From Antedon mediterranea (taxonomy: Eukaryota; Echinodermata; Crinoidea; Comatulida; Antedonidae): a stretch of 64,000 nt of DNA. Where the stretch lies: positions 2,638,312 through 2,702,311 of the forward strand of contig NC_092675.1 of assembly GCF_964355755.1 (NCBI RefSeq). Direction: 5' to 3'. A model generated the notes under the pieces. That model was not told the DNA's origin and searched no databases. It saw nothing but the letters and a program-made list of their open reading frames with translations. Numbering within the stretch: the first letter of the stretch is position 1; the number at the start of each line of letters is the position of its first letter. The translations under genes were made by a program, and so were the position numbers. Shown here piece by piece: positions 1-64,000 of this stretch.

Positions 1-1235
1 AATATTATTTAAATACGGTTACGTATGTAACTTTTGACATCATAATGGTAAACAAAAGAAGTTAGTTAAAATACGACAAATATTACGACGACGTAACAAA
101 CATCCGATAGGAAACTTTTTACTTGAATCTACAATACAACAGCTTCCACAATAAGTTATAAATATGAATTTATTTGAGCTTAAATATTAAATTGTTACCA
201 TATTAATTTATAATGCTTCAAATACAGTATCTTCTTCTTGCCTCTTCTAAGCAAGTAAGCCGTTTGACTGAATTGTTACTACTGTACTTTAGTCAATTCC
301 AATCGGAAGAGGGTTCGCACATATTAAAGGGTTAAATTCAGATAATTAATATTTAGGTTTTAGACATGAAACAGCCCGCACCTTATTGTTTCTGGACATT
401 AAACAGTACGAGAATCGCCTTTAACATGTACTTGTTTTACCACATTTATTTCATTGATTGATTGATTCAATAAAAAAGGTACAGTTAACCACAGTGTTCA
501 AGGAAAAGGTTTTCCGTACAATTCAACTATTGATAAATTGATTGATATTAAATGATGATGTAGCATTCTAGGAATAAAACATAGGATGTGACACAGAACA
601 TCGGTATCAAATACATCTTTGTATTATTATTGTATAATTATTGAGCGTATAAACTAATTATTTTACTATAGAATATAATGCATAATCAGGTTGTGACATT
701 TGACCCTTCCTATCCCTTCCTAAGTTTTAGAGTTTCCGATTAAAACTACGTCGTCTCTATACTTGTTCAATAGTTGGAGCCGGATAATGTCTGTTTACTG
801 AAAAATTCCAAAAGAACGGTTTACTTCAAAAATCGGTTTCGATGGCGTGTCTCCATTTTTTCAAACCGATCGGAATCAATTTAAGTTTTTAAACCGTATT
901 TTAGACCTGTTTCTCATAAATATCGTTCTCATGTAAAAAAAATGAATGTAGGCCTATTCGAGTCCCGTATTCATTCGTTAAAATTTGGTTTCGGAAACAA
1001 AAATACGTCGGAAACATGTATGACGTAAGAATGAGAAGTTTTAGTGGGCGTCTATATTTTTGAGATTTCTACAAAGGGTATTGTTTCTCTCTTTCTCGAA
1101 ACACCAATGTGGCTGAGGTAGATTTCTACCAAATTCCGGATCAGCTATATTACCACGAAACCTTCTCTAAGAAAACAGAATGTAGGAAAGTAGAACATGA
1201 CACATCAGTGATTTTAATCATTTAATATAATATCC
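1..1235. other. AT-rich intergenic DNA, no gene seen
   Basis: No open reading frame with recognisable similarity and no clear repeat family is visible. It lies upstream of the KCTD-like gene and probably holds distal regulatory or neutral sequence. Confidence 0.5.
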
Positions 1236-1281
1236 AATGAGCTTATAGATTTCCCGATCTATAGGTGTATATAAGCTCATT
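1236..1281. repeat. Short inverted repeat next to a TATA-like site
   Basis: AATGAGCTTATA (1236-1247) is followed by its exact reverse complement TATAAGCTCATT (1270-1281), with 22 nt between the 12-bp arms. The right arm overlaps a TATATAA sequence, so it may be part of the core promoter of the downstream KCTD-like gene or only a chance hairpin. Confidence 0.5.
1267..1275 (+). promoter_or_regulatory. Candidate TATA box of the KCTD-like gene
   Basis: GTATATAAG lies about 350 bp upstream of the preferred start codon. An initiator-like TCATCCAG follows about 30 bp downstream, near 1303. The spacing fits a TATA-Inr core promoter, but only sequence shape supports it. Confidence 0.3.
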
Positions 1282-1626
1282 CATATGTCTCATAAGTACA
1301 GTATCATCCAGTACAACCGCTAGGTAGGTAGATAATTTAATTTATGATTTCATTTTTGGATTACAATTTTTTATTTTTCTAGTTTAATGGAATTTAAACA
1401 AGTTATATTATTATTTATTATTTATTTATTTATTTTATTCAGTTGTCAACCAACAGCGATGAAACCGCCACTAACAGGTTGAATCTAAACATTGTTTTCG
1501 TTAGGGCCTACTGTTTTAAATGTTTGCGTATAATAGGCCTATAATAATTCGACTTGTGGACGAATGAAGTTATCTTATATCTTATTTTCTCTTAACTTAA
1601 TCACAATATTCATGTTTTCACCAGCC

Positions 1627-2601
1627 ATGGCCCCACCTTCTGCCACTGAAGTACTGCATCTAAATGTTGGTGGACATTTCTACACGGCAACTCGTGCAAC
1701 ATTAACTCGTTATCCAGACAGCATGCTATACTCAATGTTCAATAAGAAGGGCAAGACTGTCGTTCAACCACCACCCCAAGACGATAATAATCGATATTGT
1801 ATCGATGGAGACGGCCCAACATTTCGACACATTTTAAATTTCTTGCGGCTATCAAAACTCATACTTCCTAAAGATTTTAACGATTGGGATATGCTGACGG
1901 CTGAAGCGTTATTCTACGAAATTCCAAAGTTGATTCAACTTATTGTTGAAAAACGGGAAAAAGATTCTTCTGAATTGTTGAATCTAAATGTAGGTGGACA
2001 TTTCTACACAGCAAATCGTTCAACTTTAACTCGTTATCCCAAAAGTATGCTATACTCAATGTTCAGTAAGAAGGACAAGATCGCCGTCCAACCACCACCC
2101 CAAGACGATAATAATCGATATTATATCGATCGAGACGGTCCGACATTTCGATACGTTTTGAATTTCCTGCGTCAATCAAAACTCATCCTTCCTGATGGTT
2201 TTAAAGATTGGGATTTGCTGGCGGCTGAAGCAGAATTCTACAAAATTGAAGATTTGATTAAATGTATTGGCAAAAGAAGAAAAGCTAAAAAGAAATCCAT
2301 GTTGGAAGTTCAATATGTTTACACAGGTCAATCTGTTGAGAAAGATAAATTGAACTATCGGTGGAAAGTTACTGGCCAGGCTAAATTCCTTGACCAATTG
2401 TCTATAAAAGGTGATGATTCAAAAACGTCTATATCTTGGAAGAACAAAGAAAAAATATCGAGGGCACGTTTGTTTAAAGAGATATATGAAATCGGTTTTA
2501 CATTAATGTCAACAGTATCTACAAGCAGTTGTAATAAGAAATCTCGTGACCGCTTCGACGGCAAAGACAGATGGATATTTATAAAAGACGACAGTAACTA
2601 A
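1627..2601 (+). CDS. KCTD-like protein with two tandem BTB/T1 domains
   Basis: This is an intronless gene for a protein of about 324 aa. Two potassium-channel tetramerisation (T1/BTB) domains stand in tandem: residues ~8-105 (LHLNVGGHFYTATRATLTRY) and ~117-215 (LNLNVGGHFYTANRSTLTRY). Both contain the family motifs LNVGG.F.T, TLTRYP.SML and DRDGP/DGDGP.F..(I/V)LNFLR. A lysine-rich linker and a KCTD-like C-terminal region (~225-324, ending near DRWIFIKDD) follow. KCTD proteins typically carry one T1 domain, form ring oligomers and often act as cullin-3 adaptors; none is a channel. I chose the start at 1627 because it sits in gccATGg. An upstream in-frame ATG at 1564 would add a hydrophobic 21-residue leader in a poor context, which does not suit a cytosolic KCTD. 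The paralogue within the KCTD family is not resolved. Confidence 0.85.
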   Translation: MAPPSATEVLHLNVGGHFYTATRATLTRYPDSMLYSMFNKKGKTVVQPPPQDDNNRYCIDGDGPTFRHILNFLRLSKLILPKDFNDWDMLTAEALFYEIPKLIQLIVEKREKDSSELLNLNVGGHFYTANRSTLTRYPKSMLYSMFSKKDKIAVQPPPQDDNNRYYIDRDGPTFRYVLNFLRQSKLILPDGFKDWDLLAAEAEFYKIEDLIKCIGKRRKAKKKSMLEVQYVYTGQSVEKDKLNYRWKVTGQAKFLDQLSIKGDDSKTSISWKNKEKISRARLFKEIYEIGFTLMSTVSTSSCNKKSRDRFDGKDRWIFIKDDSN

Positions 2602-3598
2602 GAAAGGTTCAATAACAATACATTTACAAGTTCATACTTTAATTTAAAAACATAAAATATTAACAACTATAACATTACAAAATGTGATGTAACCACTCAA
2701 AATAATTCTATTTAAAATAATACAAAATCAAGTTTTGCTCTAAAACAACTTATGTATTTACCAATGTGGCATTATGAATTAGATCATCATGTGTTCACAA
2801 AGAAGTTTTATTTTATATAACTTTATTATTATTATTATTATTTCAATTATTTCCATTATTATATTTGGATTCTATGAAAGTTATAATGACATAAAAACAT
2901 AATAATACTAATGTATGATTATTGTATAAAGTGGGCACAATGGTCAACAATTTAATTGATTCATATGAATTAATATATAATAGCTCTTATAATATACAGA
3001 CTACATTTATTGTGTTATACTAAATAGAACTTATTCAAAAATAGCACCTACCGTATATTACGTAGCGAATTAAACTAATTATCTTTGTAAATAATCACAA
3101 AATATTCATTCAGACATTAATCAATTGATTTGCATTATATTATATTAATTTTCACTTTGTGTGTAATTGTATAGTTGTACTTTCCAATAAACAGCGTTCA
3201 AACTAAACAACTCTCTGCAACATCAATATTTTGTTTTTCTATAGTGATGATGTTTTGAGTTACATGCGAGGTGCACTTTTCTTTCCAAATCCCCTTTTTG
3301 ATGTATCCCCAAATATTTACCCCTTTTACTGTGCCAGCGGAGTAGTGGAATTGCATAACACTGGTCAATCATAACCAGGACAAAGAAATGAGGATCTATT
3401 TTTAAAACTTTATCCACATAAAAAAAATGATGCAAAGTGATTTATCTCAAATTTGTTCATTACAAATTATTCTTGTTTGGCAAAAATAATAATTCACCTT
3501 GTTAATGACAATTTCTGAGAATTTAAAGGACAACTTTACCGAGAACCATATTTTGACAAAAGCATCCCTACAGTAGAAAATGGTTTAGACAGCACAAT
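2602..3598. other. Convergent 3' region between the KCTD-like gene and SPG11
   Basis: This AT-rich stretch has no supported coding sequence and must hold both 3' UTRs, because the genes converge. An AATAAA at 3186-3191 could serve the + strand gene. TTTATT on the + strand near 3006 could be the polyadenylation signal of the minus-strand gene. Neither is proven. Confidence 0.45.
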
Positions 3599-6500
3599 TC
3601 ATATAATATCTCTTAGATATGAACCACCATCTCCTTTTAACATGTCCATTGCTATGTCTTGAAAGTTGAGTTCTGTTGCCATGTCATAGGCTGTTTTCAA
3701 ATCTCTGCAATAGCCTACTAATCGTTTCATATTCTCTCTCATTTCTGGTGTTTTTTCCTGGTCATGTTTATACCTTCAAAATACAAATACAATTTATTGA
3801 GAACTAAAGAAACACCTGTTTTACACATTATTATTTTTTTATTTAAAAGAAAACTATAAAAAATGTATTATACATTAATAATAAAAATATTTGATATTAT
3901 ATGGAGCTCGAATTTTGACAGCGAAGCACAACAATTATAGTCTACAACTTAAAATTTATTTTACAAAAAGTAATGCAATAGTACCTTCAATAGTACCTAA
4001 TGCAATAGTACCTTCAATAGTACCTAATGCAATAGTACCTTCAATAGTACCTAATGCAATAGTACTTTCAATAGTACCTAATGCAATAGTACCTAATACA
4101 ATAGTACCTAATGCAATAGTACCTTCAATAGTACCTAATGCAATAGTACCTTCAATAGTACCTAATGCAATAGTACCTTCAATAGTATCTAATGCAATAG
4201 TACCTTCAATAGTACCTAATGCAATAGTACCTTCAATAGTACCTAATGCAATAGTACCTTCAATAGTACCTAATGCAATAGTACCTTCAATTGTTGAAAT
4301 AATACACAGCATAAGATACAAAATCAACTGGCAGTAATTAGATGTTATAACATCTATTATAACACATGATATTTAATAACTACTCCATTGACTTATATAG
4401 CCATTGTATTTCGTTATATTTACGTTCATTCTTGTTACACAATGAGCAGCCATGCGCGACAAAAGACTAGGCTGTTAACGGATGGCGTTCGGAAATCAAG
4501 TTGCGGTGTGCGCTGTCTATGATTCATACATTTATAAAGAAATATACAATCAAAATAGTTTCTCTGTTGGTTAAGAGTTGGTGACTAAACTTTCACAATA
4601 CTCCCTAAAAAAAAAACCTTCCCAAAACTGGAATGTTATTACAATTTAAAAGGTCACAAATACTCCCTGTATTGAAATTAAATTTCGGGAAATCCAGAAA
4701 TTATGGGCCAGACCAACAATGTTGGAAAGTTGATTTGGTGGCTGTACTGAAGAAGACTCAAATTAATTCGATACGCTAGAACGTTCTGATATTTTATTTT
4801 CGAATTTTTTCGTTTCCAACCACGCTGTCAGTTCTTAATTGTTTCTTGTTTTTCTTATTATTTCTATGGCACGCCAAAACGGCCTTTTGCATACTACAAA
4901 TAAAGCACCCTCAATATTCCTTTTTTGCTTTTCAGAACAGTGGCTTTACAGTATGATTTTGTAAATAGGGAGAGTGTCAAAAGGTGGGAGTGTGTGCCTC
5001 TCAGCATACTAACCTTGATGACATGTCAGTAAAATGTGATTCTTCCAGCCTTAAGCTTCGTTTAAAATCATCTAGAAATACAAAGTTTCCTTGCTGGATT
5101 ACATTATAGTATAGAGCATTAGACCACTTAACATGTTGGTCAGAGTATGCGCTTGCTACCAGCAGTGCCTACAAAGACGAAACAAAAGCGAAACAAATAA
5201 AGTCTACAGATTGTTATGTTGCTCCAGCCTGACTGATCCAAAATCTTAATGCATCATGTAATTGGTGATGTAATTGGTGATGTAATTGGTGATGTAATTG
5301 GTGATATAATTGGTGATGTAATTGGTAATGTAATTGTATGTGATCTGTAATAAACTAAAGAAATCATTAAATCTTAAAAACGTAAGTAAAAAGCAAAAGA
5401 TAAAAACAATATGTTATATATGCAGTGTTTTAACTTTAAGAAAGTGGGAAAGAGTGGGAAAAAAATTACATTACTGTACCTCATGAAACTTTCCATGTTT
5501 AGTTATAAACTTGTGAAATTCATTTGAGTCGAGGTTGATAACACGTGTATTCGTGGAAAGTAAGTGGAGTTGTAGCGCCACCAATCTAGCCTGACATGTG
5601 CAGTACTCAGCATGACGTAAACAGTTCTCCTGTAAACATATAGGATAAAATATTCTGAAAACTATTCCTTTATTATAAATGGGGTTTTGAAATGACCGGA
5701 ATTGTACTGTGATGGTTTTAAACTGCATTTGAAATCTGCCCTCATTTGAGGCTTAGGGAGTGGAGATGTCATAAGTTACAACCCTGGCACTAGGTCAGGA
5801 TTGAACCCTGGCACTAGGTCAGGATTGAACCCTTGACTTCGGAAGGCAAGCACGTTAACCACCAAGCTACAGCTCAACTTTGCTAGTATACTAAAGGTAA
5901 AGCCTACCTTGGCATAATTTTGAGCTGCTTCCGTTAATCCTTGCAAAATCTCTTGCAAACAATTTTGAAGTTCAATGTTAGTCTCTAAAATCAACAAACA
6001 AAAACAATATCACAGTCACAAAGGTTGCTGAATTCGAAGGGTGGAAGGAGGGTCAAAGCCCCTTTTCAACGCTTTATACTAAACACTAGGTGGAGAATTC
6101 TTGTGAAGCTAATGAAGCTAATGATAATGCAGTCAGAGAGATGACATGTTTTAATAATGCTTTCCAATAAGAAGGCATCTTATACAGTTGTGTGGTCACT
6201 TTTTCATGATACACATAATGCACTGTCTACAACTGTCTGAACATTACATGTACATACCCATTGCTCTGTCAGCCAGTGCTTTCAGACTCTTCATAGCATC
6301 TTTTTCTAGCATCTCTCCAATTTCCCGGTGCATTCTAAACTTGAACGATACCATATTGTATGTCTCTGGATCAGGAGGTTTACATCGTTTTAGATAATCA
6401 AGCAAGGCGATTTTTAGTTTTCCATCCTAAATAATTAAAGTATTTATTATAAGGCAATACTTGAATGACATCACTCCAAATACATATGTCTCATTTTCTT

Positions 6501-9500
6501 GTGCTATTATATAATATATATATATATATGTAACACGCCGAGAGTGTTAAAGAGTCGCTATCCAATCGAGTTCGAACAATACCATGAAAGCCCCAGTGGT
6601 CTAATGGTTAGGACATCTGCATATCAAGCAGGCGGTCCGAGTTCGAGTCTCGGTTGGGGCGACTTTTTCTCATTCTCACAGATTTCCTCATCTTTATCGT
6701 TTCAAATTAATTAATTAAATTTCAGTATATCACCGGGCGGTTTAGAATTAATGTTCTTTGCCTGCTGTGTTTATATATATATGTTTTGGGTGTGTACAAG
6801 ACAAACTCTAAAAGTGAACCAAATTAGTGACTTCAGTAGTCGTTTTGTAGGCTGGAAGTACTGTATTTCTCTTGTGTATACAAGAGTTAATGAAGGGTGT
6901 GTTATAAAACAAATTCATTGCAACCTGTTCATGTCTTAGGCTAGACATTTGTTTCTACAAGCTGGTTGACATGAATTGAATTGGTACTCAGAAAAATGTA
7001 TGCTTTCTTTTTCTGAACGTCAGGTAGGCCTATATTAAAACTAATACGTAGTTGATTACTTTTGGTTTTAAATATTACATTCATAAGTAAAACATTGCAT
7101 CTATTGACTTGAATCACCTTTGATCCTATCTTGATAAGGTGTTCTAATTTCTTTGCTTTGTGCAGATATTCAAATGTGTACATCATCTCACTACAACGTC
7201 CAACTCCCATGATCAGGCGAATCTAGAAAAAAATATTTAAAATGTGAATATTAGCACAATACAATAATAATAAAATGAATAAAAAAGCCAACAGGCAGAG
7301 GTTGACAAGAACAGCGATTGGTAACTTTAAAAGGGCTACAGTAGCTTACTTCTTGATAGAAAATTCATAGTATTGAAAATTCTATACAAAGAAATATATT
7401 TTAGATAGATAAAGTTAAATATGATAGTTAAACACTGCTTAAGTGAGAAACATTATTTATCAAACCAGCTCTTTTGATCTTAAGGAATAAACTTTGTCAT
7501 CTAAGTTTTAACTTTTAAGAAAAAAACATTGCCCAAATATTTGCTTAGTTTAGTTTGAAAACTTAGTTTTGATGACTTTAATTCTTAAGCTCTGTCTACA
7601 CTATCAAACTTTATGTGACAACAAATGTGATGTGCTCATATATGGACAAGATGGATGTCATATCACTACCATATTTGGGCATATCACTACCATATTTGGG
7701 CACACTTTTTTGTCAAACTAGTTTGATAGTGTAGACAAAGCTTAAGCAAGATTGATAAAACTGTAGTGCAGGTTTACCATAAGTCTGTGCTCTTCAGCTT
7801 TGCCAAGCACCTGTGTACAATCCCTACACAGCCTAAGAACACTGGATATGCCTTCCATGTTACAGCAAATAGTGTGGCAGTCATGGGCTCGAATTATCAA
7901 TTCAACTTGAAGAGTGTGGGCTGAAACATTCAATGAAAATTATAAATAAATCATTCTGTATTGGTATCGCTTGTGTGCAAATTAAAACATACTACATAAT
8001 AGTAAAGATATCTTATCTTATTAGTAAAGATATCTTATCTTAATAGTAAAGATATCTTATCTTATAGCTACTGTACCTACTATATTAAAGCTTGTGTTCA
8101 ATATAATATCTTAAGCTCTATCTACACTATCAAACTAGTTTGACAAAACAAGTGTGGTGTGCCCAAATATGGTAGTGATTTGACATCATCAAGTCCCTAT
8201 AGTGTAGACAGAGCTTTACAATAAAAAATCAAGAGCTTTTCATTTCTAGTTCTATGATTGGTTTGAACTAACACTACACTTTACATTTGTACCATTTTTC
8301 TTTACAGTTAGGGGTGGATCGAGCATTATAGATTAGGGGTGGGGGGCTAAATATTTCATAAATGATAAAAACGATCTGTCAGGTTGCAGACAAAAAAAAG
8401 TCATTATTTTATTTTAAAAAGTTAAATTTCAGTGAGGGGGGAGTGACTAAATCCGCGCCGGGTTACCCCATAAGGATGGTATTTTTGGTAGAAGCAAGGT
8501 TGAAATTGTTACCAAGAGATAAAGGTGAAAGCAGAACAAGGCTAACTAGGCTTGTTGGAAGATTGGTTAATGACTTACCAATTTTAGAAGCTGATGGGTT
8601 ATCTAATAATGCCTTAGCTTCCTGAATAAGTCTGTTTCCAAGAGTAGCTGGGTTTTGACAAAGTTTTATAAACTTGGTTAACTCATCTTTATCTGATGGC
8701 TTTCTTGATAGTGGTACTTGTGAATCCAAAGCATGCCCTGAATTAAATAGTAATACCTCAGTGTAATACAACATTTGCAGCATGCTGTCAGCAAAGATCG
8801 GCCAAACAATACCCCTAAATATTACACTTGAAAGAACTAAACGCTTTATCGAAAATGATGGTGTCTTTAAGAACTGGTAGGCCATGTTTGAATTGCCAGT
8901 ATACATTAACCATTTTTCTAAGTCATTATTTCAATTAATTTACCTTGCTGTTGTTGTTCCGCCTTCAATGTCACCTGTTTGATAATCATATCTGCAAGGA
9001 AACTTGAGACCTATAAAAGTAAAAACCCACACTACAGGTAAATACAAATAAAAAATAATACAAACAGTGTTGGAATACACTCAGAATATATGAAAGTATA
9101 AACATATTACTAATATAAAAAAAGGCTTACATCAGCATCATTCATGCATGTAGTTTGTATAAACTCCTTAGCTGCTAAAAACTGCTGTGGCATGTTTGAC
9201 TGTAGTATGATTTTTAATGTTTCAATTGATGATTGTGTCACAATATCTTCATAGGTATAGTTTAAGATCTGTTAAGAAAAATAACAAAGGCTTGATTTCA
9301 TGATACTGTAAATTATTTATACTGTCTAATTAGAAGAATAATTCATATTTTCTGTTGGTGTGGTAGGTTAAAGGTTGGAGGTTAAAGGTTGGAGGTTAAA
9401 GGGGTGATGGTTGGGAAATTTATTTGCAACTCTGAGACTGTTTTCTTGTTCCTAAAGCTCTGTGTACACTATCAAACTTTATGTGTATCAGAAAAATGTG

Positions 9501-12403
9501 ATGTGCCCGTATTTGGAGGACATGATGATGTCATATCACTACCATACATGGGCATATCACTACAACATATGGGCATATCACTACAACATTTGGGCACATC
9601 ACATTTTTTTGTCAAAATAGTTTGATAATGTAGACAGAGCTTAACAATATACAAACCTGAGATACTTTGTAACAATTAGTGATCCTATTACAACACCGCG
9701 CACCATCGTTGGAATGCTCACAGAATGTCTCCAGACATGTTAGTATCTCATCAGATTCATCCACTTCACTAACGCTGGAAAGGCTTGAAACTACACCAAG
9801 TAAATTATATTTAAGGTTGTTTTATTTCAATAATAATATTTCATCGGAAAGTTAATAAAAATGAATTACATAATTAAATAAAGTACATAATTTACCAGGA
9901 GTAATAGTCATGGACCAAATTAGAGTAGGTGATCTTTCTCCATCATTAACATCAAGAAGGTAGAACAACATTGTTATACAGTTTTTAAAATGAAGCTGAA
10001 GTGGTCAATTCTAGTGCACATATGAAAAAATGACCAGTACTTTAAATGAGTGGCCAAGCAGTTAGGAAAGTGGAACCGTAATTACGTAGCCATAACATCG
10101 TCAAGGGTTCGAGGCTCACTCGCTCCATGGTTCTGGTGGTAGACGAGTCTTCTTGGATAAGGACTATAAACCGTAGGTCCAGTGTACACATCTAGCTCGT
10201 GTGCACTTTAAAGAACCTAGTACATCTTTCGAGACGAGTAGGGGGTTACCCCGGTGTATTAGTACATCACAGCCACTGATCACCAACTGGGCCCTCTAGT
10301 ACATCTTTCAAGACAAGGAGGGGTCACCCAGGATATTAGTGCACACACAGCTACTGTCACACAGCCATTGATCATAACTGTGCCCTCTGGAAGACCAGTC
10401 TATGACTGAAGAGGCTACCCAGTATAGAGAAATAAATAATCATAAAATACTCACAACTGTATGTCCTGTTGGCAGATGAAACAGATTCTGACAAACTAAG
10501 TCGCTTCCTCTTCCCTCTTGCAAGCAGCATCTTCATGTCAGTGCTGAGGTCTTCAGTCCTCAGCTGCGTCCTAGCAAGCCTGATACATGTTAATACTACC
10601 GCTAAGTCTTGGCTAAAAAAACTAAACTGCTGACAGACCTTGTGAGCCTGAATTATACAAAAACTGTCAAGCAACTCTTTCACTATTTTATTAAGAGCTA
10701 CAGTAATGTCCTAGAAAAAAAAAAGTGTAACAAAAGTTAATAACAGACCACGAACCATGTTTGTTAAGGTCTACATACAACCAAAAACATTTGACATAGG
10801 TAATTTTTCTAGCTGGGCAGCCAAATATTGGAGAGGCAGTAGTTAAATAATTCATTAAACAAATTATTACAAATATCATTAAAAGATAAATAATGCAGTG
10901 TAACACACTCTTGTATAATATGAAAACAGGAATGATAATTTGACCAAGATGCCACTGATAAGCACATCAATACACCAAAAGCACAAAAAGTTATTGTAGG
11001 TCAGTCATTGACTGATTATGTATTTTGCATATTTGTATTGTAGGGGCCCTCATGAGACAAGCTATTGCTTCTAGTGCGGGACCCAGTTATTATTGTCAAA
11101 TAACTGAATAAATGTGTATGAATGAATTCTCTGTTAAAATCATATAGCAACATGGCTTTGAGAGACAGATTTGCCATTGTTGTTTTGTTGGAATATATTT
11201 TTTTTTAAATCAATGTCATTGTCATTAGTTACTTACTGCAGTTTTCATTGGCTGTATCCCAATTAACTCATAGTCTGCCAAATACAAAAATTCTTCAGAA
11301 CCACGGTATTTGACCCCTGACCCTGGTATATCATGAGATGATCTTGGTTTACTGATGAAAACCTTATCCACCGGACTGTGACATTTATTTCCATTCTATA
11401 GAATGTAATCAATTTATTTTAATCATTATTAAATTTATATTTGCTCTCGTATAAATTAATGTATACAAATAAATACACATTACAACAAAATATTTTTCAT
11501 TGGGATTATCATTGGGATTATCATTGGGATTATCATTGGGATTATCATTGGGATTTATTCAATATCTAGTCATGATATGCAACAATCCTTTTAAAAAATA
11601 AAATACTATACCTTAATTTTTTCAATTTCTAAGTCCACTCTTAGCCTCCAGATATCTTGTTCCAGGCCAACATAAGTAGGTGATGTAGATGCAGTGACTT
11701 TTCCTAGCCATTCCAATGCGAGACATAGGATCACGATTTTCTCACCTGTGCTTAGATTTAGACTTACATCACTAGCAATACTCTGAAAAACAAATAGGAT
11801 ACAATAAAGTACCAAAGAACTTCCCTTTGTTGGTCTATGGAGGAATTCTAATTAGTTGGTCAATCGTCACTTTCTTGTTTATCTATTTTTTTTATTCATT
11901 CTTTATTTATACTGGGTGACCTCTTCAGTCAAAGACTTGTCTCCCAGAGAACCCAGCTACGATCTGTGGTTGTGAGAGACAGTGGCTGTGTGTGTACTAG
12001 TACACTGGGGTGACCCCCTACTAATCTCAAAAGATGCTTCTGTAAAGTTCACATGAGCCAGATTTGTACACTGGACCTAATAGTTTATAGTCCTTATCTG
12101 AGAAGACTTGTTACCAACAGAACCATAGAGGGAGTGAGCCTCGAACCTTTGCCAATGTTATGGCTACATAATTAACTATGGTTCTAACTTCTTGGCCACT
12201 CACTCACTCTTGCACCACGGTTATGCAATTACAAAATACTGAAACAAACAACACAACAAACTTACTCTGAAAAACTGGAACGCTGCTTTGTTAGACGTTT
12301 TAGTCGATTTCAATTCTTTATTACACTTTTGCCAAAATAATTCTCGAACTGTTGTTGAGTTCCACTGAGTGTTATTCTTCAGTTTCTTCAACTCATCTTT
12401 CAA
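3599..12403 (-). CDS. SPG11: SPG11 exons 30-44: C-terminal (Spatacsin_C) region
   Basis: These exons encode residues ~1826-2556 and include the conserved C-terminal domain of the family. Landmarks are ELFWQKCNKELKSTKTSNKA, DELTKFIKLCQNP, the block CHTICCNMEGISSVLRLC (human CFTLTCHMEGIIRVLQAA), YTFEYLHKAKKLEHLIKIGS, IALLDYLKRCKPPDPETYNM (human TALLDYIKRCRPGDSEKHNM), LTEAAQNYAK, FVFLDDFKRSLRLEESHFTD and the final MKRLVGYCRDLKTAYDMATE. The stop is TGA at 3599-3601. The protein ends within a few residues of the human C terminus, so no 3' exon is missing. Confidence 0.93.
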
Positions 12404-15400
12404 CTTGAACACAAAATGATAAAATGTATTCAGTATAAAATACTTTGATTTATTTGCATTTTAAAAATCTTACAAATCTCGCTCCTGATAAAATTGTCAA
12501 CAATTCTAAAGCATGAGTCTACACTAATCAAGTTTGACACAAAAAGCTTGATGTGCCCAAATATGGTAGTAAAATGCCCTAAAATGGTAGTGGTATGACA
12601 TCATCATGTCCATATATGGGCACATCACATTTTGTTGTCACATAAAGTTTGGTAGTGTAGACAGAAGGCTTTGGGTAAGCATCCTACGGTTATATTTAAA
12701 CCTTGTCTTGACAATTTAGGAGTTCTGGATCAAATTTAACAGGTAACAGCTGGGGAAAGTATACTGGCCCATTGCATCACGTCAGTGTGTTTTTGAATCT
12801 GATTTGCTTGTGGAATAAGTTTTTATTGTAGGTATGCAACCCGGCACGGTTCCGGTCTCGCGAATCTAACATCAATGTTTCGTTTTCACAATGCTCCACA
12901 AGGCTATGCACCAAACGATATGTGTGTAGCCGCGTGAAAACGAAACATTGACGTTTTGCTGGATTTTCTTGCGACGGACCGGAACCATGCTGGAACAGGT
13001 GTGAAAGACCCTAACATGTACCCTTTATGAGTGACTTTATGAGTAAATTCCACTGACAATTTGTAAAAAACCGATTGCGAAAACGCACAGGGCAATGAAA
13101 TGCACTGAATGCAAATGTAACTACCATATTAAGTGCGGAAGAATAACTAAAATTGTATATGATAAGCAACGGAACTCGAAAGAAAATTGGTTATGTCAAG
13201 AATGCCTCTTCAATCAGCTTCCGAATGATGAATGCATCGGTGACATTAATATTCAGGACGAACTTATTGCCGACGCAAATAATGTGAATGAAAACCGACA
13301 AGATGGACATACATATACAGAAGACATTTATGAGCATTTAAGCGAGGAAATCAACGTGTTTAACAAAGGCCTACATTTTGTTCACCTCAATGCGCGGTCA
13401 TTAGTTCATAAAATGTCTGAACTAAGGCACATCGCATCAAAGACCAAAGCTACTGTTATATCCATCAGCGAGTCGTGGCTGGACGAATCCATCACCGATA
13501 ACGAGATCAAAATTGATGGATATACAGCGCTCAGGAAGGACAGAAACCGGTCTGGTAGTGGAGTTTGTATCTACGTAAAAAATGATCGCGCCTTCACACG
13601 TAGAAATGATCTGGATATTGACGGTTTTGAAGCAATTTGGATAAATATATATCTGCCTCGTTCAAAGGAAATTGTGATTGGTACATGCTACCGCCCACCA
13701 AACAGAATGTATCTTTATTTCTGAACAACTTTGAAGAATCTGTATCAAAAATCAAAGAGAGTAGTGAAATTTATGTTCTTGGTGACTTTAACATATGCAC
13801 TTTAAATATCAATCCAGTATTGCAAAGACATAATGATTTTCTTATAAGAAATGGTTTTAGTAATGTTATTAAGGATATAACTAGAATAGGAAAAGAAAAA
13901 AGCTCATGTTTGGACCACATTGTTACTAATGTACAAAATAATGTGAAGCAATCTGGAGTAATTAATATTGTGACCATTTTCTTATTTATTGCACTAGAAA
14001 AATACCTAAGTCTCATGTTCATAAAAATGAACACAACTCCGCTAAATTACGATCTTTAAAAAACTATAATATAAATAACTATCTTGAAAAACTTAACGAT
14101 ATCGATTGGTCTGTTGTCACTAATAATGACGATGTAAATATCGCGTGGTTAACTCTTAAAGATATCATCATTAAGGTGATCGACTCAATAGCGCCAATAA
14201 AAAAAGTTAGACTTAAACAAAACATAGCACCCTGGTTTACCTCCGAAATTGCTAATGAAATCAAAGTAAGAGACACACTTTTAAAAAAATTCAAGAAAGA
14301 TAAATCTAATCTAGATATATACAAATATTATTGTGCCTCTAGGAACAAAGCTCAGCGGCTGATCAAAAAAGCTAAATCTAATTATTTTCTCAATAAGATT
14401 GATGAAAATAAAGACAACCCTAAAAAATTATGGAAAACCCTCAAACAGCTCGGATACGAGAAGAAATGTAAAACAAACACTAAAATCGTTCTCGATGAAA
14501 ATGGTAAACAAACTTTCTGTCCAAAAGGCGTTGCCTCTCGTTTTAATGAGTTTTCCACGAATGTTGCGTCAACACTCGTCAAAAAACTCCCAAAATGCAT
14601 AGGTTTTTTCACCATGTCCACTAACGATCTTCATAAATACTACGTTAAATTAAAAGGAAAAATGTTTAAGCTAGAGCCTGTTACCATAGAACTCAACTCG
14701 AAAGCCTAAATGTAAACAAAAGCGTCGGTCTAGATAATATTCCTTCAAGATTTTTACGTGACGGTGCGATAATCTTGGCTGAACCGATAGCTCATATCAT
14801 TAACCTTTCGTTTAAAACTAATTGTTTTTCTCATGATCTTAAAACTGCTAAAGTTACCCCTCTATTTAAGAAAAATACTAGAACAAGTGTTGAGAATTAT
14901 CGGCCGATTAGTATTCTGCCTACGGTATCTAAGATTCTTGAAAAATCTGTAGCTATACAAGTTGAAAGGTATCTTTCCAAAAATAATATACTTTATGCCT
15001 ATCAATCCGGTTTTCGGCAGGCCCATTCAACTGAAAGCAACCTCATAAATCTCATCGACAATTTAAAAAACAATAAGTCCAAAGGCCTTCTTACTGGAAT
15101 GGTTCTAATTGACTTACAAAAAGCTTTCGATACCGTCGATCATGTGATTTTAATTAAAAAGCTAAAATGCATGGGTTTTAAGTGTACTGACTGGTTTCAA
15201 TCTTATCTCGCTAACCGCACACAAGTTGTCAGTGTGAATGGTACCTGCTCTGAACCTCTTATAGTTACTCATGGTGTACCGCAAGGTAGCATCTTGGGCC
15301 CTATTCTTTTTCTATGTTATTTAAATAATATTGCTTCTTGTATTGATTCTGATGTTCAATTATTGCTTTATGCTGATGATTCTACGATTCTGTATTCTCA

Positions 15401-18400
15401 TCACGATGCCACCAAAATCGCTCATAAATTAAGTACTGTCCTAGCTAAGTGCCAGGACTGGTTAACTGAAAACAAATTATCTTTACATGTTGGCAAAACC
15501 GAAAGTATTATCTTTGGTAGCAGAGCGAAGCTTAACAAAGTTAAAGAGTTTTCTGTAGAATTAATGGGCCGTAGAATCAAAAGTACTAAGCAAGTTAAAT
15601 ATTTGGGTATTGATTTAGACCAATATGTATCATGTGATATTATTGCAACTAGTGTTATCAGTAAAGTTAAGTCAAGGTTGAAGTTTTTACATAAGCAAAG
15701 TTCGTGCTTGAATAAAAAATGTCGTAAACTATTAAGCACTGCTTTAATACAATGTACATTTGACTATTCTGGCTCGGCATGGTACGGCGGTGTCAATAAG
15801 AATCTCAAAACACGCACGTTTCATTTTAAATGTTGGTCCGAAATCTCACATAGGTGCCAAAGAGCTTTCCGATCTTGGGTTTCTTAATGTCAGCCTCAGA
15901 AATAAGTTTTTAAGATTAAATTATGTTCACAAAATTAGTTATAACTTTAATACGCCTTCTTTCCTTAAGGATAACTTTTTGTTAATTTCTGATCATCATA
16001 ACCATTTCACCAGGGGTACAACATTTAATTTTGTCACTCCTAAGGCTACTGGCGTTAATGATACGACTTTTTATTTCTTAGGTATCCGTGACTGGAACAG
16101 GCTCCCCAATTCACTCAAATCAATACAAAATAATGCAACCTTCAAAATAAAACTTAAAGAATATTTTAATAATGAACAGCTTGGAATTTCAGTTTAATTA
16201 AGTTATTTTTAATATTGTTTTTTTGATGTTATCTTGTCTTGTATGTATTTTCTTGTTTTTTCATTTTTACTGAGTCATACTTAATGATAATTGTACTAGG
16301 CCCAACCACTCACTTTTCAGTCATTACGGATTGGACCCCATTGGAAATAAGTTTACTTTTTTGTCGACTTAATGGGTTATCCAGGTATTCTCTTATATAC
16401 ATTGTATATTTTAACTTTTATGTATGAATATCGAATAAAATCAATCAATCAATCAGACAATCTAAAACAAACATTACCTGGTTAATAACAACATGATCCA
16501 TGTTCAGACCTGCTGCGATGGCAAATTTCTTAGCACTGGTGAAGTCTTTAACAGCCTGCAGCTTCTCCAGTACCTCTTGACAATGTTTGTGGAATACACT
16601 ACCATCACCAGTCAGCAGTCGACCAATGTCCAATTGCACAGACGTGCTCTTGATTATCATGCTCAGCTCGTAAAGTTTAGTATAATTCGCAACTTAAATA
16701 AACAAAAGGCGTTAAATTAAGATTTTATCAAAACTCTGATATATATGTATCAGTGAAAATGTCAGGGTGGCGAGTTCAAATAATGTTTGAACCAGGCTTT
16801 TCTAATAAAACAAAAAATTGGTCCACGTTAAATAATGAATTATCTTCACTTTAAATCGCATGTATCTATCACTCATCAATGTTACCTGGATTGGAAAATT
16901 TTCCTGAAAAATGTAACCCTGCCATCAGCTTTAGCAATCTGCATGTTGCAGCAAAATTACAACAACTTTTGAAAGACAAAAGTGTCAATTCCGAGACAGC
17001 CTTCTCTAGAAATTTCAGATTATTGATATCTGTTACACTAGTTGTGTTGGTTTCTTGCAAATTGTCTGAGTTTTCCACAATCTAAAGAGAACAGATTAAT
17101 ACAGATCAATAACAAATATTAATAAAGTGAATTAAAAATACTTCTTGTTCATTAGACTAAGTTGTACACGTGGTAGCTGCAAAGAGCTTATATAATTCAA
17201 TAGAGATTGAACTATGCAAAAGTTGTTGGTGGTTTACAGACAACGCCATCTTTGCAAAATCAACATTGTTACGGAATAGAAAACGATACATGAGAATAAA
17301 TTGGTAAGTCAAAGTCAAATTCAGAGATTAGTAAATAAGGCCAGCAGAGTTATCGGTGTAGAAATGAAACCTTTAGATGAAATGTTTAATACATTCATAC
17401 TTCAGAAATTTGACACAATTATGCAAGACCCATCACACCCATTACATTCAGACATCATTATAAGTAGATTAGGAAGGGTTAGACTGACACAGGAAAAAAT
17501 ATCCACAAACCGTTTCAGATTTTCACCAATTTACATAGCATGCAATTTATTTAACAAAAACTTTTCAAGATAGTCACTTGTATCATTTGTATTTATTTAT
17601 ATAGTTATCACATCGTATTATTTATTCTACTCAGGTACAAAACATATCTCGAAATTGTTAACAATTTTGACAATAAAGTTATCTTGTATCTTGTAAGATG
17701 GAAGCCATATTCTGTGATACTTTTTGAGCTGTGATTACGTTGGAGTTCACACTCTAGTGAATTATATAATCTCTTTGGGAAGTTTCCAGTACAGTGTTTT
17801 CACACTGCAGTACTGATTTATATACAGAGTTTGTTTAACAACTTTTACCTCAAGATATTTGTGATGAAAGTTTTTCAAATGAACTGCAGCCAATGCTTCA
17901 TCAGATTTCACCAAATACGCACAGGTGAACTCGAGATAAGACGTTAAAGGGCTGGCCTATTGGAAAAAAACTAAACTGTTTTAACTGTGTAATCTCTAAA
18001 AAATAAACATTTTATTTTTTTTTTATCTTAACTTAATGGCTAAAGCTCTTTCTACACTATCAAACTAATTTGACAAAAAAAGTGTCATGTGCCCAAATAT
18101 GGTAGTGATACGCTCAAATATGGTAGTGATATGACATCACATTTTTTTGTCACATAAAGTTGGATATTGTAGACAGAGCCTAAAACACCTGAAATAAAAG
18201 AAACTGTTTAACTGTAAAATCTCTAAAGAATAAACATTTAATTTTTTATTTGATTTCAACTTACTGGCTGAAACACCTGAAATGCCTTGCATAATATTAG
18301 ACTCTTTCCTGTTTCCATGGTGATTCTAACAATACTCATTAATTCATCCAAGTTCCATTGATGCCACTGAAGAAGAGCAATTTCATTTCCTGTAACCATG

Positions 18401-21400
18401 AAGACATCTTCATCTTTCATTGACGTCATGAGAAACATGCACAGACAGTTTAGCTGATCTGAATTCTGGAAACAAAAATGGACGAAAATGATTAGGTAAT
18501 ATAAAACACACAGCTTCATGCTGTTGTACAAGAAAACAGAGCATTCAAGATGTATTGTCCCCAAAAAACATAAACAAATAAAAATTAATTAAATGAGACT
18601 TTGTGTTTTAAAGTTTTATTTTTGTGCCACCACTAATGACAGTTTAAACCAATAATGGTAAAAAAAAGTGAAAACCTATCAATAAAAGGTATACAGCAAC
18701 TTACTGAGAAGCAAGCAGACAACACTGCTAGTGAAGGTTGTTTAAAGATGGCAGAATAAGCAAGTAACATCTTAGCTGGATGAGGGCTGGACTGACAGGC
18801 TAGAATTACACCAAATAGGTCACTTGGCACATTTTCCAACACCAGATCTAAAAACAAAAAGATAAAAATGTAGGTAACGTAATCAACCTCATGGTATACC
18901 ATAATCAACCTCATGATTACTGGAAACAGAAGGAAATTAAGCTTACAAAAGCCCTCTATGGATCAGCAGTACAGGCACCTACACAGAGCAGCACACAAGG
19001 AGACAGTCCTCTTTCTTAATGAACATGCACTGTATGTACACAATACCTTACTATACCATTAGTAAGATGAACTCATCGTTCAAAGTTGCAGTTGCTAAAA
19101 TATGGCATAACCTACCAACTGAAATTAAATAATCCCCAACAATTGCCTTTATACAAAGCTAGATATCAATCTCATTTATTTTCACAAAATTTTTCTTTCC
19201 TGATTTATTTTGTATTTAAGACAGGACACCAATGCAAAACAGGTTTTCTTTTACCTGATTGTGTTATCTTTTATAAAGATTTGTTAAATAAATAAATGTT
19301 ATCATATTTTAATGCTTAAAAACAGTAATTGCCTACAAGGTTTTTTAAAAATTTGGTGGAAATCTCACCCTGAAATTGAGATTCAGAATGTTCTGACATG
19401 TGTTGATACTCATCATCAAAATTATCAGCCTCTTCATCATCATCTGTACTATCTTCTTCGCCTGTCAAATTTGAAAAAAAAAAAAAGATCAATTGGGACA
19501 CAAACAAAGGATAATTTTCGGTCTGGTTATTGGACTTTCAAATCCAAATTGTCAGATCTACCATTATTATTATTACAATTGTAGAATATACCAGAGGGAC
19601 ACACAAGCATTACTTTATACTTTAAAGATGAAGGTAAATCAAGGTAGGTAGATGAAATAAAGTCACATGTAAAATATTTTATTGCATTCAATAAATCATA
19701 AAAAAAATACAATAATTGAACTCACCACCATTTTTGCCACTATCGAATCCAACCTTAAACAGATAAGTCGTTCTGTGATCACGAACAATTGACTTCTTCT
19801 TAGTAACACTTGATTGTGTGGTATACCCATGCTGCCCTGTCGGTAGGAAGGATGACCCATAGACTGGGTTTTCAAATGCAAGTGATAAATGTTCTGTAAG
19901 ACTAGTACTTTTAAATGTCTGAACTAGTTCAAGAACCTAATAAAAAAATAAAAAATAAACAATGTTATAAATTTTAACAGAAACTAAAACATAATTACAG
20001 TTTAGAATTTCTTTTGTGAATAAATTTGTTGATTCTTATTTTACTTTTTAATTTTCTTTATTTAGTAATGAAGGATTAAAGCAGTCCATTTCAGGAATAA
20101 AATTACATTGATATTGCACTAGTGTTGTCCATACAACCAACTTTTGACCAATTAGATTACAGCATTCTTAAAAATCAAACTATTCATATTATAAATGCTG
20201 CAATGTCTAGAAATGCCATATATACAACTGTAATGTTAAACAGAAGGGGGTCTGACAAGCAGATTGCATATAGGATTCCTATGGAAGGTGAAGACGCTTT
20301 TTTTAAATGTCACATATACCATCTACATGACACCTGTAATGGTAGACAGTTCTAACAAGAATTTTGGACATTGAATTCCTAACATAAAAGATGACATTAC
20401 AGGTTTGTGGAATTTTTAGAAATATCATACATGCTTAACTGTAAAAACAATGGAGAGAAGAGTACTAGAAAAATAGGTAAAAAGTAAAGCTACAAAATGA
20501 TGTTTGATACTAACATGCTCTTTAGGGTAGTGGTGTTGCTGTGCAAAAACCGTGAAACATAACCATTCATCGTGTTTAGCGCAATCACGTAGGTAGACAT
20601 CAGTAAGAGGTAGCCGATGGAACCTGCAGAACATAACAGCAACATCCCATTCTCTTGCTGCTTCCAATGAACAACTAAGCAAACAAAAGTAACATTAACC
20701 TAAGAGATACTATGTTCCATAGAACATATACCCAGTCAGGGTGAGACATACTTGTATTGAATTGCACGTCGGTAATGATGTGTAGGCTACCTTACAGTAA
20801 GAAACTGAAATTTAATACTTATGTTTGAACGCAAATGTAATAACATGATGTTAATAAAATTACTATCAATTGTTTCTCTTGCTGCTTCCAATAAGCAACT
20901 AAGCAAAACAAAAGTAAGAATAAATTAGTAGGGTCAACTGGTATTCCTGGTCCGAACCAGTAATCATATAGAAACACTGATGAAGTACAGTATATATAGG
21001 CAAAAGTAAAAATAGAACAATACAAGACCAGACCGAAGTCATAGTCATAGTACCTAGTATCTATCTAGTAACAGAAATTTGTTTTGAAAAATGGCATATC
21101 ATATATAGAAAAATAGAAAAAAATAGAACAATAAAACAAAAACTTACACAGAAAAAAATTACACAAAAAAAAAATTCTCTGATGAAAAGTGGTTAAAAGA
21201 TTAAAATTACTTATTATTTAAAATAAGTTCCTCTCAACATGAAGTTTATTAAATTCATGTACAGTACTGCAATGCTAATCTATTTAATTGTAAGTATTTA
21301 TTTTATTAATTCATTATAGTTTATATACAGTATTTAATTTTTTAAACACACACCACCCATGTATCAACAAACGAAGAAACGATAATTATTTTGTTTTTAT

Positions 21401-24400
21401 TACTGTCATATGATTTCTGTGGTTTCAGTTGTTTTTATCTATAAATATGTTAACCATGCACTGTACATATGAGTTACGCTTTTAAAAAAATTAGGAAACC
21501 AAAATTGACGTTTATGTTTGTGGTCATGACAATAAAGAAATTGTCTTGATTTGATTTTTATTTATTAGTATGAATTTTAATAGAACATTAATATTTAATA
21601 ATTAATTTGGGTTTTTTTTCTACTGCACATTTTTTAAGAATTAGGAAACCAAAATTCATGTTTGTTTATGTTTGTGGTCATGACAATAAAGAAATTATCT
21701 TATCTTGATTTTATTTGTATTAGTATGAATTTAAATAAACATTAATATATTGATTATAGTTTTTATTGTAGAATTATTTTCTAATAATCATTATTATCAT
21801 TATTATTATTATTATTATTATTACATTATATTCTATTTTAAATTACTTGTCATTTTGACCACTTAATACTGTATAGTACTTACCTACTCTTGTTTGTTTT
21901 CACCATTTTATTGGAAATGGCTGACTCCAACAACCTTATTAATAATTCACTGCTGCGTTTTCCATGCTTTCTAAATGCACACAGCAAATTCCCAGCTGTA
22001 AATAACAATATAAATACTAGACTGAAAAAGACCATTAACCACCAAGTCAATGAAAGCACACTGAGTGAAGTACTTGGCAAAATATTGCCACAGAGGGCGC
22101 ATGTTGATATTTCAGCCCATGTTAAAAGAATATAAATTTGTCTTTTTTTTATTTGTGAAGTTATTAATGAACCAATTTCAATAGGCATGTCCTGTAAGTA
22201 TATACCTATGTACACCGGAATGAACTTGAGAATTGTAGGTGCTATCGAGCTAACAAACAAACAAAGAACTATAATTCAACATCTTAACATCTGAACAGAT
22301 ATCTGTTGTGCAGTCATATCTGTTCACATGTTGATAGATATAAGTGGTAAACATGCCAGGGAATGCTACTTTCATACATTCAGTCAGTGTTTTCCAGTCT
22401 GAAATGCATTCATCCTGCCGATGTTCTATAGTTAAAGTAGAATTTCTCCTCGACCTGCACAAGTGGAAAAATGGCAGATGTTGGATGAAACAATATAATA
22501 TAATAATGTTAATGTTGTTCGATTTATAAAGCGCTTATACATTCAAACAATTGTCCCAAAGCGCTGAGAGAAAAAACAGAAAGAAATTACTAAGAAAAAA
22601 GATGGATTTTTAAGAGTGTTTGTGTGTCTATGTATTTAGACCTAAGCAATATCATTTCAGATAAAAATCTATTTCTATGTGTTTTACAATCACATGATTT
22701 TCACTTTGGGATCATGGCGGTTGGCGCTGGATCATTTTGGAGTGAGTTTACACTGATTTACCACATGAATGCATTTGTCTTGTGTTCTTTTGATTTAGGA
22801 AAAGTTGTGAAATCATTTTTTACAAGTTCTAATGAAAGCAGCATTAGTATGTATCCAATGTCCTGTATTGAACTTTTTTTTTTTTTTTCGGTTAACAACA
22901 TCCTGAATATTTTTTTCCAACAAATCTTAACCAATAGTTTCAGGAAGTTGTCTGCAATGGTAAGAACCAAATCCTGACAGGATTTGAACCAGGATTTTAA
23001 ATAGGAAAGTAAAATAGCACCAACATCATTCAATTTCACTATGGAGAAGTATATTATTGTTCAACTGATTTTGATAAAACATTTACAAAATAACACTGAA
23101 AAACTTGAAAAGTTATTTCAAGAATTTCTTTTAAAATATCTGGACTTTCCAAAGTTATATGCAATTTAATTTTGCAAGTGCGAGGTTGTGTTTTTGAAGA
23201 TTGTTCACTTCACTTTCTGACATGATGATGAAATAAATATTAATATTTACCAATTTTCTTTTCAGCATTTAATAGCCACTCTTGCCAATGCTGTTTATCT
23301 TGCTTTCTCCATTCTTCTTCTTTTTGCTGGAAGTTGTAGATTGTGTTTCCTGTCTGTAAGTCCACCCTAAGCCTGGTACTATCCCTGCCCAACATCTCAA
23401 TGAAGGCAACACAAGCACTGGCAATGCCTTGGTTAGCAAAATGTTTCAGTGCTATAAGGCATGCTTTTGCCTGAGCCTGGCTTATCCTAAAGGAATATCA
23501 AAAAGCATTTATTCCATGATAAGAATGTCTATTTAATTTTCTTTGAGTTTATACCGAGTTCATTCTAAATATGTCTATATAATTTGATATTTTATAGACT
23601 TACCTTTTCTTACTAGTACCCCCAAGCTCAATCTGATGTTCCACAAACGAAGTAAAAGCAAAACTTGGACGGCCTTGCTTCAAGTAATATGTAAAATCAA
23701 GATCTTCTTTGTGTCCATACTTTGATACCAGATCAGAATCTGAGAATTGTGGCATTTTATATCTTTGATCTGTAGATAAAATAGATAGATTAATTTTTTT
23801 TTAATTTTTATTTTATTTTATTTATTCAACTTTGTTTTACAAGGGTAGCTCAACAGCTGTAGTATAGCTGACTTGAAGAGTTTTTCTTTTACAAACATAT
23901 AAAGACCACTTGTTGTCTGTATAGTAATGTCTATTCACTGTTGTATATAGCTTTTATATTGACTGGGTTCATGTACATAGTATTCTAGTTGTCTGCATTT
24001 CGTTTTTGAGTTTCTCAATTTCCTATCTATGTATTAGAGCAATAAAGATTCTGTACCACAAAAAAAACAACGTTATAATAAAAAAACTTTTTAATAATTC
24101 TATTATTAGACAGAACTAACAATTGTTACAACAAATTTTATAATTGTAGCACAAACTCTCCCAATACTGGACACCTTTGGACTAGTCTGTAATGGCTGGT
24201 TCTCCTAAAGTTTTGAAACGCAGATGTCTGTATTCATAAATTTGAGACCTTTTACAGAAAAATATTTTTAAAATAGTTTTGAGAGACTTGTCAGTTTTTT
24301 TGTCAGTTTTTTTTATAGTGCAGTAATTCATATTCACATTTATTTTGACAAAGAAGATAACATAATATTAATATATATTTGTTACAATATAAATTGGGAT

Positions 24401-27400
24401 AGCTCACTGGCAAGCTCTCAATGTGCTGTACATAAAGTGGAATACATGTTCAACACTGTTCCCCCCTAACATTATGTTTTCTATCCACAGACGAGACATG
24501 TGTTAAAAGTATACCAAGGCTAATAAATGATTAATCAGTTTTTAAAGAAAAACTTTCTTCCCCCTTTTTTCTACTAATGCATTTCAACAATCAATGAATC
24601 AGTAATCTGGGTTAAAGTTTTAACAATGTTACAATTACTTATTGTAGTTGGAATTTGTATTGTCTATAAAGCTAAACCTTCATTTGTTTAACAAACAGCA
24701 AATGTATTGCTAATTATTAAACAGGAAGGCAATAGTAGCAAAAAATACCACAACCAGAAATATGGGAATATTTGTATGTTTTTTTTCCAAGAATCAGCAT
24801 GACATTTTGTTTATTTACCAAAAAAGTAAAACTAAATCTGTAAATAACTCAATAAAAATTGATTGTTTGTTTCTTTCAATTTCTAAAGAGACGATTAATG
24901 TTAAACTTGAACAGAAGTTAATCCATGATCTATTTTGTGATGACCGGGACGCTATATTTGTTTTCGTACATAAGTTGGGGACCCCTAATGAAATGTCACA
25001 AAATATACATAAATATTCATTAGTTACATCCATAAGGTGTGACGTAAGAATTGAGCTAACTAAATTTCGCTAATGCAAACGCTTTCTGTCGAGCCATCTG
25101 TGTAGTCGAGTGGATTAGACTATGGACTTTGCATGTCAATGTATGGGGTTCGAATCCATAAGCAACTTCTTTTTACTTTATAGTAAAAGAGAAATTATTT
25201 AGAGGGTTGGGTTTAGTTATATTTAGAAAGTAGTTTGGCTATCTTGAACATAACTTATGTGTGGAAAAAAAAATTGCGACCAGGACACAGGCTGAGTGAC
25301 CTCATATCATTCCAGCTGATTATAAGGATATCTATTTTGTGATGAGCAGGACACAGGCTGAGTGACCTCATGTCATTCCAGCCGATTATAAAGATAATAT
25401 CTATTTTGTAAGAACCAGGACACAGAGTTAATGATGTCATGAACAATAGGGATTTTTTTATTTTTGTTCACCAGGTATGCAAAATATAAGGTTAACAATA
25501 AGTCACCTGGATCAGCACTGAAAATTGAATCTTAAAGATAAGATGTATTGTCCCGAAAAATATAACAAATAAAGTTGAATAAAATCAACTTTTAATAGGT
25601 TAGTTTGTAGCTATTAACAAAAAACATTGATTTCACCTATAAAAAGACAAAATAAAAACCAAACACCTGGTTGACTGTTTTTACAGTTTTAAGGTAAATA
25701 ATTTGGTTTTTTTTGCCACTTTTTAGTCAAAGTGAACTAATTGAATGTGGCATTTATATGGCCTATTCCACAACACATTTTGTTCGAATTATTTTTTCAG
25801 GGGGACATTAAAAATAATAATCTTCAAAGAGATGAGAAAATTCTTCACGTTCCTGGTCAAGCACAATAATTAAAGCTCACAAATTATGATTTTTTTTTTT
25901 CAGCAAATCTAATAACCTTCTACCTTTTACATCATCAAATTAGTATAAAGTTGAACTACAGTACAGTACAAGTTGTAATAAGACAATACCACCATAATCT
26001 GCGCATCAATCCCAGATGATTTTATTCTTTAAAGCGGACACTAACTTTTGTTTAAAAAAGACAAAAATCACTATAACCTTGTTTACGTCAATACAAATGA
26101 TGATTATGACAATAAACACAGTTGTATATACTACACAATGGTATAGAACTTCCTATTGTTAGTATATCTATTTCATTCAATCTACTATACTAAGAAAAAC
26201 AAAAAACAAACAAAAACATTTTGACCTTCCCAAATCGGCATACAATTCTTTTGATTTTGTGATGCATTTTACTTTTTTTCTGCGTCAACTTTGACCTTGA
26301 ACTAATTTTATTCTCTTAACTAAAGCTATAAGAATGTATAAGGCAGATTGTTGAAATACTTTGATCTCAGAAATGATGTCTTAATATTGTAATAGTAGTA
26401 ACACCTTAATTCTACTTAAGTGGGTGGGTTTATGCTATTTGAGCGGAACAAAATATGGAGTGCACTTGAGCTTGCAATAAATAGTTATTAAAACATATAC
26501 AAAGTAGAATAACAATATTGTTATATGTTCAAGGTGAACAGTCATAATGAAGCTTATATTATTATATTTATTATCACTTTCGACTTCAAATAATTCTGTT
26601 TGAAAAGGGAAAGTCCTGCTAGATTTTTTACATTATAATTTTCATAAAATTATGCTTTTATAAAAAGTTTTAAATCTGGACTATATGCAAAACATCATGT
26701 ACACTACTCAGGAGGATGTGCAGTAATGTCAAGTAGGTGGCTCTAGGTTCAAATCTTGGTTGGGGTAGCTTTTTCTTATTTACAGATTAATTAATATATC
26801 ACCGGCCAGTTAAGAATTTTGTCAATGCATGAATTTAGCATTCTAAATATTATGCAATGCATTGAAATTTGTATACATTAATAATAATATTTATTATGTT
26901 CAGTAAATTTCCAAAGATGAAAATTGTTCAGTTTAGTCTTATATTTTGCTTGATTTTTTGTTGACCACAATGTTTTCTCTCTATTATTTGAGAAAAGCCC
27001 TATAGTTATATTTAACCATGACAGGGCATAAAGAGGATCTTTCTAAGCGGATTTTAGACACTTCCTGTTGGGATATCACCTCAAGTGTGACTGGGATTGT
27101 GAATGGTATGAGGAAGTAAAATCGTATTATTCTTTTGATTTTACAATAAGAGCATTCCATTCATATTATAGGGATGTTTTAATTATTAAAAACTAATTAT
27201 ACATGTAAATAATTATAATTTATGAATTAAAGCGAATAAAACATTATTTTTACAACAAATTTACTGAAAGTAGGCTCTACAATTTGTGAGCAAATGACGG
27301 AAATATTAGACGTTGGATGATCGTTCAATCCAAATTAAGTTTCAGATAATAATGGAATATCTCACATATTGTGTTTATAAGGGTCTAAACTAAACAATGC

Positions 27401-30400
27401 TCAGAATACAACCAACCACCATACAATCTATTATCATACACAACTAGGCTAATAACCCACTCCAATCAAGATAGTTATCAGTATAAGACTGTTAAGGGAT
27501 TTTCCATGCAGACAGTTTTATAAAGATTACAAGAACACAATCATAAGGTAAGTGTGTCAAAGACTAGTGTTATGTACAGTAATACTTATTTGGATCAAGT
27601 TTTTATTTTATTAATGTATGTAATATCTGATTCAGTGTGCCACAAACTATCATAGCACAAACAAGGGGTTCTCGGATTAAGCACTATAAACTGGAGGTTC
27701 GGTGTACACATCTGGCTTGGGTGCTCAATGCATTTTTAAGAAGGGCTACCACGATGTGCTTGTACGGCTCAGGCCTGTCAAAAGGATGGGTGAAGGAGTT
27801 GTGATCTAGTCAGACATATTTACATTACATTGGCCATTACATAGCCAATGATAAGATAATATCTTCTTGGATATGATCATTTAATGGTGATAGCACCATC
27901 ATTTTCACACCATTGCAACTGTCTTCAATAGGGATAAAGTATATGAGAGCATTCAAGTTATAATGACAGTCAAGTTATAACCACAGTAGTCTGTCAGTAT
28001 ATGAAACTGAAAGATCTTCCTTCATTAATTAATTTATGTATATAAACTATGAAAAAGTTTTTTGATGATTTTGATATGCAATTTGTACAATAAGTCTGTA
28101 TATTTCATCCTTTAATGTAACTGGAATATGTAGAATGTTAATATGTGCATGAGTTTTTAATAATAAAATTTAGTACAGTGGCATATTACTTTACAACAGA
28201 CAATGCCGAATTACAATTTTTGATTATACTCTATCCACATACAGTTAAGAACATTTTGGAGAAACTTGATCTGTGTAGTGTGTGTTAAACTTAAACCGAC
28301 AAAAAATGAACAAATATTTTATACCATAGTCATTTAAATATGAATCAAGAGTTTTGAATGGTGTGTGTGGGTTGATATGCAGGCCAAAGTCAACTGTCTG
28401 TTAAGCAAAGATACTTTACAAATCCATTGCAATCAATTTATAAATTACCAATACTAAAAGTTCTTATATAATTCTATCTTTTTTTTTTGGAATAACTGAA
28501 TGAATAAAGCAACATTATAAAACTATTAATTGTTATACTTAGTTTATCGAGCTTTATTAGATAACATTAATATAATATTTTTTAGGTGATGAATCTATTC
28601 ATATCATTAGGTGTTTTATTTAATAGAAACATTATCAGATAAGCCTTAATTTATTATAATTATTTTTTATATATTGTACTGTATGCCTTCAATTATAATT
28701 CTAAATTGATGACCAATTTACAGTAACAGTTTGTATAGGTTGTAAGATAATGACATTAACAATGTTTTTTTTTATTTAGAAATCTCTCAATGGCAATGAT
28801 GGATCAAAAAATTGAAGAGTGTCAGCTAATACACTGCAGTTCATGTCAAGTGGAGTATGATCAAACTGACGACAGTCCAAAGTATCTGGCATGTTTCCAT
28901 TCCTTCTGTAACGAATGCATTGAGAAATCAGCCACTGACAAGAATACCTACAAGTGTCCTCTTAGTAGCTGTGGAAAGCATCAAGAGGTGCCACCAGAAG
29001 GCGTTAATGGTTTACCAGAAAATAAATTACCTCAGATATTGACCAAGATCAATAACCTTGTCAATGATATGTCAAAATGTCAGAAATGCGACGGTACTCA
29101 TAAGGCAGATTTCTGGTGTAAAGACTGCTCAATGTTCTACTGCAAGGATTGTAGTGAAGAGCATGGGACAAACGAGGAGCATGAAGTCATATCTTGTGGA
29201 AATCTAGCAAAAAAAATTGAAAACGGTGAACGTAACGTCCTGAATGGCAGCCACTACTGTTCAAAGCATGGAGAGAAGATACAGTCATTCTGCAAAAAGC
29301 GATCATGTAAAAAAGCAATCTGCAAATCTTGCGTCGAAGTCCATTCCCCAGCACATGGTCATGATGTAGTAGACCTTAAGAGAGAGGCTGACCAATGCCG
29401 GAAAGAGTTCCAGTGTGGTATACGTGACATGAAGGTATGCAGCAAGCAATGGACATCTTTAGAAAAGAATAAGTCAAAAGAGATCGAGCAGATTGAAATG
29501 ACCACAAATGAGGCTACGGAAAAAATACAGAAGTTCTTTGAAAGTGGTTACATCTTACTTAAAGAAAGAGAGCAAGCTGCTCTAAAAGAAGTTAGTAAAT
29601 ATGCCAAGGAAATGAAAGACTATGTGGAATTTCAAAATCAAAAAGCTTCTCAATTAAAAGAAAGTGCTAAGCAACTAGAAACCGTGGCTAGCAACGTTAT
29701 AATGTACACAGATGATAAAGACATTGTACAAATGAAGTCGAGAATGGTTAATGTAATGAATCATCTTAGTGTTCCACCGTTAAGTAGTCGAGTAATTGGA
29801 CCAAACATGATGAGTTTCAACAAGGCAGATAATGCTGAAGAAAGAGTATTAGGGTTCTTAAATGGTATTGGGCAAGTCAAGTTCAACTGTGCCGTTCCAT
29901 ACTTAAGTTATTGTGAAGACACTGTAGCATTTGAAGACTTTCCGTGTAAAATCAACGTACAAATGGTCGACTACATGGGAGAAAACTGTAAGCAAGGAGG
30001 AATGAACCTTACCGTTGTTGTCAAAGCACCAAAAACATCCACAGATGTACCTCATCGTGTTTATGATATGATGAATGGTTCATACGAGGTAAAGTTTGAT
30101 CCTAAAGATCCTGGAATATATGTTGCACATGTGATGCTTGATGGATTGCATGTTAAAAACAGTCCTCTTAGTATACCAACTTGCGAACTGAAAACAACTG
30201 TGCATCCTCAGGTGTGTAACAAACCATCAAAGGTGACATTAACAGCTGTTGATTCTAGTAGAAAAGCAAGACCAATGCAACCAAATCTACCAATACAAGC
30301 CGAATTAGACTGCCCTAATGGAGAAACAATTACATGCGACGTTGTACAGGAGAGTTCTAAGATCTACAACATACGATACATACCGACAGAATTAGGAGAG

Positions 30401-33400
30401 CACAAACTGTATGTTGGGATGAATAAGAAAGTTCTAGACTTCAATCCAATAATACTCAATGTCAAGCAGTACTTAGCAGTAGGACAGACCAACTGCAGTA
30501 ACCAGCTTAACAGGCCATCTGCCATTGCCATTGACAGCATCGGTAACATTTACGTATCGGACACATCAAAGAATAAACGCATTCAAAAATACAACATGGC
30601 TCATGAATGTATTGGTTCAATTGAAATGGATCTGGATGGTGACGCAAGCCTCGTGATTGATCAAGACGACAACCTCATAATCTTATTCAGAAGTTCTAAG
30701 ACTGTCAAGGTATTTGACTCTACAGGCAACTTGCAGAGTACGTTTACGATGGACATTATGAAGAAGCCAATAGGTTTAGAGGTAGATAGCAACAACCGTA
30801 TCTATATAACAGACTGTGTTGGCCATAAGGTGTACATTCTGGATTATTATGGCAAGATACTCAACGAGTTTGGTGGAAGAGGCAAAGAACCGGGTCAATT
30901 TGACACCCCTGTGGATGTCTGCTTGTACAATGATTTAATATACGTTTGTGATCGTTACAACAATCGAGTCCAGCAGCTTAATGAGGAGGGAGAATGTTTA
31001 AAAATATTCAACTGCTGTGAAAAGAGCTTTGATATGGCAGCAGCCATCACCATGACACATGAAGGACATCTTGTGGTTTACGATGCTGAGCAGACAATGG
31101 CAGCAGTATTGGATGTTGAGAGCAAAGAGGTCATAAAGGTTGTGCCTTGCTATGGTGATGTTGGTCAGTACCAATGGGAGAGCATCATTGTAAATAAAGA
31201 CAGTATGTTACTCAAGGTGTGTCCTTCTCAAAACTGTTTCCGAGTCTACAGAATGTAGATAATTTAAAATAATTATTAAAACAAGTGTGGTCATCATCAA
31301 TAAAAATAGAACATTGCCTGAGTTTGCCAATTTTAGAAAACTTGTGGTACTGTACATCTACTGGAGGTGTTCTTTTTGTCTACCTGCATGATCACATGAC
31401 AACAAATTGCTGTCTAATTGGGTGTTTTTATACTTCAGTTTTTGTCAAGGCGGTGCTGTTTAAAAAATGAACTATATAATGCATCCATATAAATAATAGA
31501 CAGTATAAATCAACAATTGTATTGTGTATGCAACAAGAGTTCATGGATATTTTTAAAGCCATTATAACATGTTGTTGATACAGCCACAATTATTTATTTT
31601 AAATTGATAAAAAGTAGTTAATTTAACTTAAAATATTATATTGTATCTATTTATCAATATATAATTATAATGTAATTAATTTTATTGTAAAATGTATACC
31701 TTAATTTTAAAATAGTTCATGAACCTTTAGTTTAATATTACAATTTTTAAAAACACAAAACCTTAAATATGCTATTTAATAAATTGTACATTTAATAAAT
31801 AATTTATTTTGACATCAATATGAAACAAATGTCAAATTTAATTGAAGAAAACAGCAGAGATGTTGTGGTAGTGTAGAGTAGTATTGTAGCTACCTCTAAA
31901 ATGCCTTTATTTATTAACAAAACAAACCTTAAAAATAAATGGAACGATCTAGATACTTCTGTGCTCATGACAAGGCTCCAGGACAATATTAATCTTTATA
32001 AAAGCTCACTATATTTGAATTTTGTAAATATGTAAATTATGAAAGTAACTTACCTTCTTCTCTGATAGCTACATTGTTTGTAGATTGCCATAGAAACAAT
32101 TTGGACACATCAAAAGGAGAGTAAGCCTGTGTGAGCAATATTTAAATTATTAAAACAAATTATCTAAAATGTTTTTAATAGTTTAAAATTACTATAAAAA
32201 GTGTATGTTTTAGATCTTCATATTGAAACTTTATGTAAATATTTATTTATATTATGAAGAATATTGTCGAATTCAATTAGAATAGTACTGTAGAATATGT
32301 TACTTATGTAACTATAATTTTAAACATGCGTTTCGTTTTGCGTTTTGTAAATTAGTAGTTGGTTTTTATTTGTATTTTTAATGTTTATTTAAATGAAAGA
32401 CAACAAACAAAAACTTTTTAAGTGTTTTTAAAGAATTATGTCTGAACACATACAGTACATACTATATTCCTTTTTTAATATTAAATTGTACGCATCAAAT
32501 AGAATTCTTCATTTTACGAATTAAAAATTGTATTGTTGTGATCAACTTAAAGGAACAATGTTCAATGATGATATTATAATAATAAAAATTTTGAAATATC
32601 ATAAATGTTTATAATGTTATGCCAAGTATATTTTACAATCAAAAATGTTACTATTACTATCTTATTGTGAAGATTATGTACCAGAAAATATTACAGATAA
32701 TTGATATAAATAAACATTTTAACTTGCAATATTGTTTGTAGTGTTTTAATAAAGGTATTCACTTTCGAAAAAACAATTGAACTAATAATTATTTCCTTTA
32801 ATATAAAAAATACAAAATAAATGGTTACATTTAACTAAAATCACTTCTTATGTTGAAAAATACTAATAATCATTTTGTTAGCAAATGTATTTTTAATTCA
32901 AGTTAGAACTACAGTGCCTGTATTGTTAATAACCAATAAAATATCAAACACACCTAAGGATACGCTTTAATAAAAATAAATTGCTATCAGGTAGTACAGA
33001 ATATTGAGAAAAAATTAATGTATGAGATGCAGCAGGTAGCACTGATCAATATGATTGATAAAACAAATATGATGGCAAACCAAACACTTAAAAACATGAT
33101 TATTCAAACATGTTTCATCAGTGAAAACATCATTTTATTATTAATTTCATTTGCATATAATATACATAGAACATTGAGTCATTCTGCACAGCTGGCGTGT
33201 TGTGAAAAACTATAGGTAGACACTGCCATTGGAGTAAAAAAAATTCTTGATAATAACAAAATCATATTTACATTGTGCTTTACTGGTCATTAATATTTTA
33301 GGACAGTTTAAATTCATACTGTATTATTTAGTAAAGACAAACTCACCTGAAGTAAATCATAGACAGACACATCTTGTACAGGGACGCCATCAACATGATT

Positions 33401-36400
33401 TGGAAAGAGAGTGGAATGAAGAGTGCGGTAAGGCTTAAGTGAATTCTCTAAAACTTTAGCATCTACCTTCCAGAGAGATTCATCTGCGACCACAGGACCA
33501 GTCATTGCCTGGGAAATCAATAAATATTTTAAGAAAGCACTATGAATACAATTTCTAAAATTCTACAGACTTACGAGATAATCATAATTGGCATCATAAC
33601 GGCTGTCAAACTTTGCCTAGCTAGTTAGTTGGTGGATGGTGAAGAATAGGCAATTTCGTCAATGCACAAACTTTACATAACGTACCATAAATGATGTACA
33701 TTATTATAACAATTATAAATCCTAATAATCTAAAAAGTTTTCCGAATGAAGCATCATGTATTAACTATTCAAGAAGCAGTAACCTATTCTCCACAAAGAG
33801 GAATATAACTTGAACAATATAAACATTCATTTAACAACCCCATACATAAATGGTACGGTCCACAAATGTTCTTAATCATGCATAATCCCAACATATGTAA
33901 ATAATAAATTAGTTTATAAAATGTAAGCATGTTAAAGTATGGAGAGCAATGTATTGACATTGTTCTTCATCTACTTCAACATGTTAATTAATGTTTGCCA
34001 TCTTTGACACTGGACTGCAGATGGGTAACTGCTAGTTCAGAAACACTAATGGCAAAGAGGGAGCAAGTGACCAGAGTAGGCATCTAAGCATATCAAACTA
34101 GTGTGATGTGCCTAAATATGGTAGTGCTAACAAGTTTTTTAAATTTCTGAATGGACATGGTTACCTGCTCAAGTGTACCAGGAGCATACATTAGAGTTGC
34201 CATGGCAGCCAATGGCCTATCAGCTCCTAGTAATGACATCACACTTGGTTGAAATGATGACATGAACACTCTGGAGCATGCAAGACTAGTTTGAAACATG
34301 TAACTTGGATCTGTAGTGAAGCAAAAATTATAAAGTGGATATCTATTTGTGTTTATTTTTGTCATGTGCATGCTGTTAGAGGGAATTCTATGTTTCAATT
34401 AGAGGGCCTTAAACTGAACCAAAACTAATACATATAAAGTAGTATTATTGATTGTATAATATTTTTAATCAATGAATTGGAAAACTACGTCTTAATTTTA
34501 AACTAGTACAGTTTTTCTTTTTTTAAATAAAGACTTATATCAAATACAGTTATTTTATCAGTAATATTAGTAGTAATATATTCAACAATCAATACTTAAA
34601 TTATGTTGAACTATGATACCTGATAGATATTTTCCAACCCATCTGAAGTGCAGCATCATGTGTAACCATGGGCATTCCTCAATGGGTAAATCTAATTCTG
34701 TGACATCATCAACTGTTTGACAAAGACTGTAAAAAACAGGATCAAAAAATGATAATGGTAAATGGTCTACACTATCAAACTAGTTTGACAGAAGAAATAT
34801 GGTAGTGATATGAAATCATATGTAAATCATATTGTGGCAAAATGTAAAATGTATGGGAATAACCTATGAATCGGGTTGAATTTCAGACAGGTATTGACGA
34901 TACAAAATTCATGTCACATGCCTACAGTAGCCACTAAACGTTGTTTAATCGATTTTCAACAATGAAAGTTGAGACTAGAAAGATACATTGGGTTCTTTAA
35001 TGTGCACACATGCCAGAAAAGTGTACATTGGACCACTAGTTTTAAGTCCTTATCAGATAAGACTTGTTCTACCACCAGAACGATGGTCGAGGAGAGTCTT
35101 AAACATGTGTAAATTGTCTGACTATGGCTTGTGACACCACTTCCTTAACCACTCGGCCACTCAAGCATTTAACAGATAACCACAAAGTACCAAATAACTA
35201 CTACTAATTAAAAATTAAAACTTACTCCATATTATCAAGGAATTCATAAAGAACTGAACAGAGATTTCTTTTAACACAGAACGAGACAAACTGGTTACAG
35301 AAGTCTGTCATGTCAACTTGCATTCTTCCCATACTGAGTGGATGTGGTAGTGATATCACACGGTAAATTCTGCTCAAGCGTTTCAGAAGCTTATCAAAGT
35401 CCTGGATCTCGTTAGAACTAAACACTCCACGTCTACGAAGAATTTAAATAGAAATTGTTAGTGTATCAAAAACAAAGTGGATTGTCTACAAAAATACTTT
35501 TTGGTTTTGTTTTTTTCTTTGTATAATGAAATCTGCATGGTTTATCACTTTTGTTTGATATGGATATCAGAAATAATAAATGAATGGACTGACAGACAGA
35601 CAGAGCAAAATAATGCACAAACAAATGAATGAATAAAAAATAATTATTATACTAACGTTGCAAGTTCATCTAAAATCCAATCTTTCATGAAATCAGGTGT
35701 TAGTTCCAACTGGTTAGCAACACAGGTTTCTAGTGGATGTTTGATAGGCATTTCCAAGGCAGTATCTTCTTCAGCCAATGGGAAGCTAGCTTTTATCCAA
35801 TTCTGGATTTGTTTCCAATCAGCACGTGATGTTAGAAACTCCCATGCAGACACCATAGAGATGTGCTCTTCTGGAATGAGATCTGGAACTAAGACAAAAT
35901 GTAAAAAATAGTAAATTAAAATATTACAAAAAGAGTTAGATTTTTTTTAAATAGAAATTTAGTTTAAACTGCGATTTTAATAATGAAACAACACACGTGC
36001 ATACCAACCTGTACAATCCAGCTGAATGATTCTTTCAAATAAGATCCTTTCTCTTGTTTTCTTGTCCCAGAGTTGGACACACTCCAGTGGAAGGTGGGTG
36101 TGATCATGGTCCTCGAGGGAAGCATCCACCGCCAGTGAAGATTGTGGTGGTTCGTCATCATCAACACCTTCTAGTGATATGCTGATGACTGCCATTGGTT
36201 CCTTCCAATGTCTGAAACAAAAATCACATGAGAACTATTGAATCCACTAGACAACTACTACTATTACTACTAATTAAACTACTGTAAGTAAATTATTAAA
36301 CAATTGAAATATCAAGACAGTGCTGGGTATGATCAATAGCATTATAACAGCTAATCGATTGGGCGCTTTTAACCATTTTAATTTTCTTGTAAAAAATCTG

Positions 36401-39400
36401 AGGGCTCTAATGATGACAAAGAAAAATGATTAGTTGCTGTAGTTATTTAATAACTTACTCAGTTTGTCTTTCAATTGATTTAAGAGTGGCCTCTTCAAAA
36501 CTATGTTTTGGGTAAAGTTTCTCAAAATGTCTTATAAATTCAATTGCTGATTCTTCTTCCGCATTGAATTCACCCATTTTCTGCAGCTCACAAATCTGCA
36601 AAATGAAGATAAACTACCTGTTTACACATACAGTATGCTAACACAATTATAGCCAAACACAGTTTAAGAGGACACCTTCATGACCAAACAAAGTGCCTCA
36701 AAGGATGGATTCTACTTATAACACAGTCAGTTTATCCTATGAATAACCATATTTATCCACACAGATGGTAATTACATACAACTTTTATAAACTTATTGTG
36801 TTTAAATTTTCAAAATGAACTACAGATGTGAAACAACAATAAACCAGGCAATAAAAGTAGTAGTTATACATCTTTTGAAAACTAGCACTTGAACTTTAGA
36901 AGGATGCTTAATCAAACAAGGAACTTACATATTAGGCAATTATTCCCACAGAGTATTAAGTATACAACTATGTTTTAATGAAAACATAAAGCTTTACACA
37001 GATGCTTATTTAAACAGGGAACTTAAACAGGCAATTATTGACACAGTACTGATCACGCAATGTTTAAATTACAACCTGAAACCGATTAAACATTCTAATT
37101 TGCTTAAATAATTGTTACAAATACCTATACCTATAGAAACTGAAATACTGTATTTATAAAATCGATATCTCTTGTAATTGTGAGGTACCGTAGCACTTTG
37201 TTTGAGTGCATAGTAATTGAAAAGGAACTCACCAAAAAATCTCTGACAATTCTATTTGTAGTCTGCATACACATTTGTTTCAACTCAACTTTCACATTGA
37301 AGCCCTATGAAAATAAAGCATACACAGAAATCTTACAGATGCTATCTTCCTTATCAATACAGGGAGGTATACCTCTATGATCAGTGTATCTGTATATATT
37401 ATTATTTATGATATTAATTAAGATATTTTAATTTGATAAATAATTTCTATACTACACAGAAATGAAAGTGAAAGCAGTTGGGTAATGTTAATGTATTAGA
37501 TTATTTATACAGCTCTGTCTACACTATCAAACTATATTGAGAAAACTGTGCCTAAATACGGTAGTGATATGGCCAAATATGGTAGTGATATGACATCATC
37601 ATGTCCATATATAGGCACAACACATTTTGTTGTCAAATAAAGTTTGATAGTATAGACAGAGCTTTAGAGAGTTTTTACGGTTGACTGTTATTTGCTATTT
37701 CATGCATTCATACAAATGGGGTATCAACATGATCAGAATTATACTGGGAAGGTTTTAAATTACATTTGAAAACACTAACTAATTTACAACAATACTTTTA
37801 TCTGGGTCTCCATGGTTAAATAAAGTTGAATTGAGGTTGAACTACTCAGTGGGTAAAGAAAACTTGTTTTTAATATATAAACAAATCAACATATTTATGT
37901 AATGTTGCTCATGCTAACTGTTTCTTATTGACATTCAACTTTGTTTTGTCAAAATGTGGTTTAGTCTAATAATTTGCACTCGCATTGTCTAGGGTTGTTT
38001 AAAACTGAGAGTTGTTAAATTAACTATAGAGGATACTATGCGGTGATCCATATCAAAGAGTGCCAAAATATCAAGATTGTAACATCTTTTTATACTACAG
38101 TATTTGTATCATACAAATCCAAATAAATATCTTTTATTTCATCTATGCATGGCAAACTAACCATATTTGAAAGAATCCTCGAAGCTTTATTCAAATCACC
38201 GTTAATCAACGATCTTATCACCATTGATCGGCCAATCTGAATAAGTTCATTCATACTATTGCTAGTAGTAACTGATTCATTGTCGCTATGCTTGTCTGCA
38301 CTACTGTTACTAGATGCATCAGTTTCCATAACAACCTGCTGATCCATTGTTTGGTAGAGGTAAGCTTGTGCGAGAGGTAAACATGATTCAAGAATTGCCG
38401 ATTCAACAACATCCTGTGAAAATTTATTAAAAGTAAAAGGTTCAGCGACCATGGTAACTTTTCACAGTTCCGGATCACTCTCATCATCATAAAAGGGGTA
38501 TAAGACTCACTTGATACTCTTCTCAAAATAGCTTATACAAAACTCTGCATATTAGGCCTTTTTTTAACAGATTGCATGATTTCATTTGTTTGAAATGGAT
38601 ATTGGTAAATTCATCCAATTCTACTTCTCAATTCAATTGTTACATTGATATGAAAACATTAATATTATCAATTGATAAAATAAATGTCTAACTTTTTTGG
38701 ACATAGTCTTGAAGTTGTTTAGTTCTTCACACTCTGTTTGATCCTTGCACCAATAGTAACCTTTGAACTCTTTGTCTAAAAGAAAACAATTTTAGAATAA
38801 CAAATCATTATTACCTCAGGTTATATTTTTTCTCTGAGATATTTGTCAGCAGGATTGTATCAAACTAAAAGACGGATCTTTACCAACCAGGATCCCAATT
38901 CTGTACCACTTTTTCTCTTATTAAAAGAGAGAGTAGCGCTTAACAATTGAAAAGTAAAGACTTTTTGACTTTCCTTTTCTACAGCACATGTAAATCATAC
39001 ATTTATTGTTTACTTTGAATGTTGATCCAACATTGAAACTAATAAATCTGCTATACCTGTTTGTGGAAGAACATCACTCTTAGTCCGAGTACACCAAGAC
39101 GGCGAATCTTTTAAAAATCCACGCAAGTCACATGTATATCTCATCAGTTTCTGGGATGTAGCTTTGATGTCGTGAACTCTGTCAATCATGTTCTCATCCA
39201 TTTCAAGAGCTTTTTGAGTGTCCCATGTATTTTGAATAAGACGGTTGACAAAGGTCAAAGTTAAATGAACAAGTTGATCAGAGTATTGTTTAGATTGCGA
39301 TTCACTCATATTTTCTCTAATTGATGCTAATAACAAACCAAGAGCATCCCATAATTCCTCAGTATCAGTGTTGATGCTTTGTTCACTTTCAACTACCTGA

Positions 39401-42400
39401 CTGAAAACTAAAGAAAAAGCCATATTTACATTATTGTGGCAGGGGTAAAATTCAAGCTTATTTTAAAATACTATGTTGAACATACAGTTAATTTCTTGAA
39501 TTTAGTGTCGAAGGAAAAGAGTAAATGATTTATCCAAAAAATAAGTGGATTTTGAAAAATCAGAGATGAGAAAGTGTTGAGTTAAGTATTAAGAAAGCTT
39601 ATGGTAAATCACTTTAGAAAACCATCAGAGAAATGGCAGTCAAGTATAAAAAAATGCTCATGGCTAAAGAAGATAACAGATTAAAAGTAAAAGAAAGTTA
39701 AAAGATGACAAGAAAAAAAAAATAAACTAACCGCCTTCTCTGCATTTAAGGAAGAATGCTATAGTGTCCAGTTGTCTATGCTTAAGGCCTACCTCTAATG
39801 CATGTATTGGGATTGAACAGTGAGCCCAGTTGTTACTTTGGCAAAGCCTCTCAGCTAATGTAGCACTCTCGTAAGTCATAACCTAAAGAAAAATAAAAAC
39901 ATATAAATCTGAAATTTAAAAATAAAAAAGAGGGGTGTAGTCTCTGAATGAGGGTTGGCCAAATATATTAGTTTTTTATCCCTTGTTTCACAGGAAAGTT
40001 TTTATACAAAGTATTGTGAAATGAAATTGGTTTATACCTTGTTGATAAGATATTCTTGGTCCACACCCACAGCAATAGCTGATATAGTATTTGATGTAAT
40101 CAACAATGGGCTCTGCCCATCTAAACATGGTGTAGATACAAATGTAGGTTCTGAAAAACTGAATATAGATAGATTATTGTTTTATTAAATTTTAAACCTA
40201 AAACATGATGTCAATCATACTGCTTACTGCACGCTTTCTTAACAGTTCAGTCACTCAACTTGAAAGAAGGTACCTTACCTTATACACTGTTGTATATTGG
40301 TTTGAAGGTCAACAAGCAACATCATTCCATGACCTTTACCCTTAAACCATAACATTGTAGTTTCTATAGCAGCTGACAACTTTCGCAGTTCAGAATGTCG
40401 ACATGCTTTTGGTATTTTCAAAATGAAAGATCCATGTCTGGAATCTTTGTTGGGAATTGAGTCAGAGTCTTGTGAGGAACTTGATGAGTGTCTACTTCTT
40501 CTTATTGAGTTATCTTGTCTGTCCGATGTTTGTCTTTGAAATATTTTCTTATTAAATCCAGATATTTTTACATCTTTCTCTTTCAATGGAGTACTGAATT
40601 CATCTTTATAATTGCACTTTGAAGTATAAAACCAATGATGAGAAGTATTGCATAATGGTGACGTTCCAACGCCTTTGATTTCACCTTTGACCTGCAACTT
40701 GCTGTTGAGTCTTTCAACCTGACTTTTCCACCCTCTGCTGGTAGATTTTGACTTTCTGTAGAAGTCAAAATCATCTTCATCTGCATCCTTCTCTGGAATA
40801 AACGAAGCAACTTCTTCTATAGAATGTATGTGATTTGGAAAATGCTGAAAGTAATCATCTAAGTAAACATGATGGAGTGCAAATTTGGTACCAGTGAAGT
40901 AAATGAGAAGATGCTGTAGATTGGAGGAAATGGCTAGGTAGGTTGCTTTGCAGCTCTGTGAGAGAACTCCAATACCTTGGTAAACTAACTTCCAATAGTC
41001 AATTAACTTAACAACTGCAATGTGACGACTCTGAGTTAGTGAATATATAGCTGAAATAGAAACATTCAAGAAAATAAACAGTATTTATGAAAAAACAAAG
41101 ATCTTCATTTACAACTGGTGCATCATATAGAAAGTGTAACATTCATTTATCATTTTAAAAAAATACAATGGATGAGGTTAATCGTTCATGTAATCTTAAT
41201 TCTTAAAGGCATGGTTGTAAATGCATGTATAAATCTATTCTATCGGCATAGTTAATTGTGCCGATAGTCAATAGTAAGTGTGGCACATTCAATAATGCCT
41301 CTAATGTATTTTTTTTTAATGTCAACTATCCCACAAGAAAAGATAGATTTCTGATTGAATAAAAAACATGCATAGTTGACTGTGCTATTAGAACAGTTGA
41401 CTGTGCTATTAGAACAGTTGACTCTGCTATTTAGAATTAAAACAGTTGACTGTGCAAATAGCTAATTTCAAATACAATATTGTAAAGGATACAGATTATC
41501 CCGCTTTCTTCAAGAATAAAGAGGAAATCTTTCTGTACAATAGAATCAGCAATAGAATCTTTTGATAAAAACTCTTTTACTTGGAAGCTTCTGGTGATGT
41601 CAACTGAGCTGGAAGAGTTCAACTTCAATGTCACCACAACATCCTGGATTAAAAGAACTGGATCTCCGTTGAGTTGAAGAATACAAGTTGATGGGTTACT
41701 TGAGAGATCTGCAAAAACACATATTCAATCATTTTAATTAAAAGTTACTATCAGACAATGTTCACACCCGATTTCCAGTGCTGTATCTCCACATACTATC
41801 TACTATATTTCCAAAGTATCATACAGTAGGTATATTTGGTAATACAGCATGTCATTTATATCACATGTGGTGCCTGTATCATGTAGTTTAAGGGTTAGGT
41901 TACTACTCGGTAGTATTATTAATAAATCAATTGACTGTGTTTTTTACCACTATATTTATCTTTAATATTGGTGAGTGCTTCGACCAAACGCCATTGTCCT
42001 TCCTGATTAACAACTCCTCCTTCCCCTGACAGTTGAATGCTCCATTCATTTATACATTTTAACTTGGAATTATATGTGCGGAATCCTAAGCATTCCTCCA
42101 GATGATTGTAATCACGACTCCATGAGAAACTAAAAATAAACCAAAAAATATACAAAAATAAAAATTGTTTATTATTGATACCATTACTGCCACTGGGTAA
42201 TTGTATGTCTATCTATGTAGGGATTTGGGTCATTATGGGTCATCATGGGTCATCATTGGGTCTGTAATTTAATAGGCCCTACCCATGATTTATTTGTTAT
42301 AACTCACTAATAAATGATGTAAGGCGCACCTAATAGGCCCTAACGTTCAGAAAAAATGTAATACAGACAATATTAATTAATAATTAATATTATTTAAGCC

Positions 42401-42761
42401 CTTTTTAAAGCAAATTAGGCGGGCATAAAAATCAAAACTTGGTTGACATTTTGCCATCTACTGGTTTTGGAACTGGAATTCTTGCCATGTACATAATCTA
42501 CTGCCTAGGCCCTAGGCCATTATGCCGGTACCGGCCTTAACACACACACGCCAGCTTATTTAGGTTATTATTATGTTAGGCCTGCCTAGCCTACCTGTCA
42601 ATTCCAGAAAGTTCATCACAATTTGCGATGTTTATGTTAAAAAAAACACGTCCATCAACAGACAGAAAGCCTATTATTTTTCTACCAGGAGCTTCAAATA
42701 TGTTTTTGACATTTTGAAGCTCAAAATTACGTTCAAGATTACTTAGCGAAACTTCAAACAT
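3599..42761 (-). CDS. SPG11: Spatacsin (SPG11), 44 coding exons
   Basis: In mammals, spatacsin works with spastizin (ZFYVE26) and the AP-5 adaptor on late endosomes/lysosomes, in lysosome reformation after autophagy; human loss causes spastic paraplegia 11. Exons I placed, 5' to 3': 42761-42595, 42129-41948, 41708-41493, 41050-40279, 40158-40038, 39882-39732, 39407-39057, 38775-38693, 38413-38162, 37304-37233, 36595-36459, 36211-36009, 35888-35657, 35432-35226, 34726-34620, 34310-34165, 33508-33347, 32126-32054, 23769-23604, 23486-23251, 21995-21884, 20674-20515, 19936-19726, 19461-19369, 18847-18705, 18465-18265, 17956-17849, 17081-16886, 16692-16478, 12403-12266, 11782-11612, 11395-11237, 10710-10455, 9790-9657, 9268-9131, 9010-8944, 8737-8579, 7920-7778, 7222-7118, 6426-6258, 5984-5908, 5629-5480, 5168-5014, 3773-3599. 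All junctions are GT-AG, phases match throughout, total 7671 nt (2556 aa; human 2443). The start is the in-frame ATG at 42761. Identity rests on ordered similarity across the whole protein, so I am very sure. Confidence 0.95.
3971..4291. repeat. 27-bp minisatellite in the last SPG11 intron
   Basis: About twelve near-identical units of roughly 27 bp combine CAATAGTACCTTCAATAGTA with CCTAATG; some units lack the CTTCAATAGTAC part. Because 27 is divisible by 3, both strands read through as repetitive open frames; these are artefacts, not genes. Confidence 0.9.
5257..5336. repeat. 12-bp tandem repeat
   Basis: Units of GATGTAATTGGT repeat about six times with single changes (GATATAATTGGT, AATGTAATTG). 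It lies in the intron between SPG11 exons 42 and 43. Confidence 0.85.
5781..5876 (-). repeat. tRNA-derived SINE fragment
   Basis: Read on the minus strand, TAGCTTGGTGGTTAA resembles an RNA polymerase III A box and GGGTTCAATCC a B box, about 40 nt apart. A short direct duplication (CCCTGGCACTAGGTCAGGAT, seen twice) lies just beyond the B box. No complete cloverleaf forms, so I call it a SINE head or tRNA pseudogene, 32 bp from SPG11 exon 41. Confidence 0.55.
6587..6755 (+). mobile_element. tRNA-derived SINE, family B, copy 1
   Basis: The tRNA-like head is followed by a pyrimidine-rich stretch (CTTTTTCTCATTCTCACAGA), a TTAATTAATTAA stretch and TATATCACCGGGCGGTTTAGAA. The same order recurs at 26716-26815, which defines the element. 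It sits in the SPG11 intron between exons 39 and 40, antisense to the gene. Confidence 0.6.
6590..6661 (+). tRNA. tRNA-like gene or SINE head, anticodon ATC
   Basis: All arms of a cloverleaf pair. The acceptor is GCCCCAG (6590-6596) with TTGGGGC (6654-6660); the D stem is GTCT/GGAC; the anticodon stem is TCTGC/GCAGG with loop ATATCAA (anticodon ATC at 6623-6625, formally Asp GAU); the T stem is CCGAG/CTCGG with loop TTCGAGT. A:34 for Asp is unusual in eukaryotes, where GTC is the rule. A related body at 26.7 kb shares the sequence downstream of the tRNA part, so this is more likely the head of a SINE than a working tRNA gene. No encoded CCA. Confidence 0.55.
7584..7746. mobile_element. Palindromic MITE, copy 1
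   Basis: The ends are inverted repeats: CTTAAGCTCTGTCTACACTA at the left and TAGTGTAGACAAAGCTTAAG at the right, each continuing inward into ATCAAACT/AGTTTGAT. The interior contains the family motifs GACAAGATGG and ATATCACTACCATATTTGGG (twice). It has no coding capacity. It lies about 30 bp from the splice donor of SPG11 exon 38. Confidence 0.75.
8110..8218. mobile_element. Palindromic MITE, copy 2 (internally deleted)
   Basis: The left end TTAAGCTCTATCTACACTAT and right end AGTGTAGACAGAGCTTTA are present, with GCCCAAATATGGTAGTGATT and TGACATCATCAAG inside. The inner part of the right arm is missing. In the SPG11 intron between exons 37 and 38. Confidence 0.7.
8579..8737 (-). CDS. SPG11: SPG11 exon 37
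   Basis: This exon encodes HALDSQVPLSRKPSDKDELT through FIKLCQNPATLGNRLIQEAK and ends ASKI before a strong GTAAGT donor (8573-8578). The open frame continues 20-40 codons past both splice sites, which makes the exon look longer than it is; the phase of both neighbouring exons (leftover GG and G) fixes the boundaries. Confidence 0.88.
9453..9644. mobile_element. Palindromic MITE, copy 3
   Basis: The left end TAAAGCTCTGTGTACACTAT and right end TTGATAATGTAGACAGAGCT are inverted. Inside is a threefold repeat of CATATGGGCATATCACTACA-type units. It ends only 12 bp from the donor side of SPG11 exon 34 (low end 9657), so it is almost in contact with a splice site. Confidence 0.72.
10045..10441 (+). 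mobile_element. tRNA-derived SINE, family A, copy a
   Basis: The A-box-like TGGCCAAGCAGTTAGGAAAG near 10050 and B-box-like AGGGTTCGAGGCTC near 10107 are followed by a long body with GGATAAGGACTATAAACC, GTCCAGTGTACACATCTAGC and GTGCACTTTAAAGAACC. The 3' part contains an internal duplication starting AGTACATCTTTC. The element ends about 13 bp from the donor of SPG11 exon 33. Copies b, c and d share the same landmarks. Confidence 0.72.
11499..11556. repeat. 12-bp tandem repeat ATTGGGATTATC
   Basis: Five nearly perfect units lie in the intron between SPG11 exons 31 and 32, about 55 bp from exon 31. Confidence 0.9.
11910..12210 (-). mobile_element. tRNA-derived SINE, family A, copy b
   Basis: Reverse-complement copy of the 10.0-10.4 kb element. 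Landmarks on the + strand are ACTGGGTGACCTCTTCAGTC, TAAAGTTCACATGAGCCAGA, TGTACACTGGACCTA and, at the far end, TTGGCCACTCACTC (the A box in reverse). It is sense with respect to SPG11 and lies about 55 bp from exon 30. Confidence 0.72.
12507..12673. mobile_element. Palindromic MITE, copy 4
   Basis: Ends AGTCTACACTAATCAAGTTT and GTTTGGTAGTGTAGACAGAA, with the interior GCCCAAATATGGTAGT and GTCCATATATGGGCACATCA. It is a more diverged copy in SPG11 intron 29, upstream of the LINE. Confidence 0.68.
12838..13005. mobile_element. Palindromic element, unrelated to the other MITEs
   Basis: AACATCAATGTTTCGTTTTC (near 12868) pairs with GAAAACGAAACATTGACGTT (near 12937), and CACGGTTCCGGTC pairs with GACCGGAACCATG further out. 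The two arms face each other across about 45 nt. It is a folded, non-coding element, more GC-rich than its surroundings, just upstream of the LINE coding region. Confidence 0.6.
13095..16456 (+). mobile_element. CR1/L2-like non-LTR retrotransposon, inactivated
   Basis: Order of parts: a PHD-like zinc segment (CTECKCNYHIKC, WLCQEC) at 13095-13230; an AP endonuclease-like domain (HLNARSL, ISESWLDESI, GTCYRPP, VLGDFN, DHIVTN) at ~13370-13960; a linker (APWFTSEI); and reverse transcriptase (ENYRPISILPTVSKILEK, YQSGFRQAHSTE, LIDLQKAFDTVDH, GVPQGSILGPILF and catalytic YADD at 15369-15380). The tail domain ends WNRLPNSLK. Frame breaks near 13710, 13970, 14695 and 15810 show it is dead. The 3' end is AATAAAATCAATCAATCAAT, a short tandem tail typical of CR1/L2. 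It sits antisense in SPG11 intron 29, with its 3' end about 20 bp from the exon 29 donor. Confidence 0.88.
16478..23769 (-). CDS. SPG11: SPG11 exons 19-29: central/C-terminal solenoid
   Basis: These exons encode residues ~1212-1825. Landmarks are YYLKQGRPSFAF (human YYLHNGRPSFAF), CVAFIEMLGRDSTRLRVDL, FCRFHRLPLTDVYLRDCAKH (human FCRLHNMKLSISYLRECAKA), LSLAFENP, WNLDELMSIV and CQEVLEKLQAVKDFTSAKKF. Exon 24 is acidic (GEEDSTDDDEEADNFDDEY), a low-complexity insert relative to the human protein. Exon 21 (21884-21995) is needed to keep frame between exons 20 and 22 and ends with a strong GTAAGT donor. Confidence 0.9.
17297..17700 (+). mobile_element. LINE 3' fragment
   Basis: An open frame at 17301-17573 reads LVNKASRVIG, PLDEMFNTFILQKF, DPSHPLHSD and TNRFRFSPIYIACNLFNK, which is the usual C-terminal end of reverse-transcriptase polyproteins of this class. 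A 3' end with GACAATAAAGTTATCTTGTA and a TATCTTG tail follows. 5'-truncated copy in SPG11 intron 27. Confidence 0.65.
18041..18184. mobile_element. Palindromic MITE, copy 5
   Basis: Ends TAAAGCTCTTTCTACACTAT and GTTGGATATTGTAGACAGAG. The interior has GTGCCCAAATATGGTAGTGA followed by a second, shorter copy of the same motif. In the SPG11 intron between exons 26 and 27, about 80 bp from exon 26. Confidence 0.7.
19060..19300 (+). mobile_element. LINE 3'-end fragment
   Basis: The sequence reads VAVAKIWHNLPTEIK followed by a stop, a typical final motif of CR1/L2-like ORF2 (compare DWNRLPNSLK and LWNNLPSDID elsewhere in the window). The 3' end is AAATAAATAAATG. In SPG11 intron 24. Confidence 0.5.
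21485..21790 (+). repeat. Tandem pair of LINE-like 3' ends
   Basis: Two direct copies of about 150 bp each begin TAGGAAACCAAAATT and contain GTTTGTGGTCATGACAATAA followed by AGAAATT(G/A)TCTT and a TCTTGATTT-type tail. The tails look like LINE 3' ends. The pair lies about 95 bp from SPG11 exon 21 and is followed by an ATT microsatellite. Confidence 0.55.
21789..21826. repeat. (ATT)n microsatellite
   Basis: About a dozen ATT/ATC trinucleotides in the intron just downstream of SPG11 exon 21. Confidence 0.85.
22500..22600. repeat. Dispersed-repeat fragment with AGCGCT arms
   Basis: ATTTATAAAGCGCTTATACA and TTGTCCCAAAGCGCTGAGAG form the type of short interspersed sequence often seen in marine invertebrate genomes. 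No coding content; the family is not identified. Confidence 0.35.
25091..25165 (+). tRNA. tRNA-like sequence or SINE head
   Basis: GTAGTCGAGTGGATTAGACT is a good A box and GGGGTTCGAATCC a perfect B box, about 40 nt apart as in tRNA genes. I could not form a full acceptor stem, so a tRNA pseudogene or SINE head is more likely than a working tRNA. Confidence 0.4.
25277..25440. repeat. ~80-bp tandem repeat, three units
   Basis: Each unit begins CAGGACACAG and contains GAGTGACCTCATRTCATTCC, GATTATAA and ATCTATTTTGT. The third unit is shorter and diverged. In SPG11 intron 18. Confidence 0.8.
26716..26815 (+). mobile_element. tRNA-derived SINE, family B, copy 2 (5'-truncated)
   Basis: GGTTCAAATCTTGGTTGGGG matches the T arm and acceptor end of the 6.6-kb copy. 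It is followed by CTTTTTCTTATTTACAGATT, TAATTAATATATCACCGG and CAGTTAAGAAT in the same order, but the tRNA-like 5' half is missing. Confidence 0.6.
27490..27547 (+). other. Candidate 5' UTR exon of the TRIM-NHL gene
   Basis: A strong donor, AAG|GTAAGTGTG, lies at 27548. A good polypyrimidine acceptor (TTTTTTTTTATTTAG, ending 28779) stands 11 bp before the TRIM start codon, so a 1.2-kb intron within the 5' UTR is plausible. The 5' end is a guess. Confidence 0.3.
27661..27750 (+). mobile_element. SINE family A, fragment d
   Basis: GATTAAGCACTATAAACTGG, GTTCGGTGTACACATCTGGC and TGGGTGCTCAATG match the body of the 10.0-kb SINE. The tRNA-like head is absent. Confidence 0.55.
28790..31258 (+). CDS. 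TRIM-NHL protein (TRIM2/3/56/71-like)
   Basis: A single open frame of 822 aa. In order: a RING finger (~16-61: CSSC, LACFHSFCNEC, CPLSSC); a first B-box (~97-135: CQKC, FWCKDCSMFYCKDC); a second B-box (~155-196: HYCSKHGEKI, AICKSCVEVHSPAHGHDVVD); a coiled coil (~200-310); filamin-type immunoglobulin folds (~372-475 and ~480-558); and NHL repeats (~570-822: RPSAIAIDSIGNIYVSD, IGLEVDSNNRIYITD, DVCLYNDLIYVCDRYNNRVQ). RING-TRIM proteins are E3 ubiquitin ligases, and NHL propellers bind RNA or protein. The B-box, filamin and NHL order is that of TRIM2/3/71; the exact orthologue is not resolved, since invertebrates have large lineage-specific sets. It lies wholly within SPG11 intron 18 on the opposite strand. 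Start chosen at the first ATG (ctcaATGGCAATGATGG). Confidence 0.9.
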   Translation: MAMMDQKIEECQLIHCSSCQVEYDQTDDSPKYLACFHSFCNECIEKSATDKNTYKCPLSSCGKHQEVPPEGVNGLPENKLPQILTKINNLVNDMSKCQKCDGTHKADFWCKDCSMFYCKDCSEEHGTNEEHEVISCGNLAKKIENGERNVLNGSHYCSKHGEKIQSFCKKRSCKKAICKSCVEVHSPAHGHDVVDLKREADQCRKEFQCGIRDMKVCSKQWTSLEKNKSKEIEQIEMTTNEATEKIQKFFESGYILLKEREQAALKEVSKYAKEMKDYVEFQNQKASQLKESAKQLETVASNVIMYTDDKDIVQMKSRMVNVMNHLSVPPLSSRVIGPNMMSFNKADNAEERVLGFLNGIGQVKFNCAVPYLSYCEDTVAFEDFPCKINVQMVDYMGENCKQGGMNLTVVVKAPKTSTDVPHRVYDMMNGSYEVKFDPKDPGIYVAHVMLDGLHVKNSPLSIPTCELKTTVHPQVCNKPSKVTLTAVDSSRKARPMQPNLPIQAELDCPNGETITCDVVQESSKIYNIRYIPTELGEHKLYVGMNKKVLDFNPIILNVKQYLAVGQTNCSNQLNRPSAIAIDSIGNIYVSDTSKNKRIQKYNMAHECIGSIEMDLDGDASLVIDQDDNLIILFRSSKTVKVFDSTGNLQSTFTMDIMKKPIGLEVDSNNRIYITDCVGHKVYILDYYGKILNEFGGRGKEPGQFDTPVDVCLYNDLIYVCDRYNNRVQQLNEEGECLKIFNCCEKSFDMAAAITMTHEGHLVVYDAEQTMAAVLDVESKEVIKVVPCYGDVGQYQWESIIVNKDSMLLKVCPSQNCFRVYRM
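31299..31304 (+). terminator. Polyadenylation signal of the TRIM-NHL gene
   Basis: AATAAA about 40 bp after the TRIM stop codon. Position and sequence fit a short 3' UTR. Confidence 0.45.
31310..32050. other. AT-rich intron sequence
   Basis: Between the TRIM-NHL gene and SPG11 exon 18 I see no exon or repeat. Confidence 0.5.
32054..38775 (-). CDS. SPG11: SPG11 exons 8-18: central alpha-solenoid region
   Basis: These exons encode residues ~654-1211. Landmarks in order are the helix before GFNVKVELKQMCMQTTNRIV (human GFDVKGQLLKICFYTTNKNI), WEFLTSRADWKQIQNWI, FDKLLKRLSRIYRV, AMATLMYAPGTLEQ, LKPYRTLHSTLFPNHVDG and YSPFDVSKLFLWQS. Each has a clear, ordered counterpart in vertebrate spatacsin. 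Most exons are 70-250 nt. Introns here contain MITE copies, one SINE and little else. Confidence 0.9.
34089..34130. mobile_element. Palindromic MITE, fragment (copy 6)
   Basis: ATATCAAACTAGTGTGATGT followed by GCCTAAATATGGTAGTGCTA matches the left inner part of the family. It lies 35 bp from the donor of SPG11 exon 16. Confidence 0.55.
34763..34826. mobile_element. Palindromic MITE, fragment (copy 7)
   Basis: GGTCTACACTATCAAACTAG then TTTGACAGAAG, ATATGGTAGTGATATGAAAT. The right half is lost. It lies about 36 bp upstream of SPG11 exon 15. Confidence 0.6.
34988..35163 (-). mobile_element. SINE family A, copy c
   Basis: On the + strand: GGGTTCTTTAATGTGCACAC, GTGTACATTGGACCACTAG, AGTCCTTATCAGATAAGACT and CTTAACCACTCGGCCACTCA (reversed A box). 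It covers the 5' part of the family, in the SPG11 intron between exons 14 and 15. Confidence 0.68.
37510..37667. mobile_element. Palindromic MITE, copy 8
   Basis: Ends AGCTCTGTCTACACTATCAA and TTTGATAGTATAGACAGAGC, with a doubled GATATGGCCAAATATGGTAG motif and TGACATCATCATGTCCATAT inside. It is one of the most complete copies. In SPG11 intron 9. Confidence 0.75.
39057..42761 (-). CDS. SPG11: SPG11 exons 1-7: N-terminal region
   Basis: These exons encode residues 1 to ~653. Exon 1 (MFEVSLSNLERN) has no long signal or membrane segment. Exons 2-5 correspond to the N-terminal, probably beta-propeller-like part, with landmarks DFLFILEESG and a poorly conserved, serine-rich charged insert in exon 4 (SRHSSSSSQDSDS). 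Exon 6 holds the best-conserved block, SIPIHALEVGLKHRQLDT, matching SIPIHALEAGIENRQLDT of human spatacsin. Exon 7 encodes LLLASIRENMSESQSKQYSD. For exon 5, the acceptor at 40159-40160 keeps frame, whereas the nearer AG at 40151-40152 would break it. Confidence 0.9.
41366..41460. repeat. ~23-bp tandem repeat
   Basis: Units of AGTTGACTGTGCTATTAGAA occur about four times with slippage, between SPG11 exons 3 and 4. Confidence 0.75.
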
Positions 42762-43005
42762 CGTCTGAAGGAAGCAGACATATTGTTTATTCACGAGATT
42801 ATAAAATAGTATTTACAATTTTGATAATATCTAGTTTTAAAAAAATACTAAAAAATGACTAAAACTCTAAATAATAATACTATTTAATATTTTAAAATAT
42901 ATATTTGATACCAGTATTTTAACATAATAGAAAGGAAGTATTTATATAGTATTATAGTATGATGTCAGGCAAAGTTCACGTTATTTGTGTTTTGTAAACA
43001 TTGGA
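42762..43005 (-). promoter_or_regulatory. SPG11 5' UTR and promoter-proximal region
   Basis: Only about 245 bp separate the SPG11 start codon from the first foldback sequence. The core promoter and 5' UTR must lie here or within the transposon block. No TATA or CpG island stands out in this AT-rich stretch. Confidence 0.4.
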
Positions 43006-43379
43006 GAGGTATATTCAGAGCGTCATTTCGGAGCTATATTTCCTATACCATCCTGGCTAGTTGAGAATTCTCAACTATTTTATGTTTTTTTCTACCTTTC
43101 TGGAAAATGATATAATCCAAATTGTATTAATTCTACCAGTAGTAAACATTTAGAAACACTTGCATACATTCACTAATTTTAGTTGTTTGTAGTTTAAGAC
43201 AATCTTAGTGACATTTAAATGAAAACAATACGATAAAAACTATTGTGTCTGTATTTTACAAGACTATGACTTCCGTATAACGTGCATTGTGGGTACTTCA
43301 ATTTTTATAGAAAAGCTAGGGAATCCTAATTTAGTAGGCAGCATATGGGGGCGGGGCAACCAAACTTGCTTATCAAATC

Positions 43380-45775
43380 AAAGCACAGTAAAGCAAAGGA
43401 TAAAATTAATGTACGATCCAGTTTACCACTGTTCTCAACTATAGTCATTTTAGTATACTTGAGCACAGTGATAAAGAATAGGATAAACTTAACAATATAC
43501 AACAAATAACATTAATGCACGATCCCGTTTAACACTGTTCTCAACTATAGCCATTAATTTTGGTGTACTTGAGCACAGTGATAAAGAACAGGATAAACTT
43601 AACAATATACAACAACAATGTACGATCCCGTTTAACACTGTCCTCAACTATAGTCATTTTGGTATACTAGAGCACAGTGATAAAGAATAGGATAAACTTA
43701 ACAATATACAACAAATAACATTAATGTACGATCCAGTTTAACACTGTTCTCAACTATAGTCATTTTGGTATACTTGAGCACAGTGATAAAGAATAGGATA
43801 AACTTAATAATATACAACAAATAACATTAATGTACGATGTAGTTTAACACTGTTCTCAACTATAGTCATTTTGGTATACTTGAGCACAGTGATAAAGAAT
43901 GGGATAAACTTAATAATATACAACAAATAACATTAATGTACGATGTAGTTTAACACTGTTCTCGACTATAGTCATTTTGGTATACTTGAGCAAATTGATA
44001 AAGAATAGGATAAACTTAACAATATACAACAAATAACATCAATGTACGATCCCGTTTAACACTGTTCTCAACTATAGTCATTTTGGTATACTTGAGCACA
44101 GTGATAAAGAATAGGATAAACTTAATAATATACAACAAATAACATTAATGTATGATCCCGTTTAACACTGTTCTCAACTATAATCATTTTGTTATACTTG
44201 AGCACAGTGATAAAGAATAGGATAAACTTAATAATATACAACAAATAACATTAATGTATGATCCCGTTTAACACTGTTCTCAACTATAGTCATTTTGTTA
44301 TACTTGAGCACAGTGATAAAGAATAGGATAAACTTAATAATATACAACAAATAACATTAATGTACGATCCAGTTTAACACTGTTCTCAACTATAGTCATT
44401 TTGGTATACTTGAGAACAGTGATAAAGAATAGGATAAACTTAATAATATACAACAAATAACATTAATGTACGATCCAGTTTAACACTGTTCTCAACTATA
44501 GTCATTTTGGTATGATTTGATTTGATTTGATTTATTTCGGCATCAGTACATAAAATATCACAGACATACAATTAAATTAATCAAGTATAAAAATACCAAA
44601 ATAAAACAAGGATGCCAAGGATAACTCATAAAAGTCCTCTACGGACTTATTTCCAATGAGGTCCTTTGAAAGAACAGCAAAAAGACAAACAATGCAACAA
44701 ATAAAAATTACAAAAAACAGCATACTTGAGCACAGTGATAAAGAATAGGATAAACTTAACAATATACAACAAAAAACATTAATGTACGATCCCGTTTAAC
44801 ACTGTTCTCAACTATAGTCATTTTGGTATACTTGAGCACAGTGATAAAGAATAGGATAAACTTAATAATATACAACAAATAACATTAATGTACGATCCAG
44901 TTTACCACTGTTCTCAACTATAGTCATTTTGGTATACTTGAGCACAGTGATAAAGAATAGGATAAACTTAACAATATACAACAAATAGCATTAATGTACG
45001 ATCCAGTTTAACACTGTTCTCAACTATAGTCATTTTGGTATACTTGAGAACAGTGATAAAGAATAGGATAAACTTAACAATATACAACAAAAAACATTAA
45101 TGTACGATCCAGTTTAACACTGTTCTCAACTATAGTCATTTTGGTATACTTGAGAACAGTTATAAAGAATAGGATAAACTTAACAATATGCAACAAAAAA
45201 CATTAATGTACGATCCCGTTTAACACTGTTCTCAACTATAGTCATTTTGGTATACTTGAGCACAGTGATAAAGAATAGGATAAACTTAATAATATACAAC
45301 AAATAACATTAATGTACGATCCAGTTTACCACTGTTCTCAACTATAGTCATTTTGGTATACTTGAGCACAGTGATAAAGAATAGGATAAACTTAAAAATA
45401 TACAACAAAAAACATTAATGTACGATCCAGTTTAACACTGTTCTCAACTACAGTCATTTTGGTATACTAGAGCACAATGATAAAGAATAGGATAAACTTA
45501 ATAATATACAACAAATAACATTAATGTACGATCCAGTTTAACACTGTTCTCAACTATAGTCATTTTGGTATACTTGAGCACAGTGATAAAGAATAGGATA
45601 AACTTAACAATATACAACAAAAAACATTAATGTACGATCCCGTTTACCACTGTTCTCAACTATAGTCATTTTGGTATACTTGAGCACAATATACAACAAA
45701 TAACATTAATGTACACGATTCTGTTTAACACTGTTCTCAACTATAGTCATTTTCATATACTTGAGCACAGTGATA
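43380..45775 (+). repeat. 106-bp tandem array, forward (E1 left arm)
   Basis: About 22 units. Each contains CACTGTTCTCAACTATAGTC, ATTTTGGTATACTTGAGCAC and AGTGATAAAGAATAGGATAA, then an AT-rich linker ending ATTAATGTACGATCC. The first two parts form an imperfect palindrome around ATTTTGG. Units are highly similar, so the array is young or homogenised. Confidence 0.92.
44514..44722 (-). mobile_element. LINE 3' end inserted in the E1 array
   Basis: Read on the minus strand, it ends AAATAAATCAAATCAAATCA, a tandem tail, and carries CATTGGAAATAAGT and GAGTTATCC as in the 3' UTR of the 13-16.5 kb LINE. It interrupts one array unit (break at TTTTGGTAT / ACTTGAGCAC) and is younger than the array. Confidence 0.65.
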
Positions 45776-46920
45776 ATATGAAAAACATAATAACACTATA
45801 ATATTTGTAGATGAATGACGCGGACACGTACATATTATGTTCATAAGTAATTGATATAAATTGACTTTTAAAAGTGGAATTAACACAAATGGTTGTAGAT
45901 AAATATGACGTGAAATGATTGTAGATAAACATGACGTGAATTGCACGTACATTATGTTGATGAGTAGTATATATAAATCGACTTTGAAAAGTGAAATAAC
46001 ACTAATATTTGTAGATGAATATGACGTGGACACGTACATATATTGATTAGTATATTGATATAAATCGACTTTTAAAAGTCAAATTAACACTAATATTTGT
46101 AGATGAATATGACTTGGACACGATTTACATATGTTGATGAGTATATTGATATAAATCGACTTTTAAAAGTGAAATAACACTAATATTTGTAGAAGAATAT
46201 GACGTACATATATACGGTACATAATGTTGAATATGACTTGGACACGATTTACATAATGTTGATGAGTATATTGATATAAATCGACTTTTAAAAGTCAAAT
46301 AACACTAATATTTGTAGATGAATATGACGTACATATATACGGTACATAATGTTGATGAGTATATTGATATAAATCGACTTTTAAAAGTGAAATAACACTA
46401 TTGATTGTAGACGTGAATTGCACGTACATAATGTTGATGAGTGTATTGTTATAAATCGACTAAACGTTAAATAACACTATCTTGTACAAGTACCCTCACT
46501 TGCACTGATGAAGGGCTAGTGTTGCCCGAAAACTCTGCTAACTTTTCTGGCTGTTTTAATTTATCGTTTTGATTTAGCTTTTCGCTTCTTTTTTTGTATC
46601 TCCATTGAGACCACAGCATTGTTATTATTTCAGTATTTTGCCTTTGGATTTACTAATATTAAAAGTGAAATAACACTAATAACTGTAGATGATATGACAT
46701 TTATGTTGATGTATATATTTTTGTATATATAATATGCACACGTACATACGTTGATAGGTATTGATATAAATAGATTTTTAAAAGTACGGTAATAGACACT
46801 TTATTTGTAGATGAATACGACATGGACAAGTTGCAATAAATTCTATCGTTATATCGTATGTTGATGAGTATTGATATAAATCGACTTTTTTTAAAGTGGA
46901 ATAACACTAAAATGTATAGA
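45776..46920 (+). repeat. Second tandem repeat in the E1 spacer
   Basis: Degenerate units of about 85-105 bp contain GATATAAATCGACTTTTAAA, AGTGAAATAACACTAATATT and TGTAGATGAATATGACGT. Each carries the palindrome ACTTTTAAAAGT. The array is interrupted at 46480-46660. Confidence 0.75.
46480..46660 (+). mobile_element. Penelope-like element end with a possible hammerhead motif
   Basis: ACTGATGAAGGGCTAGTG followed by TTGCCCGAAAACTCTGC contains the hammerhead core boxes CTGATGA and GAAA around a GGGC/GCCC stem. This arrangement is known from ends of Penelope-like retroelements. Stems I and III are not convincing by eye. The insertion splits the spacer array. Confidence 0.4.
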
Positions 46921-47344
46921 TGGATATGGCCTCAACAAGTATTGTATTAAGCGGTACTGTATATTGATATACTTCATACCTGTAATGTCAATGAAATCTG
47001 GCAACAAGAATTGTGTTTGATCCTCCTAATAGTATTCTAATATTATCTTGGTTTGTAAAGGAGGCATGAAAAATCTAAACGCATAGCCAGGGGAGGGGTT
47101 GGAGTTTCCTACGGTTTTTGTGAACTTTTTAGTAGCGTGCAAACGTGACTCTACAGCTCACTATGTCGGTCGGTCGGTCGGTAAACACCAACTCAAATTT
47201 GAGCACGCGACTGCAGCCATGTTTATACTATGGCCTGTTTATACTAGAAATCAGCAGTGAAAGTATATTTAAATAATATGTGTTAATATAGAATTAGTTT
47301 TTTTTATTTAATAAATAGTATTAAAGTTGATCTTATTCTTTATC
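46921..47344. other. Central spacer of E1
   Basis: No open frame is recognisable. It includes a (GGTC)n tract near 47163-47182. This is where a transposase gene would be expected in a complete element, and none is present. Confidence 0.45.
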
Positions 47345-49850
47345 TGTGATTAATTATACTCAAATGACTGTAGTTTAAAACAGTATTAAACGGCATCGTA
47401 CATTAATGTTATTTTCTGTTAATTCGAAAATATACCAAAATGACTATAATTTAGAACAGGGTTAAACTGGATCGTACATTAATGTTATTTGTTGTATATT
47501 GTTAAGTTTATCCTATTCTTTATCACTGTAGTTTAAGTATACCAAAATGACTATAGTTGAGAACAGTGTTAAACGGGATCGTACATTAATGCTATTTGTT
47601 GTATATTATTAAGTTTATCCTATTCTTTATCACTGTGCTCAAGTATACCAAAATGACTATAGTTGAGAACAGTGTTAAACGGGATCGTACATTAATTCTA
47701 TTTGTTGTATATTATTAAGTTTATCCTATTCTTTATCACTGTAGCTTAAGTATACCAAAATGACTATAGTTGAGAACAGTGTTAAACGGGATCGTACATT
47801 AATGTTATTTGTTGTATATTGTTAAGTTTATCCTATTCTTTATCACTGTGCTCTAGTATACCAAAATGACTATAGTTGAGAACAGTGTTAAACGGGATCG
47901 TACATTAATGCTATTTGTTGTATATTATTAAGTTTATCCTATTCTTTATCACTGTGCTCAAGTATACCAAAATGACTATAGTTGAGAACAGTGTTAAACG
48001 GGATCGTACATTAATGCTATTTGTTGTATATTATTAAGTTTATCCTATTCTTTATCACTGTAGCTTAAGTATACCAAAATGACTATAGTTGAGAACAGTG
48101 TTAAACGGGATCGTACATTAATGCTATTTGTTGTATATTATTAAGTTTATCCTATTCTTTATCACTGTGCTCAAGTATACCAAAATGAATATAGTTGAGA
48201 ACAGTGTTAAACGGGATCGTACATTAATGCTATTTGTTGTATATTATTAAGTTTATCCTATTCTTTATCACTGTGCTCAAGTATACCAAAATGACTATAG
48301 TTGAGAACAGTGTTAAACGGGATCGTACATTAATGCTATTTGTTGTATATTATTAAGTTTATCCTATTCTTTATCACTGTAGCTTAAGTATACCAAAATG
48401 ACTATAGTTGAGAACAGTGTTAAACGGGATCGTACATTAATGTTATTTGTTGTATATTATTAAGTTTATCCTATTCTTTATCACTGTAGCTTAAGTATAC
48501 CAAAATGACTATAGTTGAGAACAGTGTTAAACGGCATCGTACATTAATGTTATTTGTTGTATATTGTTAAGTTTATCCTATTCTTTATCACTGTGCTCAA
48601 GTATACCAAAATGACTATAGTTGAGAACAGTGTTAAACGGGATCATACATTAATGTTATTTGTTGTATATTGTTAAGTTTATCCTATTCTTTATCACTGT
48701 TCTCAAGTATACCAAAATGACTATAGTTGAGAACAGTGTTAAACTGGATCGTACATTAATGTTATTTGTTGTATATTATTAAGTTTATCCTATTTTTTAT
48801 CACTGTGCTCAAGTATACCAAAATGACTATAGTTGAGAACAGTGTTAAACGGGATCGTACATTAATGTTATTTGTTGTATATTATTAAGTTTATCCTATT
48901 CTTTATCACTGTAGCTTAAGTATACCAAAATGACTATAGTTGAGAACAGTGTTAAACGGGATCGTACATTAATGTTATTTGTTGTATATTGTTAAGTTTA
49001 TCCTATTCTTTATCACTGTGCTCAAGTATACCAAAATGACTATAGTTGAGAACAGTGTTAAACGGGATCGTACATTAATGTTATTTGTTGTATATTGTTA
49101 AGTTTATCCTATTCTTTATCACTGTGCTCAAGTATACCAAAATGACTATAGTTGAGAACAGTGTTAAACGGGATCGTACATTAATGTTATTTGTTGTATA
49201 TTGTTAAGTTTATCCTATTCTTTATCACTGTGCTCAAGTATACCAAAATGACTATAGTTGAGAACAGTGTTAAACGGGATCATACATTAATGTTGTATAT
49301 TGTTAAGTTTATCCTATTCTTTATCACTGTTCTCAAGTATACCAAAATGACTATAGTTGAGAACAGTGTTAAACTGGATCGTACATTAATGTTTTTTGTT
49401 GTATATTGTTAAGTTTATCCTATTCTTTATCACTGTGCTCAAGTATACCAAAATGACTATAGTTGAGAACAGTGTTAAACTGGATCGTACATTAATGTTA
49501 TTTGTTGTATATTATTAAGTTTATCCTATTCTTTATCACTGTGCTCTAGTATACCAAAATGACTATAGTTGAGGACAGTGTTAAACGGGATCGTACATTG
49601 TTGTTGTATATTGTTAAGTTTATCCTGTTCTTTATCACTGTGCTCAAGTACACCAAAATTAATGGCTATAGTTGAGAACAGTGTTAAACGGGATCGTGCA
49701 TTAATGTTATTTGTTGTATATTGTTAAGTTTATCCTATTCTTTATCACTGTTCTCAAGTATACCAAAATCACTATAGTTGAGAACAGTGTTACACTACAT
49801 CGTACATTAATGTTATTTGTTGTATATTGTTAAGTGTATTCTTTATTCTT
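47345..49850 (-). repeat. 106-bp tandem array, inverted (E1 right arm)
   Basis: About 23 units that are the reverse complement of the 43.4-45.8 kb array: GGATCGTACATTAATGTTAT, CCTATTCTTTATCACTGTGC, CAAAATGACTATAGTTGAGA. The two arms could pair over more than 2 kb. Short open frames here are repeat artefacts. Confidence 0.92.
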
Positions 49851-50179
49851 ATTAATTGTACTAAATTATTAAAAGAAACAGTAGTAAGCATAACATTTCC
49901 CCACTCCTACATTAGCATGGTAGGACATTGTAATGGTCGCAGGTGGCTCAACTTTATTACTGCAATGGGATGGACATGGTCCTACTACCACCTTACCATC
50001 CAATAGGATTCCAGTAAATTTCCTTTACTACCAATCATAATTCAGTAATTAAATGACCCCTTAAGTTAACAAGGAAATCAGCCTATCCCATTATACCGGT
50101 AGGCTTCGTCGTACAGGCGTACTGCGGTAATAGTTGAGAATTCTCAACTAGCCAATTTGGTATATTTTATATACCTGCA

Positions 50180-51845
50180 TTTCGACGATCGAGCATTCTC
50201 TACTTCTACGGAACGCCATTTATGCCTTTATTTACTTCCGGAATAGAAATAGTACTACGGTATTCAGTGGACCAAATTTAGCACCAGTGGAGCACAGTGA
50301 TATGAAATAGAAATAAGTCACTAATTTTAATATCTTTTCGTATGTTAATACACTGGACCCAATTTGGAGCCAGTGGAGCACAGTGATATATAAATAGAAA
50401 CAAGTCATTGAATGTTAATATCTTTTCGTATGCTAATACACTGTGCTCAAGTGGACACAATTTGGAGCCAGTGGAGCACAGCGATATAATAGAAATAAGT
50501 CACTAATTTTAATATCGTTTCGTATGTTATTACATTGTGCTCATGTTAGGTCTGGGGACCTTGTAGCTATTTTAAACAGTTTGGTAAGCCCTGCGTTGTT
50601 ATGCAAATGAGTTTGTGCAGGTGTAATAGGGAAGATGGTATAGTTAGTCCTACGCGGTGAACACGCCATAAAATTAAATTTAAAAGTTAAATTTTGATTT
50701 TGTTAATCTTTATTAGAAATTCAAATCATGTAAAGATTCAATTTTCCGGGCGGGAATCTAGAAACTCCCCTCCTTAAGTTTACAAAAGTAATCTTGAAAA
50801 GAACCCCATGTGGAAAAAAAAAGCTTATCCGTTGAAAAGAAGCCACCGTACTAAAGAGTACTAAAAATGAGGAACATTCGGGGTGTTATGGTGTCTATTT
50901 AATGGAAAAATGAATGCCATACACTTTTGTTTATGATTTAGGGTCCACTTGCCTAGGCCTGACATTTTCAACCCTCCGAATATCTCTCTTTAAAAAAAAC
51001 CAATAGGCCTATTCATTAAAAAAAAAATATCCGTAGAGGTTCGAACCCCAGCTGTCACTCAAAACTGAGCATTACCCGCACCACAAACTGAAACATGACT
51101 GAACAGCTGATAATTGTCTATTTATAAGTGTATTACGTAATTCATCATTACATCATAAATATCCTATTAATCTTGATAAAACCAAAATGATCAGTTAGCT
51201 CAGTCGCCTGAGCGTCGTGTTGACAACACGTATGTCGTGGATTCGATTCCCACGCTGGTCGGTAGAATAGAGTTAAAGGTATGCGACCACTGTGTTTGGG
51301 GTCCATAGAATTGTACGTCCCCCTTTCCACCACACATCTTGAGAAGGCACTAGCAATGCATCTGGTAATGATGTGGTAGAAACGAACCCAAGGCTGCTGC
51401 AGGACCCTTAGTGCTGAGGCAAAGAGAGCACAATTTTTACTCTTTTTTTTTGGCTTTTGCTACATGTATTTGATCTCGTAAATTTTATGTTTAGCGGCCT
51501 CAATTTTAATGTAAAAATTGTTATCACTGAGCTTGACTGGCGCCAAATTGGGTCCATTTGAGCACATTTTATTAACAATAAACATACGAAAAGATATTAA
51601 AAAGCAGTGACTTATTTCTATTTTATATCACTGTGCTTCACTGGTGCCAAATTTGGTCCACTTGAGCACAGTGTATTAACATATGAAAATATATTCAAAT
51701 TAGTGACTTATTTTTATTCTATATCACTGTACTCCACCGGTGGCCAATTTGATCCACTGGACCGGTTACCGAAGTACTATTTCTATTTCTGAAGTAAATA
51801 AAGGCATAAATGGCGCTCCGTAGAAAAGTAGAGAATGCTCCATTG
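50180..51845. mobile_element. Foldback-like element E2
   Basis: Outer arms 50191-50260 and 51771-51840 are inverted copies (CATTTATGCCTTTATTTACT on one side, its complement on the other). Inside are short tandem arrays in opposite orientation (50275-50545 and 51525-51760). Array units of 86-98 bp carry CAGTGGAGCACAGTGATAT, AATTTGG and AGAAATAAGTCACTAATTTT. It is the smallest of the three and sits exactly between E1 and E3. Confidence 0.7.
51189..51261 (+). tRNA. tRNA-like sequence, anticodon GAC, probably a SINE head
   Basis: The acceptor GATCAGT pairs with GCTGGTC (51254-51260), including G-T pairs. The D stem is GCTC/GAGC. The anticodon arm TCGTG-TTGACAA-CACGT has one mismatch; the anticodon GAC at 51222-51224 would be valine. 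The T arm is GTGGA-TTCGATT-CCCAC with one mismatch. GAC is rarely used for valine in animals, and a SINE-like body follows to about 51440, so a SINE is more likely than a true tRNA gene. Confidence 0.5.
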
Positions 51846-52249
51846 TCAGAGAATGACCTCTAAATATACGAGCTATATATCCAATACCAAATTGGCGAGT
51901 AAATCATGTTTTACTTTAAATTAAATTTATACGCTCTTCCACAAGGTCAATTGTTAGTTATACATACAGACTATATTAAAACAATGATTTTGAACACGTA
52001 GGGCATTTCTTTGAATTCTTTCCTATTGTCGTTTTGTGGTAATTTACAGCTTTTTATATGTTTAACAAACGTACATAATCAATTGCGTCTGCATCATGCT
52101 AGACTACAACTTCCGGTAGTGACGTAATCAGCATATTTTTGGTAATAAAACTTTTTCACTAAGCTAGGGAATCTTCTGATATCAATATTCATTAGACCGT
52201 ACTTTAGTTAGCCAATCAAAATAAACGTATAAACAATTTTGCGGTGATG

Positions 52250-55200
52250 TTACATGTTGTTGAGGTAAAATATACTGTGTTTTACAATAACCAATTTGGT
52301 TAGAGTAAAACACGATGAAAAAGAATAGGAAACATTTAATAATATGATAAATGACATTTACATAGCAATTTATCACTGTGTTTTACTATAACCAATTTGG
52401 TTAGAGTAAAACACAATAATAAAGAATAGGAAACGTTTAATAATATGATAAATGTCATTACATAGCAATTTATCACTGTGTTTTACTATAGCCAATTTGG
52501 TTAGAGTAAAACACAATGATATAGAATAGGAAACATTTAATAATATGATAAATGACATTTACATAGCAATTTAGCACTGTGTTTTACTATAAACAATTTG
52601 GTTAAAGTAAAGCAGAATGATAAAGAATAGGAATTTAATAATATGATATATGACATTCACATAGCAATTTAGCACTGTGTTTTACTATAACCAATTTGGT
52701 TAGAGTAAAACACAATGATAAAGAATAGGAAACATTTAATAATATGATATATGACATTTACATAGCAATTTAGCACTGTGTTTTACTATAACCAATTTGG
52801 TTAAAGTAAAACACAATGAAAAGAATAGGAAACATTTAATAATATGATAAATGACATTTACATAGCAATTTAGCACTGTGTTTTACTATAACCAATTTGG
52901 TTAAAGTAAAGCAGAATGATAAAGAATAGGAATTTAATAATATGATATATGACATTTACATAGCAATTTAGCACTGTGTTTTACTATAACCAATTTGGTT
53001 AGAGTAAAACACAATGATAAAGAATAGAAAACATTTAATAATAATGATTATTTACATAGCAATTTAGCACTGTGTTTTACTATAACCAATTTGGTTAGTA
53101 AAACACAATGATATAGAATAGGAAACATTTAATAATATGATAAATGACATTTACATAGCAATTTATCACTGTGTTTTACTATAACCAATTTGGTTATGGT
53201 AAAGCACAATGATATAGAATAGGAAACATTTAATAATATGATAAATGACATTTACATAGCAATTTAGCACTGTGTTTTACTATAACCAATTTGGTTAAAG
53301 TAAAACATAATGATAAAGAATAGGAAACATTTAATAATTTAATAAATGACATTTACATAGCAATTTAGCACTGTGTTTTACTAAAACCAATTTGGTTATG
53401 GTAAAGCACAATGATATAGAATAGGAAACATTTAATAATATGATAAATGACTTACATAGCAATTTAGCACTGTGTTTTACTATAAACAATTTGGTTAAAG
53501 TAAAACACAATGATAAAGAATATGAAACATTTAATAATTTGATAAATGACATTCACATAGCACATTAGCATTGTGTTTTACTATAACCAATTTGGTTATG
53601 GTAAAGCACAATGATAAAGAATAGGAAACATTTAATAACATGATAAATGACATTTACATAGCAATTTAGCACTGTGTTTTACTATAACCAATTTCGTTAT
53701 GGTAAAGCACAATGATATAGAATAGGAAACATTTAATAATATGATAAATGACATTTACATAGCAATTTATCACTGTGTTTTACTATAACCAATTTGGTTA
53801 AAGTAAAACACAATGATAAAGAATAGGAAACATTTAATAATATGATAAATGACATTTACATAGCAATTTAGCACTGTGTTTTACTATAACCAATTTGGTT
53901 AAAGTAAAGCAGAATGATAAAGAATAGGAATTTAATAATATGATATATGACATTTACATAGCAATTTAGCACTGTGTTTTACTATAACCAATTTGGTTAG
54001 AGTAAAACACAATGATAAAGAATAGGAAACATTTAATAATTTGATAAATGACATTCACATAGCAATTTAGCACTGTGTTTTACTATAACCAATTTGGTTA
54101 GAGTAAAACACAATGATAAAGAATAGGAAACATTTAATAATATGATATATGACATTTACATAGCAATTTAGCACTGTGTTTTACTATAACCAATTTGGTT
54201 AAAGTAAAACACAATGAAAAGAATAGGAAACATTTAATAATATGATAAATGACATTTACATAGCAATTTAGCACTGTGTTTTACTATAACCAATTTGGTT
54301 AAAGTAAAGCAGAATGATAAAGAATAGGAATTTAATAATATGATATATGACATTTACATAGCAATTTAGCACTGTGTTTTACTATAACCAATTTGGTTAG
54401 AGTAAAACACAATGATAAAGAATAGAAAACATTTAATAATAATGATTATTTACATAGCAATTTAGCACTGTGTTTTACTATAACCAATTTGGTTAGTAAA
54501 ACACAATGATATAGAATAGGAAACATTTAATAATATGATAAATGACATTTACATAGCAATTTATCACTGTGTTTTACTATAACCAATTTGGTTATGGTAA
54601 AGCACAATGATATAGAATAGGAAACATTTAATAATATGATAAATGACATTTACATAGCAATTTAGCACTGTGTTTTACTATAACCAATTTGGTTAAAGTA
54701 AAACATAATGATAAAGAATAGGAAACATTTAATAATTTAATAAATGACATTTACATAGCAATTTAGCACTGTGTTTTACTATAACCAATTTGGTTATGGT
54801 AAAGCACAATGATATAGAATAGGAAACATTTAATAATATGATAAATGACTTACATAGCAATTTAGCACTGTGTTTTACTATAAACAATTTGGTTAAAGTA
54901 AAACACAATGATAAAGAATATGAAACATTTAATAATTTGATAAATGACATTCACATAGCACATTAGCATTGTGTTTTACTATAACCAATTTGGTTATGGT
55001 AAAGCACAATGATAAAGAATAGGAAACATTTAATAACATGATAAATGACATTTACATAGCAATTTAGCACTGTGTTTTACTATAACCAATTTCGTTATGG
55101 TAAAGCACAATGATATAGAATAGGAAACATTTAATAATATGATAAATGACATTTACATAGCAATTTATCACTGTGTTTTACTATAACCAATTTGGTTAAA

Positions 55201-56880
55201 GTAAAACACAATGATAAAGAATAGGAAACATTTAATAATATGATAAATGACATTTACATAGCAATTTAGCACTGTGTTTTACTATAACCAATTTGGTTAA
55301 AGTAAAGCAGAATGATAAAGAATAGGAATTTAATAATATGATATATGACATTTACATAGCAATTTAGCACTGTGTTTTACTATAACCAATTTGGTTAGAG
55401 TAAAACACAATGATAAAGAATAGGAAACATTTAATAATTTGATAAATGACATTCACATAGCAATTTAGCACTGTGTTTTACTATAACCAATTTGGTTATG
55501 GTAAAGCACAATGATATAGAATAGGAAACATTTAATAATATGATAAATGACATTTACATAGCAATTAGCACTGTGTTTTACTATAACCAATTTGGTTATG
55601 GTAAAGCACAATGATATAGAATAGGAAACATTTAATAATATGATAAATGACATTTACATAGCAATTTAGCACTGTGTTTTACTATAACCAATTCGGTTAT
55701 GGTAAAGCACAATGATATAGAATAGGAAACATTTAATAATAATGATTATTTACATAGCAATTTATTACTGTGTTTTACTATAACCAATTTGATTATGGTA
55801 AAACACAATGATAAAGAATAGGAAACATTTAATAATAATGATTATTTACATAGCAATTTAGCACCATGTTTTACTATAACCAATTTGGTTAGAGTAAAAC
55901 ACAATGACAAAGAATAGGAAACATTTAATAATATGATAAATGACATTTACATAGCAATTTAGCACTGTGATTTACTATAAACAATTTGGTTAAAGTAAAG
56001 CAGAATGATAAAGAATAGGAATTTAATAATATGATATATGACATTTACATAGCAATTTAGCACTGTGTTTTACTATAACCAATTTGGTTAGAGTAAAACA
56101 CAATGATAAAGAATAGGAAACATTTAATAATATGATATATGACATTTACATAGCAATTTAGCACTGTGTTTTACTATAACCAATTCGGTTATGGTAAAGC
56201 ACAATGATATAGAATACTAAACATTTAATAATAATGATTATTTACATAGCAATTTATCACTGTGTTTTACTATAACCAATTTGATTATGGTAAAACACAA
56301 TGATAAAGAATAGGAAACATTTAATAATAATGATTATTTACATAGCAATTTAGCACCATGTTTTACTATAACCAATTTGGTTAGAGTAAAACACAATGAT
56401 AAAGAATAGGAAACATTTAATAATAATGATTATTTACATAGCAATTTAGCACAATGTTTTACTATAATCAATTTGATTAGAGTAAAACACAATGATATAG
56501 AATAGGAACATTTAATAACATGATAAATGACATTCACATAGAAATTTAGCACTGTGTTTTACTATAACCAATTTGATTAGAGTAAAGCACAATGATAAAG
56601 AATAGGAAACATTTAATAATATGATAAATGACATTTACATAGTAATTTATCACTGTGTTTTACTATAACCAATTTGGTTAGAGTAAAACATTTTAACTAT
56701 GATAAATGATATTTAGCACTGTGCTGGATACAGTAAAACACAAATAAAGAATAGGAAACATATAATAATATGATACATTTACATACAAATTTAGTATTGT
56801 GTTTTACTATAGCCAATTTGGTTACAGTAAAACACAATGATAATGAAACATTTATTATATGATGTTATTTACATAGCAAA
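52250..56880 (+). repeat. ~101-bp tandem array, forward (E3 left arm)
   Basis: About 46 units of the form GCACTGTGTTTTACTATAAC, CAATTTGGTTAGAGTAAAAC, ACAATGATAAAGAATAGGAA, then an AT-rich linker with ATGACATTTACATAGCAATT. Unit variants (AGAGTAAAAC, AAAGTAAAGC, TATGGTAAAGC) recur in the same order about 1.4 kb apart, showing a higher-order duplication. All short frames here are artefacts. Confidence 0.92.
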
Positions 56881-57047
56881 ATATTATATTAAGTATATCT
56901 TATTATCTAAACGTTACGATAAAGAATAGGATAATGTAATAATATAATAAATACAAGTTACATAGTTTATCATCTTGTTTTACAGAACCAATTTGGTGAC
57001 ACAGTTAAACACAGTGATAAAGAATAGATACTGTACTGTTTTAGGTT

Positions 57048-57442
57048 ATATAACCCTAACCCTAGTTTGAAGCGACATAATAAATTCATCGCGAAAAAGT
57101 ACGTATCGTATTCAGAAACTTTTGAAATTTGTTAGATATGTTTAATAGGTTCTTACGTCTATAAAACAAACAAAAAATATAAATTTCACGAAAAATTCGT
57201 GATTTTAATAATTTGCATTTCTCAAAATGTACACTTATGAAATACCATACATTTTCCAACACATTTTTACTTCATTGATGATTCCCAGAAATCAAAATAA
57301 AACAAATTATGATATTTCTTTTACATTATAGATGTAAGAACCTATATTGAACATGTACCAAATGTCAAACGTTTTTTAAGACGATACGTATTTTTATCGA
57401 TGAATTAAGTATGTGATCGCTTCAAACTAGGGTTAGGGTTAA
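57048..57442. mobile_element. Palindromic element with telomere-like ends, copy 1
   Basis: Starts CCCTAACCCTAGTTTGAAGC and ends GCTTCAAACTAGGGTTAGGG. The arms stay complementary for over 80 bp (CGTATCGT..., GGTTCTTAC...). No coding capacity. It interrupts the array region of E3. Confidence 0.75.
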
Positions 57443-57665
57443 ATAACCTAACAGTTCCATTCTTTAACACCGTGTTTAACTTTTAACCAAATTGGTTTTA
57501 GTACAACACAATGATAAACTATGTACATTTTATTTTTCATATTACATTATAGGATACATATAATTTAATAATAATAAATACAAGTTACATAGTTTATCAT
57601 CTTGTTTTACAGAACCAATTTGGTTACACAGTTAAACACAGTGATAAAGAATAGACACTGTTTTA

Positions 57666-58070
57666 GGTTATATAACTCTAACCCTAGTTTGAAGCGATCA
57701 CATACTTAATTCATCGCGAAAAAATACGTATCGTATTCAGAAACATTTGAAATTTGGTAAATATGTTCAATAGGTTCTTACGTCTATAAAACAAACAAAA
57801 AATAAAAGTTTCAAGACAAATTCGTGATTTTAATAATTTGCATTTCTAAACATTTACACTTATGAAAGACAATACATTTCCAACACATTTTTACTTCATT
57901 GATGATTCCCAGAAATCAAAATAAAACTATTAGGATATTTCTTTTGCATTATAGATGTAAGAACCTATATTGAACATATCTACCAAATATCAAACGTTTT
58001 TCAAAACGATACGTATTCTTAGCGATGAATATTAAATATGTGATCGCTTCAAACTAGGGTTAGGGTTAAA
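57666..58070. mobile_element. Palindromic element with telomere-like ends, copy 2
   Basis: Same ends and interior as copy 1 with scattered changes. The left end has one TAACTCTAACCCTAG variant. The flanking GTTATATAA and TTAAATAA stretches also resemble those of copy 1, which may mean that the pair duplicated together with flanking DNA. Confidence 0.73.
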
Positions 58071-58389
58071 TAAACTAAAACAGTTTTATTCTTTATCACT
58101 CACAGTGTTTAACTTTTAACCAAAATGGTTATAGTAAAACACAATGATAAACGTATATGTAAATTTTATTTTTCATAACATAAAATGTTTGATATTCTTT
58201 ATAATATTTAATATTATATTTTAGGCCTACTATTAATGACGTATAAATGCACACTACATCTGAAATAACTTTCTACTTCATTGGCGATTCTTACCAAAAA
58301 AAAGAACTAATTTTGTTATGTATATAGAGCAACCTATTATAACATGTCTTGTATGATTTTTATCTCGTTTCAATGACATTTTATACTAC

Positions 58390-58665
58390 AATTCAAATGA
58401 AAAAGCATCACAAAAAAATACGTCTGGTATTCAAAAAGTTTCTAAACTCGGTACACAGAAAAAACGAATATGTTGAAAATGTATGGTCTTTCATAAGTGT
58501 GAATTTTTAGAAATGCAAATAATGGAAGTCATCAATTTGTCTTGAAATTTATAATTTGTTTTGTCTTATTGAACATATCTATACAACATTTCAAACGTTT
58601 CTGAATACGATACGCGAAAAGTGTTGTGTAAACGAACGTTTTTTACGCTTCAAATTTTCTGTTAC
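58390..58665. mobile_element. Diverged relative of the telomere-ended palindromic element
   Basis: TCTTTCATAAGTGTGAATTT and AGAAATGCAAATAAT are the reverse complement of interior parts of copies 1 and 2. The telomere-like ends are lost. Confidence 0.45.
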
Positions 58666-58696
58666 ATTATGTTTGAATTGAAGCTACAGATATTGA

Positions 58697-58735
58697 ATCA
58701 TGGACCTATAAATTAGTAATTTATAGGTCCATGAT
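58697..58735. repeat. Perfect 39-nt hairpin palindrome
   Basis: ATCATGGACCTATAAATTA at 58697-58715 and its exact complement at 58717-58735 are separated by a single G. Such a perfect snapback could be a replication or excision product. Confidence 0.85.
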
Positions 58736-58977
58736 TGAACATATCGTCACTCACCACACATTTTTTGTTTTGTATTTCGAAAGTATTTATTCTAAAGAAC
58801 AATTGATGCAAACATCAACTGCGCATCTTATTTCATTAATTAATTATATTAATTACAATTTGGCGATTATTCGTCACACGAAGCGTCGAATATCGATTCG
58901 TCTCGTCATGGGAAGAAAACGTGCATTGCGCACACTGTTTACGCGCCTCAACAATAAACGGCGAATATGCGATTCGT

Positions 58978-59880
58978 CACTAATTATGGAACGCCGTTTT
59001 ACACAAGTTTTTGGCGATGATAAAAATTGCGTCGATGATGAAATTGCGTCGATGAAAATTGCATCGACGCAATGTAGATTGCGTCGACGCAATTTACATT
59101 GCGTCGATGAAAATTGCATCGATGAAATTTGCGTCGATGAAAATTGCGTCGATGAAAACTGCATCGATGAAAATTGCGTCGATGAAAACTGCATCGATGA
59201 AAATTGATTTGATGAATTTAATTGATTATGAAAATTCCAAATGGTTTTAATTCAATCAATGATGAAATGACTACTAGTAAAGTAAATGATGATGTTAATA
59301 ATGATGTTAATAATGTTATTATGTTGCTAAAAATTGACGGTTTCTGAATATTTTGATATGATAAACATGTTTACCGCTTGCGCTAGCGCGCGTTATAGAC
59401 AAGCGCACAGTGAGCGCGCACTAAAACAATGTTGAAATATATGCACTGATTAACATTTTAGTGATTTATTGTCAACACATTTTAGCAATGGATCCATTAT
59501 TGTCCTTTCGGACACATTATATCTTCTAGCTAATTGCTTCCGTTAATCCACCAGTTCAGTACATAAAATTCAGATGTCCAGCATCCATGACATCATATTC
59601 AAATCATACCGGCAGGGAGATCGCAATTTTCATCGATGCAGTTTTCATCGATGCAGTTTTTATCGACGCAATTTTCATCGACGCAATTTTCATCACATTA
59701 ACGCAATTTTCATTACATCGACGCAATTTTCATCGACGCAATGTTCATCACATCGACTTAAATTTTCATTACATCAATACTATATTCATCGACGCAATTT
59801 TCATCACATCGACGCAATTTTCATTGCATCATCGACGCGATTTTATCATCGCCTAAACTGGCATTCCATACTAATTGCGT
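58978..59880. mobile_element. Small foldback element E4 with 15-bp subrepeats
   Basis: Arms of 15-bp tandem units, GCGTCGATGAAAATT and variants (59029-59215), face the inverted array AATTTTCATCGACGC (59620-59850) across a 400-bp spacer. Outside the arrays, GGCGATGATAAAAATTGCGT and TAATTATGGAACGCC have inverted counterparts near 59850-59875. The 15-bp unit length is also that described for the outer domain of sea urchin TU foldback elements. It is nested in the spacer of E3. Confidence 0.75.
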
Positions 59881-60229
59881 GTGATCTGATTGGTGTATTA
59901 TAAATAAATTCATCGCGATGAATTTTTCAGTAGATGTAATGAGACAGTTCAGTAGATGTAATGACAGTTAATTTAATTGTTCTGCTCTTTTTGTACAAAT
60001 CTATAATACTTTATATTATGGATTTTGTAGTACTGTTAAAATTATTAAATCTCTGGAAGTGTGTTTTACGAGTATGTCCGCAAATTTATGCGTTTACGGT
60101 TTTAAAATGTGAGTTTTAAATAGCGAACATGATCTTGTTAGGTGCACTCTTACTAATTGGGAGAAAATCATATTGTACCATATCATATTATATCCATTCT
60201 TTAAATTCATATTCTTTATCCAAAACTAA

Positions 60230-61370
60230 ATTGGTATAGTAAAACACAGTGCTAGCAATTTATCATATTATTAAATGTTTCATATTCTTTATCATTGTGT
60301 TTTACTCTAATAAAATTGGTATAGTAAAACACAGTGCTAAATTGCTATGTGAATGTCATTTATCATATTTTTAAATGTTTCCTATTCTTTATCATTGTGT
60401 TTAACTCTAACCAAATTGGTTATAGTAAAACACAGTGCTAAATTGCTATGTAAATGTAATTTATCATATTATTAAATGTTTCCTATTCTTTATCATTGTG
60501 TTTTACTCTAACCAAATTGGTTATAGTAAAACACAGTGATAAATTGCTATGTAAATGTAATTTATCATATTATTAAATGTTTCCTATTCTTTATCATTGT
60601 GTTTTACTCTAACCAAATTGGTTATAGTAAAACACAGTGATAAATTGCTATGTAAATGTAATTTATCATGTTATTAAATGTTTCCTATTCTTTATCGTTG
60701 AGTTTTACTCTAATCAAATTGGTTATAGTAAAACACAGTGCTAAATTGCTATGTAAATGTCATTTATCATATTATTAAATGTTTCCTATCCTTTATCATT
60801 GTGTTTTACTCTAACCAAATTGGTTATAGTAAAACATTGTGCTAAATTGCTATGTAAATGTTATATATCATATTATTAAATGTTTCCTATTCTTTATGAT
60901 TGTGTTTTACTCTAATCTGATTGGTTATAGTAAAACACAGTGCTAAATTGCTATGTGAATGTCATTTATCATGTTATTAAATGTTTCCTATTCTTTATCA
61001 TTGTGCTTTACTCTAACCAAATTAGTTATAGTAAAACACAGTGCTAAATTGCTATGTAAATGTCATTTATCATGTTATTAAATGTTTCTTATTCTTTATC
61101 ATTGTGTTTTACTCTAACCAAATTGGTTATAGTAAAACACAGTGCTAAATTGCTATGTAAATGTAATTTATCATATTATTAAATGTTTCCTATTCTTTAT
61201 CATTGTGTTTTACTCTAACCAAATTGGTTATAATTTATTTAATTTCATTTCAAAAGACATTTACCTAAATTTATATTTAAATGTCATTTATCAAATTATT
61301 AAATGTTTCCTAATATTTATCTGGTTATATAGTAAAACACTGTGCTAAATTGCTATTGTATTAAGGACGA
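60230..61370 (-). repeat. ~101-bp tandem array, inverted (E3 right arm)
   Basis: About 11 units complementary to the 52.2-56.9 kb array: TTTCCTATTCTTTATCATTG, TGTTTTACTCTAACCAAATT, GGTTATAGTAAAACACAGTG. The right arm is much shorter than the left, so the element is asymmetric. Confidence 0.92.
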
Positions 61371-61589
61371 GTTCCGAGAAGATGTATTCAAAGCTACAAC
61401 CAATCAGAACAGTGTTAATCAATATAGTCCATGGCTACAACCAATCAGAAACGTCCAAATCGCAATAACCCCTAGGCTAATAGAAATTATTGGTCCGAGT
61501 AGCCTTTTCAACCAGACGTTGCGAGGTTTAAAAAGTAAAACATGATTTACTCGCCAGTTTGGTATAGTTTATATACCTGAATATACCTC

Positions 61590-61738
61590 GCAGAATAGAA
61601 GCAAGAAGGAGGTACCGTTTCATTAAAACACAACACAGTACGAATCGGATTTTTACGTTATTTTTTCAGGTCGAAATAAAGTTTGTTTATGCTGTAACAT
61701 TAACGTCATCGTTGTAGAAGAAACAAACAATAACCATC
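61590..61738 (+). promoter_or_regulatory. Endophilin-A 5' UTR / promoter-proximal region
   Basis: About 150 bp between the end of E3 and the start codon. It contains no TATA box in a suitable place. The true promoter may lie within or beyond the transposon block. Confidence 0.35.
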
Positions 61739-61783
61739 ATGTCTTTCTCTGGATTAAAAAAACAAATAAACAAGGCGAATCAG
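61739..61783 (+). CDS. SH3GL: Endophilin-A (SH3GL), first coding exon
   Basis: Fifteen codons, MSFSGLKKQINKANQ, followed by a perfect donor CAG|GTAAGA. Endophilin-A proteins begin with this amphipathic H0 helix (M..AGLKKQ...KA.Q) of the N-BAR domain, and human SH3GL genes break at the same glutamine. The helix inserts into membranes during synaptic vesicle and clathrin-mediated endocytosis; the BAR and SH3 domains must lie beyond the window. The exon is too short for an ORF search to report. Vertebrates have three paralogues (SH3GL1-3), so one letter more is not justified. Confidence 0.82.
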
Positions 61784-62210
61784 GTAAGACCGTCTACTGC
61801 CTACCTAGTAGGCTAGTCCTATAGGCCTACTAGAGAACTTTGAAGAGGCCTAGCCTAGCTAGTAGGCCTAGCTAGCCAGGCTACCTAGGCCCTATAGACC
61901 CTAGTTGTAGGCCTACTAATCTATCTATTACTAACTAGGTCTACAGTAGGCTTAGTCTAGGCTAGGCTAAAACCATTTTCTAGGCCTTACTCTACTTTCT
62001 ACTACTACTATGCCTAGAGGGTAGGCTAGGCTAGAGTAGAATGCTAGCTCTAGGCTATCTATCTAGGCCTAGGGCTAGTCTTTTTCCGCTGCAACTGCTG
62101 GCTGGCCCTACTTTAGCTGATTTTTTATTAGTTTGTTATGAATATAAAGGATAATTGGTATAGAGAGTTTTGCAAAAAACATGTGAATATAGGCCTAGGC
62201 CTAATCTTGG
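61784..62210. repeat. TAGGCCTA/CTAG-rich segment of the endophilin first intron
   Basis: Dense overlapping words of the type TAGGCCTA, CCTAGG and GCTAGCC, all self-complementary, stand in otherwise AT-rich sequence. Scattered single copies occur elsewhere in the window. Confidence 0.6.
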
Positions 62211-63150
62211 ATAAACAACAAAACAAAAGTTCATATTAATAAATTTGTTTTTCAGATCTGTCAATTGTGTAAATATAGCCATATTACAGTATAATATTTA
62301 ATTAGGCCTAAAAAAGCCTTGATAACTCTCTCATAAGTAGGTCATGTTTGCCTGGACCTGGTAATGGTATTTCCATAACAAATTGAAGGTAAAGAAAGAG
62401 ATTAAAATTTGTACTATTACAGTAATGAAATGATTAAAAGTTGTTTAATTAATTTTGGTGAAATTGATTTCTGATACATTCAGATATTCAGATTTTTATT
62501 CATTACATACTTTTGAAAAAAATTACAAATGCAATGGTATAAATAAGGAATACATAGTAAACATTGTAGTAATTTATTATATACTGTAGTGTGCATGGTA
62601 ATTATTAATAATATTTTCTTTCGTTTTGCATAATACATCTGTTTTATCAATATATGTGCGCTTGGAAATTCATTATGAAAAATGTATGATTCATTCAAAC
62701 TTAAGTTGGTATTTAGAGGTCATACATGAACAGTTGAAAATCTAGTAGTTGCTAAAAATATTGAAATGTTTATACTTTATAGTGGATTTTAAAAATATTG
62801 TATCCTTAATAGGCCTATGAATAGTGACTGATTGATTTAATGTTATTAAAATGAAATAATATCATAAACACAACAAAACAATAAACTGTTAGTTAGTGTG
62901 GGCAAAATAAATAAATATTTAATACTAGTGACACATTTAAAATGAATATAATAAAATCTAACTGATACACAATGATACAGATGTAAAATATATTAAAATC
63001 TGAAACTGTGAGTGTGAAGTACAGTACTGTAGTTTAATTGAACTGGTTACCATACTGTAGGCAAAACTAATATTTTTATTGATTTTAAATACAGTATATA
63101 CATAGTTGCTTCATCGTGTTTGTTTACGATGGTTACCTATAGAGAAAAAT
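62211..63150. other. Endophilin first intron, AT-rich, nothing recognised
   Basis: No exon, repeat or RNA gene could be supported here. Confidence 0.5.
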
Positions 63151-63151
63151 T

Positions 63152-63620
63152 AACTTTGCAGAGTTATGGAACAATTTACCTTCTGACATCGACAACTCTA
63201 TTTCAATAAAAACGTTTTCTTCCAAACTTAAGAAATACCTAAGTATTGCTAAGTATTGATCTCTTTTTTTTTTATTCCGGCAATTTTTACGAGTATCATT
63301 TGTCAGTACTTGGTCAGGATTTGATTAGGTGTCTTTCTGTTGATCGTGTTTTTTTTTCCTCCTTTTGCTGTCTTGTTATGTCCCTGTCCTTACGTCCTGT
63401 ATTTTAAATCCTATTTTCTTGAATTTTAGTTCGCTTTACCTGAGTCTGTAAATAGGCGGGCCCGCCACAAGATTTCTATCTTCTTGGGCACTGCCTACTT
63501 CCTCTTATTGATTAATGTATACTTTTTTTTAGCATCAATTGCCTTGTTATAAATTTTACTGGAATTTATTATGTTTACCTCATTTTCTTGAAGGAAGAAA
63601 TAAATTGAATTGAATTGAAA
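63152..63620 (+). mobile_element. LINE 3' end (CR1/L2-like)
   Basis: A short frame ends NFAELWNNLPSDIDNSISIK, TFSSKLKKYL and stops at 63257-63259. A 3' UTR with GGGCACTGCCTACTTCCTCT and a tail of (TTGAA)n repeats follows. It is 5'-truncated, sense in the endophilin intron. Confidence 0.7.
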
Positions 63621-63744
63621 AATAAATACCAAATATCAATAATACAGTAATCACCAGTACGGTTGGTAAAGTTTCAACCTGACCACTTTTTTAAAGCGGC
63701 CTTTGACAACCCAGAGATTGTTCCTTTTCCTTGCCACCACACCA

Positions 63745-63795
63745 CTTTATTTGGACCACTTTATTTGGACCACTTTATTTGGACCACTTTTATTC
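63745..63795. repeat. 15-bp tandem repeat
   Basis: Three to four units of TTTATTTGGACCACT in the endophilin first intron. No relation to the E4 15-mer. Confidence 0.85.
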
Positions 63796-64000
63796 GCTAC
63801 ATCACCTTATGTATTCTAAAGTGTTGACTCAAAATGGTAACTTGTATTGTATACTGTAATAATAGAGCACCTTTTAATACTTTCTAATTGATTTCTTGAT
63901 TTCTTGATTTCTTTCTAATTGATATGTTACTAACCTTGATATACTAATTTCATAATATTACTCATGGCAACATTCGATGCTTGTGGTTTGAGTAGGAAGG

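Follow-up and report, generated by a model that had tools for sequence, protein, structure and literature searches.

Half-sites matched between the ends and the inverted arrays of two foldback transposon families in Antedon mediterranea

Two separate foldback-type DNA transposons, E1 and E3, lying in a window of 64,000 nucleotides (the whole stretch of DNA analysed here), each carry a short half-site both at their termini and in the units of their inverted internal arrays, and the letters of this half-site differ between the two elements. Each has its own 7-bp target site duplication (TSD), the two belong to sister families, and in both families the spacing between core and half-site is wider in the array units than at the termini. 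Our main reading, to which we give a probability of about 0.6, is that the ends and inverted arrays of these sister cut-and-paste foldbacks carry one module, putatively read by a transposase, whose half-sites have been kept matched. Binding of a protein to the half-sites, its role and the action of selection are what we infer from these patterns.

Both elements are non-autonomous, are delimited by their ends and TSDs, and have the foldback layout of long inverted arrays of tandem units around a middle domain, with units of 106 bp in E1 and 101 bp in E3. E1 (43031-50177, plus strand) lies between copies of CATTTCG (43024-43030, plus strand, and 50178-50184), and its terminal inverted half-site pairs are at 43058-43077 (plus strand; TAGTTGAGAA/TTCTCAACTA, with 104 exact sites genome-wide) and 50131-50150 (minus strand). 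Its palindromic units form a left array at 43400-45769 (plus strand) and, in inverted orientation, a right array at 47431-49839 (minus strand). Read by eye, a foreign insert breaks the left array near 44515-44720, and degenerate units of the right array begin near 47340. E3 (51870-61579, plus strand) lies between copies of AATATAC (51863-51869, plus strand, and 61580-61586), with the terminal half-site pair GAGTAAATCATGTTTTACTTT at 51897-51917 (plus strand) and reversed at 61532-61552 (minus strand), and with palindromic units at 52274-56690 (plus strand) and, inverted, at 60257-61232 (minus strand). On each side, the arrays in the window hold roughly 10 to 45 anchored units.

Both elements are nested within a third foldback element, E2 (about 43006-61589, no strand assigned), whose ends were read by eye against loci L005 and L065-L069. 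The sequence belonging to E2 itself comprises 43006-43030, about 50178-51869 and the last bases to 61589, with a TIR beginning GAGGTATATTCAGAGCGTC, and includes a left array remnant at 50286-50543 (plus strand; units of about 88-97 bp, half-sites ACTTGAGCA and AGTGGAGCA) and an inverted right remnant at 51522-51758 (minus strand). E2 thus has arrays of its own, yet the half-site is absent from its very end, and no TSD was recognised for the copy in the window. A single composite element made of E1, E2 and E3 was rejected because separate TSDs flank E1 and E3.

The half-site is AGTTGAGAA in E1 and AGTAAAACA in E3, each with a CCAAATTGG-like core. Both E1 termini read TAGTTGAGAATTCTCAACTA, and the terminal pair forms a perfect palindrome in E1 and a near palindrome in E3, with different letters. 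Among the anchored array units, the E1 10-mer TTCTCAACTA is exact in 37 of 42 and present with at most one mismatch in 40, while TGTTTTACT of E3 is exact in 54 of 55 and within one mismatch in all 55; the remaining 45,200 bases of the window contain no E1 10-mer, no E3 11-mer and a single TGTTTTACT. These counts bear out the first-pass annotation in its central claim, that ends and internal units share a half-site which differs between E1 and E3, although its wording that every unit carries the half-site slightly overstates the case in E1. The frame it described around the half-site, TATACCA..TGGC(T/G)AG, is indeed common to both elements but is neither their edge nor confined to the outside: E1 and E3 extend 27 bp beyond the half-site, their edges reading GAGCTATAT on the left and CAGGTATAT on the right, and the CCAAATTGG-like core recurs in the middle of the array units, which lengthens the alignment of terminus with unit from 10 to about 27 positions. 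Within each unit, two half-sites form an imperfect palindrome. The second half-site of the E1 unit, ACTTGAGCA, is identical to one of the two E2 half-sites, and half-sites are therefore less strictly specific to one element than had been supposed.

Core and half-site are 2 bp apart at the termini; in the left arrays the distance is 3 (13 units) or 4 (14 units) in E1 and 4 (51) or 2 (2) in E3. When the right ends were aligned to the unit of their own family, E1 scored 18, above all 300 shuffles, and E3 scored 15, which 5 of 300 shuffles reached; against the unit of the other family each scored 11. The left ends fit their own unit less well, the E1 score being equalled by 1 and the E3 score by 36 of 300 shuffles.

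By sequence comparison E1 and E3 are sister families, since their unit spacers (score 23.5, maximum of dinucleotide shuffles 20.0) and left subterminal regions (55.0, shuffle maximum 41.5) align beyond all 300 shuffles; for the right subterminal regions no convincing alignment was found, with 13 of 300 shuffles as good. A derivation of the units from E2 throughout was rejected, as E2 spacers align to neither E1 nor E3. The homologous unit spacers, together with a core-to-half-site distance that is greater in the units of either family than at its termini, suggest that the units predate the split of E1 and E3 and that the half-site changed later at ends and arrays. The proposal that ends and units changed together is sustained by the letters themselves: of the four differences that set the E3 unit apart from E1, all are shared by the inner terminal arm of E3 and three by its outer arm, a degree of sharing that simulated independent change under a simple model reaches in 0.00008 (inner arm) and 0.007 (outer arm) of trials. 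Counting dozens of units as dozens of independent changes was an overstatement, however, because each family arose by the copying of one element, and with only two differing lineages the co-change amounts to effectively one contrast. Within families the palindrome shows no significant excess of conservation over the spacer (palindrome/spacer 0.982/0.960 in E1, 0.964/0.941 in E3 and 0.938/0.957 in E2; rank among circular shifts 12/106, 17/101 and 79/97, respectively), and stronger half-site conservation was accordingly rejected as a proof of selection.

Across the genome, a search for the left frame with up to three mismatches gave 267 places against 27 in a reversed control, and the best 100 of the 267 were without mismatch and all of E1 or E3 type. 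A search excluding both half-sites found 5 places against 2 in the control for the left frame, one of them a slightly diverged E3 end and the others read as noise, and 15 against 3 for the right frame, of which 11 belong to an E1 variant, E4, and 2 are damaged E1 ends. E4 derives from E1 and has become fixed as part of a larger repeat (9 among the 100 matches of a second listing; 8 ends in 7 loci were read). Among the matches listed, the frame held other half-sites only in E4, in a small number of E1 ends with damage and in a solo end (C10:19804367), which has no array within the 5 kb read.

Ends were sampled, non-randomly, from the heads of the match lists and by pairs, and the type of the array half-sites equalled that of the terminus in 55 of 63 end rows. 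This count follows removal of two rows of L055 from 57 tallied as matching, as they have no array and the other terminus had been counted; one end entered twice (L004 and L043), so the 63 rows represent 62 ends, and L040, with a damaged frame, gave no row. Half-sites of the opposite type made up 6 of 136 inside E1 ends and none of the 125 inside E3 ends; all six come from two loci, the two E1 ends at which E3-type sites outnumber E1-type sites. At L031 the E3-type sites counted belong to the terminus of an E3 that has inserted about 0.8 kb inwards of the E1 end. L001/L074 is a true mosaic, the only one among the end rows, running from an E1 end and one E1 unit through an E3-type array to the array and end of an E2, with no TSD recognised. 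Three further E1-type ends had no internal site, L010 with a foreign insert, L030 with only 243 bp available and L049 being an E4 end. Random mismatch between ends and arrays, looked for among these rows, was not seen. Within each family the ends of copies are near-identical, while array lengths differ between copies. L055 is a foldback of two E3 left ends with a 7-bp TSD, which suggests that left ends are able to function on both sides of an element.

Under our main reading, the DNA-binding domain of a transposase would bind the terminal module, in which one core is accompanied by two half-sites facing each other, and the same domain would bind the palindromic array units, in which the two half-sites point away from one core. 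In this way the arrays may gather transposase on the element and assist the pairing of its ends. If the specificity of the protein shifted between lineages, variant half-sites would be retained at the termini, and unequal exchange or gap repair could distribute them across the arrays; this combination would keep ends and units matched.

With regard to the protein, an exact 7-bp TSD was found in 16 of 18 end pairs (10 of 12 for E1, 6 of 6 for E3), and none was recognised in the other two. Foldbacks of the Mutator superfamily have TSDs of about 8-11 bp, a length seen in none of these 16 pairs. Because of the 7-bp TSD, which falls in the 7-8-bp range of the P superfamily and Galileo, a P-superfamily (Galileo-like) transposase is the likeliest mobiliser, an assignment we hold at roughly even odds. 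The autonomous relative that the first-pass annotation proposed to look for did not turn up among the E1 and E3 copies and P-like loci examined. The E1 copies L041-L044 and the E3 stretches L045-L046 and L062-L064 contained nested inserts and no recognisable transposase frame, and none was recognised in E2 copies either. A Pfam scan of 19 of the 24 frames from E1, E3 and E2 copies gave no transposase match, the sole match being a reverse-transcriptase zinc finger in L044. One window frame scanned alongside the E1 copies gave no transposase match either, and the 176-aa window frame, like the E3 frames scanned, had no Pfam match at all. The genome does encode P-superfamily transposases (PF21788 at 12 places, PF21787 at 35), and one fetched P-like copy has 32-bp TIRs and a 7-bp TSD. 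In the 12 fetched P-like loci, no E1 or E3 ends or arrays were found, just matches of 11 to 16 bases, the longest of which, in L077, is an A+T-rich stretch of the E3 unit spacer (16 bases, E 1.5e-4) and is taken for chance. None of 34 P-type places lay inside the 78 E1/E3 intervals paired among the matches listed. Four P-type proteins were scanned, giving a zf-AD match below the curated cut-off in two and a THAP match in none. A family with an open 794-aa frame was rejected as partner for its different TIR.

The match between ends and units could also arise with no protein involved. Chance agreement between the ends and first units of each founder, followed by homogenisation of the arrays, would yield half-sites that are now unread, in keeping with the near-identical ends within families, the non-significant excess conservation of the palindrome and the lack of a transposase in the copies scanned; we consider this unlikely, since ends and units would be improbable places for the same changes to occur independently, under a simple model, and the terminal pair is a perfect or near palindrome in both families despite its different letters. 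Quite unlikely, in our judgement, is that units were re-amplified from, or gene-converted by, the ends of their own family after the split. Termini do resemble units over the whole alignable stretch, exchange between families is real, as in the L001/L074 mosaic, and the repeats of Tetris are thought to have been duplicated from its outer domain (PMC4079207). The unit spacers of E1 and E3 are homologous, however, the units keep their wider spacing in both families, and a conversion tract would need to end within a few bases. Of the two origins first put forward, recognition by one DNA-binding protein is thus favoured over fresh amplification from the ends, as the units appear to predate the split and the half-site to have changed only later; an earlier amplification from the ends, preceding the split, may have taken place.

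A host factor, for example an architectural or silencing protein, might instead read the half-sites, the arrays being satellite-like passengers. The number of units per side, above what transposition would be expected to need, and the variable array lengths would suit such a factor, but we regard it as very improbable, given that the matching module is found at either end of the transposon at a distance of 27 bp from the border, a usual place for transposase contacts.

Among echinoderms, the foldback elements of sea urchin named TU have short tandem units and 8-bp TSDs, in contrast to the 7 bp of E1 and E3. A similar layout is already known from fruit-fly foldback transposons, with Galileo, of the P superfamily in Drosophila, as a close precedent: it has long TIRs with internal repeats and 7-8-bp, mostly 7-bp, TSDs, and its outer about 40 bp are common to subfamilies while the inner TIR is family-specific, much as here (PMC3688188, PMC4168063). 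Its THAP domain binds sites that recur in internal repeats in a subfamily-specific manner, with weaker or absent cross-subfamily binding in several pairs tested (PMC3688188). Galileo-G differs in having four long repeats with sites in two of them, and a half-site 63-80 bp from the end, where E1 and E3 have tens of palindromic units per arm (about 10-45) and a distance of 27 bp; unlike in Galileo, no transposase is linked to their ends. The Tetris/DAIBAM foldback of Drosophila virilis is likewise non-autonomous, its tandem repeats share 37 bp (about 80% similar) with the outer domain, and terminal portions are common to two elements, as here; its TSDs are 8-10 bp and its repeats about 220 bp, and a switch between sister families is undescribed in the available part of PMC4079207, which also cites sea urchin as an echinoderm with foldback elements. 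The principle, thought to be undescribed in the first-pass annotation, therefore has precedents in Galileo and Tetris, which are the nearest cases in the available parts of the literature, where neither the E1 and E3 families nor such a switch is described.

More tentatively, and with considerable doubt, the two families may represent a completed switch of transposase DNA-binding specificity within one genome, in which the termini and dozens of palindromic internal sites were rewritten at the same 4 of 9 positions (3 of 4 in the outer arm) with core, spacing and unit spacer kept, so that sister families would no longer share sites and the arrays would act as a specificity device. Sister families in one genome with a different putative half-site in the same context constitute a natural swap experiment on the reasons for long repetitive transposon ends, which could be used to test the effect of arrays on specificity, the insulation between families and the concerted change of dozens of sites.

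The genome (354 Mb in 18 contigs, with the window at C6:2638312-2702311) was searched for E1 and E3, the two non-autonomous foldback-type transposons of the window, and their borders were defined by comparing the window with 40 stretches taken from around selected ends of the two elements. In this set, the left ends of both elements start with GAGCTATATWTCCWATACCA, and the right end, read inward, consists of CAGGTATATAAAMTATACCA, then NNNTGGC and lastly the family-specific half-site, a short word that recurs in the units of the inverted arrays; flank differences between copies begin beyond these motifs. An exact 7-bp target duplication was present in 16 of 18 end pairs tested (E1 10/12, E3 6/6), being CATTTCG for E1 and AATATAC for E3 in the window, and because such duplications flank the paired ends, E1 (43031-50177) and E3 (51870-61579) are independent cut-and-paste-type insertions. 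Their insertion sites lie inside the two ends of E2, the third foldback element, whose other copies carry GAGGTATATTCAGAGCGTC as TIR together with inverted arrays of about 97 bp. Among three E2 copies tested, one (L068) carries the duplication ACTAAAG, 6 to 8 bp depending on border placement, and the other two carry none. By eye, E3 also contains a nested inverted-repeat element (58985-59875) whose repeats are 15 bp long (GATGAAAATTGCGTC) and whose ends resemble ATGGAACGCC; additionally, E2 includes what we take to be a tRNA-like stretch (51190-51265), and just to its right stands a start presumably resembling an endophilin N-terminus (61741-61785; MSFSGLKKQINKANQ).

The first-pass annotation had stated that every array unit carries the half-site of its own terminus. 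For E3 this was confirmed, the 9-mer being exact in 54 of 55 anchored window units and present with at most one mismatch in all 55, while for E1 "every" was slightly too strong, as 37 of 42 anchored window units carry the exact 10-mer and 40 carry it with at most one mismatch. Further, 63 rows representing 62 distinct ends were surveyed for terminus type and for half-sites in up to 840 bases inward. E1 termini with E1 sites made up 36 rows (including ends of E4, an E1 derivative) and E3 termini with E3 sites 21, and the remainder were E1 termini without internal sites (3), E1 termini with more E3 than E1 sites (2) and a deleted terminus with an E1 array (1). Two of the E3 rows come from the arrayless L055, where the sites counted belong to its other terminus, and with these removed 55 of the 63 rows have an array of the terminus type. 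L055 itself (C10:7470150-7471050) is a short foldback of two E3 left ends, with the 7-bp target duplication ACTGAAG as read from its sequence. Of the exceptions, L031 is explained by an E3 inserted just within an E1 end. The other, L001, is a mosaic and counts as a mismatch in the sense of the first-pass annotation, although its first unit fits its end.

In this mosaic (L001, C1:57780-58900, continued in L074, C1:58901-62400), an E1 left end is followed by one E1 unit and, from within the next spacer, by an E3-type array, and further in by an array and an end of E2 type; no target duplication was recognised. Such a structure suggests that foldback families may exchange DNA or switch templates. 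Copies of E1 and E3 are near neighbours in the window and at L013, L030, L031, L033 and L005, loci chosen for listed closeness. At L013, L030 and L033 the left ends are arranged head to head at a distance of some tens of bases; the E1 duplication is present in two of these three pairs and the E3 duplication in the one tested. In L005, as in the window, E1 lies at one end of E2.

The shared frame was then searched genome-wide with the half-site left open and the reversed pattern as control. The left frame, with up to three mismatches, occurred at 267 places (control 27), and the 100 matches listed were all mismatch-free and all E1 or E3; the right frame occurred at 571 places (control 238), and the 100 listed there comprise E1, E3, nine E4 and a small number of damaged E1 ends. 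A second pattern set, built to miss both half-sites, found five left-frame places (control 2), of which one is an E3 end with slight divergence and the rest were judged noise by reading, and 15 right-frame places (control 3), namely 11 E4, two damaged E1 ends, one judged noise by reading, and one solo end whose half-site is different and which lacks an array within the 5 kb examined. As far as these searches and the matches listed show, the half-site in this frame thus has two main states in the genome rather than many. E4 (L047-L053) has the half-site TATTGAGAA and mostly constant flanks in a larger repeat, and in L051 two copies lie about 2.2 kb apart.

Termini and units arrange their sites differently. 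An array unit is an imperfect palindrome with two half-sites directed away from a CCAAATTGG-like core, whereas a terminus has a single core followed by two half-sites directed toward each other. A 27-base alignment of the E1 right terminus with its unit contains 3 mismatches and a 2-base gap (score 18, 0/300 shuffles as good). For the E3 right terminus the alignment spans 26 bases and likewise contains 3 mismatches, with a 2-base gap in the corresponding position and an additional 1-base gap (score 15, 5/300). The cross-family comparisons score 11 each. At the left, E1 scores 13 against its own unit (1/300) and E3 a weak 12 (36/300). At termini 2 bases separate core from half-site, and the separation in the window's left arrays is 3 (13) or 4 (14) bases for E1 and 4 (51) or 2 (2) for E3. 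The second E1 half-site is identical to one E2 half-site, and half-sites are therefore not exclusive to a family.

The left subterminal regions of E1 and E3 align at 55.0 (dinucleotide-shuffle maximum 41.5) and their unit spacers at 23.5 (maximum 20.0); the right subterminal alignment is unconvincing (13/300 shuffles as good), and E2 unit spacers align with neither. The two convincing alignments make it most likely that E1 and E3 descend from one element already with wider-spaced arrays, and the half-site divergence, at 4 of 9 positions, most likely postdates the split. The E3 unit has all four changes in common with the inner terminal arm and three of them with the outer arm; independent change at random positions reproduced this in 0.00008 (inner) and 0.007 (outer) of simulated trials, under a simple model that assumes, as an assumption only, the E1 form to be ancestral.

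The simplest account of these matched changes would be a single DNA-binding protein, most likely the transposase, that has to read both terminal and unit sites, and half-site variants would have passed along the arrays through unequal exchange. The first-pass annotation had named such recognition and amplification of units from the ends as alternatives, and it is recognition, with putative binding, that is favoured here. Re-amplification from each family's own ends after the split is disfavoured, as the unit spacer is conserved between E1 and E3 and core-to-half-site spacing differs between units and termini, while an amplification from an end that is older than the split is fully compatible with the data. 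Against a claim of strong selection speaks a comparison of full units (232 E1, 172 E3, 65 E2), where conservation of the palindrome exceeds that of the spacer only slightly or not at all.

Regarding the transposase, the 7-bp duplication of E1 and E3 fits the P superfamily, in which the foldback-like Galileo has mostly 7-bp duplications (PMC4168063). P-type transposase sequences occur in the genome (PF21788 at 12 places, PF21787 at 35), including a P-superfamily transposon at L077:257-6580 (C11:13871600-13880000) with 32-bp TIRs containing GAGGTATA, the opening word of E2, the 7-bp duplication GATACCG, and a frame matching TNP-like_RNaseH_N, with a zf-AD match below the curated cut-off. The suggested autonomous relative did not emerge: none of 34 P-type places fell within the 78 E1/E3 intervals paired among the matches listed, and 12 P-like loci examined had no E1/E3 ends or arrays, for which reasons no claim of P-superfamily membership is made for E1 and E3. 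Elsewhere in this genome, at L080:3593-7297 (C3:13617000-13625000), inverted arrays whose 16-bp repeats resemble GGGCGACTTTGCGATG enclose a P-type transposase fragment, a candidate for a P-superfamily element whose ends are repetitive. One P-type match with an open 794-aa frame is common to L056, L057 and C8:6208441, the first two having the TIR TGAGACAACAATCAAAGAGATTGG, and at L061 a P-like frame is interrupted by an element similar, by eye, to that nested in E3.

The same logic is known from Galileo-G, whose THAP domain has a binding site at 63-80 bp from the end, outside the family-common terminal ~40 bp, and further ones in two of four internal repeats; its binding to other subfamilies varies between significant (D. 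ananassae), weak and absent (PMC3688188). As in E1 and E3, where binding is putative, sites at the ends are repeated internally and depend on the subfamily. In Tetris, internal repeats and the outer domain have 37 bp in common (PMC4079207). New here are the scale, each arm in the window having about 10 to 45 palindromic units, the direct comparison, with context preserved, of two sister families, and the occurrence of both in one genome.
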